This document shows, piece after piece, positions 1 to 64,000 of a stretch of 64,000 nucleotides of DNA. Under the pieces are notes generated by a model. The model was not told where the DNA came from and did no database searches. It saw only the letters and a program-made list of their open reading frames with translations. Location: contig CM037864.1 in NCBI GenBank assembly GCA_021292105.1, forward strand, positions 7,368,635 through 7,432,634, read 5' to 3'. Source of the DNA: Anadara kagoshimensis. Lineage: Eukaryota > Mollusca > Bivalvia > Arcoida > Arcidae. Each line of letters begins with the position of its first letter. Positions within the stretch are counted from its first letter, which is position 1. Both the position numbers and the translations under genes were made by a program.

Positions 1-231
1 AAATTCGCAAAACCTGAAAAACAAACATAGTAAAAACCTTTTAAATGTTGATGAGTACACGTAAATTAATGTAAATGAGTTTTTGTTTACTTATTTCATT
101 CAATTGTGGTGACCAATGACTGCATTTTGCATAACTAATTCCTAACTGATAATTTGTACAATAATCTTACAGGACACTAAATAATGTCCCACCAGGTGCT
201 GCTAAGCAATAAATCTATTGATCTATAATTT

Positions 232-425
232 ATTTGCCGGTATTAACTTTTGTGATTCTCTTACCAAAATGTTAATCTTTTCATGATAAGGAGTATAACT
301 GTATGTATGGTAAAAATAATACCATTTTCAAAAACAAATTTGTGAGGATTAACTTTTGTGATTATTTTGTCCTCACAAAACATGCGAAAGTAAATTGCAA
401 GCAAATAAAAATTGGATTACAGTAC
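232..425 (+). repeat. About 190-bp interspersed repeat, copy 1 of 3
   Basis: Begins near TTTGCCGGTATTAACTTTTG and ends near TTGGATTACAGTA. It shares order and wording with 2700-2877 and 59922-60080: TATTAACTTT, CATTTTCAAAAACA, GATTAACTTT, then ATAAA(A)..TT..TTACAGTA. No coding capacity is seen, and the class is unknown. Confidence 0.7.
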
Positions 426-526
426 TCAAGTCTCAAATGCTATCCAGCTGGTTATGAACCAAAGGTAGTATACTTCCTAGATTTTTGCAGCTAAAGACTT
501 AAAAAATCAGAGACTACCAATAAAGC

Positions 527-686
527 CTCTCTTATTTCCACAAATTTCAAATTTATTAGCAACCAAATTTCTTCAAGTTTGTGAAAATATAGTCTTTTTA
601 ATGTATTTTTTTTAACACATTTGCTAAACAAAAGGTTACTTTTTTAAACCCAATGACGATTTTAGCTACCAGGAATGGAAACCTAG
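527..686 (+). mobile_element. MITE family A (CTAGGTTTCCAT termini), copy 1, worn left end
   Basis: One of four copies of a roughly 175-bp non-coding element. The right end GGAATGGAAACCTAG is intact, while the left end is eroded to TCTTATTTCCA. The internal wording GTGAAAATATAGTC, AAAGGTTAC and ATTTTAGCTACCAGG is shared with 16577, 35851 and 59111. Terminal inverted repeats and lack of an open frame indicate a non-autonomous DNA element. Confidence 0.75.
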
Positions 687-711
687 CCTTTTTATTTCAA
701 AATTGAAACAA

Positions 712-1127
712 GCAAATTCAGTGAATTAGGATCCCCCCACCAGCAGGTGGTTTTTTGTAATTTGCAATTATGTTAAACGGGCCATAACTCCGAGAAAAAT
801 GAGCAAACCAACTCAGGTTAATGATATGCGCATTTCCTATCAATGTTGATGCTTTGCACCAAGTTTCGTGAAATAGTGCTTCACAGTTTTGGAGAATTAG
901 CACAGACAAGAATTTCTGACAGATGGAAATAAAGACGAATGGAAACTTAAATTTAATATCCCGCTCTTTCTTCCAAAGGCAGGGGATAACAAGCAAATTC
1001 ATTGTTTCGTAAAATAGTGCTTAATAGTTTTGGAAAATTATTCTGAACATAAAAGTGTCTGGATGGACAGAAGGAGGGAAGTTTGAATTTAAAATCACCC
1101 TCTTTCTTCGAAAGGCAGGGATACAAT
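712..1127 (+). repeat. Bivalve-type interspersed repeat, full plus truncated tandem copy
   Basis: 712-990 starts AGCAAATTCAGTGAATTAGG and ends in a CTTTCTTCCAAAGGCAGGGG block. At 991 the sequence restarts with CAAGCAAATTCATTG, then jumps into the middle of the unit (TCGTAAAATAGTGCTTAATA) and ends in the same TTTCTTCGAAAGGCAGGG block at about 1127. A third copy is at 1961-2243. The body contains GGCCATAACTCC and CAATGTTGATGCTTTG. No protein is encoded. Confidence 0.8.
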
Positions 1128-1138
1128 GAAAATCTTAC

Positions 1139-1339
1139 CGTGGGCTCCTTTTAAATATTCTGTCATCTGATTTTTCTGTCGGGACAGCTGCTGTAAGAAA
1201 TGTTCAGCTCCGAGGCTTCGTATTTTAGGTACAAGATCCACAAAGGTTGAGTTGACATTTGCCGGTAATTTTTTACTAAACTGGTGTCCAAGTGTCATCA
1301 AATGATGTGCAATGAACATGGAGTTATTGTGAAAGATTG
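1139..1339 (-). CDS. ZW10: ZW10 coding exon 5
   Basis: A 201-base exon encoding AIFHNNSMFIAHHLMTLG, then TFVDLVPKIRSLGAEHFLQQ and LKGAH plus one base. The acceptor is TTTACAG and the donor GTAAGA. It matches the conserved HHNNCMYIAHHLLTLGHQ block and the following FVDLVP motif of vertebrate ZW10. The next exon must lie to the left of position 1; I see no further ZW10 coding sequence between 1 and 1138. Confidence 0.95.
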
Positions 1340-4300
1340 CTGTAAATAAATGAATAGTAGAACCTTGTTATAATGCCCCTTAAAAATATAACTCTTCTAA
1401 TTTATTTCTCAGCGGAACAGTGATTCAAAGTTAGTTTATGAATCACTGTGCCTCTAACCACATAGACCACTGCAGTAGCTCAGTTGGTAGAATGCTCGCT
1501 CCATAAGTGGGAGGTCATGGGTTCAAACCCAGACTGGGTCTGACCCAAGACTTAAAAGTGGGAAGTAGTGACTTCTTTTGCCAAGCACTCAGAATCATGA
1601 AATGAAAATCAGTTCTTTCGGATCCGAACTTGAAATAAACGAGGTCCTGTATCATGGTAGGCATGGCACGCTAAAGAACCCTGCTGTATAATGCGATCAG
1701 TGCAAAGCATAGGCAAAATTTCTGCACCTTTGCCTATAGTTGGCAATGTCTTGACATAAGTGAAATATTCTTGACTGGAACATTAAACACCATTATTCAA
1801 CTCAACTCTAACTACATGGGTTTGAATTCAACTTTAATAAGATCCCAGTGAAAGAAAGTTTAATAATTTCACTCATTTAAGATTTGTTGTTTTCTCCAGG
1901 AGATAAGGTTTCCTCTATCATCTCAGAGCTTACTATCTCAATACATATAAGTGAAAGAGCAAATTCAGTGAAATAGGATCCCCCACCAACAGGTTCTTTT
2001 TTTTGTGATATGCACTTATGTTCAAAGGGCAATAACTCCCAGGAAAATGAGTAAACTAACTTGGATTAACGATATGTGCATCTCCTATCAATGTTGATGC
2101 TTTGTACCAAGTTTCATAAAATAGTGCTTCATAGTTTTGGAGACTTTACAGACAAGAATTTCAGACGGACGGAAGGTCAGAAGGAAGAACGGACCAAAAC
2201 TCGAATTTAATATCCCCTGCTTTCTTCCAAAGGCGGGGATAAAAAAATCTTAACCAGGATGTAAGCAACTATCATCGTAATCCACTCTATACTCACTGAC
2301 ATTTGCTGATAGACAATCCATTTTTGTTTATTCAACATACATTACATATAATTTTGTGACCTGACTGAGACACATAATTTAATTACAATGGAAAAAAATC
2401 TTTCGCAAGGTAATAAAGTTAGCTAAATAAGATATATATTACCACTCATCTGAGGTAACATTTCTAAATTCTTCTTGTGAAATGTTGGGAAAACAAAGCA
2501 GTACAATTCAAACATATTCCTAACTGCAAAGAACATCTGCACAGCACACTGAGGTGAACTCTCTGTAGCTTCTCCCAATGTGTCATATGCCAAACACAAC
2601 AGTTTCTGAACACATGCACTGAAAAATAAAATAATGTGTAAATAATAGAAGCTGTATATGTATAAATTATTTCTTTAATACTAAAAACAAATTTTTATTT
2701 GCAGATATTAACTTTTGTGACTCTATTTCCAAATCATTTTGCGATATTGACTTTAGCTGAAAAATTGCTGATCATTTTCAAAAACATGTTCGCATGGATT
2801 AACTTTTGCGATTATTTTGCCCTAATGAAACACGCTAAAGTTACTCGAACCCAAATAAAAGTTGGTTTACAGTAACATGTCTTATGTCTCATCATGTGAT
2901 TAAGTGCATTCAGAAACCCCCAGTCAAAAGATGTTGCTAATCAATTTTATTATTTCACATAAAAAGTTGAATTTGCAGTTTTAGGGCACAATAATAGTAG
3001 AAAAGAAACAGATGTCACTATTAAACAACGGGATCATTTCAGAGAGAGGGTGGGGAGAGAGAGAAAAGGGATTTTCAAAAACATTTCTCTAAAACACCAC
3101 AACAACAATATTTTTGCATTCATATTATGTTAAATAAGGGATCATTGGCCCCCTTCTAGAATAAACACTGAGGGTTTAAGACACAAAACAAGCCTGATGG
3201 TTATACCTGACATGGCAGTCTGGGAGACGAAAGGTGTTACTGTCCAGACGACATTCAGGTTCTATTCTTCTACTCTTTTTCTCTGATGGGCCACCCTGTG
3301 GCTCTAGAGGAGGGAGTTCCCCTAATGGTTTATCTTCACACACTTGCACTGTATTGTGTATTTCTGTGGTTAACAGGAGCCTGGCTCTTTCTAGAATATG
3401 TTGGCACTTTTTATTGGCAAACAGAATATTGACATTTTGTTTGAAATCATCTAGAATGGTGTTGCTCTCATCAATAAACTTAACCTCTTCCAGTTTAAGA
3501 TGAAATTCTTTTGTAGCACTGAGAACACTGCTAAATCCTTCGAGTTCTTTGTTATTCGAGGGTATAGCCGGAATCAGGCATTCTTTCACAACAAGATCAA
3601 GCAGCTCTCTTGATATTACCGACCCAAGTTTTTCCATCAATGTTATTGCGGGCCCTTCTTTCGATCTTCGTACACAAAGATGTAACAATTTATTATTTAG
3701 GGTATATAATATCTGTCCCAAGGCAGAAAATAACTTTGTAGGTTCCAGAGGGACAACCTTGTCTTTCTGTAAGCTACTTGTAACAATTGTCGGAGCATGT
3801 GACAAGATGACATCAACGGAAACAGAATTCATTACACAAGGTCGCAATATGTGTTTCATCAACTTGTCACCAAAATTTTTCATTTTTGTATCCAAAATAT
3901 CCAATTTATTAAAGGCTTCTATTATAGCTACAAGGACACTTTCATTTTCATCTGTAATCATCAGCTTAAGCTCGCATTTCTTTTCCGTCAAATTCCAAAC
4001 CATCATATCCTTCCATTTTTCATCCAGATTGTACAAGAATTTTTGTTTTTGTACCTGGTATTCTGTCTGTAACGCTACAAGGATTTTTACGTCGCTATAG
4101 TCGCCTTGATATCTACCGAGTAAGGTCTGGATACTGAGAAGTGCCTCTGCTGCCTGCGAGAAGTTATTCGCTTTGTCTGCATTTGAAATGCATTCCAAGT
4201 TTTCCTGTAGTTGTACAAGTTTTTCTAGAGCGACCAAAATTTCTTTGACCTCTTTTAACTGAGTGCTCAACGCTTGAAATTCTCCTGTAGACATATTCAA

Positions 4301-7300
4301 CTGATTTTTGATCTGAAAATGAAGATAAAAAAAAATATCAAGGAAAATAATGTAACAAGATTATATAAGTGTTAATGACAAATTATACATTCCAGTCAAA
4401 GAATTTAGTTTTTGAAAGTTACAAAGCATTCAGGCCAGTAACAAAGACTGTTTTACAGGCCTGGCTCAGATTCCGCAGGCAAACTAGCAATTTCTATTCA
4501 TATGATAGTTTGTATTGGGATTTTGTTACAAGCCAGTTTGGCTTGCAGGCATTCAATTTTCACTGATCCGAGTCAAAATTTACTGGCCTCAAACAGTACT
4601 AATTTCGAAGACAATACATCATAATCATAATTTAAACCACTAGCATTTCTTTGAATAAAAGGAGTGGAGTTGCCTCGACAGTGTTTTAAATTCTGAACCC
4701 TCAAGGGATTTTACAACTACAGTGAGGTCAGTTCAAGGATGATGGAAGAAACTGGAGTGCCTGCAGAAAGTGAACCAAGAAACTTTCTCACACTTGAATC
4801 TGTCCTAGTTTGATTTGAGCTTAGGCTGTGTGAGGCAGTGTGATCGGTAGACTGTGGAAGTATAAAAGGTGGGTTAATTGGTTGGTTGAATGCTGTTTAA
4901 CATCACCTCAGTAATTTTTCAGCAATTAATGACGAAACTATTTTTACTGAATGACAACTTTAAGAGCACTACCTGTTGTAAACTCGTCCACAAAAATGTA
5001 GACGAACATTACAGTCCACTCAGTCCAATATAAGTAGTTGGTACCAATCTAACCTCAGCCCTGTGGAAAGTGCTGAAGTTTCTAGCTCTGGTATCAAATT
5101 AAAACAAAAAACTTAATAAATACCTCGTTTTCAATTTTATCAGCAACTTCTTGCATTTCTGTGGAGACTTGATCCAGGTTGTCCCTAAGATCTCTGGATG
5201 TTGCAAGGTTGGGATAGAAGTCCACATAATTATTGGTCGTAACATTATGTACTTGTAACTTCAAATCATCTACTTTCTTGGTCAGAATTTCCAATTTACT
5301 CTGGACTTCTTGTCTCTCTAGTCGACCTGTATAACAAGAAAAAACACAGAATTATAGTACACTAAGCAAATAAAGAGCAATTACAGAGAGTCAGCAGGGA
5401 ACAGTTTAGGTACTCTTACAAAGAGTCAGCAGAGAACGGTTTAGGTACTCTTACAAAGAGTCAGCAGAGAACGGTTTAGGTACTCTTACAAAGAGTCAGC
5501 AGGGAACAGTTTAGGTACTCTTACAAAGAGTTGGCAGGGAACAGTTTAGGTACTCTTACAAAGAGTCAGCAGAGAACGGTTTAGGTACTCTTACAAAGAG
5601 TCAGCAGGGAACAGTTTAGGTACTCTTCCAAAGAGTCGGCAGGGAACAGTGTAGGTACTCTAACAAAGAGTCAGCAGGAAACAGTTTAGGTACTCTTCCA
5701 AAGAGTCAGCAGGGAACAGTTAAGGTACTCTTCCAAAGAGTCAGCAGGGAACAGTTAAGGTACTCTTAAAAAGAGTCAGCAGGGAACAGTTTAGGAACTC
5801 CTTTTTCATCAAAATAGTGCTCGACTGGAATCATCTACATGAAGAAATTCTGCTTGCAAAAACAGTAGAAGGCTTCAAGAATGCCACTCAAAACTGCTGC
5901 TAAAACATCAAGCAGCACTCTACTATTGATCATATATCCAGAATTGAATCCATTCAACGAACAGATACAGATAAATTGGGGACAAATCAGCAGCTCATCT
6001 CGGCCCCTAATTACCTACTGTATATTGCTTTATTTTCACAGTGTCAAATTGTCGCGGTTTGATGATGACTAGTGTATTCGCGGTGTCAAATTTTCGCGGT
6101 CTTATCTGATTAAAGGAAAACGACTCTAGGAAGATTAATGGGCCTGGTAATTCCAGTGTATATTCGCGACGGTTTTATTTTCGTGGAATACACTTGACCG
6201 CGAATATAGCAAAAATAAAACCACAGTGAAATATAAGCATTATACAGTATATCTTGATAGCTGCTATCTATCTCTGGGGCAGCTTTTAAGCCAATAGTAC
6301 CTTTCCATAGCTTGGCCACTTGGCAGTTGAGCATGGACGCTTTTCTTTGGCTCAGTATTAAAATTTCAACAAGTCTGTTCTGTATATGTATTAATCTTTA
6401 TCTAGAACATATACAATAGCTACCATAGACTCAATTAAGTTTAAGACAGAATTTGACATGGGCAGACATGACTGAGTGGTACTGTCACTGGCTTTTAAGT
6501 CAAGGGTTGTGTGTTCGAACCTCACTCGAGACTTAGAAAATTTCTGACATGATTTTTATCTCCTGTTCATACTAGAGTAGTAAAAAGCTAAAATTTTACT
6601 AGTATAGTCTTTCAGATGACTTAAAACCAAGGTTCTGTGCTTGCTTAAGACACATCTGTAGAGTTAAAAAAAAAAGAAGAGTAGGCCACCTGTGGTCGCT
6701 ACAGAGGGCACTACAATTAGAAGAGATTGAAACAGACTGAGCAACATAAAATAAATAAAACCAGAGTTCCTTACGGGGCAAGACAATTGATGTATCGCCG
6801 GCCATGCCCACAATGTTTGGACACTGGCCGCCATCACGGTACCAAAACAGCGTCACAGCAACTAATGACGTTCTAGTCTCAGTGACGCCATTAAACCGCA
6901 CAATTCAGGCCAAGTTTTCATTATTTTTGCGTGTCATTCAAGCACGTCAACCCTTTGTCTGCACATAGTGGGTGTGGCCGGCGATCCGTCAATTATTACA
7001 AGTTATCATGTACATATATATCGGACTGTATCTTACAGAAACTGCATGAAAAACAGTGTTGCTCATCTGATCCATCAAAACGTTTCAACCAAAAATTTTA
7101 ACATGTTTTTACTGTGTTATGATATGTGTAGTACTAGTAGTCTAGGTAGCTCATTTGGTAGAACATTCTCAAGACTACTGTGACTGGTCCCAGGTGAGGT
7201 CCTTGGTACAATTCTTTATTTTTTCTCTTTCTTAATAAAGTTTGGTGGCAAGTTTGGCCCTTGGAAATGGTGGGCAGGCAATTGTAGCCATGAAGTTCTT

Positions 7301-8602
7301 CTGAGGGAGTTCATTGTACAAGATTTCTTATAGATCAGGGATTTATCAAGGGCCTGTTTAGGGCCGAAATTCGGCCCCATTCCCAAAATGGGCTGAGAAA
7401 ATTCCCAATTAGAAAATCGTACCAGATACATAGCTGAAGTCTGGTCATAAATGTGGCTGCTTTTCTCAATCTTCAATCAACTCAGTACACTAAAAGCATT
7501 AGATCTAATCATTAATGGCATCAAAGATGACGTCAAAGTTTTTCCAAAATGAGCAAAAAGTTGATGGTTTTTCCCAATTTTTAGTTTAGGGCCTTTTCCC
7601 AAAAGACCCTGATAAATCCCTATAGATACAAGATACAAGATATTTTATTCAACCAATTAAGGGCACACAGAGGGGCAATACAATTACTGAGAGGCAACTC
7701 CTCTCTAAACTGAAACTAATTAAGACTGATTAGCAAATAAGGAAGTACAATATATATACATACATGCAAGTATTAAATTACCTTAATATGTCTTATATAT
7801 ATATGCAAGACAGTGTTGCAACTCAAGACAGGAGTAGCCAAGTTGCTAAAGCACTTGTATTGTACTTTTTAATGATGTGGATGCTGTACTGTTTAATGTA
7901 CAACAAATTTCGTGAGGTAGTTAGTTATCAAAGTTGAGTAATGGTGTTTAACATCCCAGTCAAGACTATTTCACATATACTGAGACGTTGCTAACTATAG
8001 GTGAAGGTGCCAAAATTTAGCCTGTGCGTTGTGCTGATGGCATTATGCAGCATGGTTCTTTTTCATGCCAAGCCTACCATGACATGGGACCTCTCTTATA
8101 ATTATAGTTCCCATTCGAAAGAACCGTGACTTTCACTTCAAAATGCAGAGTGCTTGGTGAAGGAAGTCACTACCCACTTTCAAGTCTTGGGTCAGACCCA
8201 CTCAGGGTTCGAACCCACGACCTCCCACCTACAGAGTGAGCACTCTATCAACCGAGCTAAGCTTTATCCTGATCAAAAGGTCAAGTGAAAACGAGCAGCT
8301 TTTTATATAAATTGTACTGTATTTTTCTGTTTGTTTTATCCAACAAAAAGTGTTATTTCTACAGGAATTCTTTTACCAGTAAAAAGTGTATTGGGTTTAA
8401 TATTGGGGCAATATGGAAAATGATGACGTTTCCCCTTCCAACCCCCCCCCCCCCCCTTCCAACTTGATTTGGAATCACTTCAAGCAAGGTGTGTGTGTTG
8501 TGTATTCCGAAACACTTTAACCCTCTATATTCGTTATATCTAAAATTGTATTGATTAGATTTTACCAGCTGAGGACAGCACTTCAGTAACAAACGAAGCC
8601 AT
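1139..8602 (-). CDS. ZW10: ZW10, kinetochore / ER-tether protein (5' part of gene, five exons)
   Basis: Coding exons in transcript order are 8602-8566, 5326-5124, 4312-3207, 2618-2443 and 1339-1139; all junctions are GT-AG and the phases join without a break. About 574 residues are encoded against roughly 780 in vertebrate ZW10, so the C-terminal quarter lies off the left edge. Landmarks shared with vertebrate ZW10, recalled from memory, are the start MASFVTEVL, the N-terminal coiled-coil region, a STGEF motif, FANKKCQ, TSEIHNTV-like TTEIHNTV, and IAHHLMTLGHQF. From family knowledge, ZW10 forms the RZZ complex with ROD and Zwilch at unattached kinetochores, where it recruits dynein and the Mad1-Mad2 checkpoint. 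In interphase it joins the NRZ tether (RINT1, NBAS) for Golgi-to-ER vesicles. No lesion is visible. Intron 1 is 3.2 kb and repeat-filled. Confidence 0.96.
1468..1806 (+). mobile_element. tRNA-derived SINE, full length
   Basis: The head has Pol III internal promoter boxes: A-box TAGCTCAGTTGGTAGA at 1475 and B-box GGGTTCAAACCC. The body carries GGGTCTGACCCAAGACTT and the CTTTCGGATCC region. The tail is AAGTGAAATATTCTTGACTG followed by a TTAAACACC end. It is not a functional tRNA because no acceptor stem pairs around the boxes. The antisense copies at 7933, 48098 and 49822 have the same order of blocks. Confidence 0.88.
1961..2243 (+). repeat. Same interspersed repeat, second full copy
   Basis: Matches 712-990 from GCAAATTCAGTGAAATAGGA through CTTTCTTCCAAAGGCGGGG, with scattered substitutions. 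A related inverted fragment is recognisable at 32990-33110 (AAACATCAACATTGGTAAGA). Lies in ZW10 intron 4. Confidence 0.8.
2443..2618 (-). CDS. ZW10: ZW10 coding exon 4
   Basis: A 176-base exon, too short to stand out as an open frame, found by continuity with exon 3. It encodes ACVQKLLCLAYDTLGEA, then the SSPQCAVQMFFAVRN and FPTFHKKNLEMLPQMS segments, aligning with the vertebrate LAYQTLLEAT...SDQCAAQLFYSVRN...PTYHKENLQ region. It is flanked by a TTTTTCAG acceptor and a GTAATA donor, phase 2 in and 1 out. Confidence 0.94.
2700..2877 (+). repeat. About 190-bp interspersed repeat, copy 2 of 3
   Basis: Shares TTTGCAGATATTAACTTTTG, TCATTTTCAAAAACATGTTC and GTTGGTTTACAGTA with the copies at 232-425 and 59922-60080. 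Lies in ZW10 intron 3. Confidence 0.7.
3207..4312 (-). CDS. ZW10: ZW10 coding exon 3 (large central exon)
   Basis: A 1,106-base exon beginning IKNQLNMSTGEF (acceptor TTTTCAG before 4312) and ending LPDCHV plus two bases (AG) before a GTATAA donor. It carries most of the N-terminal and middle ZW10 region, including LRPCVMNSVS, FANKKCQHILERAR and TTEIHNTVQV. The last part is a variable, charged linker (PSEKKSRR) as in other ZW10 proteins. The open frame continues nine residues past the donor, but those are intronic. Confidence 0.96.
5124..5326 (-). CDS. ZW10: ZW10 coding exon 2
   Basis: A 203-base exon with an acceptor ending ACAG before 5326 and a GTATTT donor after 5124. It encodes RLERQEVQSKL through VADKIENE, a heptad-rich coiled-coil stretch. 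This corresponds to the N-terminal helices through which ZW10 contacts RINT1 or ROD in the family. Splice phase is 1 in and 0 out. Confidence 0.94.
5380..5800. repeat. 35-bp minisatellite in ZW10 intron 1
   Basis: About 12 head-to-tail copies of a 35-bp unit built on AAAGAGTCAGCAGGGAACAG followed by TTTAGGTACTCTTAC. Copies differ by a few substitutions (GAGAACGG versus GGGAACAG). The array starts only about 55 bases upstream of the exon 2 acceptor on the transcribed strand. Confidence 0.95.
6016..6249 (+). mobile_element. MITE family C (TACTGTA termini), copy 1
   Basis: The left end TACTGTATATTGCTTTATTT and the right end, read in reverse as TACTGTATAATGCTTATATT, are imperfect inverted repeats. 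The interior has GGAAAACGACTCTAGGAAGA and TATTCGCGAC. Copy 2 at 56469-56698 is in the opposite orientation. Non-coding. Confidence 0.75.
6785..6994. mobile_element. MITE family B (210 bp), copy 1
   Basis: Left terminus AATTGATGTATCGCCGGCCA and right terminus GTGGCCGGCGATCCGTCAATT form terminal inverted repeats of about 34 bp. Shared interior words are GCCATCACGGTACC and TTTTTGCGTGT. Copies of the same length lie at 43446-43655 and 55628-55836. Non-coding; lies in ZW10 intron 1. Confidence 0.88.
7933..8268 (-). mobile_element. tRNA-derived SINE, full length, antisense
   Basis: Reading the minus strand, the head (TAGCTCGGTTGATAGA, GGGTTCGAACCC), the GGGTCTGACCCAAGACTT block and the TTAAACACCATTACTCAACT tail appear in the same order as at 1468-1806. 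Located just downstream of ZW10 exon 1, in intron 1. Confidence 0.88.
8566..8602 (-). CDS. ZW10: ZW10 coding exon 1
   Basis: The ATG at 8602 opens 37 coding bases for MASFVTEVLSSA plus the first base of a Gly codon, then a GTAAAA donor. The next exon supplies the other two bases and continues GRLERQE, matching the MASFVTEVL...GRLE start of vertebrate ZW10. A longer open frame over the same bases (8359-8610) is in another phase and is not the gene. The start is fixed by this homology and by the phase join. Confidence 0.93.
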
Positions 8603-8759
8603 CCAAGCATTTCAAATATAAAATGGCGCCAAAGAAAACAGACTAAACATGAAATAAACGTGACCCATCATAATTTAACCACGTTTGGACTATGACGAGC
8701 TGGACAGTTTCTTACTGATTACTTATTTGTCTTTGTTATATAGGTCTTTATAGTCAAAT

Positions 8760-9534
8760 TATATTTTATCTATGATTTACTGCTGTTTAAAATCTGAAAT
8801 TCCTCCAAAACTAAGATATACTCCCTCGTGCAAACGGTATTTCCGTCTGTTGTCTGAGGGTTTTAGCCCAGATCTTTGGTTCATTTTGTGCAAATATAAC
8901 TTGAATGAATTTCTAAAACAGTTTCTTGTAAACCAGACTTTCCCATCAAAATTTCAATGGAAGAAAATAGTCAAACTACATGTACACGCTACAGAATCAG
9001 ATAACTGGTTACATCGCACAATAAATGACCCAGATTTTAAATTATATCGCGAGCTCACCGCAAACAATCCACCAACCGTTATTTGGGAAACAGCAAAAAG
9101 CACAGAGGATCTTGCAGCAGCGAAATTCGTTTCTAAACTTTGGACAACCCCACCTAATTCAGACTTTCATACATGTAACCTGTGTACTCAGTCTTTTCAT
9201 AACGTTTTTCAGCATTTAACATGTTCATGCCCTGCCGCTTAGCTTCAGTACACACACTCGGCGTTCTGGTCAAACCGGCGTTACCGATACATTCGGAATA
9301 ACATGGAACATTGAACTGAATAGTTACAGTGAACACCAGCAATACCTATCTTTCTTGGGTAAACCAATGAAATGTGTCACACAACCAGAGGAATGGATAT
9401 CGTTCATTCTAATATCGTTCAAATTTGTTTTACGTGCTTCAGCCTTGTATCAAAGGCTACTGGACTCTTGATGGATACTCCAAAACCCATAATTTCCGAC
9501 TTGCTATAGTAGACAGGCTTTAACAGATATATAT

Positions 9535-9608
<74 letters not shown>

Positions 9609-10362
9609 TATACATAGAGGATCTTAGACGAGTGGGGGTTTTAATATGAAATTTATTAAACGAGTTTAATAATTAATATGCCACGAGCCTTGGCTTTTAA
9701 TAAATTTCATATTAAACCTCACGAATCCAAGATTCTATATATCACATAACTCAAAATACCGAGGCATAATGACATGTTCATATTATTTGATGCCATATAG
9801 AAACAGACGATGTCTATCTGGGTCAGACAAATCGCCTCCAAATCAACTGCGCAAGTAAGATATACTTCTATTTAGTTATAGCAAAAGTAATTTAATCACC
9901 TAGAAAAAAAAGACATAATCAGTATGTAAGTTTAAATCATAATATTTTTCCGAATGCATCAAAATTATTTTTCAAAGAATCGGAAAGTCTTCAAAAGTCT
10001 AAAAATAAACAACAGATTGACACAGTTTTCATATGACGTCATTAGACACGACCACTACGTAAAACAGAAGCGTGATAACTGATTACGTCACAATCAAGTG
10101 ATATGACATGGGTACCTGTGTAATACGAAAAATATTACACCGTTTTATTCCATCAATAAACAGGAGGGTTATGTGATATTGTATATATAATAGACTAGTA
10201 CACTTAGTTATTAAGTTACCATGTTTCACAGTTAATTTTTTTGTTCATAGTTAACTATGTTAGTTTACATGTTTTCTTTTATAGTTAGTTAAGTTACATA
10301 ATTATATAACTATGTATCTCATGTAATGAGGATATCAATAAATGATGATGATGATGATGGTT
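8760..10362 (+). mobile_element. LINE 3' fragment, interrupted
   Basis: An open frame at 8772-9242 looks like the extreme C-terminus of a non-LTR retrotransposon polymerase, ending in a CNLC...H...C finger-like motif. One frameshift at about 9240 moves the frame; in the new frame coding-like sequence (SFSTHTRRSG through ALYQRLLDS) continues to a stop at about 9472. A 3' tail with a (TGA)n-type microsatellite (GGATATCAATAAATGATGAT) is at about 10330-10360, typical of some LINE 3' ends. Between about 9525 and 10185 the element is split by an AT-rich stretch with a fold-back. The clade cannot be fixed without a search. Confidence 0.6.
9525..9770. repeat. (AT)n tract followed by a fold-back element
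   Basis: 9525-9612 is almost pure (AT)n. Then 9617-9745 is an imperfect inverted repeat: AGGATCTTAGACGAGTGGGG and TTTAATATGAAATTTATTAA on the left arm are mirrored by TTAATAAATTTCATATTAAA and CTCACGAATCCAAGATTCTA on the right arm. It inserts into the LINE fragment. Confidence 0.8.
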
Positions 10363-10516
10363 TTATATTTTGGTCTTTTGACTATATTTTATCATCTTGA
10401 AAAAAAATTGGGAATCACCATTTTTGTTCAAGCACTACTGACTGAGGAATTGTATTCCGAATTGCTAGTACTCTAAAATTGGTATAATATAGAAATGATA
10501 TTAATATTTTTTTTCT

Positions 10517-10632
10517 TGTAATGGAAGTATGAAAGAATTCAGTGGACATTTTGCACACTGAATAATTCCCGTAGCGAATTATTTTACGTGTGCAAACAGG
10601 CAAAGTGTGCAATTCTTTCATACATCCATAAC
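10517..10632. repeat. Small fold-back (hairpin) repeat
   Basis: ATGGAAGTATGAAAGAATTC on the left pairs with AATTCTTTCATACATCCAT on the right. Internal GTGTGCAAA-type segments and GAATAATTC / GAATTATT extend the stem. No protein. In the intergenic stretch between ZW10 and the adenylate-kinase-like gene. Confidence 0.65.
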
Positions 10633-10639
10633 AAAAAGG

Positions 10640-12198
10640 GAATTTTCTTAACTTAAATCGGGGAAACTTTGGCAATATTTTAGGGCACAACAGATAAAAA
10701 GCGCCAACAAAATTAGAATTTATCATCAGTTTTGTGTATGTAATAAGCTTACTGTTTGTCTAGGTTTTTCAGAGAAAGCAAGAACACAAATATTTTGTAG
10801 ATTTTCAATACGACGGGTACAAATCAATCGTTCTTTTACTCACATAAGCCGAGTCTTCCTAAAAATCCCTGTTTCTTGCTTTATATAACCTTGTATGCGG
10901 CGATATAAGCTTAGATGGGGTATCCAATGTTACGTGATGATAACGGAAGAGTTGTCTATTTACGTAGGTTAGTGCAGCGCAAGAAATGATTGATTTTGGC
11001 GTAACTGGATTGACTTAAACGGTTAAATTGATTTAATAAACTAATACGTGAACTATTCTTCTGCAATTTAAATCTTTTTGAAAAAAATGACGTAAATTGA
11101 AACTTTTAAACTCAACAATACCTTTGGGCTACTCTTACGCACCTACGTTAATAATAAGTTCTTACGTCATCATTACGTCACACGAAAGACACCGCCATTT
11201 TGTTAACATTTTTACCATTGTAAACACCCATCCAAAATACGTTTTGGTGTATTAAATGGTGTATTAAAGGGGTTATAATGCATATAATAAACTGAAATTA
11301 ACATTTTTAGCAAAGACTCGGTTCGTGTAAGTATAAATGATAATCAGTGACTTTTAACCGTGCCATTGCCAATCTGTGATATATTTGCGGTGTTCTTTTC
11401 TCTGAAATAGGATAAAAATACAGAAGAGTGATCTTCAATATGACACGTTAAACTCGTGAATATTTTAAAAAATACTGAACAAAATTATTCAAATTTTACA
11501 ATTGTCAGGTTTAAGTCAAGTTAGGAAAATTTTAGTTAAACGGGACCGAATGGTTGTGAAACTGGAGCCAGTGCGTGTATAAAGTCACGATTTTAATACA
11601 AGCAGTAATCCGTGCCTAAATAAGAGCTATCTTGTCTCTTATTTCGTTTGAGTGTGTCACGTTTTTTTATTTTTATTTTCAAGTTTTTACTTTTATACTG
11701 TTACATTGAATTGTAGAACCCTGAGTAGTAATCTTGATGCAGCGGCTATTGCTGAAAATGACAAGATCAACTGACATATCCAAATTTATCCTAAATTATC
11801 AGTAAAGATTACCGTGGGTACATACGTAAATTTCCCTCGGTTATAAAAATCAATAATGAATTTTTAAAAATCATCGAAAGAGGTCATGTTTTAATTCATG
11901 TAAACTGTCATAACCCCAGTTGGCAAAATTCATTCTGAAAAAATGGGCACGTGTTCTGGTTTATATATAAATAAAATGCAAAGAGGGATACTGATATTCT
12001 GATGATGTACTTCCAGACTTCTTGAAATAAGTTCTTATTTCCGTTTTTAGGTATGATTGTTTGGGAATCTTTACACATGGGTACGTTTCGATCAGTCCAG
12101 GGAAACGGAAGTCGGCGCACTCGATATGCGCACTAATTAATTTGTAGCAGTCGAAAAAATATTTGAAATGCAGATATAGACATTTTTCTAATCAAAAT
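10640..12198. other. Intergenic upstream region of the adenylate-kinase-like gene
   Basis: No gene is recognised here. The region must contain the promoter and 5' UTR of the gene starting at 12199, but I see no clear TATA box or CpG cluster. Several GTTACGT / ACGTAA words recur at 10930-11180 but cannot be assigned a role. Confidence 0.5.
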
Positions 12199-12349
12199 AT
12201 GGGTTGTGCACCAAGCAGTGAAACGCCAGTAAGTCCTCGAAAAGGAATTATTCGGCGAGGATCCATATTTAAACGCGAAAAAGTCAGTCTCAAAATTGAT
12301 AAAAATGTTGGATTGACAAAAGGTTTTCCTCAGGTTATTTTCGTGTTTG
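12199..12349 (+). CDS. Adenylate-kinase-like gene, exon 1
   Basis: Encodes MGCAPSSETPVSPRKG through QVIFVF plus one base. Gly2 and Cys3 form a myristoylation/palmitoylation signal, followed by a Ser/Pro- and Arg/Lys-rich linker. The open frame extends upstream to 12163 only through a TTG, so 12199 is the start. Donor GTAAGT, phase 1. Confidence 0.85.
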
Positions 12350-15300
12350 GTAAGTGAAGATAATTTTTCCTGGAATTATGTTTCAGATGTTGGTGACAAC
12401 AGGACCACAAAGTAGCCGAAAATTTTCTTTTTTTCCCTTAACTGAGCCATTGTATTTTTGACATTTGACAACAAAATATTTTTAGCCTAATTTTAATGAA
12501 ATTGCGGGTTTTTATTTATTTAAAAAAAAAAAAATATTGGATCTACCATGAGCAATTGAGAGCCCCAGATAAGAGGCGTATCTATGTAAATACGCTATGG
12601 CTTTTTCGAAATACGATTTAAAATTTTATTAAAGGCGTACCAAAACGCTATTAAATTGCTCACTATTTAACATTTCCAGTTCAACGTGTAACTGTAACCA
12701 TGGTTTTGTAAACAAGTATCAATCCCCGGTATGCTTTCATGCAAGCTTACATTTGTTAAATGTTATAATGATCAAGATGGATGAAAAAATTGAAAACGTA
12801 ATGGAGACAATTCGGGTCGGGAATTGTACTTTAAAATGACGGTCCAGATCAGTTCCGGTCTCCAATCTTACCTTATATCATTTTCTTTTCACCTTTTATG
12901 TTGATCGTCATATCACAAAATGCCGTTTGTTGTGAAAAAGGCTATTATGTGCGCAAACAGTCAGACAGCGGTAGCAACAGTATCAATACGCTTTGGATTT
13001 TACAGCATACACTTTAGAAAAAAAAAGTAGGGGGTAATGACCCTTTATGTCCAATTCTTATCTGGAGCTCTGCAATATTTATCAAATTTTCACTGATAAA
13101 TCAAAAATTAGCTGTAATTTCTTTGAATAATTTTTTTAAATATTGTCTGTTGTATAACATTCAAGAAAACATAAGGTAAACAGTGTGGTGAATTTTTAAC
13201 TTGTCTGAAGCATGATTGTGTAGAAGATTTCAATTTCAATTTTAAATTTTTTCTGTGAATTTAAAATGTTTATGAACTTTATCTATAAAAAACAACAGAA
13301 TTCTTAAAACAATATTGATACACTAGCAAATCAAATCTAGTTGCCATTGTACATAAAATTTAAGTCTATAGCATCATGATCTTAACAACGATGATTGTAA
13401 AGTTCTGTTACAGTAGTACATGTATTGCAAGCATGTTTTAATGCAATTTGCTATATTTCAGAACTTAATTTTCTAAATTTTAAAGGCAGAAGGTAGTTTT
13501 TAAAAAATAAACATCACCGAACTGGTCTGTTTGGTACATTTTAATGTTTTACTTCCACTAAGAAATTTACAAATTATTTTAGAGATTTTTAACAACAAAA
13601 TTTTAACCGGTACATGTATACATAAATATTTTGTTTGACAAATCAGTGGGAAAAGAGATTTCAATTTTTTCTTAAAAAATAATATAATTCAATAATAAAC
13701 ATACTCTACTATATATTCATTAAGTCCTTTAATGCATACAAATCCTCTACTTTCTTTTCTATTGAAAGTTTAAGTTTATTTAGAAAGCAATGTTACTATG
13801 TAAATAAAAGTATAATATACTAGAGTATATTTAAGTCAATATCGGCAAATACACAAGATTCATAGGTTGTTAAAAGAATATTGATTTAAAATGGGGAAAA
13901 TCTGTTTGATTTACAAAATCAGTTCATATATTTATTGTATTTACATTATTGTATTGTCCCATAAGTGTGGTTTAGTTGTAAATTCTATCAATAGATGTCA
14001 TGGGATGTTTGTTTATTTATAAAGCTGAATAATTATTTAAATGTAGAGGAAAAGTTACACTGTATACAATTATACATGAAAAGTTGTATATATATATATA
14101 TATATATAACTTTTATATGCCTCTTTGAAAAACTTTAATAATGATGATAAATATATTTTAAATATTTTGTACATGTACAACTTTTTTTTAATACCCTTTT
14201 GAAAAACTTTAAAAATGATGATAAATATACCAGTATTTTAAATACAGTAACCTGCCTTAAAGGCCACCTCTATATAAGGGTCACCTGCTTATAGAGGCCA
14301 GTAGAATTGTATCCCAATTGTTCTTTCTTCATATTATTTAAACCTGTATATAAAGGTCACCTGCTCATAAAGCCACTTTTACTGGTTCCATTTGGTGGTC
14401 ATTATAGACAGGTTTGACTTTATATTATTACATGTAATGATGTATATAAATTTTATGCATTTTCTGTTGTAAAAATAATACATGTATCATTGACATTGTA
14501 TGAATAATATATAATATGTAAACAGATTTACTGCTATAAAGATGATGGATAATATATGATCAATACCTATGACCTTGATGTCCAACTTGTGGGTTCAAAC
14601 ACCGGCCAGGTCATGCATAATGACTAACATGTTGGATTCTCACTGTCTTCTTTTCTGGCATTCCTTATTAGGAAGACAGATTGTCGATTGGTTCACCCGG
14701 TTGTCAGTATACTGTACCTGGGGAAGCTGAATGCTTGTCAGTGGCATGTACTGACTCTGTGGGACAGCACCTTGAAGCCACTTTGAGTACCGGTACATGC
14801 TATTGTGAGGCAGATCATAAAACACACTTGCACATCTTGATTGATCCACAAATACATCAAACATGTAGCTGAAAAATTCCTGATAGGAAGTTAAACAATA
14901 TAAAAACAACAACAAAATACCAATGATTTTTCAGTGGTTTTATTATACCCCTGTGAACAAAGTATAGTGTGTTATCTTATACATGTATAGGAATCAAGTT
15001 TAATCAACCAGTTCAACTATCTGTCCTGTCTGTTCAACTAACAGTCTGTCTGTCCATCTCAGTAGTGTGTCTGCTCCATAACTTCCACATCTATGGATGG
15101 ATTTTGATCAAATTTGGAATTAATGTATACCAACATGAGACAATGTGTCCCTTATCAAATTTAGGTATGGAGGTCAAATCTTAAGTTTGGTCCTAGTAAG
15201 CAATGGGGGCAGTGGATATTTGTCTCTCAAGAGACTACTTTATTTCATAGAAAAATAATACAATAATATACAATTATGGACTTTTTAGTGGTTGTATATG

Positions 15301-18300
15301 GTGTGATATTCACCGGAAAAATAAATATTGATCGAGGCGACAGCCGAGGTCAATATTTATTTTTCTGGTGAATATCAACCATATATAACCACTAAAAGTC
15401 CATACTGGTTAATATATAATTTAGCCACTGTGGCACTTCGGTTGACAATGTTTTCTCAAACCTGTGACCAGGCAATCTAACTATTTTACCGATGTTAGAT
15501 TTCCCTGCCCACCCTGGTTGATCACACTAAAATTATCCCGCATTAGTTAGATCAATCCGACTTTTTAAGTCTGATTCTATGAAAAAATAAATGTCATTCC
15601 GGATGAGACACACTCAATTACACACTACATTGTAAATCGATAATGCCATAACGTCAACGTTCTATGAAAAAAATAACAAGACACAATCACTTGCGTACAC
15701 TTAATTGATGACGTTCTAATCATTTTACGGAGAACGTCAACAAAAATCGATGACGTACACCGAATTTGATATTCACCGGAAAATCCGTGGTATATGATGT
15801 GAGATCCAATGGTCACGTGTTACCGTTTTAGCCAATCATAAAGATGGAATTTATTAATTATATAATAACAGTATTTATTACACCTCATTAGAAAAATATG
15901 ATACTATCTGTAATTTGATTGGATTGCTGGATCATGTGATCAGGGTGGAGAAAGCATTGTGTATTCCTCTAAAAAACATCATATCCCACCTCTTCGGAAC
16001 ACACCATGACGTCACAATGATAATCGATCACGACGTTCTAGCGTTTGCCTCCGATGAATTCCAATAGAAGAAAAAGCAATGAATTGGAGAAGGACTGATG
16101 TTTTCAGGCTGTCTTTTTAAAAATATTTTTCTTTCTTTCTGTCTTTCTTATTACCATGGTTTTTTTTCGGTATAATAAACATTTAATTGCCTTTGTTTGA
16201 GGGAGATATGAACATTTGTTCCCCCTTAACAAGTCACATTTCCCCCGGGTTTTGCCCTAGGGAAATATTACTTGTTGCGGGTAAACAAATGTTCATATCT
16301 CCCTCATCCAAAGGCAATAAATGCATAATATATATACTTAATATATAAGTATTTTTGTACGGCGTTTCACGATAGTGAACGTGTACTTTGCTATCGCTTT
16401 CTGCCAAGATCTGGCTTCTTTTCTATGAAATTAGTATGCATAGAAATAGTGCGGCTGGTAAATGAACGTGAAGGAAATGTATCTGTTTTATCGTGAAATA
16501 TGTATTCTGAAACGGGTAATGCATTTTGTTACATATGCACATTAGGAATAAATTACCAGAATATATTTCGGAATCTCTATGTTTCCATTCCTGGTAGCCA
16601 AAACCATTGGCTACTAATGTCTAAGGAATTCTTTCAAAAAGTAACCTATTTTAGCAAATTTGTGGAAAAATACAAATGTACTTTAAAAAGGACTATATTT
16701 TCACAAATTTAGAAAATTTGGCTACTAATTATTTCAAATTTGTAGAAACCTAGAATCTACTTAGTAATATATTGCGAGGGGATGCATCCAAAAATTTGTG
16801 CAATCTGGCGAACTGATCTCGTAAATACAATAAAAAGTAGTCCGGGAAGTTTGCGTCCTACCATGTAAAATCATAACTTTTTATGTAATAAACAGCAATG
16901 ACGGGTGGATTTAACTAATTCTTTATGAAATCTACGGTAATTTGAATTTGTTTTAAAGGGTATAATAAAGTATTTTGGTGTTGCGATACTCTGCTACATT
17001 TTAAAACTTATTTATCGATTACATTTGACTTCCGTGAAAGGGAGATAAATCATACAGTGCAATGTGCAAACGATTCGGAAGTAATGAAACGGGAATATTG
17101 TGAATGATAATCAGCAGTTTTTTAAAAACCAGACTTATACAGAAAATTATCCAGTTACATACAAACCCTAGAATGAACCTCCTAAAGCAGCGGTCGGGTT
17201 GGCAAAAACTCTACTTTCTCTTTATCCAAAATGACAAACAACGATCGATCCTGAAGGTACAATTGATAAAACTTTATTAAATTTTAATTACTGATCGTCT
17301 TTTTCATATATTGATGGAATTATTATTTTCTGTCATTTTGTCATTTTTTACTAATCAATACATGGTTTGGTACATTTTTTTTCTTTTTCAAAAACACCAT
17401 CTGTCTAACTATGCATCGATGCCCCCAGGGGGGGGGATTTTCAGTTATATTCATAGTTCTTTTCCAGCACCATTTTCCCAACTACGCCAATCAGCAGCAT
17501 GACAGTGCTATGTTTCTTACACAATATGATTGTATGAAGTTAAGATGAATGTTTTTAAAAAGCACTCAGTTCCCCATATTCAGGTTAATCTTTATAAAGG
17601 TCAAATACTGAGTCAAGTTTAAATCTGCCCTGAGCTTCTCAGACTAACGTTCACTGTAACTTCTTCTAAGTGGATGATGCATAATTGCGTCACTGAGTTT
17701 ATGGCAGATGATGCCCCAGTGCATAATTTGAAGTAAGCTTGGCTAATAGTTCCATCAGTAGCATATGATATTCACATTTTTAACTACTGTTTTAAAAAGA
17801 ATAATATTGGAGAGACACAGTTTCAATAAACTTGTCTAAAATTAGTGTTGAGTTTGTTTTCTTTGCATCCAAAAAGCATCACTACAGTATCGCTTTTACA
17901 AGCGTGCTCCTAAATGTGCATTAAAAAATTGTAATTTTTTAAGCTGATTGTTTCAAATTTTAAATTTTGTTATTGATTGAGGATTGTGTATATTACAGGT
18001 GGACCAGGTAGTGGTAGGGGGAAGATTTTATCTGATGCTGCAGAGGCTTTTGGACTGGTTCTGTTAAACATGGAACGTATACTCATTGATTCCTTATACA
18101 AAATAATGGAGGAAGAAGAAGATATAGATCCATGGAAAAGATCAAACTCATTACAGAAACTTGTCAAGGTGTGTAACCTTCATTTTTTGGTTTTTGCTAA
18201 GGGGCTCGCCACTCACTAGGGTATCACATAATCAATACCTCTTAACATTTCTGCAGAATGTTCATAATGTAATTTTCTGGAATAGCATTGTTTTAAATAT

Positions 18301-21300
18301 ATTTACAATTGAACCCATTTTCCGTCTATGAAAGCTATTTCTCATCATTATCGTAAATTTGCTTCATACGTCTATGAAAACGTATGTTTGACCTTTTTCA
18401 ACTGATGATTTTTTCATCAATGGAAGTAGGTGGGGTCACCTGTCATCCCACTCATGGATGACACCATCCTTCATTGAGATGTGGTAGTATCAATGAAAGT
18501 AGGCGAGGTCACCTGTCATCCCACCCATCAATGACGTCATCCTTCATTGAGGTGTGCTCGAAAGGTTCCATGATGCACTAGAACCAATGGAGTAAGTAAT
18601 TAACAAAATGAAATCTAACAATAGATTTAAGTCCATATAGCAGAATAGATATAAAAAAATGAATTGTAAATATAAGAAATGACACTTCTTTGCTCTTCAT
18701 GTTAAATTTGTGCCCGGAACACCCAGTATCATACTAGCATGAAGTGACCCCAAAACAATGTCATTTCTTAAGTAAAATGTGAACTTTTGTGATTCCATAT
18801 CCATGGAGATATCAATAAATATTGCTCTGAATAACTTCTTCCACAATGTGACATCAAAGAATGTAGGGATGGGTATCAGGCCTTAGATAGAATTTTTAAT
18901 TACACTTGGCACAGTGCCTAGTTGAATAAGAAAACCACTCGGCACTTGGAAATTTAACTCGGCACAGTCACCACAAGTGTAGAAGACAATATTGTGACAT
19001 ACGTGCAAGATTTAATTTTTCGTAAATTGATTATGTACCAGTATTAGAAATAAAAATAACAAAAATACAATTCTGTTGTTTTTTCTTTTATTTGTTATGG
19101 TATGAACTATTTGTTCATTACTGAATCAGCATCTGTTTCTTCTACACTTTCATTACCGGTAAAAGGTTCCAACACTGCATTCAGATCTAGCTGAGGTAGA
19201 TCAGGTAGGTCATCTGGATCCTGAATGTCTGGATCAGGCTCTGCATTTGCAGCTACTTGAGATGTACTTGTACTACTTTGACTTACAATGTACCTTTTAG
19301 TTTTTACATCTGTTAACCAAGTTTTGATTGACAATGAAGGGTCAAATTCCTCAAGTGATACTTCCATATTAGCAATTCGCATTAAGTCAGAAAGTGTGGA
19401 CTGTTTCAGTGAGCTTCTGAAGCTTGTCTTAATACGTTTCATTGCAGAAAAGCTTCTTTCACATTTAGCTGTACTTGGTGAGACAGAAAACATTATTTCA
19501 ACAAGCAACAGCACTGCTGTTAAATCTGCAGGCCTTGCCTGTAAGAAGGAAGTATAAATGTCAAAAGGTGTCATATCTCTCTGCCTATTTAGTCTGACCT
19601 TGAGTTCTAACCACTGATCAGGGATTGCACCCTGCTCGGCTTCTGAGAGTAAAGGTCTAAAGAAATCTACAAGATCTGTAATCTCCTCAATACCAAACTT
19701 TGACAGTGTTGGAAATTTAGGCCACTCAACATGATTGAACACTTTAAACAAACTTATAGGTGGAGATTCTAGTGCCTTAAACCTTTTATCAATATAGCAC
19801 AGAGTACTGTCAATAAAACTATTGAACAAAGTGTCAAAGTGCATGGTTGATTTCGTAATTTTCACTTTCTGTGAGTTAGTTTTGCCACACATAAGTTCTG
19901 AATTGCACAGATTGGATGTTAATTTTGTGGTAAATTCTCCATTACCATCTTTCAATTCCAAAAGATTTAGCAAACAAACCTCAAGTTTAACAGACACATC
20001 ACTTATAAACAAATGGTCATTTTGGAACTGTTTACCAATATCAGATAAAACTTTGGTAACATCAATCATAAAGTGGAGGAACCGAACAAATCTTTCAGAA
20101 CACAATTCCTTTACAATGCCCTTAGCTTTTGCCCGATCTTCACCTTTCCCAATACTAGCAGAATGATTAAAATGATAAACAACAGTCGGGAAACTTTTTT
20201 CTAGTGCAACCAAAGCTCTATGTCGACTAGCAACCCATCTTGTCTTTTGTAACCCTGTCTGTGTGATACTAGCTTCTTCAAGAACTGATGCTATTTCAAC
20301 AAGTTCCCTTCTGCGTTTTGGGGAATAATAATAAAACTTATACACCTGCTGAACAGTAGATTGAAAAGTGGACAAATAAGAAATCCCCTTAACAGCATCG
20401 AGAACTGCTAACTCTAAATTATGAGCAACGCAGTGTATTATGATTAAACCTCTACCTAACCTTTCCTTTTTTTACTACTTACACCGCTTTTACTTCCCAT
20501 CATTACTGAAGCTCCATCAAAATTACACCCAACAATTTTAGAATCAACTTTTTCCCTAGTCAAACCAACATTCTCTAAACCTGTATCTATTCCTTTTAAA
20601 ACACCATCAGAATTTGCAGAAGAAAGAGGAACAATATCAACAAACTGTGTCTTAGGTAGGCCATCCTCTCCAACAAAACGAACATATACAGTTTCTTGCT
20701 CAATAACAGCTGAATCAGTAGAACCATCTGCTAACACAGAAATGAACCTAGCCTTATTAACCAAATCATTGGAAACTTTGGATTTTTCTGTAGTGGCAAT
20801 AGATTTAATCATATTTATACAACCATCAACATTTTGGTACATTGTCCCAAGATCAACTCCATTTTTAACTTGTAAATGACAGAGATTTTTAAATTTAGAA
20901 AAAGACACATTTTCTTTGGCTATATAAAATGCAGTATTAAACAGTGCAGATGTCCTACGTTTTGCGGTTTCATCTAAATTTTTAGACATTTCTACTAATA
21001 ATTTATCAAGAGGGGCCGTTATTTTATTTTCAACATTCCATTTGCCTTCACATGCTATGTGTTTCGCTGACTTTCTATGAAAAACGAGACTTTCTTCTCT
21101 GAAATTACCGCCAGAGCCTGTACCAATAAATAATGTTGATTTTTGGTCCGCAATTAGTGGGTATTTACGACAGTATAAACAAAACATTGTGTCACTATTC
21201 TCATCATAATCTACCCAAGGGAATTTCTTTTTCCATTCAGGATTAAATTTTCTGACTTTCTTTTTAGGCTTATCATGAACTTCGGATTTTTCGCTTTCAG

Positions 21301-24300
21301 TTGCCGGCAACTTTCGTTTTGAAGCGGGTTTAGACATACTTCCACCTGCAACTTGTTCGTGGTCATCGTCAGGATCAACGGGAGTCTGATCGGTGTTTTC
21401 TTCTTTATCGGTTTTTCTTCTTGACTTTAGAAACTCAAAGTCAAACAATACAGCTTGTTTACGCTTCTTTGACATGTTTTACAGACATTTATAAACACTC
21501 GGAACATCGGTTGGATTTTATGTTACGCTAAGTGACTTCCGAATGCGAAACGGTTTTCACATATGATGCAAACGTTCAAATGATTTTGTTGATTCACGCT
21601 TGTAACAGAACGGCAAGATTTTTTTACAATGGGACCCGGATCGTTAAAATTGACCTCCTTATACACGATTTTCCCGACCTACACTAAATTGTCTGTTGTT
21701 TATTAATTGTAATATTATAAGCCCATGATGTATATGTCTGATAAATTTAACTAGGCACAGTGACGAGTGCAATAACAACTTCACTCGTCCCAGTACATAT
21801 TTCACTCGTCAGGACGAGTGGACAAGTGAATAATCGAAGCCCTGGGTATTATCAAAACTTTTGTATCGCAATATATTATGATACTCAGATGCTGTATCAC
21901 GATACGTATCGTAATATATTGTTTCAAAATAGATGAAGGCAAAGAGCCAAGAACCTTTAAACTGTATCAATCAAATATTGTTGTATGGTCTATCATATTG
22001 GTAGATATGCAAAAACTCTGTCTATGCTGTTGGCCATGTTGTTAGTAAATGTTATTATGGATAGAGTTTCATATTTGGCCGTTTCGTATCTGGTTGATAG
22101 CTTTACATATGGCGTAATATTTATATTTGGGTCAGTTGAGTTTATTAAACAAATTGAGTTTGTGCATTAATTAAGAGTCATTCTCTGTAAGGACCAAACT
22201 CCTCTGGAAATCGCATGTCACAGATTTTGAAAATATTTTACCTAAAAAATGGCTACATATAAGAAACAAAGAAAAAATGACCAAACTTAGAATTTTTTAT
22301 ATCGTTTCCATGGTAACCAACCACTAAGAGGCCAATCTCTGGATTTTCGGTCAAATTTGGGTGCGTGTCAAATATGCCGCTAGAATATGCCACTTATGCA
22401 GTTATGATGGTTGTCTTCAATATTTTGTTTTTATTCGGAACTTTGATGGTCATCCTTATCTTTTTCAAGTCAAAACTGTATGATTTTACAAGTTTTCATA
22501 TATTTGGAGTCAATTTTATCAAAAAAAATGCTCTAAAATTGACCTAAACTAGCTGAACTTTGAGATTGATTATTTTAAAAACGCGGGCACTGGAATAGTA
22601 TCACAAACATTTAAGTTATAAGGGAAAGTGGGTTTAACAAAATATCAAAAAATTAGAGTGGTACTTTTTGATTAAAGAAAATAAATCAGTTTCAAAGTTA
22701 CAGAAGTAGCCCTATCAGGGTCCCTTTTTAAGAAAGAATTATCTCCCCTTAGTAAACAATATGATATTTATTTTGTCTTTTTGATATGTTTCATCTTGTA
22801 AGTGCCAAACATTTAATCAATTAGCTATTTTTAAAAAATATGTATATTTACCTATACATATTTTGATAAACATCCTGGTAATAAAGCACAGAAATTATAT
22901 TTGTAATGAACTATTTTAATAAACACTTGAAAAAGTATTTAAATTTTACATGTTTAGAAATTTGTCCCCTTTATCAACAGAATTATCTCCCTTTGTTTAA
23001 TAAGAAATGGAATTTCTTTTCTCTTTGTTACGCTTTTTTTTAATTCCATGAAAAATATTTAATTTTTTGTACTCATAAATATCATGGTTTATTAGAAGTA
23101 TGTTTGAATCTTTATTTATGTTTACAATTTTATTAAATATGCTTTTATTATGTGATTGATTACAAAGCACAGAAACATTGTAATATTCTTATACTTTATA
23201 GGATTTTTTTAACAACTGGTTGGTGAATTTGGTTAAAGCTTGTTAACTATATACACTGTCTTGTCAATACAATTTTGGTTAATAATAGTTTTAATCTTTA
23301 GATGGAGTTATGTTTGAATGTTTTCTATCTTATAATATCATAGACTTGAGTTCAGTAATGGTGTTTAACGTCCCAGTGGTTGGCGAAAGAATAGGTAGTA
23401 CCAAACTTCAGGTAAAGGGATAGACATGGTCGGGGTTCAAACCCACGACCTCCCTCTTACTGAGAGAGCATTTTACCAACTGAGCTACAGCAGTGGTATA
23501 TATTATGATAGAAAAACCTGTAATGTTTATTAATTAAAGGCTCTAATAGATTTCAATAGATGCATGTTTACTTAATGTTTGCTTACGAGCAATATCATTT
23601 TAATTAGATCATGTTTATTTGTAAAGCTGCAACAACTGTAGGAAAATAGCATGCTTTGTTTAAAATGAGAAACTGTAATTAACCAAAATTTTAATGACAA
23701 GACAGTGTATATAGTTAACAAAGTTTAACTAAATTCCCAAACCAGGTGTTAGAAAATTCTTATAACGTATAAGAATATTACAAAGTTTCAGTGCATATTT
23801 ATTAAAACTGTAAACATATATAAAGATTCAAACATACAACTAATAAGCCATGATATTTATGAGTGCTAAAAATTAGATATTTTTCATGGAATTAAAAAAA
23901 AGTGCTACCAAGAGAAAAGAAATTCCATTTCTTGGTAAATAAAGGGAACTAATTCTGTTGATAAAGGGGACAAATTACTAAAAATGTAAAATTCAAATAC
24001 TTTTTCAAGTGTTTAATAAAATGGTTCATTACAAATATACTTTTTGAGCTTTACTGCCAGGATTTTAATCAAAATATATATAAGTTAATATACATATTTA
24101 AAAAAATAACTAATTGATTAAATGTTTGGCACTTACAAGATGAAACATATCAAAAAAGCAAAATAAATATCATATTGTTTACTAAGGGGAGATAATTCTT
24201 TCTTAAAAAGGGACCCTGATAGGGCTACTTCTGTAACTTTGAAACTGATTTATTTTCTTTAATCAAAAAGTACCACTCTAATTTTTTGATATTTTGTTGA

Positions 24301-27300
24301 ACCCACTTTCCCCAATAACTTAAATGTTTGTGATACTATTCCAGTGCCCGCATTTTTAAAATAATCAATCTCAAAGTTCAGCTAGTTTAGGTCAATTTTT
24401 GAGATAAAATTGACTTCAAATATATGAAAAATGTAAAATCATACAGTTTTGACTTGAAAAAGATAAGGATGACCATCAAAGTTCCAAATAAAAACAAATA
24501 TTGAAGATCACTATCATAAATAGCATATTCTAGTGGCATATTTGATATGCACCTAAAATTGACTGAAATTCCAGAGATTGGCCTCTTAGTGGTTCGTTAC
24601 CATGGAGACGACAATTTAAAATTTTGCATGGGCCTTTTCATTTTGATTTTTTATGTGTATTCAACAATTATGTGCAATATCATCAAAATCTGAGACATGT
24701 GATTTCCAAAATATAGCCAAATCGTCTGGTCCTTACAGAGAATGACTCTTAATGTAGGTTATAAAAAGTTAGGTTACTTGACTTAAAAAATACCAATATT
24801 ATCGGGTCAGATCTGCCATATCATGATATGTATGTATTATGAAATTGTATTGTGATATACAGGTATACCGATAATACCATGCATCTCTAATTTAAGAATG
24901 TTACTCTTAATAATCCTTTCCAATATTTAACATCAAAGATTGTTACCCTTAAAATACTCTTCTAATTATTACGTATTTTAACATGACCTGAGTTTTCCTT
25001 CATATGAAACATGAAGAGAGCGAATGTTGGTATAACAAACGATATACCCATTACTGTTCCGTTTTAATGACGTACTCCCTTGCTTATCTATGACATGATG
25101 CTATGTTCCACGAACAATAGTTGTGACGTAACTTTCATTCATAAAATCATTTATTTCAATGACGGTAAATCTCAACTGCCGAATTGTTTCAATGAACCTT
25201 TTTGCAAATAGATAGTAAAATGTACTTCCAAAGAAAGAGTTCGCAATTTACCCATGGTATATCATCGATGATCGAATAATACACTGGCTGTCGTTAATAT
25301 GGGGTGAATATATCACTCGGTGGCAAAGCCACCTTGTGATATATTCTTCTGCATGTGAACTTCGGCCCCTGTATTATTCAACAATATACCATGGGTTAAT
25401 GCTGATTATTTCTTAAACATTTATAACATTTTGCTCTTGTGTTGTGATAAAGATGGTTATTAAATATATCTTCATCAATTTTTCTTTGTTTTATTGTTTA
25501 ATTTCAGGCAAAACCAGAATTATTAAGAGTAGATTTTGTACTAAAACAGTTAACAAATAAACTGAAGACTCTGGACAGTAACAGATGCTATCTTGTAGAC
25601 TTCATGCCTAATCTCAAGTTTATACTTATGTCCAATTTATTCATCAAAGAATGTAACAATGAACTTAGGAATTTTGAAACAATGGTAAGTAATAACAAGA
25701 CAATTTTTTTGTTTTTTGATGGTGGCATAAACAGTGCTCATTCTATAAGGGGTAATGATCATTGATTCCTTATCAGGGATAAAGATTAGCAGAGGCCCAG
25801 TAGCCCATGGCTAGGGATGTCACAATATATTGGTAGACCGATATATCGATCGATGGGCTACTCCCGACAATAATCGATATCGATTTTTCAAATATCGATA
25901 GGTAACTAGAAAATCCAAAACTTCAGAAAAAACAATTAAAAGATCAATTAAACAAAACAATGCCTTACTTGTTTTTCTTTATATTTATTCAAACGAACTC
26001 CATTGTCATAACATGTGCATTTGTACAGGTAAGTACGTCATCAATTCTTGGGCACCTCTGAAATGATGCGAAATCCTTCAGATGCTTGTGCACAGTGGGA
26101 AGTACTCCAAGCATGTGCATGATTAAGATCTGCTTCAGTCTTTTAAGCCTCTAGCTTACGTTGTTAAGCACGGTAATTCGAAAATGCTTCATACGACATG
26201 ATTTTAGGGAGTTAGATACGATGTATCAAGACTTTTCACCACATAGATTATTTTTCCGATATGTATCGATAGTTATGGGCATGAAAAGACCGATAATCGA
26301 TATGGAATTTCAGTGGCGATAGCCAGCCCTACCCATGGCTACTAAAAATCAGACTTGATCCCTTAATGTTTACACATTTTAGTTATTTATTTTTATTACG
26401 ACTACTTAGGTCAAGGTTCGGGAAAACATTAAATGTTGGGGACAGGGGGTCTTTTGCTCTCAAGAGACAGTTCTAGTAATTTTTATGTCAGCAGTACCAG
26501 GCAAAAGGATAATGATTTACTGTATGTTAAAGTTAGTTTTAAAACAAAGCTAAGCTGTATGATGATTAAATGAGCCAGCCATAACTTACTTACCAGTACT
26601 TACTTATTTTCTTCATCCAACTGATAAGTGTCTTCCATTTGTCATTGTCCTTTTTTCCTGTATCTCTACTTGGATGGTTCTCCAGGTGGTTGCCATATGT
26701 TGAGCTTGCCCACAGGTGCATCCACGCTTCTGTAACTCTACTTGGATGCTTCTCTTCCAGGTGGTACATGTTCTGCCAGGCTTTCTATTTCCAGGTGGTA
26801 CATGGTCTACCAGGCTTTCTATTTCCAGGTGGTACATGTTCTGCCAGGCTTTCTATTTCCACGTGGTATGTTGTCTGCCAGGCTTTCTATTTCCAGGTGG
26901 TACGTTGTCTGCCAGGCTTTCTATTTCCAGGTGGCACGTGGTCTGCCAGGCTTTCTATTTCCAGGTGGCATTCAGTCTGCCTGGCTTTCTATTTCCAGGT
27001 GGTATGTTGTCTGCCAGGCTTTCTATTTACAGGTGGTACGTGGTCTGCCAGGCTTTCTATTTCCATATGGTACATTGTCTGCACGGCTTTCTATTTCCAG
27101 GTGGTACGTTGTCTGCCAGGCTTTCTATTTCCAGGTGGTACATGGTCTACCAGGCTTTCTATTTCCAGGTGGTACGTGGTCTGCCAGGCTTTCTATTTCC
27201 AGGTGGTACATGGTCTGTTAGGCTTTCTATTTCCAGGTGGTACATGTTCTGCCAGGCTTTCTATTTCTAGGTGGTACATGGTCTACCAGGCTTTCTATTT

Positions 27301-30300
27301 CCAGGTGGTACATGGTCTACCAGGCTTTCTATTTCCAGGTGGTACATGGTCTGCCAGGCTTTCTATTTCCAGGTGGTACGTTGTCTGCCAGGCTTTCTAT
27401 TTCCAGGTGGTACATTGTCTGCCAGGCTTTCTATTTCCAGGTGGTACATTGTCTGCCAGGCTTTCTATTTCCAGGTGGTACATGGTCTACCAGGCTTCCT
27501 ATTTCCAGGTGGTACATGGTCTACCAGGCTTTCTATTTCCAGGTGGTACGTTGTCTGCCAGGCTTTCTATTTCCAGGTGGTACATGGTCTACCAGGCTTT
27601 CTATTTCCAGGTGGTACATGGTCTGCCAGGCTTTCTATTTCCAGGTGGTACGTTGTCTGCCAGGCTTTCTATTTCCAGGTGGTACATTGTCTGCCAGGCT
27701 TTCTATTTCCAGGTGGTACGTTGTCTGCCCGACTTTCTATTTCCAGGTGGTACATGGTCTACCAGGCTTTCTATTTCCAGGTGGTACGTGGTCTACCAGA
27801 CTCTATTTCCAGGTGGTACGTGGTCTACCAGACTCTATTTCCAGGTAGTACGTGGTCTGCCAGGCTTTCTATTTCCAGGTGGTACGTTGTCTGCCAGGCT
27901 TTCTATTTCCAGGTGGTACGTGGTCTGCCAGGCTTTCTATTTCCAGGTGGTACGTTGTCTGCCAGGCTTTCTATTTCCAGGTGGTACGTGGTCTGCCAGG
28001 CTTTCTATTTCCAGGTTGTACGTTGTCTGCCAGGCTTTCTATTTCCAGGTGGTACATGGTCTGCCAGGCTTTCTATTTCCAGGTGGTACGTTGTCTGCCA
28101 GGCTTTCTATTTCCAGTGGTACGTGGTCTACCATTTTTATTTCTAAATGCCAATTGCTTGGTTGAGACTTGAGAGAACAGTAATTACCTATTTTATGTGT
28201 GTATACAGTGTGATTATTATTTACATTGTAGTATCCAGTGTCATTTGCCATACATCTGTCCATACCACCAGATAAATATGAGAAAAAGAAAAAGGCAGCA
28301 CAGTGTGCTCAAGCACAACCAGATAAACCCAAACAAAATGAAGGAACAAAACAATCAGATGAAGCTGATACATCAAGGACCAGTGTAAGTACATGTGTAT
28401 ATCTAGATACCAAACAATCAGATGAAGCTGATACATGAAGGACCAGTGTAAGTACATGTGTATATCTAGATACCAAACAATCAGATGAGGCTGATACATC
28501 AAGGACCAGTGTAAGTACATGTGTAACAACAAAACAATCAGATGAGGCTGATACATCAAGGACCAGCGTAAGTACATGTGTATATCTAGATACCAAACAA
28601 TCAGATGAGGCTGATACATCAAGGACCAGTGTAAGTACATGTGTATATCTAGATACCAAACAACAAAACAATCAGATGAGGCTGATACATCAAGGACCAG
28701 TGTAAGTACATGTGTATATCTAGATACCAAACATTCAGATGAGGCTGATACGTCAAGGACCAGTGTAAGTACATGTGTATATCTAGATACCAAACAACAA
28801 AACAATCAGATGAGGCTGATACATCAAGGACCAGTGTAAGTACATGTGTATATCTAGATACCAAACAACAAAACAATCAGATGAGGCTGATACATCAAGG
28901 ACCAGCGTAAGTACATGTGTATATCTAGATACCAAACAATCAGATGAGGCTGATACATCAAGGGCCAGTGTAAGTACATGTGTATATCTAGATACCAAAC
29001 AACAAAACAATCAGATGAGGCTGATACATCAAGGACCAGTGTAAGTACATGTGTATATCTAAATACCAAACAACAAAACAATCAGATGAGGCCGATACAT
29101 CAAGGACCAGTGTAAGTACATGTGTATATCTAGATAACAAACAAAACAATCAGATGAGGCTGATACATCAAGGACCAGCGTAAGTACATGTGTATATCTA
29201 GATACCAAACAACAAAACAATCAGATGAGGCTGATACATCAAGGACCAGTGTAAGTACATGTGTATATCTAAATACCAAACAACAAAACAATCAGATGAG
29301 GCTGATACATCAAGGACCAGTGTAAGTACATGTGTATATCTAAATACCAAACAACAAAACAATCAGATGAGGCCGATACATCAAGGACCAGTGTAAGTAC
29401 ATGTGTATATCTAAATACCAAACAACAAAACAATCAGATGAGGCTGATACATCAAGGACCAGTGTAAGTACATGTGTATATCTAAATACCAAACAACAAA
29501 ACAATCAGATGAGGCTGATACATCAAGGACCAGTGTAAGTACATGTGTATATCTAAATACCAAACAACAAAACAATCAGATGAGGCTGATACATCAAGGA
29601 CCAGTGTAAGTACATGTGTATATCTAGATACCAAACAATTAGATGAGGCTGATACATCAAGGACCAGCGTAAGTACATGTGTATATCTAGATACCAAACA
29701 ATTAGATGAGGCTGATACATCAAGGACCAATGTAAGTACATGTGTATATCTAGATACCAAACAACAAAACAATCAGATGAGGCTGATACATCAAGGACCA
29801 GCGTAAGTACATGTGTATATCTAGATACCAAACAACAAAACAATCAGATGAGGCTGATACATCAAGGACCAGTGTAAGTACATCTGTATATCTAGATACC
29901 AAACAATCAGATGAGGCTGATACATCAAGGACAAGCGTAAGTACATGTGTATATCTAGATACCAAACAATCAGATGAGGCTGATACATCAAGGACCAGTG
30001 TAAGTACATGTGTATATCTAGATACCAAACAATCAGATGAGGCTGATACATCAAGGACCAGTGTAAGTACATGTGTATATCTAGATACCAAACAATCAGA
30101 TGAGGCTGATACATCAAGGACCAGTGTAAGTACATGTGTAACAACAAAACAATCAGATGAGGCTGATACATCAAGGACCAGCGTAAGTACATGTGTATAT
30201 CTAGATACCAAACAATCAGATGAGGCTGATACATCAAGGACCAGTGTAAGTACATGTGTATATCTAGATACCAAACAACAAAACAATCAGATGAGGCTGA

Positions 30301-33300
30301 TACATCAAGGACCAGTGTAAGTACATGTGTATATCTAGATACCAAACATTCAGATGAGGCTGATACGTCAAGGACCAGTGTAAGTACATGTGTATATCTA
30401 GATACCAAACAACAAAACAATCAGATGAGGCTGATACATCAAGGACCAGTGTAAGTACATGTGTATATCTAGATACCAAACAACAAAACAATCAGATGAG
30501 GCTGATACATCAAGGACCAGCGTAAGTACATGTGTATATCTAGATACCAAACAATCAGATGAGGCTGATACATCAAGGGCCAGTGTAAGTACATGTGTAT
30601 ATCTAGATACCAAACAACAAAACAATCAGATGAGGCTGATACATCAAGGACCAGTGTAAGTACATCTGTATATCTAGATACCAAACAATCAGATGAGGCT
30701 GATACATCAAGGACAAGCGTAAGTACATGTGTATATCTAGATACCAAACAATCAGATGAGGCTGATACATCAAGGACCAGTGTAAGTACATGTGTATATC
30801 TAGATACCAAACAATCAGATGAGGCTGATACATCAAGGACCAGTGTAAGTACATGTGTATATCTAGATACCAAACAATCAGATGAGGCTGATACATCAAG
30901 GACCAGCGTAAGTACATGTGTATATCTAGATACCAAACAATCAGATGAGGCTGATACATCAAGGACCAGTGTAAGTACATGTGTATATCTAGATACCAAA
31001 CAATCAGATGAGGCTGATACATCAAGGACCAGTGTAAGTACATGTGTATATCTAGATACCAAACAATCAGATGAGGCTGATACATCAAGGACCAGTGTAA
31101 GTACATGTGTATATCTAGATACCAAACAATCAGATGAGGCTGATACATCAAGGACCAGCGTAAGTACATGTGTATATCTAGATACCAAACAACAAAACAA
31201 TCAGATGAGGCTGATACATCAAGGACCAGCGTAAGTACATGTGTATATCTAGATACCAAACCTTGGTTTTAAATATATCCAGCGATCTTGTTACATTCAG
31301 GGCTCTCGCTGGGTTGTTTTTGGGGTGGATATTCTGTCCCATTCACAATCCAAAAACTTTGCCAATTTTCACAATTTTGGAAATTTCAGAATTAAAAACA
31401 ATTTTCCAAAGTTTGGAAATTTTTAGCTTTTAAAACTACATTAGGAGTTTTCTATCACTTTTTCTTTTTCACAATTTTGGCTATTATAATGGTGTTTTTC
31501 ACAATTGAAAGGGTCTCAGTCCCATTCAAAAGAGGGTGAGAGACATCCCTCCATTTTTTTTAAAACCACCCTCTTTCTTCAAGATTAGGAGATCTGAAAT
31601 AAAACAAATAACATTGTGACATGCTGGAAATAGATTAACATCTAGTGTATCATGGTTGTTTTGAGAATTTTAGTGGTTAAATTGAGAAATTTATCCAAGC
31701 TCTAAATCAGAGACATGAAATAATACTATAAATTTGTCTACCTCTGCTTGTTATTGCGCAATTGGATGTATGCAAATATTTTGAATTGTACTTTTGGGCT
31801 TGAGGCCTTGTATACTTTTGTAATAAAGATATATATATTGATAAATTTTGGTAATTTTTTCCTCAGGGGAAATGAAATCTACATTTTAGATTTCTAGTTC
31901 TCATCTGAATAAGATAAACCCACAACCCTTCACTTGTGGAAATAATACTGTGTCATCCCAGTGTAACAGTGACTTACAGTGTTAATTCTAGAGCGGGCCT
32001 TGGAACTATTAAACCTTTATATTGGCAAATAATTCCATTGTTAATGTCTCAGTGGGCTGTATTTAACATTATTTGAATGCAAAAATATTGATGTTATGGT
32101 GTTTTAGAGGAAAAATTTTGAAAATGACCCTTTCTGAAAAATCCTAGATTGAACACTGCCATCTTATTGACAGGTGCTTGCATCACATTTATATACATCG
32201 ACATAATTTGGGTTTAACTTTCTGTTTCTTCAGAAACGGTTCACATTACATCACAACAGCCTAAAGCACTTTTTGGACTATTACTCTAAGCATGACAAGT
32301 TGGTTACACTGGACGTATCAAGTGGAGACACAGAATTGATATGGGAGAGAATATGTGAATTATTTGATGATGTGAATCTAACCCATGAAAGACCTGTCAA
32401 CACCATTGTCTTATTTGTATTTGGTAAGTATACCAATTAAAAACAAACATACTAATCCGTGTAGGAATCACAATCAAAGTAAATACTTCGAAACTGACAA
32501 GTTAGGCTAAACACATGAAAATCCACCAGAGAAGTGAATTCTTGTACTCTGGAAGGGTAAGACTGTAAGCACCTCCTGTTTAGCTAGCTACACCTGCCAT
32601 GTGTGTAATCAAAATGGAGTGAATAGGAACAAAAGCTTACATGAAGGTGAAATAAAGTTTTTAATATTACAACATACTCTAATCCATTTTATTATCTCCC
32701 ATCTTTTGAAGAAAAAACCACTGTGGTAGATCAATTGGTAGAGTGCTCGCTATGAGGGATACTGTTGGTTTGAACCCTTGCAGGGTCTGACCAAGAGTTG
32801 TAAATAGGTAGTGACTGATGGCAGGCATGGCACATTAAAAACCCTCCCTGCACATTGCTCTGAGCCCACTGCAAAGGTAAAAATTTCGGACACATCACCT
32901 ATAGCTGGTGATGTCTCAATATAAGTGAAATATTCTTATATTGAGACATAAAACTCCATTCAGTCAATCAATTCTTTCAAAGAAAAAGGAGAATATTAAA
33001 TTTGAACTTTTGTCCATTCTTGTCTAGAGTAATTTTCTAAAACTATGAAGCACTATTTTACTAAATTAGGTGCAAAACATCAACATTGGTAAGAGATGTG
33101 CATATCTTTAACTGTAGTTGGTTTGCAGATTTTTAAAAATCTCTTTTGTAGTTTGTCATTGGAACTATCACTATGTTTCATTTAAAAAAACTTAAATTAA
33201 CAAACCATTAGTGTCAGGATAATATTTTCTTAATACTCAACTGATAATGACAAGATAGGCCAATTTGGCTCAGTGACTAAGTTATGGGGTAGTCAGTGGT

Positions 33301-36300
33301 GCAAGAGCTTATTTTAGATTGATTACAGCATTTGACATGATATGGCTTGATTGTACCGGTAACTTCTGGACATTTTATTCCCACACAGGAGGTTCTGTTT
33401 TCTGTCAGACCTACAAATAATCATTTGTATGTATTTGTTTTACAGATGAGAATGAACTTGAGAAAATGAATATTGGCAGATTTCAGATCCAGGTGGTATC
33501 TTTATGTGACATTGTAAATGATGAGAAAGATGAACCTGTAAGTTACAAAGCTTTTAGAGTTACTTGTACATCTATTAAGTTACACATAGTTTTTACAGTT
33601 ATACTTATTTTAGATGAGAAAGATGAACCAATAAGTTACATCTTAAATTACATGTAGTATATAGCTACACTTGTCTTAACCTAACACAGCATTGATACAG
33701 ATCTGTAAAACTCCTGAAATTTGAAAAATGCCTGGAAAAAGTTATTGAATTTTTTAACTAAATCATTAAAAAATTATGAAATTTTAACTCATGTATGTAT
33801 ACAGTATATGAAATTTACAAAATATAATGTATGTTTCCTGTCATCATTATCAGATTTTTTTTGTTGCACAAAGATCCAGATTCATGGAATTTTATCATTT
33901 TCCTAAAAAGACAGAGAATATTTTTTTTCTGGAATATTCAACAGATGAATAATTTATTTTAATTTTATGAATTAAATTTCTAGATTATACAATATAGTAT
34001 AAAGTTGTAAGTACAATGATATATCACTTGATCTTACCCAGTTTCACAGTCATAACTTAACTAATATGTTCCATAGCTAGTTCAAGTAACTTAGCTGCAT
34101 TTATGATTTATACAAGTTTTACATTTTATAATTTGCCTTTTATAGCTTGCCTACATGAAGTACAGTAGATGTTACGTTATAGTTTTGGAATTAGCTTGAA
34201 CATGGCCATCAGATTTAGCTTTCAATTTATGTAGTTGTGCAGACGGAAATATGCTGTTCTTCTAAATGTGTTCTGATGTACAGTAAAACTTCTTTATAAA
34301 AGTGTCCCTATATATTGTTATTCTATTTAATTTGAGGTAAATTTGAGTTAAGAAAAGATTGTGAAACTGGATAGTGATGTTTTAACTACTGACCAAAGTC
34401 TGGACAACTGACCAACACGCATGTGGAATGGGTTTTTTTAATACAGGAACCATAGAACTAAATCATAGGGTTCCGGATGTCTGAGCATGTGGCGCTGTTC
34501 TTCTGGCGAAACATGACAACACTTGCTCACAAAAATCACGCCATTGTTGTTTATATATAATATGACATTATACATATATTTACACTTTGTTTTATTATCA
34601 ATTTTATACATGTATATTGATTTTTTCTTGCACTTTCATCTATAATATTAATATTACTTAATATTTGTGATTGAGGCTAAAAAAATGCAAAACACTGCAA
34701 TACAGAAGAAATATGAAACTAATTTCTTATTGTGGCAACAGGTCTTCTCTATCAGTAACTAAATAAAAATACTTACAACAATATTCTCATTAACTGATTT
34801 AAGAAATCTAACACTTATTTTATATATTGATTAATTTTTTTCTTTATTGTGCACCCTCTATCATTTAATATTCATTTTGGATCAAAATTGGTTTTTCATA
34901 TATGGGACTAAAAATCAAGACTACCAGTAATCCAAAATTTCAAGATATCCAGAACTTTTTTTACCTTTCAAAAACAAAATTGCTTATAATTTTTAGTCCA
35001 TTTTGCAAAAATTTGAGAGATTCAGTTTCCATAAATTTGTGATATTCAATTTCCATTAGTTTGAGATAATAATTTTTTTTTTTAAATTCTAGAAATACAT
35101 GTTATAATTTCCAGAAATTTGGGATATTGAAGTTTGTAAATAATTAATTTCTATTGTACATACTTTGAAGTACAGACATATGATGATGTTTCATTGGTTT
35201 GCAAAATGATATACTGTATAGTTGCTATTATTTACTGGGGATTTAATTTCGCTACATTCGCAGTTTGACTTAATAGCACCAAATTAAATACCAAGTGAAC
35301 ATTTTCATCCATAAGTGGATAGCATAGAGTAGAAATTTCTACTTTGCTTATAACTGGTGACATCTTGATATGATATCTTTCTTTGTTCCTGTAGGTGAAG
35401 CTGCTGCAGTCTCTATGCAAATATATTGATAAATGCCATCCGACCCAGAAAGCATTCGCTGTGAACCTAGCTGGTACTTCAATCACCAGTGATATAGTAT
35501 GTGAGGTTAGTATGTCTTAACCAGGGGTTCAAAATTATGTTTTGTAATAGAAAGTCCAGGACCTTTTGCCTTTATTTTGGGCAGGCCCTATATAAAATTT
35601 TGAACGTCTAGTATCACCATGGAAAGGTGCATGTAAAATTATGTAATCATATAGAAAAAGCAATATTATACTGGTAAAAACAGCAGATCCATCAGTCATT
35701 TACCTTTTAAATATCAAAGGATGCAATGTAAAATCAGTAGGTCCAGAAACCTCTGACCTGGAGAATTAACTCATCATTATAAAGATCTTGTCATATTGTT
35801 TTATCCAGCCTTTTATTAACTTACCCATACAAAATACTGATACAGAAAAGCCAGGTTTCCATAAATTTATAATTATTTGTAGCCAAATTTCCAAAATTTG
35901 CTAAAATATACTTATAGTCCTTTTTAAAGTATTTTTAACAATTTGCTAAAATAGATTCCTTTTTGGAAGAATTTATCAGAAATGTAGAAGCTCAATGACG
36001 ATTTTAGCTACCAGGAATGAAAAAATAGTGAAATTGATGCCTGATTTGATGAATTTTTTTGCCCGCTTAAGTCCATGGCTTAGGAAGTGTATAAACATTA
36101 AACTTTTCTGTCAAAGTGCTTTTATGGACTTGAGTTTCATGTTGGGATTTCTCATAATAATTTGGCGAAATGATGAAAAACCTTTTTATAAAACATTATA
36201 ACATAACTCTGATATTTTCATTGATATCATAGGAAAAGAAGAAGAACATCATGTTTTATGATATAGGAAAGACCTTACTGGAGTCGCATCTTATACAGTT

Positions 36301-36436
36301 CCAGCAAACTAAAGCCAAGCCTGTTCCGGTCCAGTCCGTGGTATCCGTTGATAATGAAATATACTTGTTCCAGCCAGAGGTCCCAGTTAAATTCTGTATA
36401 TGGGTGGCTGAACAGATGAAGGCTTGCAGAACATGA
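12199..36436 (+). CDS. Adenylate-kinase-like P-loop protein, predicted myristoylated (8 exons, 415 aa)
   Basis: Exons: 12199-12349, 17999-18168, 25508-25684, 28232-28384, 32234-32423, 33446-33537, 35395-35505 and 36233-36436. All junctions are GT-AG and phases agree, giving 415 codons plus stop. The ATG at 12199 is chosen because it gives MGCAPSS, a classic N-myristoylation plus Cys3 acylation signal; no in-frame ATG precedes it. VIFVF leads into GGPGSGRGK (residues 51-59), the adenylate kinase P-loop with the invariant Lys replaced by Arg and the following Thr by Lys. LVDFMPN (136-142) replaces the family's DGFPR. The LID region is a charged low-complexity loop (about 183-217), and FLDYY...VTLD matches the last core helix and strand. 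Residues 275-415 are unlike anything I recognise. Nucleotide kinase activity is doubtful; a membrane-anchored pseudokinase is the inference. Confidence 0.85.
12559..13071. mobile_element. Non-autonomous DNA element with about 17-bp terminal inverted repeats
   Basis: The left end AGAGCCCCAGATAAGA and the right end TCTTATCTGGAGCTCT are near-perfect inverted repeats. The flanks are GCAATTG on the left and GCAATAT on the right, compatible with a worn target-site duplication. 513 bp, no open frame of note. Intron 1 of the adenylate-kinase-like gene. Confidence 0.6.
14640..14915 (-). pseudogene. Unassigned coding-like fragment, antisense in intron 1
   Basis: An open frame of 91 codons, of which the part from EFFSYMFDVFVDQSRCASVF through NRVNQSTICLPN looks protein-like. 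On the minus strand it is preceded at about 14885 by AACTTCCTATCAG, a plausible 3' splice site. I do not recognise the protein. It could be a captured exon, a retroposed gene fragment or a piece of a transposon. Low confidence that it is expressed. Confidence 0.3.
15265..15420. repeat. Fold-back element, GAGGCGACAGCCGAGG centre
   Basis: The left arm (ACTTTTTAGTGGTTGTATAT, ATTCACCGGAAAAATAAATA) pairs with the right arm (TATTTATTTTTCTGGTGAAT, ATATAACCACTAAAAGT). The loop is ATCGAGGCGACAGCCGAGGT. A relative at 55890-56040 has the loop GAGGTCGTAGGCCGAGG. Non-coding. Confidence 0.8.
15871..16321 (+). mobile_element. About 450-bp repeat element with terminal hairpin, copy 1
   Basis: Shares its whole length with 54747-55190 in inverted orientation: TAGAAAAATATGATACTATC, GGATCATGTGATCAGGGTGG, ATCATATCCCACCTCTT, CTTTCTTATTACCATGG and GCCTTTGTTTGAGGGAGATA. 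The last 140 bp is a hairpin whose arms carry GAACATTTGTT and AGGCAATAAA. Confidence 0.85.
16577..16753 (-). mobile_element. MITE family A, copy 2
   Basis: Inverted relative to copies 1, 3 and 4. It starts CTATGTTTCCATTCCTGGTA and ends TTGTAGAAACCTAG. The terminal inverted repeats are about 12 bp, and it lies in intron 1 of the adenylate-kinase-like gene. Confidence 0.8.
17999..18168 (+). CDS. Adenylate-kinase-like gene, exon 2 (P-loop)
   Basis: The acceptor TATTACAG precedes GTGGACCAGG. The split codon completes GGPGSGRGKILSDAAEAFG, then the helix NMERILIDSLYKIMEEEEDI. The codons for the altered loop residues (AGG for Arg, AAG for Lys) are unambiguous. Donor GTGTGT, phase 0. Confidence 0.88.
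18420..18560 (+). repeat. 73-bp tandem duplication
   Basis: ATCAATGGAAGTAGGTGGGG ... CATCCTTCATTGAGATGTGG is followed directly by ATCAATGAAAGTAGGCGAGG ... CATCCTTCATTGAGGTGTG. Two copies only, in intron 2 of the adenylate-kinase-like gene. Confidence 0.8.
18877..21844 (-). mobile_element. hAT-superfamily DNA transposon, near-complete, antisense in intron 2
   Basis: The ends CAGGCCTTAGAT (18877) and ATCGAAGCCCTG (21844) are 12-bp inverted repeats with two mismatches. GGGTAT abuts the left end and (G)GGTAT the right, so a target duplication exists but its exact 8 bases are not resolved. Subterminal regions repeat GACGAGTG-like and GGCACAGTG words. The transposase gene lies inside on the minus strand. 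The length of about 3 kb is normal for the superfamily. Confidence 0.85.
19107..21475 (-). pseudogene. hAT transposase, one frameshift
   Basis: The N-terminal frame (21475-20456, 339 codons) has a basic nuclear-localisation-like stretch and a TTF/BED-type zinc finger (FPWVDYDENSDTMFCLYCRK ... H...H). It also carries the RNase-H-fold catalytic Asp motifs ADGSTD (Asp 250) and CNFDGAS (Asp 320). The C-terminal frame (20375-19107) has the hAT dimerisation block (FSVSPSTAKCERSFSAMKRI, then SLKQSTLSDLMRIANME). Between them the shifted frame reads IIIHCVAHNLELAVLDA, the usual joining motif, so the two are one gene broken by a single frameshift at a 7-base A/T run at 20467-20473. This could be real or an assembly error. 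Relatives include the ZNF862/C17orf113-type domesticated hAT proteins. Confidence 0.85.
22175..24748. mobile_element. 2.6-kb palindromic (long inverted repeat) element bounded by TTAA
   Basis: The left arm, about 22175-23287, and the right arm, about 23677-24748, are inverted copies of each other along about 1.1 kb with moderate divergence. The ends are GAGTCATTCTCTGTAAGGAC and GTCCTTACAGAGAATGACTC, each flanked by TTAA. Matching inner words include CCCTGATAGGG / CCCTATCAGGG, AATTATCTCCC-type segments and ACACTGTCTTGTC / GACAAGACAGTGT. The spacer of about 390 bp holds a SINE. No transposase is seen. Intron 2 of the adenylate-kinase-like gene. Confidence 0.88.
23348..23496 (-). mobile_element. 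tRNA-derived SINE, internally deleted
   Basis: On the minus strand it has TAGCTCAGTTGGTAAA and GGGTTTGAACCC boxes and the TTAAACACCATTACTGAACT tail, but the central body is missing. It sits in the spacer between the arms of the large palindrome at 22175-24748, so it either inserted there or was captured. Confidence 0.85.
25240..25405. repeat. Fold-back element
   Basis: ACCCATGGTATATCATCGAT and AATAATACA on the left pair with TGTATTATT and ATATACCATGGGTTA on the right. The centre is a second stem, GGTGAATATATCACTCGGTGGC / GCCACCTTGTGATATATTC. Ends about 100 bp upstream of exon 3. Confidence 0.78.
25508..25684 (+). CDS. Adenylate-kinase-like gene, exon 3
   Basis: Encodes AKPELLRVDFVLKQLTNKL, then CYLVDFMPNLKFILMSN and ELRNFETM. 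This is the position of the LxxAL...FLIDGFPR segment of adenylate kinases, with the catalytic-type Arg absent. Acceptor TTTCAG, donor GTAAGT, phase 0 both sides. Confidence 0.88.
25812..26331. mobile_element. Non-autonomous hAT-like element with perfect 8-bp target duplication
   Basis: The element starts TAGGGATGTC and ends AGCCAGCCCTA, with imperfect inverted termini. It is flanked by CCCATGGC on both sides (25804-25811 and 26332-26339), an exact 8-bp duplication typical of hAT insertions. The 520-bp body is rich in ATCGAT/TATCGATA palindromic words and has no open frame. Its termini differ from those of the hAT at 18877. Confidence 0.85.
26755..28131 (+). repeat. 34-bp minisatellite, about 40 copies, upstream of exon 4
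   Basis: The unit is CAGGCTTTCTATTTCCAG followed by GTGGTACATGGTCTGC (34 bp), with point variants (ACG/ACA, GTT/GGT, GCC/ACC) and a few shorter copies near 27797-27845. Each unit holds a pyrimidine tract then CAG, resembling a 3' splice site. The unit has no stop codon in three frames, so long spurious open frames cross it (for example 508 codons at 26639-28165). The array ends about 100 bp before exon 4. Confidence 0.95.
28232..28384 (+). CDS. Adenylate-kinase-like gene, exon 4
   Basis: Encodes YPVSFAIHLSIPPDKY, then a Lys/Gln/Asp-rich loop (EKKKKAAQCAQAQPDKP) ending SDEADTSRTS. The donor is AGT|GTAAGTACATGTG. The last 45 or so bases and the donor are the founder of the tandem array that fills the following 2.9 kb. 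Reading past the donor stays open only to a TGA at 28436. Confidence 0.85.
28340..31260 (+). repeat. 63/71-bp minisatellite duplicating exon 4 end plus its 5' splice site, about 44 copies
   Basis: The unit is AAACAATCAGATGAGGCTGA, TACATCAAGGACCAGT, GTAAGTACATGTG, TATATCTAGATACC (63 bp). A variant with an extra CAACAAAA gives 71 bp. The first 45 bases are the last codons of exon 4; GTAAGTA is its donor. I count about 44 GTAAGTA-bearing units. The exon copy has GATGAAGCT, as does the second unit; the rest have GATGAGGCT. 63 is a multiple of three, so runs of 63-bp units stay open and give long artefactual open frames on both strands. Confidence 0.96.
31261..32233. other. Remainder of intron 4
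   Basis: About 970 bp between the minisatellite and exon 5. It holds AT-rich sequence with TTTTCACAATTTTGG-type words repeated around 31355-31500 and a GGGTGAGAGACATCCCTCC hairpin near 31540. No gene seen. Confidence 0.5.
32234..32423 (+). CDS. Adenylate-kinase-like gene, exon 5
   Basis: Acceptor GTTTCTTCAG, then KRFTLHHNSLKHFLDYYSKH, VTLDVSSGDTELIWERICEL and VNTIVLFVF plus one base. The FLDYY...LDVSSGDTELIWERI segment corresponds to the final helix-strand-helix of adenylate kinase domains. Donor GTAAGT. Confidence 0.88.
32718..32975 (+). mobile_element. tRNA-derived SINE, diverged
   Basis: A-box TAGATCAATTGGTAGA and B-box-like GGTTTGAACCC are followed by GGGTCTGACCAAGAG, GGCAGGCATGGCAC and AATATAAGTGAAATATTC. 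Internal deletions are present. Lies in intron 5 of the adenylate-kinase-like gene. Confidence 0.85.
33446..33537 (+). CDS. Adenylate-kinase-like gene, exon 6
   Basis: A 92-base exon completing D and encoding ENELEKMNIGRFQIQVVSLC through DEKDEP. Acceptor GTTTTACAG, donor GTAAGT. A decayed echo of its end (GATGAGAAAGATGAACCAAT) with another GT follows about 70 bp downstream at 33613, suggesting a small local duplication of exon end plus donor. Confidence 0.85.
35395..35505 (+). CDS. Adenylate-kinase-like gene, exon 7
   Basis: Encodes VKLLQSLCKYIDKCHPTQKA, then FAVNLAGTSITSDIVCE. Acceptor TTCCTGTAG, donor GTTAGT, phase 0 both sides. No family motif recognised. Confidence 0.82.
35851..36028 (+). 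mobile_element. MITE family A, copy 3
   Basis: Starts CCAGGTTTCCATAAATTTAT and ends GCTACCAGGAATGAAAAAATAG. The body matches 59111-59282 closely (AGTCCTTTTTAAAGTATTTT). Lies about 200 bp upstream of the last exon of the adenylate-kinase-like gene. Confidence 0.8.
36233..36436 (+). CDS. Adenylate-kinase-like gene, exon 8 (terminal)
   Basis: Acceptor GATATCATAG, then EKKKNIMFYDIGKTLLESH to VPVKFCIWVAEQMKACRT and TGA. Candidate poly(A) signals occur further down (for example AATAAA near 37288), but the 3' end cannot be fixed. Confidence 0.86.
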   Translation, partial: EKKKNIMFYDIGKTLLESHLIQFQQTKAKPVPVQSVVSVDNEIYLFQPEVPVKFCIWVAEQMKACRT

Positions 36437-39400
36437 TGTTTTTATTCATGAAATAGAACATTTTTCTCTTTTTTTATTTTTTTTTTGGAAAATGTTTATA
36501 GTCATGATTTTTGCTCATTTGGATAGCATTAAAAACCCTCAGCATTTTCCTGTATGGTAAATTTTTCCAGATATTGTTATTATGCATATAGTTATTTGTT
36601 AGAGTTTAAAAGTTTAAAAGATAACTACTTTTGATAAATATATGGATAGAATATAAATGTAAAAATTTTGATCTGAATGTGTCATAGCTGCACTTTACAC
36701 AAATTAGTTTACGTTAATATTTTTTTTATTTTTTCGTGTTTTGTGAAAGGCCGTTGAAAACACAGAACTAAAACTACAGTTCAGCGCTTTCAAGGAAGTG
36801 GCTATATTTGTTGTTTCTCTCGACTGTACAAATTCCTTCTCAGTGCTAAAATTTTGAACTGAACTTGTCAGACACTTCGTGTTTGTGTCTTCATTCTATA
36901 GAAAAGAGTTTATATTGTTGTTAAGTAAACAATCACACATTGACATTCCAGTTGTAAATTGTGATCTGAATATTATTTTATGTAATTTGTTCATTCATTT
37001 CAATATTCTTCTCTAACATTTTCAATTGCATTGGTGAAGCCCATTGAGATTGGTTCATATAATAATGATTGAAATATCTTGGAAATGCATTGTAATCTGC
37101 TTAATGGTAAAATGGCTTTAAACAATATAAGCTGTAAGAAAAAAGATATAACTAACACACACACACATGGATGCATGCACATACACACACACATACACCA
37201 TAAGACACATAAGAGTTGGGGGCAATAATGAGAGGTGATTATTTACATAAAACTAAAAATATGCAGCTAGGCACATTATATACAAGAAATAAATGTTGGA
37301 TGGGCCCCTTTTTTCTGTTAACAATATGCAGTTAGGCACATTATAGACAAGAAATAAATGTTAGATGGGCCCCTTTTTTTCCTGTTAACAATATGCAGTT
37401 AGGCACATAATATACATGTATTAGAAAGAAGTGTTGGGGCTTTATTCCTGTTGGCCCATTATTAGTGAAATATGCAAATTAGAAGCCATACGTGTACAGT
37501 GTATTGTATACAAGTAGTAGTGTTGAACTAACAGAATCTCTAGTTTAATTTGTGATTGAAATTTGCTCCAGTAAGCCAAGTGTTAGAGCTTCATATACCC
37601 ATTTACATGTATGTTTTAATTTACAATTTATATTATGATTTTGTGTTGTGATACATGTATAATGTATTTTTACTAATGACTTATTTTCAACTGTCTGGTG
37701 GCACATATAGACTGTGTTATATAATAGGTACCAATAACCTACCACTTCTTTTGTTTTATAGTATTTTTAGCTTTAAAAATCCAACTACCTCACACTGAAA
37801 TAATTCTCCTTTAGGTTTCCTAGAGCGTGGGTTTGAATCTCGACAACGGTAACGATAATCTTGTTTTAGTTAAATTTCTTCATTCATAGATTTTTATTCT
37901 TGGTTGTTATCTTAAAATTGAAATTTGAAACTATATTTCAATCAGATAATTCTGAGTCACTCCTCATGGCCATTTCAGCCCATATTCATTCTTTTGTATT
38001 TTAACAAAAATGTGTGTCCTTTGATTATTTAGATGTTTTGTACATGGCTGTTGTGGATTCCTTCTACCTTTTCTACTTTCACTATCCCCACCATTAATAT
38101 GGCTGGGGCATATAACCTTTACCATGTCTGTGTGTCTGTGCATTCATACAAATGTTCGCTTCATAACTTTTAAATGTGATTGGATATCATAGTGATGTTA
38201 ACACCACAGATGCACTATGGGAAGATGATGTCACATACCAAATTTTGGTTATCAGGGTCAAGGATTAAAATTTTAGATTCTGTGTTTTTGATTTCAGTGT
38301 TGTCAATGGCTGTAGAGTTTAAACACTTAGTTTGTAAACTCAGAGTTGTCAGTGGCAGTAGAATGTGATCATTTATACATTTTTAACGCACATATAAATA
38401 ATGAAATGGGCATGTGTGTCACATTGACACTTCACTGTTGTTTTTTTTTTTAAACATGTATGTTTTTCCTTACTGACGACTTGCTTTTCCAATATATTCC
38501 CAGTGTATAATAAGTATTAAACAATGTCCATCCATTTTACTATGTATGGTGCAATTTCCCTGTTCATGCATAATTTGCAAATCCTGACTGTGTTCATGCC
38601 AGCCTTAAGAGCCAAAATAAAAATAAGTAATGAATAAATAAAAAAAATTAATAAAAAAAAATTATAATAATTTAACGCATCTGTTTAAATTTATTTTAGG
38701 GACACCTCGAGCTCATGAGCTTTAGGGCTCACAAAATTTATTTTTGACCCACTGGACTTTTGACCAGTAACTTCTCAAATCTTCTAGTCCTGATAAAAAT
38801 CTAGTGTTCAGGAGGATTGAATCTCTTCATTGATTTATTTTTTTTTTTACAGAAATTGACAAATTACACACATTTTTACTGGCCAAAGTGACTTGTGGTT
38901 GCAAAAATTTACTGGTTCAAAATGATGGGTAATTTAATGATCTCAACTGGAGAGGGCAGCCAAGTGGAATATTGGTGTTAAGTGCTGAGTTACAGAAACC
39001 TACTTTGGGCAGAATGTTGTACGAGAATGATTGTTAGGTCACTTGCCGAAAGTCATTGGTATTTTTTGGGTACTTCCTCCACCATTTTCAGAATTAACTG
39101 TCTTAATATACTGTGAAATCACTAATATTCATGGGGTTAAAATTTCATGTTTTTGTAATTTAAAAATAATTTGTTGGGATAAAATTTCGTGAAATTCTGT
39201 CGTTTGAAAATAAATCCCATTGGGGACTTTGGTAATTATATATTTTTGTTGAGATTAAATTTTGTAGTATTCACTTACCCACGACAATAGCGAAATTTAA
39301 TCCCCCATCAACATATGTGATTTTACAGTAAGTAAAACGTCTTTGACAAGGGTGTAAAACATTTTTATTTCTGCTATAATGCATGTTTTTTATGTCTGAC

Positions 39401-39939
39401 CACTATGTTTATTATAATTCTTAATGTTTCTGTGATTTTAATATGTAGATGCACGGGTAAATTTTTTGTATAATAAGTATTTTATTGTCTTTTCGTGATG
39501 GCTGTAGAAATCCACGTTCAGTTTTCCAGTATTGCCACCAGTGTTGTTATTTTGTTTATGTTTATCGTTATAAATAAATAAAAAAAAATACAACAATATT
39601 GAAGTATCTTAAACTTGCAATATGATATTTTAAGTCATAATTGGTATGGTTTTTTTGGCAGTGTATATATATGTTAGTAAGAAGTCCATTTTTCTAATAT
39701 GGCAATTCGGTTAAAACAAGAACATGTATATGGATAAAGGTTTTTCCATACATGTATTTCTATATAAGTGTTTTTTTGTGAGTTTATTTTAAAGTTTATC
39801 TTGTTTGCATAACATAAACTGTGTGGAGCCAATGTGGCCATGTTGTTAAGGTTGCTGTAGTAGTGGTTCATTGGAGTGACTTTGTGCCCTAGCTAGGCTG
39901 CATGTCATGTCCTTGAACAATATATAGGGAAATTTCACA

Positions 39940-40160
39940 TTGCTCTAATCCACCAAGCTGTGGTTAAGGTCACCAACCTATGATTTAAGGGTCATTGGTT
40001 TAAGCCCAGACTGGGCTGCATGGTATATTCTTGAGCAAGACATTGAACTTTCACATTCCAGCCTACCCCGCTTCCAAATGCATGGGCACTGACAGATTTA
40101 CTTGGGGCTAACTTTGCAATAGGCTCGTGCTTCATTCAGGGAGGAATACATGTTTTGTAC
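39940..40160 (+). mobile_element. SINE-like repeat fragment
   Basis: A tRNA-like head (GTGGTTAAGGTCACCAACCT, GTCATTGGTTTAAGCCCAGA) is followed by TTGAGCAAGACATTGAACTT. Judged from box-like motifs; no second copy in the window was found to confirm its ends. Confidence 0.45.
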
Positions 40161-41745
40161 TTTCAGTCGCTTCACTAAAACCTGGATAAGTACTAGCCTG
40201 ATGGAACAGACTCGTAACATATAAATACATGTAGTTCCCTGTTTATATACACTGCCAAAATTCTGTTAACTGATAATGTCTTTAATTCTTGTTATTGTTA
40301 TGATAAAAAAATAAATGTATTTTTTACATACCACAATATGAATAATTGTTTTTTTTTATATATCACAGTTTTTCCCTATTTAGTTTTTGTTTTATTCCTA
40401 TGTTATATATATACATTAGTTTTGCAATAGTTTTTTTTTAAGATCTTGATAATGTCAAGGCCCAGTTCTTCAAAACTCTGTTAGCTTAACCAAATGGTTA
40501 ATGAAAATTAAAATTTTTATCAAAATTAAAGATACCCATTACCACCATAAGGTGTAGAGTTTAGTCACTTTAAGTGTCCGAATAGATATTGCACCACTTT
40601 GTACAATATTTTGGTAACCAACTAGTTAAGCTAACAGGCCCTGGTTACAAATTTGGTTTGGTCACAATCCTTCCTTAGCTAAAATTTTCCTTGACTTAAA
40701 TCTGGCAAAATTTAAAATCTTTATAATTTTGTTGATTTTTAAGATATTTAGGAATTTAAGATGTCATTGTTAAAATCACTTCTAGATTTAAAATATTTGC
40801 ATTTAGTTTTGGCAAAAATATTCATCGGTAGTTCCAAAAATAGATAACCAAACTTTGCTAAATTTACATTAAGGAAAATCTTAGCTTAGGAAAGATTGTG
40901 GAACGGGGCCGAAGCTTTGAACAACCTGGTGCAGTTCAACTTTTGTTCCATGTTATAATTCTTTTTACAGTTTCAGTATTTGTTTAATAATACATGTATT
41001 TTTTAATTTAGTTAATTTTTACAATTTTTTTCTTTAGCATTATTTTAATTGTTAAGTGTTTAGAAGATTTTATTTTGTTAAATTTTTGTTTGTTTTAAAA
41101 ACTTCTATGTATACTTATGAAAAAAAAAAGAAATATTTATACAAATATATGTATAATAGCAATTAAAAACATCACTCGCTCGGAAGAAAACATTTTGTAT
41201 TTTTATAAGTTTTAAAGGAGTAAAAAGCATCACTTTCTCCAAAGAAAATGTTAGATTCACACCATTTTGGAGGACATTGTTTACTTTACAAATTCATATC
41301 CATAAAGTATAAATTGATGCTTGAGATAAATAAAATCTACCTAAACATCAAAAGGGGTTTGCATGCACATGAATTTTGAGAAAAAATTTGAGTAACATAA
41401 TTTTGAAGAATATTGACAACTACCTCCCCCCTTCCTTTTCATATAGTGTAAATTATTACTTGAAATAAACAAATTCATGCCAAGTTTGGAGGAAACATTA
41501 ATTGGGCATTCATGGTTATGAATTTACCAAAAATTAAAACCCATTTCTTATGGTCATGCAATTTTATTTTAGTAACAAGAGCACCTTTGTCACCATACTG
41601 AATTTACTTCTTTCTGAGCAAGAATAGGGAAATTAGACAGTTGGTATATACATGTACTGTATTTTATAAGACTAGAGATTAAAAATATTTGGTGTTACAG
41701 CACATGTTTATACACCTTTAAATGATGCATATTTTGAATTTTAAA

Positions 41746-41952
41746 TACTGTAAACATTTAATTTCGCAGTATAGAATATTTTGACAAAAATAAATTTTCG
41801 CGTTTGTGAAATATGCACAATAAGCATGATATAATTTTCACTCGGTACTAATTTTTTCGCACAAGAAATAACCGCAAAATTACTCCTAATTATAGGAGTA
41901 CCGCAAAATAAGAGAAAATTAGTACACCGAGAAAATAAATATGTTTACAGTA
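41746..41952. mobile_element. MITE with TACTGTAAACAT termini
   Basis: The left end TACTGTAAACATTTAATTTC and the right end ATATGTTTACAGTA form a perfect 12-base terminal inverted repeat. The interior contains a short hairpin around ACTCCTAATTATAGGAGT. It has no open frame and sits alone in intergenic DNA. Confidence 0.75.
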
Positions 41953-42330
41953 GATTTTAAGAACCTTATGTTGAGTTTTCACTCCAACTACAGGTAATGA
42001 GTCTAGAAACTAAAATTTTATCTGCACCATCTTGGTAATAAAGAAACAATATATTTGGCTATTTAGTCCATCACTTAAGTTTAAACCTCCTGAAGGATAC
42101 CTTGTTGAGATTTAGATTCATGCAGGAAATTCAAATTTAATAAAATACAGGACCAGCTAAATTGAAGTAAAATTTGAATTGAATATTATTTTTGAAATTA
42201 AATTAATTTTATTTCCATATGACTGTGATATTTTATTTAAATATTTTAGTTTTGTACAGATTATTGAGAATTAAAATGTATTATGTTGTTCAGTTATATA
42301 TTGTGTTTTTCTTATGAATTCTTTTAAGTT

Positions 42331-42575
42331 GGGGGTCATCCTTTGTCCGAGTGTTCTAAAGCGTATACTTAGGGATCACGGTGCCTCTCACTGCCTTGGT
42401 TTCAATCCTGCTAGAGACAGCTCCTTGCGAGAAATTTTGTCTGTTTGCTTGCCAAAGGTTGATGGTTTTCTTTGGGCACTCAAGTTTCCTCAATCATCCA
42501 TGAACTGACTTCCTTGATGTAAGTGATAGAATCTTGACTGGGTCGTTAAACTCCATTTCTCCAACTCATCATTTG
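42331..42575 (+). mobile_element. SINE-like repeat, second family, copy 1
   Basis: Contains a tRNA-like head (CCGAGTGTTCTAAAGCGTAT, then GGTTTCAATCC) and a body with TTTGGGCACTC, TCCTCAATCATCC and a tail AATCTTGACTGGGTCGTTAA. A diverged relative follows at 43125-43350. Class assignment is from box-like motifs only. Confidence 0.6.
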
Positions 42576-42769
42576 TCTATCTCCTATAATCCTCAGTTTT
42601 AAAGTTCCCTACAAAGTCTACCATCTATGAGCTGACTGTCTCAATATCAGTGAAATTCTAGACTTTGGTGCAAAACGCTAATACTTCACTGATTACTTTT
42701 CCATCTATAACCTCTATTCTACATCCTCTACAAAGTCTTGCATTCACTTTTGTATGGGCGCTGGTTGGA

Positions 42770-42955
42770 GGTACTTTATTCACTCACAGAATAAGTGAAT
42801 AATATCTAGAGGCCCTGATTGGGGATGCTATCAAAGATGGTCGGAACACTTGAGGTTTCTTAACTTTCACTCACAGAATAAGTGAAGAATATATAGAGGC
42901 CCTGATTGGAGACGCTATTAAAGATGGTCGGAACACTTGAGGTTTCTTAACTCAT
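42770..42955 (+). repeat. About 95-bp tandem duplication
   Basis: CACTCACAGAATAAGTGAAT, then TAGAGGCCCTGATTGG and GATGGTCGGAACACTTGAGG occur twice in succession with few changes. Confidence 0.85.
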
Positions 42956-43124
42956 TGGAACATCTTATGTAGGTGTTGACATTTGTGGGGGTATGATGAT
43001 ACTACACGCACATCCCAGTCAAACTTTTACTTGCATAAAGATGAAACCAGCTAACGGTGAAGAAAGCTAGAACACCCAGAAAGCAGGCACCTTTGAAAAT
43101 TCATAGAACTCCCAAACCCATGTG

Positions 43125-43350
43125 GATGAGTGGTCTAACGCGCCAACTTACATTGTCATATCATCTCTCAATGTCTAGATTTGAAAACCACTTGGGACAG
43201 ATATTGGTGCGAGAAAATTTGCTTGCTAAATGATAGGGGTTTTTACTGAGCACTCCAGTTCCCTCCACTATCCCTTAACTGACCACCTTGATATGTGTGA
43301 AATAATCTAAACTAGGGCATTAACTACCATTCTACTCTTGCAGTCAAGCA
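43125..43350 (+). mobile_element. SINE-like repeat, second family, copy 2
   Basis: Shares TGAGTGGTCTAACGCG (tRNA-Leu-like head), GAGCACTCCAGTTCCCTC and the AACTGACC..CTTGATAT..GTGAAAT blocks with 42331-42575. Ends just before the MITE at 43446. Confidence 0.55.
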
Positions 43351-43445
43351 ATAATTTGAATTAAGACTTAAGTATCCTAAACAATCAACCAAAATGAGAA
43401 CTTTTAACAAAACAATTAGACAGCATGTTTATACATATACAATGT

Positions 43446-43655
43446 AATTGACATATTGCTGGCCACGCCTTTTATGTTCCGACACTGGCCACCATCGCGG
43501 TACCTAAGCAACACCACGGCAACTAATGATGTTCTAGTGTCATTGACATCAGTAAATATCACAATTCAGGCCGAGTGTTCATTCTTTTTGCGTGTAACTC
43601 AAGCATGCTGGGCCTTTGTCAGAACATTGTGGGCGTGGCTGGCGATCCGTCAATT
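43446..43655. mobile_element. MITE family B, copy 2
   Basis: AATTGACATATTGCTGGCCA at the left and GGCTGGCGATCCGTCAATT at the right, with GCCACCATCGCGGTACC inside. Length is 210 bp, as for copy 1. Intergenic. Confidence 0.88.
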
Positions 43656-44059
43656 GTCAACACATACTATACCTTCTATTTAGAAAGGTGTAACAATTGA
43701 ATTTAAAAACTTAACAAACATTTCATTTTTATTTTGAAAAAAAATCTTTTTGCAGTCATTAAATTAAGACATGATAACAGTATTGCTCTACAGAAGAATA
43801 TTAAAGCTCACAATACAAGCTGTATATCACAAGTTAATGACATGAATATTATATGTAACAATGTCCATTTTCTTGTTGTGAATGAAAAAACATAAACTTG
43901 GATTTGAGAAGACAATTTATCAAACATTAAACTTAGTTTTTCTACCTCATTTGATGAAATACAAGTTTTATCGAACATGTATGATACAGAATTTGGTATC
44001 ACTACACTGCGGTGATACAACATTTGCAGTTAAGTCCAAATTAGCAGTCATGGGAACAA

Positions 44060-45410
44060 ATGCTGACATCATACTTAAGACAGACAGCCATACATCATGA
44101 TGACGTATGGTGACGGTCTGTTACGTTCTCAGCTTGTTCACTCCACGAGTGAGGACACGTTTTAGATTATGGAAGAAAAGTTGGATAAATTATTCTCTTC
44201 TATGACGGATAGGCTCAATTCCATAGAGGCAAAAATTGAATTCATTTTGGAGGAAACAAACCGGAATACTCAAATTATCAAAGAAGTGCAATTTGAACGA
44301 AAAAGTTCAGATATCAACGAGGACATTCCTCATTTACACCACGTGGTGGCACCCAGTCCCACACAGTCGTGTGCCACTGGGATAAAACCGGATATCCAGG
44401 GCGAGTTTAATTCTTTAAAAGACTCATTAGGCAGAGTTAAATTGCCTAATAAACTAAAAATTAATGACTCGCGTCAAGGAATCCAGCGCTCTGACCATGG
44501 ACTATTAAACGTCATATCTATATGTGGTCGTTTTGCCGAAACTTCGGTGAAATTATTAAGCATGTTGGAACCTGGTGAAAAGGTTAGTCAAGAAACTTTA
44601 GAAAATTTATTTTTAATTAATCATGTACAAATCAAATATTTACAAGATGAATATGCGTCTATATTAGTGAATAGTCAGTTTGATCCAGCAACCTCAAAAC
44701 TTTTCAGGTGTTTGCAGAGAAATACATCTGGACTTAATACTGAATCTTTAGATACTCTGCGTACAGCGTCCGCCATCGCAGCAACAGCTAAGCTTCCACC
44801 CCAGCGTCAGTATCAGGGTCGGGGCCGAGCACGTGCTGGAAAGGACATATTTTCAAATTTTTCACATAGGGTATTTCCAAATCGTAGACCTTATAATGTT
44901 AACAAACATACCGAGGGAGGTATAATTCCAACAGATACGAATAAAGATGATTAGATCTAATGATATTAATTATAACTGTTAGCATCCGTTTAATTGTGAC
45001 ATTATATATTTTACATGATTAACATATTGAAATGCTCTTGAAATGTGTTTTGGATTTTTAAATAAACATATTAAGTCCTGGGAATCGATATCGGCACCAC
45101 GCCATGTGTTAGAGTGGTTGGAAAAAGGAGTCCCGATTCCATTTTGTAAGGAACCTAATTCATTTGAGTTGGAAAATAGTTCTACTACATTTAAGCAAAC
45201 TGAATTTTTGAATAGTAAAATCAGTAGGTTGCATTCCATAAGATGTATTGAAAAGTGTATTGTTAAGCCTAAATGTGTAAGTCCTATTGGCTGTGTTCCA
45301 AAACGAAAAAACAAGTTTCGTCTTATTACGGATCTTAAAGTATTAAATTCTTATTGTGATACTCCCAAATATAGGAATGAGGACATACGAGATGCTGCGG
45401 AAATAGGTGT
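44060..45410 (+). mobile_element. DIRS-like retroelement fossil, 5' portion, broken
   Basis: Two coding remnants lie in order. The first, at 44169-44954, is a gag-like region with an N-terminal coiled coil and an Arg/Gly-rich tail (QGRGRARAGK). The second, at about 45043-45410, is the start of a reverse transcriptase of the DIRS type, recognisable by ISAPRHVLEWLEKGVP and the PKRKNKFRLITDLKVLNSYC block. The rest of the polymerase, the RNase H and tyrosine recombinase parts and the terminal repeats are not seen. The element is broken and incomplete. The gag-like part looks only moderately decayed, which suggests middle age. Confidence 0.7.
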
Positions 45411-47210
45411 GTATGTGAGAAGTATAGGTGAGTGAACGAGTGTGTGAGAATATGGCAATTAGTAAATGTTTATTTTTATATATGTTAAATAAACATTTAT
45501 ATACTTTGTACGTTAGTGTTTGTTCCCTATGGCATAGATTTACAAAAAGCACTTTTAGCTGGATTACTCGTTATGTAATGGGGGGTGTCTCCGATTTGTA
45601 AAATAAAAATAATGATGTTATAACTACAGAACATATGACATATTTCAGTGTTTTTCTGTGGCAAAATATAATTTCTTTCAATTAAAGTGTTATTTTTATT
45701 ATTTTAAATAACCTTTGTTAGAATGCTGGATAAAAATATCCAAGCACAACTCGTGATGCGGCTACTAAAATAGGATGAGACCTGATACAAAGGGTTGTAT
45801 GTATACACACTGTGTATTAAAAATATGTATTTATCAGATATTCAAGTAACACGCAGGCCTGTTTTGAAGTTATTAAGTTTTAAATCCTTATAAAAATACA
45901 TTGATTAGCATGGTACATACATGGTATGGTATATACATGTAATTAAATAAAAGGATGCCATTTCAAAAGTGTCTCCTAAATTAACCCAAAGTTGGAAATC
46001 TCCAATCATGTACATGATCAAAATATGAATAGCCAATGGCATATTATTGTTCCTATGAAGTTAAATGTTAAATAGTTTTCCAGAAAAGTGGTGAAAAAAA
46101 TGTTGGAAGAAAATGAGTAAACTTTATACATGTATGTACCCCACTTCATTTTGAGGACATAATACATTTGAATTACAATGTATACCCTTAGTCACAACTT
46201 AGAAAATAAAATTGAGTTATAAAACACACACACATGCACCCACACAAACAAACATGTAAAATATGCACATTACAACATGTGTAAAACTAAATTATTTTAT
46301 AAGGCAAGTTGACTTTGTTTCAACCTTAGAGTTGACCATTAACAAGACCACTCGATACCGATGACAATTACCGTACATTTATTTTATTATTTATATATGT
46401 AAGAAAAACGCATATTTGTAAATTGATGTTGGACAAATATGAAACTAATCTGTAATACAGGTATTTTAGTTAATAAGGTTTAAATGTATTGATTGTTTTC
46501 AGTATTATAAGTCCACATGTACCCTGTCAGGGATTTATGTTTATGTTTGACAAGGTACATGTGGTTGTGTAACCTGTCAAAACCCTGTATGATGTTTTTG
46601 TCTCACTTAAAGAGAGGCACTAGTTCAGTCTTCCATTTTTTATTCTGTGTGCCTTACATACATTGTGGCAATGTTTGTATACTTTACTTAACTAGAGTTC
46701 CACGATGTACAAGTTACTTCCATTTTATTGCTAAACACTGTACCCCGAAACAAAGTTCCATGTAGCCTGGCAAGTTAATAATCGCTATGCGAAAAATTTC
46801 TTTGAAGCATGACAATTATCAATGTAATTATTCAGATTATTTTGAACATCATTTCTGCCATTCCAGACAGAAGATTCATGACGTGAATTAGTGATTTCTC
46901 TTTCCATGGACTTAGCTAGCACTTTTATGTACAACCAAATAAAATGGCACTTTCATCCTAAACAAGTTAAAGTTACTGCAAAATGGAAAATTTTGGTTTC
47001 TGTGAATTTTCATGAAAAACTACATTTCCATTTGGTATTGTTGACAAAAGCAATGCAAATCCTACAACATTATACAGAGCTGCAACATTTACAATACTTT
47101 TACAGTGCCTTGGTATTCTTACAAATTTACAAACACCAAATTTTCCGATTTTTGAGTAAATGATAAATAAATAACACCATTTTGTGACACATGACAAATG
47201 TTGAACTGTT
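45411..47210. other. Intergenic / MED25 3' flank
   Basis: No gene seen. A hairpin with CCACATGTACC and GGTACATGTGG arms is at 46513-46565. Candidate poly(A) signals for MED25 on the minus strand (TTTATT on the plus strand) occur near 46636 and 46378. The rest is AT-rich. Confidence 0.45.
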
Positions 47211-47414
47211 CTATATGAAACTCCCAAGGTCAAGGTCATCAAATATATTTTGTCCGGGCCCTGGGCCTGAACCTGGCCCAGGCTGTGATATTTGTGGCAT
47301 GTTGGGCTGTAACACTTGTTGAGCTCCACCCATAACACCTTGTTGTCCCTGGGGGAGAGGTCCCGTTCCTCTGGCCATCATCATCTGGGGTTGACGTATT
47401 TGTTGTCCTTGTTG
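47211..47414 (-). CDS. MED25: MED25 terminal exon
   Basis: Encodes [16 protein letters not shown] through [18 protein letters not shown] and DLGSFI, then TAG at 47211. Acceptor CTTTTTCTTGCAG. The acidic-hydrophobic C-terminus is preserved in place relative to vertebrate MED25. Confidence 0.9.
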   Translation of the reverse strand, partial: QQGQQIRQPQMMMARGTGPLPQGQQGVMGGAQQVLQPNMPQISQPGPGSGPGPGQNIFDDLDLGSFI

Positions 47415-50400
47415 CTGCAAGAAAAAGTATACACATATTAATCTGATATAATAAGCTGTCAAAACAACAAAGTAAATCCCCTGCCCATGTAATTTACCTA
47501 AATATTAAGTATTTAGCCTCACTTCCTTGGTGAAAGTTCACGTGTATAACCTGACTTGTCAGTTCCAAAGTTTTTTACTTTGCTTCTGAATTGTGATTTG
47601 AATATGGATTAGTATGTTTGTTTTTTATGAACCACTTAGCTGATTCTGGCATGCAAGTTATTCTGTGATTTGGTAGCCTTGATTTTTTATTATCATTTAT
47701 AATTTTATTAATAATTTTAATATTATTATTTATTATTTGATTACTTCTCTAGAGCTCTTTCAACGGTACAAAAAGCAAAAATATTAAAATTACATTTCTA
47801 TGACTTTGTTAAAATATCCCCACATGAAATGTGCTGCTAAGTCACAGAAATTACCCCCACCGAAATAAACATAACATATAGTTACATTTGCAATATGTTT
47901 GTAAAGTTTCTTTTTCATGCAATACTGTTGATGCCAAATGTGACAACATGCATCAAATTTTAGTATCATTTGATGAAACCAAGTACATTTTGTATAGCCA
48001 AGACATGAACGTCACATCATTCACATGTCAGTGTCACAAGGCAATTTCTTGCACCCAGATTGAGAAATACATAGGTAAAAATTGAAAGTTGAGATGAATT
48101 GAGTAATGGTATTTAACATCCCAGTCAAGAAAATTTCACTTATATCGAGATGTTGCAAGCTAGAATAAAAGTCAGAGAAATCCAACTAATGCGGGAAATT
48201 CAGTGTGTAGCCTGCTAGAATAAAAGTCAGAGAAATCCAACTAATACAGGAAATTCAGTGTGTAGCCTAATTCAACCCTAGGGTGAGACATGGAAATCGC
48301 ACATGGGTAAAAACAAAGGATTTCCTTGTCAAAGGTGTGAGGTGCAGACATTTTGCTTGTGTGGTGCACTGAGGGCATTTTACAGCAGAGTTCTTTATCA
48401 TGCTACGCCTACTGTGACATGTGACCTCATTTAAGTTCCCATCCAAAAGAACCCTGACTTTCATTTCATAATGCAGAGTGCTTGGCCAAAGAACAGTCAC
48501 TACCCACTTTCAAGTCTTGAGTCAGACCGGGTCAGGGTTCATAGTAATAACAGCGAAAGATATCATTTTGTACCCTCTTGTACAAGATAGCCTACACACC
48601 CTTTTTCCTGCTAGAATTTATCAATAAAACCAGAAGTGTGTCAATGGTTGAAAACATGTTGAAATGGATAGGAAAATCATGACCCTTCTTTGTCCAGAAA
48701 GAGGCTTGCCCAGTTACTGGTATTAATTTGTCCTTTTAGAAATTTGGCACTTACCTGTTGATTCATTAACAGTTGTTGTAAATTTGCTGCTTGTTGTTGT
48801 TGTTGTTGCTGCTGCTGTTGCTGTTGTTGTTGAAGTTGTAATCTTTGTTGTTGTTGTTGTTGCTGCTGTTGTAATTGTTGTCTATGAGCTATTGAAAATA
48901 CAAAATACAAATATTTATTACATTGTACTTTGGAAACGAAAAAACCCTAGTTTGTATTATAACCTACCATCAGTGTTCAGTTCATTTTTTTCTGGAAAAA
49001 TAATAGTCTTATAATGAACTAGATGTAAAGGAAAAGAGGGAACATAAAAAAAATTAATTTAAAAAAAAAAAAACCATGATTTTATGAACTCACAGGCAGC
49101 CATTTAACAAATCTTCATTTATTAATTAACAGAGCTATGAAATATTAAGTGTATGTTTTAAATTTTTAATCTGCATTTTGGTTCCAACATCTCAATGCAA
49201 ACAATCTAAAATTGCTCGTTTAATTTTAAAATATACCTTATTTTGTAAGGTGAAGTGGAAATTTGAAATGGTAACAGGTGAAATAAGACACAACATATGT
49301 AATTTGGATGAAAAGAGAAAAATTTACATGTAGTTTGAAATAACCAAAATACCAGTAGGAGAACTATAACCCATTTCAAATATATAACAGGAGAACTATA
49401 ACCTGTTTCAAAGAATCAGGAGAACTATAACCAGTTTCAAAAATGTATAAGAAAGTTAAATGTTAACTCAACATTACTGTGCTAAATCTAAAATGTGAAA
49501 AGAGACATGATAGAAAGAAGAAAACAGAATCATGCATTGCCATGACAAAACTGTACATCCAGATCACAAGAGAGGACAACAATTATGACTGTTCCATATA
49601 ATTTTCAATCCCTGCGAAAAACAAGAAATATAAAAATAAGTACTGGTACAATATGCCTTGCCAGCCCATAAAGGGATTCATGGATGACCCATGTGATACA
49701 AGTTAAGCTTTCTGTGTGGCATGGAGTGGAATGATTTTTCAGACCAGTCAAGATTCTTTCACCTAAATCAAGGTGATCAGTTTTTGGGATAGTGGAACAA
49801 ACCACAGTCAAGCTAAAAATATGCCACTTATATCAAAGAGTCACCAGCTATAGATGGTGTAGCAGAAATTGATACCTTGACAATGCACTCAGGAAGGGTT
49901 CTTTAGTCTGCCACAACATCTGCCGTGACACAGGACAATAGTTTTAACGTTTCATCCTGTAACCAAGTGACTTTCATTTCCAAATATCAAGTGCTTGGCA
50001 AAAGAACTGGTACTACTTTTTTCAAGTCTTGGTCAGACACAGTTGGGTTTCGAACACTTAGGAGCAAGCACTCTCTATCTTGAGCTACCATAGCATCTGG
50101 TTGGTTCAAACCCTGACTTAACACATGACAAGTGGGCAATCTACCAACTGGGCTATGGTGGTGGTCCAGTGGAAATAAGTTTCACACAGACACTGGATGG
50201 TATCACATAGGGTACAGTCATGAACCCCTTTATAAATATAACTACAAATGAAGACATGAAATGGTTATCAGTTAAATATAATAAATTTGTTATATCTAGG
50301 ACAAACCTATTGTTTGCTAACTTCAACTTCCACATAGGTGCAAGCACTCTACCCTCTCAGCTACATTAGTGGTCGGGGGTTCAAACCCCGACTTTGAGCA

Positions 50401-53400
50401 TAAATACGATAAAATATTATAACTAAGACAAATCTACTTTTGAAGTTCTATAGCTAATATCAGAATGGCTGTGTTTGTGACAGTGAATTACACAGTTTTC
50501 ATAGGAAATCCCAATAATCTTAACAATGTTTGTTATGTTCACTTACTTCAGCCGAGTTGTAGCTGAAAATTGCCATGCTCGTTATTGATAACCATGAAAT
50601 ACATTGTATTTCTATAGAAAGGGAAATCTTGCTGACATGGAGAAATGGTGATGTTTACACTGGAAATGATGTCTTTGATGACATTTTACATCATATGGGT
50701 GAAAGGACTAGAAAATCAACTGGTGTTTAGCATGTAAAAATCCCCGTAGCTGTTTTATTCTGTGCGGAGATGTTCCTTTGGTAATAATGGATGTTAATAG
50801 CCATTTCCTGTCACAGAAAACTACAAAACTTCATATTCATGTTTTAATTGGGGTTTCTATGACAACGGTTTAATTTACTGTCACAAAAACTCACAAACAC
50901 AGTGACTTTTAATAGCAAAGCTGAAAATGACCAAACTTGGCTGAAAATGACCAACCTGTTACTACTAGGCTGAAAATGACCAAATTTGGCTGAAAATGAC
51001 CAACCTGTTACTACTAGGCTGAAAATGACCAAACTTGGCTGAAAATGACCAACCTGTTACTACTAGGCTGAAAATGGCCAAACTTGGCTGAAAATGACCA
51101 ACCTGTTACTACTAGGCTGAAAATGACCAAATTTGGCTGAAAATGACCAACCTGTTACTACTAGGCTGAAAATGACCAAACTTGGCTGAAAATGACCAAC
51201 CTGTTACTACTAGGCTGAAAATGACCAAATTTGGCTGAAAATGACCAACCTGTTACTACTAGGCTGAAAATGACCAAACTTTATTCATGTTTATTGGATT
51301 TTCTATGAAAACAGTTTAACTCACTGTCACAAACACAGTGACTCCAATAGTAGAACTAACTCATCTGATCTAGTCATCTAACTTCCTAGCCAGAGGGGTA
51401 TGACAAACTAGTGCTACATGTCACAGATTAACATCACAAACCACTTGAACACTGGACATACTCTTAAATATATCCAAGAACAAAACTAGATTTAAAATAA
51501 TTCAAACACCATAAAATAATGTCTGTCGTTGTTTTGTTTTAAAAAGAACTGCTTTGGGTTCTGTTTTGCTCAACTGGAACCACATTCCATTAATACTTGA
51601 CCATACAAATATTTCTATGAATAGTAGACCGGAGATATATATTTATTACATACTAGTATATTGAATAGTTTAGTAAATAATTTTGCATTTGAACAAAGTT
51701 GAGTAAAAAATGAAGAATGAACTTATGAAGGCCATGGTCCATTTAGTGGTACTTGATTTTCAAAGTATTGGAGGTCATCTTAGAAAGAAAATTTTATTTT
51801 TTAATTTTGATCTATATCAACCAAAGACATTCAGTGCCAAGTTCTGTTTTCATTGGTCCAACTTTAAGAAAAAGATTAAAGATTATGGATTAAAAATTCC
51901 ATTTATAATGCAATCAGTAATAGGCTAAAATAGCTTGTTGACCTAAAAAGTGTAGCCATCTTAGTTAAAGCCAGTTGACCTAAAAAGGGTAGCAATCTTA
52001 GTTATAACCAGTTTATCTTAAAAGTGTAGCCATCCCAGTTATAGATAGTTGATTTAAGAAGTGTAGCCATCCAAGATATAGCCAGCTGATCCAAAAAGTA
52101 GCCATCTTAGTTATAGCCAGTTGACCTAAAAGTGTAGCCATCTAAGTTATAGCCAAGTGTAGCCATCTTAGGTCACAGCCAATAGACCTAAAAAGTACAT
52201 CTAAGTTATAGCCAGTTGGCCTAAAAGTTAGCCATCTTAGTTAAAGCCAGTTGACCTAAAAAGTGTAGCCATCTCAGGTCATAGCCAATCAACTTAAAAA
52301 TTGCACCCATCTTAGTTATAGCAAGTCGGTCAAAAAGTGTAGCAATCTGTCATAAACAAAATCATATTCATCATTTTATTAATAATTACCATATACAATG
52401 TAATAAATATCCTCAACCACACAATGACATGCATGGATGGATGCAGGCCATCTTAAACAGGTGTTTCAGGTACTTATAAAGTCCTACTAGTATCCCCAAC
52501 CGTTACAAAGATCACCGTCGACATAACAAGTACATAACTACCACAATTCATAAACATTGTCTATCATCGGGACAAAACAATATCCTACATTATATATATA
52601 TATATTATATATCTAGCAATAAAAAAGTATCATGCTTCAAATACTATTTTTCATCATCAAAGCTTAATAAAGGAATTAAGCTAGCAATAGAGTGGATTTT
52701 AATGAAAAGTTATTTTACCACATGATCATTTGTTTGATAGAAATAGTGTTATAAATCCAAGTTTAAACTCCTTTACTTATATGGGAACAGCCAGTTGTGA
52801 ATTGGTGGAGGAAACCAGATTACAATTTCAGCTGAATAATTCAAGCGCATTTTTAATTCGAAAAAATGTAATTTTAAGGTAATTTTTTAAAATCCACTTC
52901 TATTGCAACTTATAATTTTTTTTTAACGTTCATACCATACAGCAGACATAGCATTATAATTAAAAACATGTCTAAGTCAAATATAATACAGGTATAACAT
53001 ATAAATGGAATGGTCCATATGAACGAAAATTAAATGGAACAGTCCTGACAGCCATGCACCAAGGGCTTCCCCCATCACCGTAGCAACATGGGATCTAAAA
53101 TAGGGCTACCTACCATTGTACATATTTGGTGGAGTGCCAAAATACATCTCATCTGCAATAGCACCATGTAAACAAATTTGTTGAAAAAGAGAGAAAAAGT
53201 TAAGAGAATTTCTTTTTTTCCAAATTTCAAGTAGTAATTTTTCCAGGAAATGAAACACTTAAATTTTTGAACATTTAAAGCAGGGGGTAACTTTGAAAGC
53301 ATCATCATCAGATTTTACAACGCTTGTTCCATTAAGTTTCATGAGACAGATCTAAAATTGTTAACAGCCCAAAAGGTAGTTATCTACATTTCCAGATCAA

Positions 53401-56400
53401 ACTTTAGCCATTAGCCAATGATATCCGTGACAGTAAATGCCCATGATGTCCATGAAAGTATATTTCCAGTTTGGACTAATGTGATCAAATTTCAAAGGTC
53501 GGACAAGTCTAGTGTTGAATGGACAAAGAATGAACATAACAATTTGTGTTATCCAAGAGATCGGTCTCATTTAGATGTAATGCTGTTTTATATCAACACT
53601 AACTTCATTTATGAAATACCGTAGATAAAGTAAACTAATCTGGGTCAAAATTATGTTTATTTAGTGTCTAAAGAGGGAAAAAACTTACATGAGAAATGTT
53701 TTTTTATAAATGGTGTAAAGAATTTGTGTCAAAAATCTTTATAAAACTATAAAAAATTCTCATTGCTTTCCATATTAAATCAATCTTTTTTTAAAAAAAA
53801 TTAAAAAGTTTTCATTGTTAGAAACGACAGTTTTTTTGCAGGTACATGTACTGAATAACCAAAAGCTCTATATAGCACACAGTTGCCAAGAAGGCTCAGC
53901 CATTGGTGTGTTTGAGGTTTAACTTTTTGTCCTTTCAGGACAACAGTCATCTTTCATACTGCAAGTGTACATGTAGTTTAATTCCCTGTGTACTAACAGT
54001 TGAATATTTTCCAAAAATTTCTTACGTAAAATTATGTATACTAACTCTTAATTTTATAGTCAATTTAATAAATTTGCAAATATTACATCCCACGAAAATG
54101 TTCAAAGTTACAAAATCGCGAAAATTTGAGTCTCTGAAATTAGGTACATTCACAGTATATGGAACAGTCTTTAAATATTTAACAGAAATTTCAACAAAAC
54201 TGAAAATTTGAATCGCTGAAATTAGGTACATTCACAGTATATGGAACAGTCTTTAAATCTTTAACAGAAATTTCAATTTTTAAACCACTTGAAAAAAAAG
54301 AGTTGGTAAACACTTCATTTTGATATTTCATATACGCCATAAGCCACAATTTCAATTTAACTGTTACTATGACAACCACCTTACCTAGTAACTGTTGTTG
54401 TTCCATAGCCTTCTTTGCCTGTTCTTGTTGTGCCATTTTAACAGCTTGTAGCTTTTGCTGATAAAGAAAAAAAAAAAGGAATTTAAGTTGGATAGTTAAA
54501 CATTGTGATATGGGGCAGCAGGTTTTTAAGGTCTCTTCAGAAGGACCTGTGACTTTCATTGCTTAATTTCAGTTGAACGTTCTAGTTATCACTACCAAAC
54601 ACAAGTACCCTTAATGGGGTCTTTTACCTTGGTGAAATTAGTACATGAATAATAGGTATGATTATAAACTTTCATATCCCGGTTCAAAAAAGTATCTTTT
54701 GGCAATAAACCTGATGAAAATCAGGATTTTCTCCTGGTATATGATACATTAATTGCCTTTGAGTGAGGGGGATATCAACATTTGTTCACCGGCAACAAAT
54801 CATAATTCCTGAGGGCGAAGTTAAGAGTAAACAAATGTTCATAACTCCCTCAAACAAAGGCAATAAATTGTTTATTATACCCCAAAATAACCGTGGTAAT
54901 AAGAAAGAAAGAAAGAAAAATATTTTTAAAAAAGACAGCCGGAAAATATCAGTCCTTCTCAGATTGTTTTTTCTCCTATCGGAACACATTGGAGGCAAAC
55001 GCTAGAACGTTGTGACCGAGTTTCCATCAATGATGTCAGATCATTGTGATGTCATGGTGTGCTCCAAAGGGGTGGGATATGATGTTCTCAGAGGGATACA
55101 TGATGTTTTTTCCACCCTGATCACATGATCCAAAGATCAAATCAAATTACAGATAGTATCGTATTTTTCTAATGTGGTATAATAAATACTCTTGTTTCTC
55201 CCACCCTTCAAGAACTATATTCCTCGATTTTCACAATTCTAAAACCGTCTCCCTCAAAACAAAGGATTTTTTTTGGACAGAGACGCTAAGCAACACTCCT
55301 ACTCCACTCCATTCCTCTTTTATGGCAAAATGTGTACCTTTCTCAGAACAAGAAACATATCTGGAAAGATTAAAGCTACTTTTTACATTTTTAAATCTAT
55401 CAAAGGAAGAATTTTCACAAAATTCTGATTTAAAAAACAAAACAAAATCCAACATTTTCAATCCACGTCAAATAACCTTGATTATGTATCAAGCTATCTT
55501 CCAATTTTTACATCTATCAACATTTTCAAATAAAGAAACTTTCACCAGATTTTGATCATTTTTTGAAAACAAGATCCTATATTTTTCATCCTCCAAAAAC
55601 CATCTTTATCATGTACAATCAGGGTCCAATTGACGTATCGCTGACCATGCCAACAATGTTCCGACACTAGCCGCCATCACGGTACCAAAGCAGCGTCACG
55701 GCAATTAATGACATACTAGTGTCAGTGACGTCATTAAATGGCACAGTAAAGGCCCAGTTTTCATTCTTTTTGCGTGTAAATCAAGCATCCGGCCATTTGT
55801 GGGAACATTGTGGGCGTGGCCGGCTATACGTCAATTTTAGGTCAGTTTGACAGTAGCTTTTCAGTCAGACCTGTAATATTATAATATACAATTATTGACT
55901 TTGGATGAGGTAGACATAAGGATTTATCAACCTCAAAAATATTATATTCACTGAGGTCGTAGGCCGAGGTTAATATCATGTTTTTGAGGTTGATAAATCC
56001 TTATGTCTACCGAATCGAAAGTCAAAAATTGTTTTATTATATGACCAATGATTTTTATCACCATATTATCATGTTTTAAATTACAAATTGAAAACATTAT
56101 AAAATTTCTTCATTAGAGGTATCCTTTGCTGTTTTCAATGTTGCATCACAAAACGTCATGTGTGTTTTTGCGCGGTGGACATTGTCCATTGTTACATCAT
56201 AAAAACATTGCTTGCGTTATTGCACGGTGAACATTGTCCATTGTTACATCATATAAACGTTGCGTGCGTTATTGCGCGGTGAACATATCGATTTATCAGG
56301 CTCGCCAAACGCCTTCTTGGCCAATCAGAAAAGGGCAAAATCATTGGCCATATAATAATTTTGTATGTTCTCTCATGTGTTCCAGTAGAAAACATTGTTT

Positions 56401-56903
56401 GTATACCGGTATTCTCTTCTATGCTCTTTTTAAGAAAACATTAAAATTTAAAATTTGAACTGAATAGATACTGTATAATGCTTATTATATTTCACCATGG
56501 TTTTATTTTCACTACATTCTAGTGTATTCCTGTGAAAATAAAACAGCCACGAATATACAAGGCTATTATTAGCCTATTAATCTTGCTAGAGTCTTTTCCT
56601 TTAATCGGATAAAACTGCAAAAATATGACACGATGAATACACTAGTCATTGTCAAACTGTGAAAATTTCACACAGTGGAAATAAAGCAATATACAGTATA
56701 CGACCTAATTTTGGACCCTTATAACAAAATCTAAAAAATGTTTTATTACCAATTCTGTTACCTGGTTGTTCATCATGTTGCCAGGTTGTGTTGTCATAAC
56801 AACAGGATTTGCCATGGTTGCTGACATCGTGTTTGTAGGATTTGGCTGCATCTATTAAAATATAAATTGTGATTTATGTGAAAGTTTTTAAGATCATATA
56901 TTC

Positions 56904-56969
<66 letters not shown>

Positions 56970-59900
56970 GACTGGTGCTAGAGCCCTAAACTCAATCTGG
57001 ACTACAGCCCTGATTTCACTCTGGCCTACTGTTATGATCTAATGGGACTAGAACCCTAACCTCACTCTGGGATTGGAACCTGATCTCATTCTAGGACCAG
57101 AACCCTAACCTCACTCCAGGACTAGAACCATGATCTCACTATAGGACCAGAACCCTGATCTAACTCCAGGACTAGAACCCTGACCTCACTCTGGGACTGG
57201 ACCCCTTATCTAAATTTGGGACTAGAACTCTGATCTAGCTATAGGGCTAAAACCCAGATCACATTTTGGGAATACTGCCCTGATCTCACTCTGTGACTGG
57301 TACCCTATTCTCACTCTGGGACTAGAACCCTGATCTCACTCTGGGATTACAGCCGTTATCTCACTCTGGGACTACAGCCCTGATCTCACTCTGGGACTAT
57401 GGTCCTGATCTCACAATGGGTCTAGAACCCTGATCTTACTCAAAGACTAGAACCCTGATCCCACTCTAGAACCCTGACATCACTCTGATACTAGATCCCT
57501 GATCTCACTCTGAGACTAGAACCCTTATCTCACTCTGGGACTATGGTCCTGATCTAACAATGTGTCTAGAACTCTGAACTTACTCAAGGACTAGAACCCC
57601 GATCCCACTCTGGAACCCTGACCTCACTCTGAACTAGAACCCTGATCTCACTCCGAGACCAGAACCCTTATCTCACTCTGGGACTAGAACCCTGGTCTCA
57701 TTCTGGACTAGAATCCTGATCTCACTATGGGACTAGAACCCTGAAAATAACTCAAAAACCCTGATCTGGGACAATGGTCCTGAGCTCAAAATGGGTTTAG
57801 AACCCTGATCTGACTCTAGGACTAGAACCCTGATCCCACTCTGGAACCCTGACCTCACTCTGGGACTAGAACCTTGATTTCACTCTGGATTATACCGGTA
57901 GCCATATATATTATGTAACAGGATAGATAAAATTATGGACGAGTATGTCATAACACAGTTACAGGTGAGTTAAACATGCTACTAATCTTCAGTGTTACCT
58001 ACTGTGATATTAAGAAACCATAACATTATGACATTATGCACACCTGTTTTCTACATGGAACTTAATGTAGATTTTACATAGGTAGACCATTCATTAACGG
58101 TTTACAATCAAGGTACATCATTCAACACAAGAGTGGATGTGGTTAAATATAAAAACAAATATGCATTTTTCTATATTGTAAAATTTGCCTTTGTGTATCT
58201 AAAAGGGAAAAAGGTTTTAAACAGACTGATAAAAATACATATGTTAATCATTCCAATACTGATATTTATGTTTAAATGAATTAAAAGCATGGCATGTAAT
58301 TTTTTTTTTTAGAATTATTGTATTTACATTTACAAAAAATTAATAAATTAATGCAAGTTTCATCGAAAAAAAAAAAAAAAAAAAATCTATACTATTGTCA
58401 TGCTACTTAAGGCTACAAATAAAAGAAATTATGACCATAAGAATATTTCAAAACAAAGAATAAGATCGTGAAATAAAATCCTAAAATGATCTGCTGATGA
58501 CTTTAAAAGATGTGGAGCAGTTTTTATAAGGAGTCTTAAGGACATACATGTATGTGTTAACTCTTTAAGTGTGATTAGAAACCCTGTTAAATGACGTCAC
58601 CAAAAGAATGACAAATGAACATTTGACGCCACAAACGTATGCATCAAATTCTAGAACTGTATATTTCTAGTATTTTCTACGTTAGTGATTGTATATTTCA
58701 TATAACATGCAATGAACAAGTACGTTACATTACACATAAAATATTATAATGCCAAATTATAAAACAGACTTCAATATACTGGTCTCCTAAATATTGCTTT
58801 TGACAGTCATTTGGACTTCCAAAATACCTGGTCTCCTATATACTAATAGAATCTTACACTGGTGACAGGGTAACACAGAGATATCTCTGTCTTACCATGT
58901 TACTGGTGTAGGATTCTTTTTCTTACACATTTACACTACATGTATTGCTAAAGCAAGATTAAAAGTTTTTCTTGAACAATGCAGTATCAGGGGTATTTTT
59001 GTCGATAATAAAAATTGAACAAAAATGTCTACACCAAAGTGGACAACAACAAAACTGATGACGACCACCACATGGCAACTAAGTTTCAAACACTTTTGGC
59101 AAGACAATAACTAGGTTTCCATAAATTTAAAATAATTAGTAGCCAAATTTCCAAAATTTGTGAAAATATAGTCCTTTTTAAAGTATTTTTCCACAAATTT
59201 TCTAAAATAGGTTACTTTTTGAAAGAATTCCTCAGAAATTAGTGGCCAATGGCGATTTTGGCTACCAGGAATGGAAACATAGCAATAAGTACTAGAAAAC
59301 ACATACAATATACAACACAACCTGCTTTACAGACCACCTAGGGGATTAAGCAAAAGTGGTCTTAACAGACAGATAGATTTTATATAGAGGTGGACTTTGT
59401 AGCAGGTTATACTGTAGATGCATAATAATCTACAAAATGAATGTACATTAAGTCATGATATGGTGTTTTACCTGTGGTGGGGTAGGCATTCCTGGTGTCA
59501 CACCCATGCCAGGCTGGGCACCCCCAAACTGACCCATTTGTGGTTGCTGCATGAATTTAGTCTGTTGCTAAGATACAAATTAAAATCTACTAATTACATG
59601 CCACAAAAATTAGACTTTTATTCTTGAAATTAATTTTATCTAAAAGCAATGAGTATATGCTGTTAATAATGTTACTACAAATTCTTATATCCACGTTCAA
59701 AGTTTCGGAGGCTTTCAAGACATTAATATACAACTCTGAATTTTGAATTTTTTGCAAAACATTTTCCAGAAGTATTACATATTTCACCTGCACATTAAAG
59801 GAGTATAACACAAGACCTGTCAGAAGAACACAGGTAGTTCACTTGTACATATACTGGAAACCAAATTTTATTTATGAATATTAAATTTCAAGATTCTCTT

Positions 59901-62900
59901 CCAAAAAAAAAAACATTTTGCAGCTATTAACTTTCATGATATTGGCTATAGCTGAAATTTGGTATAAATAATATCATTTTCAAAAACACATTCGCATCGA
60001 TTAACTTTCACGATTGTTTTGTCCTAACGAAACATGTGAAAGATAATCAAACCTGAATAAAACTTGTTTTGCAGTACTTAGTACTTCATTATAGTACTTC
60101 AACCAAAATTCTTAGCATTAAATATCTGCACTTTAGCTGGACTGATGTTAACATATAGGGTATGTTATAGCATTTTTGTACTTTGTAGGACAAAATTAAA
60201 AGTATTTAAATAATATGTTTTAATTTTAATTTTTTTTATTTTTAACTGATATCCTGGTAATTTTTTTATACTGACCACAAGACATGGTCAGATGGTCAGC
60301 AATTTGTTATTGGGTTATGCCAAAGGGTCAAAATCTATGATACACCAAATATTAATTATGGGATACAGTAAAACCTGTCTGCAAGGACTGGTTGAAATTG
60401 ACTTTTGTTGACAGGTGATTTTTATAGACAGGATTCATATTTTCATTACTCATTAATATGGAACTTAACAACTTGCAAATACAGATTTGTATGGATTTTA
60501 TTGAAATATAACAAATTTATTTATTTATCTCTGAATGAAAAATTATTAAGTCTAATTTCCATGGCAACATTACTAATAACAATAATATAATTTTAAACAA
60601 ATGAATAAACTTAAATAACATAAAAAAACAAACAAACAAACAAAGAAACAGAAAAGGAAATATCTACCAGTACTGAAGAAATTATCACATTCGCTATTAT
60701 ATGATACAATATAACTAGGATATACACTGCATATACTTGGTGAGGTTGTAAAAGACGGGTTGGCTAGTCCAAAGCCATGGTGTTTATATTTGAAGTTTTT
60801 TTATATTTACTTTTTTTTTATTTAACATTCAACTTTAACATTTCAAAGGAAATAATAAAGTTAATTAACAAATATATTTTCACATTTGATTCCAAGTCCT
60901 CGGAATCCTGTCTTAATAGACAATATTAATCCGTTATATATTTATAGTTGACATAACACAGTGATTTCTTATCCTGAATTTAGCATAAAAGTAGACCTGG
61001 AAAGATTGGGTTTAATCTTTAGACCTGGAAGGACTGGATTTAATCTTGTTCTTATGTTGCATGTGCACTTGGCAAGGAAATATTTTTCTTGGTATATTCT
61101 CCTTCCTGTTACCCCTATATTAGAGACGGTCTTTTTTAACATCAACCAAAAATTATGAATTAACCAATCCAGAAAATGTTTTTTTTCCTATAACCAGGAA
61201 AGTGGGACACCACAAAATTAAATGATTTCACAGCATTAATATTACAAGATTTGATTTTAGTTCAATTAAGTTTGTATATAAATTTTGCAACATATAATTT
61301 GTCAGCATGCATGGACATGCAAAAGGATTAATTTTGTATTAAAACGGCACATATTTATAAAATTGTCAGCAAGTGATGGATTATAACAATTATGTGTACA
61401 TGTTTAAGTATATAATATGGCAAGAAATTACTATAGATGCACATAATGCTATTTACATATCCAAAATAAAACGGGCCTGCTTGGGGGAAAATGTACAGTA
61501 TGGGATGGGTGTTAAAGATATATATTAAATATCACGAAGAAAAGTAACTTATAACTAATTCAGTGTTTGTCACAATCATTCAGTGATGGGAAAATACTGC
61601 ACAATAGGGTCTGCAAGTCTTGTCATGTGATCAGCCATGTCATGTGATCAGCAATGTCACATGATCAGTATGACTTTGTGATTTCATGGTAGAAGAACGA
61701 TAGATATGATTACAAGCCAGATCAAATGATATCACCAAAAATGCCCAATTAGACTTAACTGATGGCGACATCTGTGTTCCAATGTCAAATTGCGAGGAAC
61801 ACTTAATTGTGGGGAACACTTTCATATCCAGACATCAAATCAAAAATTTCAAACAAGACTAACAGAAGCCTATTGTAACAGCCTTTCTATACAACACAAA
61901 TATTGTGACTGATCTCAGCATGTTCAGTGGATTTTTAAAGCACTACAAACCTATCAAACTCAGTAAAACGGAAAGTACCGTAAAATGACACAAATACATA
62001 ATAACAACTGACCTTAATTTTATGGTTATATATCACTGTACGGATTCCGTTAACGAAGGCTGTTTGATCGTTTGGTATAAGACCTATGAATGCTTTACGT
62101 TTGTTACTGAACAGTAACAATAGTACTCTTACGTCACACTGACTTCCTGTCGGAAAATGTACACAACCAGCCTTCAAAATAAAAAAATAAAATATACTGG
62201 TAAAATAGTTTAGGCTACTACTAATTCAATTATTTACGGTAACTAAGCAACCATGTATAGTCTTAATTGTATCTTTAGTAACACAGATCCTTGTAAACAT
62301 TATAAAACAAAAAAAATATTTTGGACAATTCAATCACTAAGTTGCCATTCTTATTGTTATTTACAGTAGTCTGAATTGTATCTATACATACAGCATGTAA
62401 ACTTAAATAACTGATAAACACTTCAATGACTTGGTTGCTGCAAAATTAATATCCCCAGTGTAAATAGACATTCAATTTCGAAATTTCATGTAAATTGCAG
62501 TTCTAATAAATTAAGACCTTTTTTGAGTAACTTGCCATCATGAGCCATAACAGAACAAGAGATTTGGTTACATAGTAATGCCAAAATTTTGCCATTTTTC
62601 ATATATTCTCAATAATTTAAGCAAACATGAAAATGGAGGGCATAACAAATACCCTGCCACAAATGGATATTAAAAGAATTTTGAATTAAGTTTTATAAAG
62701 ACCAATATAATGATGTTCTTATGTACTTACAAAGCCAGTGCCCATAACTTTATATAAATTTCTAAGAGCATCTAAGTTATGGTTGCCAAAATGAAAAGCG
62801 ACTTGACGAGAACTTTTAAACAATGGTTGCAACTGTGGTGAGTTCAGTAAAGACTGCGGTATCAACTGCATTATTAGATCTTTGGGCCAGTTTGTTGTGT

Positions 62901-63735
62901 TTCTGAAAATAAAAATAACAATTTAATTTAAGCAACGACGTTTGATTTTTCATCAGTCATCAAGGTATGTACCGATAAAGGAGTCAATAGGACAAATCAC
63001 ATAAAAGTTGAAATCTTTAATTTTTGTGATTTCCTTAATTTTGTTTTTTCATTGACACCCTGATTCATGAATTTACTTGTCAATAAAATGATATACATGT
63101 ACATGTACCTTTAACAGTTATCTCAAGCCAAAAATTTACCAACCCATGAAACTGGTTTTTTTTTAATAACAGCCATGAAAATTGGTCACCAAAAAAATAA
63201 ATAATTTCATAGTATCATAAGTATGTTACTTGTCTGTTCTAAGGCAGTGATGTTTTCAATCAACTCAATTTAAGAAACTTTTTAAATGTAGGGCTAAAAT
63301 AAAATCTTAAGAGAGAAAAGTAACCATAAGGAACAAGGAAACAACATCTTTTTGAAATTGGGAATACAAATGTAAAACTGAACTTTGGTTATGGTGTTCT
63401 GTCACATGATTGTCATGTGACTTACATATCAGGAAAACTAATGCCATTTGTTAGTCATGTGGCTTACATATCAGGATCTTGCTGACCAATAGAAAGGTGA
63501 CAATGTAATGATCTGGGTACTTTAGGTGTATTTGGTGCACCAGGTTTGACAAAAAAAAAAACAACAAACAATGTCATGTGATAGTCATGTGATTTAAAAC
63601 TAATGTCATGTGATAGACATGTGACTTACATATCAGGATCTTGTTGACCAATAGAAAGGTGACAATGTAATGATCTGGGTACTTTAGGTGTATTTGGTGC
63701 ACCAGGTTTGACTTTTTCTTGCCATTCAAGTAAAC
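47211..63735 (-). CDS. MED25: MED25, Mediator complex subunit 25 (3' part, nine exons)
   Basis: Coding exons in transcript order are 63735-63630, 62902-62731, 62171-62013, 59567-59472, 56851-56762, 54457-54385, 53152-53114, 48888-48755 and 47414-47211. All are GT-AG with consistent phases. The first three encode the ACID/PTOV domain, from LLEWQEK through [16 protein letters not shown] and [20 protein letters not shown], matching the vertebrate domain as recalled. The rest is a Gln/Met/Pro-rich tail with a long polyglutamine stretch, ending [11 protein letters not shown], comparable in place to the acidic-hydrophobic end of human MED25. In the family, the ACID domain binds transactivators and the N-terminal VWA domain anchors to Mediator. 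VWA exons must lie beyond 64000. No lesion is seen in the exons. Confidence 0.95.
48098..48545 (-). mobile_element. tRNA-derived SINE with an internal tandem duplication
   Basis: Antisense copy with the TTAAATACCATTACTC tail at 48098 and the GACTCAAGACTTGAAAGTG block near 48520. A segment of about 54 bp starting GCTAGAATAAAAGTCAGAGA occurs twice in a row near 48165-48265. The tRNA head is eroded. Lies in the last MED25 intron. Confidence 0.78.
48755..48888 (-). CDS. MED25: MED25 exon, polyglutamine
   Basis: Encodes (A)HRQQLQQ then two runs of Gln separated by RLQLQ, then [12 protein letters not shown]. Gln codons mix CAA and CAG. Acceptor TTTTCAATAG, donor GTAAGT. Likely length-variable between individuals because the run is codon-repeat based. 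Confidence 0.85.
49822..50095 (-). mobile_element. tRNA-derived SINE, 3'-truncated
   Basis: Reading the minus strand, it has a TAGCTCAAGATAGAGA A-box-like head and a GTTCGAAACCC B-box-like stretch, then CTGACCAAGACTTG and the body to about 49822. A second isolated tRNA-like head is at 50335-50398 (GGGGTTTGAACCCCC on the minus strand). Confidence 0.75.
50920..51285 (-). repeat. 49-bp minisatellite in MED25 intron
   Basis: About seven copies of GGCTGAAAATGACCAAACTT, then GGCTGAAAATGACCAACCTG and TTACTACTA. Each unit is itself an internal near-duplication of about 20 bp. Flanking segments (TTTTCTATGAAAACAGTTTA and TTTCTATGACAACGGTTTAA) are also repeated on either side. Confidence 0.95.
51945..52350. 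repeat. Diverged about 37-bp minisatellite in MED25 intron
   Basis: About 11 uneven copies of TTGACCTAAAAAGTGTAGCC followed by ATCTTAGTTATAGCCAG. Much more decayed than the 49-bp array next to it. Confidence 0.85.
53114..53152 (-). CDS. MED25: MED25 microexon (39 bp)
   Basis: Encodes (D)[12 protein letters not shown] in 39 bases between acceptor GCTATTGCAG and donor GTAGGT. A multiple of three with matching phases on both sides, so it could be an optional cassette. Supported only by splice signals and phase. Confidence 0.7.
54135..54275. repeat. About 79-bp tandem duplication
   Basis: CTGAAATTAGGTACATTCAC, AGTATATGGAACAGTCTTTA and ACAGAAATTTCAA occur twice in a row. Next to the MED25 exon at 54385-54457. 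Confidence 0.85.
54385..54457 (-). CDS. MED25: MED25 exon, charged Gln-rich helix
   Basis: Encodes [20 protein letters not shown] then QQLL plus one base. Strong acceptor TTTTTCTTTATCAG, donor GTAAGG. Predicted helical, as is the region after the ACID domain in vertebrate MED25. Confidence 0.82.
54747..55190 (-). mobile_element. About 450-bp repeat element with terminal hairpin, copy 2
   Basis: Inverted copy of 15871-16321, with ATTAATTGCCTTTGAGTGAG at one end, AAACAAATGTTCATAACTCC closing the hairpin, and CCTGATCACATGATCCAAAG and CAGATAGTATCGTATTTTTC at the other end. In a MED25 intron. Confidence 0.85.
55628..55836. mobile_element. MITE family B, copy 3
   Basis: AATTGACGTATCGCTGACCA at the left and GGCCGGCTATACGTCAATT at the right. 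Length is 209 bp. GCCGCCATCACGGTACC is shared with copy 1. Lies in a MED25 intron. Confidence 0.88.
55885..56045. repeat. Fold-back element, GAGGTCGTAGGCCGAGG centre
   Basis: GACTTTGGATGAGGTAGACA, AAGGATTTATCAACCTC on the left pairs with GAGGTTGATAAATCCTTATG, TCTACCGAATCGAAAGTC on the right. The loop resembles that of the fold-back at 15265-15420. Starts about 50 bp after MITE B copy 3. Confidence 0.82.
56469..56698 (-). mobile_element. MITE family C, copy 2
   Basis: Inverted relative to 6016-6249 with shared GCTAGAGTCTTTTCCTTTAA interior and TACTGTATA termini. Lies about 60 bp beyond the donor of the MED25 exon at 56762-56851. Confidence 0.75.
56762..56851 (-). CDS. MED25: MED25 exon, Met/Asn/Thr-rich linker
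   Basis: Encodes [18 protein letters not shown] and [12 protein letters not shown] in 90 bases, phase 0 both sides, with acceptor TTTTAATAG and donor GTAACA. Low complexity. Skipping it would keep the frame. Confidence 0.8.
56905..57895. repeat. (AT)n tract then a diverged about 25-bp minisatellite
   Basis: 56908-56967 is (AT)n. From about 56970 to 57890 some 36 diverged copies of GACTAGAACCCTGATCTCAC TCTGG run head to tail. Variants ACAGCCCTGAT and ATGGTCCTGAT recur in blocks, so larger segments were duplicated after the units diverged. MED25 intron. Confidence 0.9.
59111..59282 (+). mobile_element. MITE family A, copy 4 (best preserved)
   Basis: Starts CTAGGTTTCCATAAATTTAA and ends CAGGAATGGAAACATAG. 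The ends are inverted repeats of each other for about 12 bp. Lies in a MED25 intron. Confidence 0.85.
59472..59567 (-). CDS. MED25: MED25 exon, Gln/Met/Gly-rich linker
   Basis: Encodes [20 protein letters not shown] and [12 protein letters not shown] in 96 bases, phase 0 on both sides, with acceptor TATCTTAG and donor GTAAAA. Low complexity, so it is supported by splice sites and phase rather than by homology. Confidence 0.82.
59922..60080 (+). repeat. About 160-190-bp interspersed repeat, copy 3 of 3
   Basis: Shares TTTTGCAGCTATTAACTTTC, TCATTTTCAAAAACACATTC and a TTTGCAGTA end with the copies at 232 and 2700. Lies in a MED25 intron. Confidence 0.7.
62013..62171 (-). CDS. MED25: MED25 exon, end of ACID domain
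   Basis: Encodes [40 protein letters not shown] and [12 protein letters not shown]. Acceptor TTTTGAAG, donor GTCAGT. Very close to the vertebrate AGCVHFP...VRVLMLLYSSKKK...GLIPYDQSGFVNGIRQVI block. Confidence 0.96.
62731..62902 (-). CDS. MED25: MED25 exon, ACID domain core
   Basis: Encodes [19 protein letters not shown], then [20 protein letters not shown] and [10 protein letters not shown]. Acceptor ATTTTCAG, donor GTAAGT. Matches [15 protein letters not shown] and LYRIMGNGF of vertebrates. Confidence 0.95.
63434..63550 (-). pseudogene. Partial duplicate of the MED25 ACID exon with its donor
   Basis: 63434-63550 repeats 63596-63712 nearly exactly. It carries the exon's 3' 80 or so bases (from GTCAAACCTGGTGCACC through GATCCTGATAT) and a GTAAGC donor, but not the acceptor or first codons; it is bounded by an A-run of about 11. 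A third, shorter copy of just the donor region (GTCATGTGACTTACATATCA) lies at about 63412-63433. Lies in the intron after the true exon. Confidence 0.9.
63630..63735 (-). CDS. MED25: MED25 exon, start of ACID domain
   Basis: Encodes (G)[18 protein letters not shown] and [16 protein letters not shown] plus two bases. Acceptor ACTTTTTAG, donor GTAAGT. LEWQEK and RSL.C aligned with vertebrate GVLEWQEK...RSLPC. Its 3' 80 or so bases and the donor are duplicated in the next intron at 63434-63550. Confidence 0.93.
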
Positions 63736-64000
63736 CTAAAAAGTAAAATAAATAAATAAATGGATTTTATTGTTCACAGTAGGAACAATATCTCTGGCAG
63801 TATTTTAATTGAGCGGTTTTTCATAAAATTTTTCCCCCTTTGGATCCTGCAGTCAAAAATTGTGTAAATTAAATACTATTAGTTTTAAGGGTGCTACATA
63901 TAAAATATTCAAGTTCTACCTCTTGTACATTAAATAGACCTACTATAGGAACCACTGTGACTGTGACAGTGAAATACTCTTTATATCCATAGAAAATCAA

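Follow-up and report, generated by a model that had tools for sequence, protein, structure and literature searches.

In the window, the 64,000-nucleotide stretch of Anadara kagoshimensis DNA analyzed here, the end of a predicted coding exon and its 5′ splice site are repeated head to tail in 44 copies through the intron that follows, and similar splice-site arrays stand at the ends of 18 other predicted exons of this genome. We consider it probable that the window array and its recurrences are near-neutral minisatellites that arose by tandem duplication across an exon-intron border. The window array occupies intron 4 of a gene for a kinase-like protein, modeled with the following features, all on the forward strand.

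17980 to 18168, forward strand: coding exon 2 (numbered as in the initial annotation), with the putative P-loop of the kinase-like protein; open frame and donor GTGTGT, P-loop matches below cut-off, 5′ end unsettled.
25508 to 25684, forward strand: coding exon 3; acceptor TTTCAG, donor GTAAGT, phase 0.
26755 to 28133, forward strand: second minisatellite, 34 bp × 40.7, in intron 3, ending 99 bp upstream of exon 4.
28232 to 28384, forward strand: coding exon 4, whose last 36 to 40 bp form the exon-derived portion of the repeat unit; acceptor ttacattgtag, frame joining exons 3 and 5.
28349 to 31261, forward strand: tandem array of the exon 4 end and its 5′ splice site, from Tandem Repeats Finder and a donor search.
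28385 to 28386, forward strand: first donor, the only one predicted to give the full protein.
28436 to 28438, forward strand: in-frame TGA in the second unit, included by use of any later donor.
28438 to 29050, forward strand: 613-bp block with an exact second copy at 30053 (offset 1,615 bp).
32234 to 32423, forward strand: coding exon 5, encoding the C-terminal portion of the kinase-like domain, within weak ADK and UMP-CMP kinase matches; acceptor cttcag, donor GTAAGT.
33446 to 33537, forward strand: coding exon 6; acceptor ttttacag, donor GTAAGT.

When joined, the five modeled exons (17980-18168 to 33446-33537) form a single open reading frame. No exon of this gene taken singly matched a Pfam profile above the cut-off. 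The ADK profile aligned with the joined protein over residues 5 to 194 of 267 at 14.4 bits, against a cut-off of 26.8, and the best match in PDB was a UMP-CMP kinase (E = 0.0024). Because the profile score falls below the cut-off, we call the protein kinase-like rather than a member of the adenylate or UMP-CMP kinase family; judged by its sequence, it looks like one or the other. The end of exon 4 is a low-complexity stretch, which we take to correspond roughly to the lid position of adenylate/UMP-CMP-type kinases. A search for an array-free paralogue returned two matches, both of which were the window gene itself.

Tandem Repeats Finder gave 44.1 copies at a period of 63 with 92% matches, and a word search located 44 sites of the donor word GTAAGTAC between 28385 and 31231, in agreement with the roughly 44 copies first proposed for this locus. 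The 43 spacings between donors were 63 bp (22 cases), 71 bp (18), 57 bp (2), and 68 bp (1); since none is longer than 71 bp, no unit of the array lacks a donor site. The left edge of the array lies 36 bp before the predicted end of exon 4, inside the coding exon. Units of 63 bp contain 36 bp of exon sequence and units of 71 bp, as read by eye, 40 bp; the 71-bp units carry eight extra bases where the intron part meets the exon part. The initial annotation had assigned about the last 45 bases of exon 4 to the unit, which is correct as to the exon end and slightly too large as to its size. It had also described a consensus donor in every unit; this holds for the intron side but fails on the exon side, where the last exon base is T at 32 of the 44 donors, C at 12, and the consensus G at none. 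With many head-to-tail units within the range of about 10 to 100 bp, the repeat is a minisatellite (VNTR), and more particularly a splice-donor minisatellite, given that it begins across the own donor of a (predicted) exon and repeats that donor in each of its units. When positions 28340 to 28460, covering the first two units, were used to search the genome, all 43 matches listed fell within the array, a count that is to be read as at least 43.

The internal structure of the array bears on its age and on its reality. There are 14 types among the 43 inter-donor units, and a run of nine consecutive units recurs in the same order; the 49-bp core of the unit takes 11 distinct sequences among the 44 units, with a mean pairwise difference of 2.5%. 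From these features we infer a young, self-homogenizing minisatellite. The 613-bp block that recurs exactly could instead betray an assembly artifact or a strongly inflated array. Internal block duplication is common in minisatellites; the variety of the cores and the presence of the same architecture at other loci argue against an artifact, which we regard as very improbable. Judged from this one window, the genome may be rich in minisatellites: tandem repeats with a period of at least 10 make up 12.4% of the window, over half of it contributed by the intron 4 array and the intron 3 minisatellite.

Tandem duplication across the border would account for this arrangement as follows. The initial duplication would have had its left end about 36 to 40 bp inside exon 4 and its right end about 27 to 31 bp into intron 4, and so would have created a second donor; unequal exchange and slippage would then have expanded the pair into a 44-unit minisatellite. 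Copies downstream of a working donor would be spliced out with the intron, leaving the array nearly neutral and, with donor 1 intact, tolerated. The array itself, its register on the exon border, and the reading frame thus support the earlier proposal of a minisatellite born across an exon-intron boundary.

The reading frame sets donor 1 apart from the rest. The initial annotation, which placed the acceptor at 32234 and the TGA at 28436 exactly where we find them, held that use of the second donor would insert this stop and that only the first donor gives the full protein. The same is true of every later donor: splicing from any of donors 2 to 44 (43 of 43) would include the TGA at 28436, the product of a base difference present only in the second unit, so the full protein is predicted from donor 1 only. 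The distance from the stop to the downstream exon 5/6 junction is 199 nt when donor 2 is used and increases with later donors. Decay is expected for a stop that far before an exon junction, so any leak to later donors would run into the stop at 28436 and probably end in decay of the transcript. The sequence AGTGTAAGT, spanning −3 to +6, is common to 31 of the 44 donors, donor 1 among them, and the first donor therefore has no advantage in sequence; its advantage, if any, would have to lie in position and exon context. In most transcripts, splicing most likely proceeds from donor 1. Coding use of the window array was considered and rejected, since the 71-bp units shift the frame.

To place this array in the genome, we checked 27 donor arrays at their upstream edges: that of the window, L009, L052, L053, L054, and a further 12 and 10. 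L009, on C2, was found by a search with GTAAGTACATGTG and consists of the end of another exon with its donor in a 52-bp unit; the remainder, the window array aside, came from searching the genome for three tandem consensus donors. By eye, 19 of the 27 start in the end of a coding exon. An acceptor and an open frame lie upstream in 18 of these, and L052 was called mainly on a Pfam match. An automatic rule, with a false-call rate of 17.7% among the 6,601 GT sites of the window, placed 17 of the 27 at exon ends, all within the 19 called by eye (binomial p = 2e-7). Two of the 17 automatic calls (L058 and L084) use a different, shorter exon than the call by eye, and that of L009 sets the acceptor 18 bases further upstream without a change of frame. 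L052 and L059 escape the rule, which is inapplicable to L089, where the first donor is 21 bases from the edge. In five of the eight arrays that were not called at exon ends (L056, L065, L089, L090, and L091), the repeat or a degenerate repeat continues in the direction of the edge of the piece, and an exon-end start is therefore not disproved for those five. The sample of 27 stands apart from L010, L011, and six other places, C2:17005838, C3:68852502, C12:1872296, C1:42445951, C3:42798328, and C12:5920394, the last five of which look like copies of arrays that were checked.

The exons affected encode unlike proteins. Pfam searches covered 15 exon-end exons besides that of the window (all but those of L062, L063, and L086), and four gave matches above the cut-off: Secretogranin_V (7B2/secretogranin V; 1e-11), MMR_HSR1 (P-loop GTPase; 1e-6), Ig_3 (Ig domain; 1e-10), and Cadherin_3 (cadherin-like repeat; 3e-6). 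One further exon had a clear Myosin_head match below the cut-off (8e-5), and 10 of the 15 had weak matches or none. The L054 exon resembles NOA1. The sequence GTAAGTACATGTGTAT, present in both the window array and L009, was set aside as a sign of a common element, L009 having come from the GTAAGTACATGTG search and the exon parts of the two being different.

Coding use was also rejected for the arrays in general. The unit length is divisible by 3 in 5 of the 19 exon-end arrays, which is no excess, and the first retained unit would bring in a stop in 15 of the 19; the copies are therefore not kept for coding. The recurrence bears equally on the suggestion in the initial annotation that the array could act as a sink for U1 snRNP. 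The perfect intron side of all 44 donors would suit such a role, but 44 sites of one gene are few relative to cellular U1, and the occurrence of similar arrays at unrelated exons is better explained by a general repeat process than by a dedicated device. We found no support for a U1 sink and consider it extremely improbable. Tandem duplication across exon-intron borders would instead have struck other exon ends of the genome by the same process.

Exon sequence accounted for 17 to 78 bp (median, 42) of the unit across the 19 donor arrays at exon ends, and intron sequence for 3 to 52 bp, the latter being only 3 to 9 bases in 8 arrays. The exon part was the longer in 15 of 19 (sign test, p = 0.019; Wilcoxon, p = 0.002), an excess inflated a little by the assignment of ambiguous junction bases to the exon. 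Blind placement of the duplication does not itself predict this bias, which stands against it. In the window, the GC content of array units was higher than that of the window in 6 of 6 cases. The exons of the window gene differ little from the window, at 35.7% versus 33.8% GC, so the higher GC of the units may account for the exon-rich register only in part.

The exon-rich register is also what would be seen if donor or exon-end sequence were a preferred seed of array birth, for instance through transcription, R-loops, or repair at splice sites. We therefore compared donor words with reversed control words. Counted by places, the donor word was ahead of its control in two of four comparisons (901 versus 178, 729 versus 241, 104 versus 118, and 88 versus 126). 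Arrays were drawn from the 100 places listed in each of the searches with 901, 729, 104, 194, 178, and 126 places and from all 88 of 88. The 88 places with three CAGGTAAGTA words at a period of 35 to 65 represent 16 loci in 14 families, 8 of which were exon-end by eye (L055, L062, L084, L085, L086, L087, L088, and L092); among the 100 listed of the 126 places for the reversed word there were 6 families, one of them very large. Single occurrences numbered 3,223 for CAGGTAAGTA and 3,969 for the reversed word, so that among the places listed the donor word gave 2 to 3 times as many families per site, at borderline significance (14 of 3,223 versus 6 of 3,969; Fisher's p = 0.026, rising to 0.049 or 0.087 if the remaining places hold one or two more control families). 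Many of the 3,223 sites should be true donors, and part of any excess is therefore expected. None of 10 control arrays had an exon-end donor; these were chosen by the reversed word, unmatched for holding a donor, and both edges of L102, which fills its piece, and one edge of L094 were out of view. Control array L100 repeats the donor-like GTGAGA, without an exon call. With the control word the more frequent by places in this comparison (126 versus 88), and with arrays at acceptors as well, we think preferred seeding at donors or exon ends improbable.

On the acceptor side, three tandem copies of TTTTTCAGG occurred at 194 places, compared to 77 for the reversed word. Among 16 such arrays viewed at the downstream edge, judged by eye and without a control, 6 enter the start of a coding exon (L068, L075, L077, L078, L079, and L082), 8 do not, and 2 (L072 and L081) are without a call. 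Pfam searches of five of the six exons gave one match above the cut-off, an aminomethyltransferase exon at L075 (GCV_T; 3.5e-23). The process is thus not special to donors, as expected if it is undirected. The intron 3 minisatellite of the window contains 33 exact copies of the acceptor-like TTTCTATTTCCAG.

Given two precedents in human genes, the window array adds to a known kind rather than founding a new kind of system; its unit is larger and takes in coding exon. One precedent is the minisatellite of human IFI6, the gene also called 6-16 or G1P3, which has a 12-bp repeat. This minisatellite, reportedly described by Turri et al. in 1995, carries several splice donors (cited in PMC4526556 and PMC2572611), and downstream repeat units serve as donors in known transcript variants (PMC4526556). 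IFI6 and the window gene thus share a minisatellite that offers several donors to one transcript; the IFI6 repeat is short and its later donors are used, whereas here the unit is mostly 63 to 71 bp and a stop is predicted from any later donor.

The second precedent is intron 18 of human ABCA7, in which the first GT of a 25-bp VNTR of 12 to about 427 units is the donor of exon 18, and retention of one unit yields an isoform of 2 ± 1% that meets a stop (PMC5954066). There, as here, the array starts at the exon's own donor and runs to dozens or hundreds of units, and the second unit, which supplies the donor of the minor stop-containing isoform in ABCA7, is predicted to give a stop in the window gene. 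The two differ in that the ABCA7 unit opens with the donor GT whereas each unit here includes 36 to 40 bp of coding exon; splicing and length variation were measured for ABCA7. Since the human array varies in this manner, the length of the window array is likely, by analogy, to vary between individuals.

ABCA7 also raises the question of whether such arrays tune expression, with length setting the share of donor 1, the leak into the stop, or the skipping of exon 5. Longer ABCA7 arrays are associated with lower expression and increased skipping of exon 19, so arrays of this type need not be neutral, but retention of one unit is unchanged with VNTR length (PMC5954066). In the window gene, the identity of most donors with donor 1 and the stop reached from every later donor would permit tuning; the arrays at 18 other exon ends look more like a general process, and we regard tuning as unlikely here. 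The near-neutral minisatellite that we prefer resembles ordinary intronic minisatellites and VNTRs in unit size, homogenized copies, and internal block duplication but differs from them in that it overlaps both a splice site and coding sequence. Intron creation by tandem duplication likewise begins with a duplication that includes a splice signal. In that process both splice sites of a new intron come from the duplicated segment; here the unit contributes a donor, the acceptor stays at 32234 in the gene model, and an intron already present grows from its donor end.

In the literature searched, we found no paper combining a tandem repeat, an exon-intron boundary, and a bivalve. Nor did any of the titles and abstract openings listed report a genome-wide class of such arrays, which leaves their absence from print unproven. 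We propose only tentatively, and with some doubt, that splice-site minisatellites form a genome-wide class in this species, perhaps in hundreds of introns and with a preferred exon-rich donor register; the figure of hundreds is an extrapolation from 13 exon-end arrays that carry the one 10-base donor word CAGGTAAGTA, given that donors vary widely. Minigenes with a handful of sites are the usual means of studying how the spliceosome chooses among near-identical donors. In the window, a single exon is confronted with 44 of them, and 18 other predicted exons have arrays of their own. If the genome-wide class is real, each array would amount to a natural experiment in which many copies of one 5′ splice site compete, and arrays may arise in connection with exon ends instead of at random. 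These results suggest that ABCA7 and IFI6 may be instances of a structure that arises repeatedly in some genomes, at the donor and the acceptor ends of introns.

Besides the array formed by the end of exon 4 of the kinase-like gene and its 5′ splice site, which runs into intron 4, the window contains a second minisatellite and open reading frames (ORFs) that by eye resemble those of transposable elements:

26755-28133, intron 3: second minisatellite, 34 bp × 40.7 copies
19107-21478, minus strand, intron 2: two long ORFs resembling a hAT-type transposase
44166-45435: ORFs resembling a retroelement reverse transcriptase

The intron-3 minisatellite repeats an acceptor-like sequence, TTTCTATTTCCAG (33 exact copies), and only 99 bp separate its end from exon 4. 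Exon 4 is thus flanked by putative decoy acceptors on one side and putative decoy donors on the other.

Inspection by eye of other donor arrays in the same genome identified two that are interrupted. At locus L009 (about 5930-6661), the array is interrupted by an insert that has inverted ends (ggtccaacaagaaa) and is probably a small DNA transposon. At L052 (4248-5720), the donor array of the 7B2 exon is interrupted by a stretch whose start resembles a LINE endonuclease, and the array continues past it.

Among the 19 exon-end donor arrays, the exon share of the repeat unit exceeded the intron share in 15, and the intron part comprised only 3 to 9 bases in 8. Acceptor-side arrays were observed by eye to enter an exon start together with its 3′ splice site at six loci (L068, L075, L077, L078, L079, and L082), an aminomethyltransferase exon being one of those entered. 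In the donor array of L087, also read by eye, the unit contains 15 exon-derived bases between a pyrimidine tract plus AG and a donor, such that every copy resembles a tiny exon.
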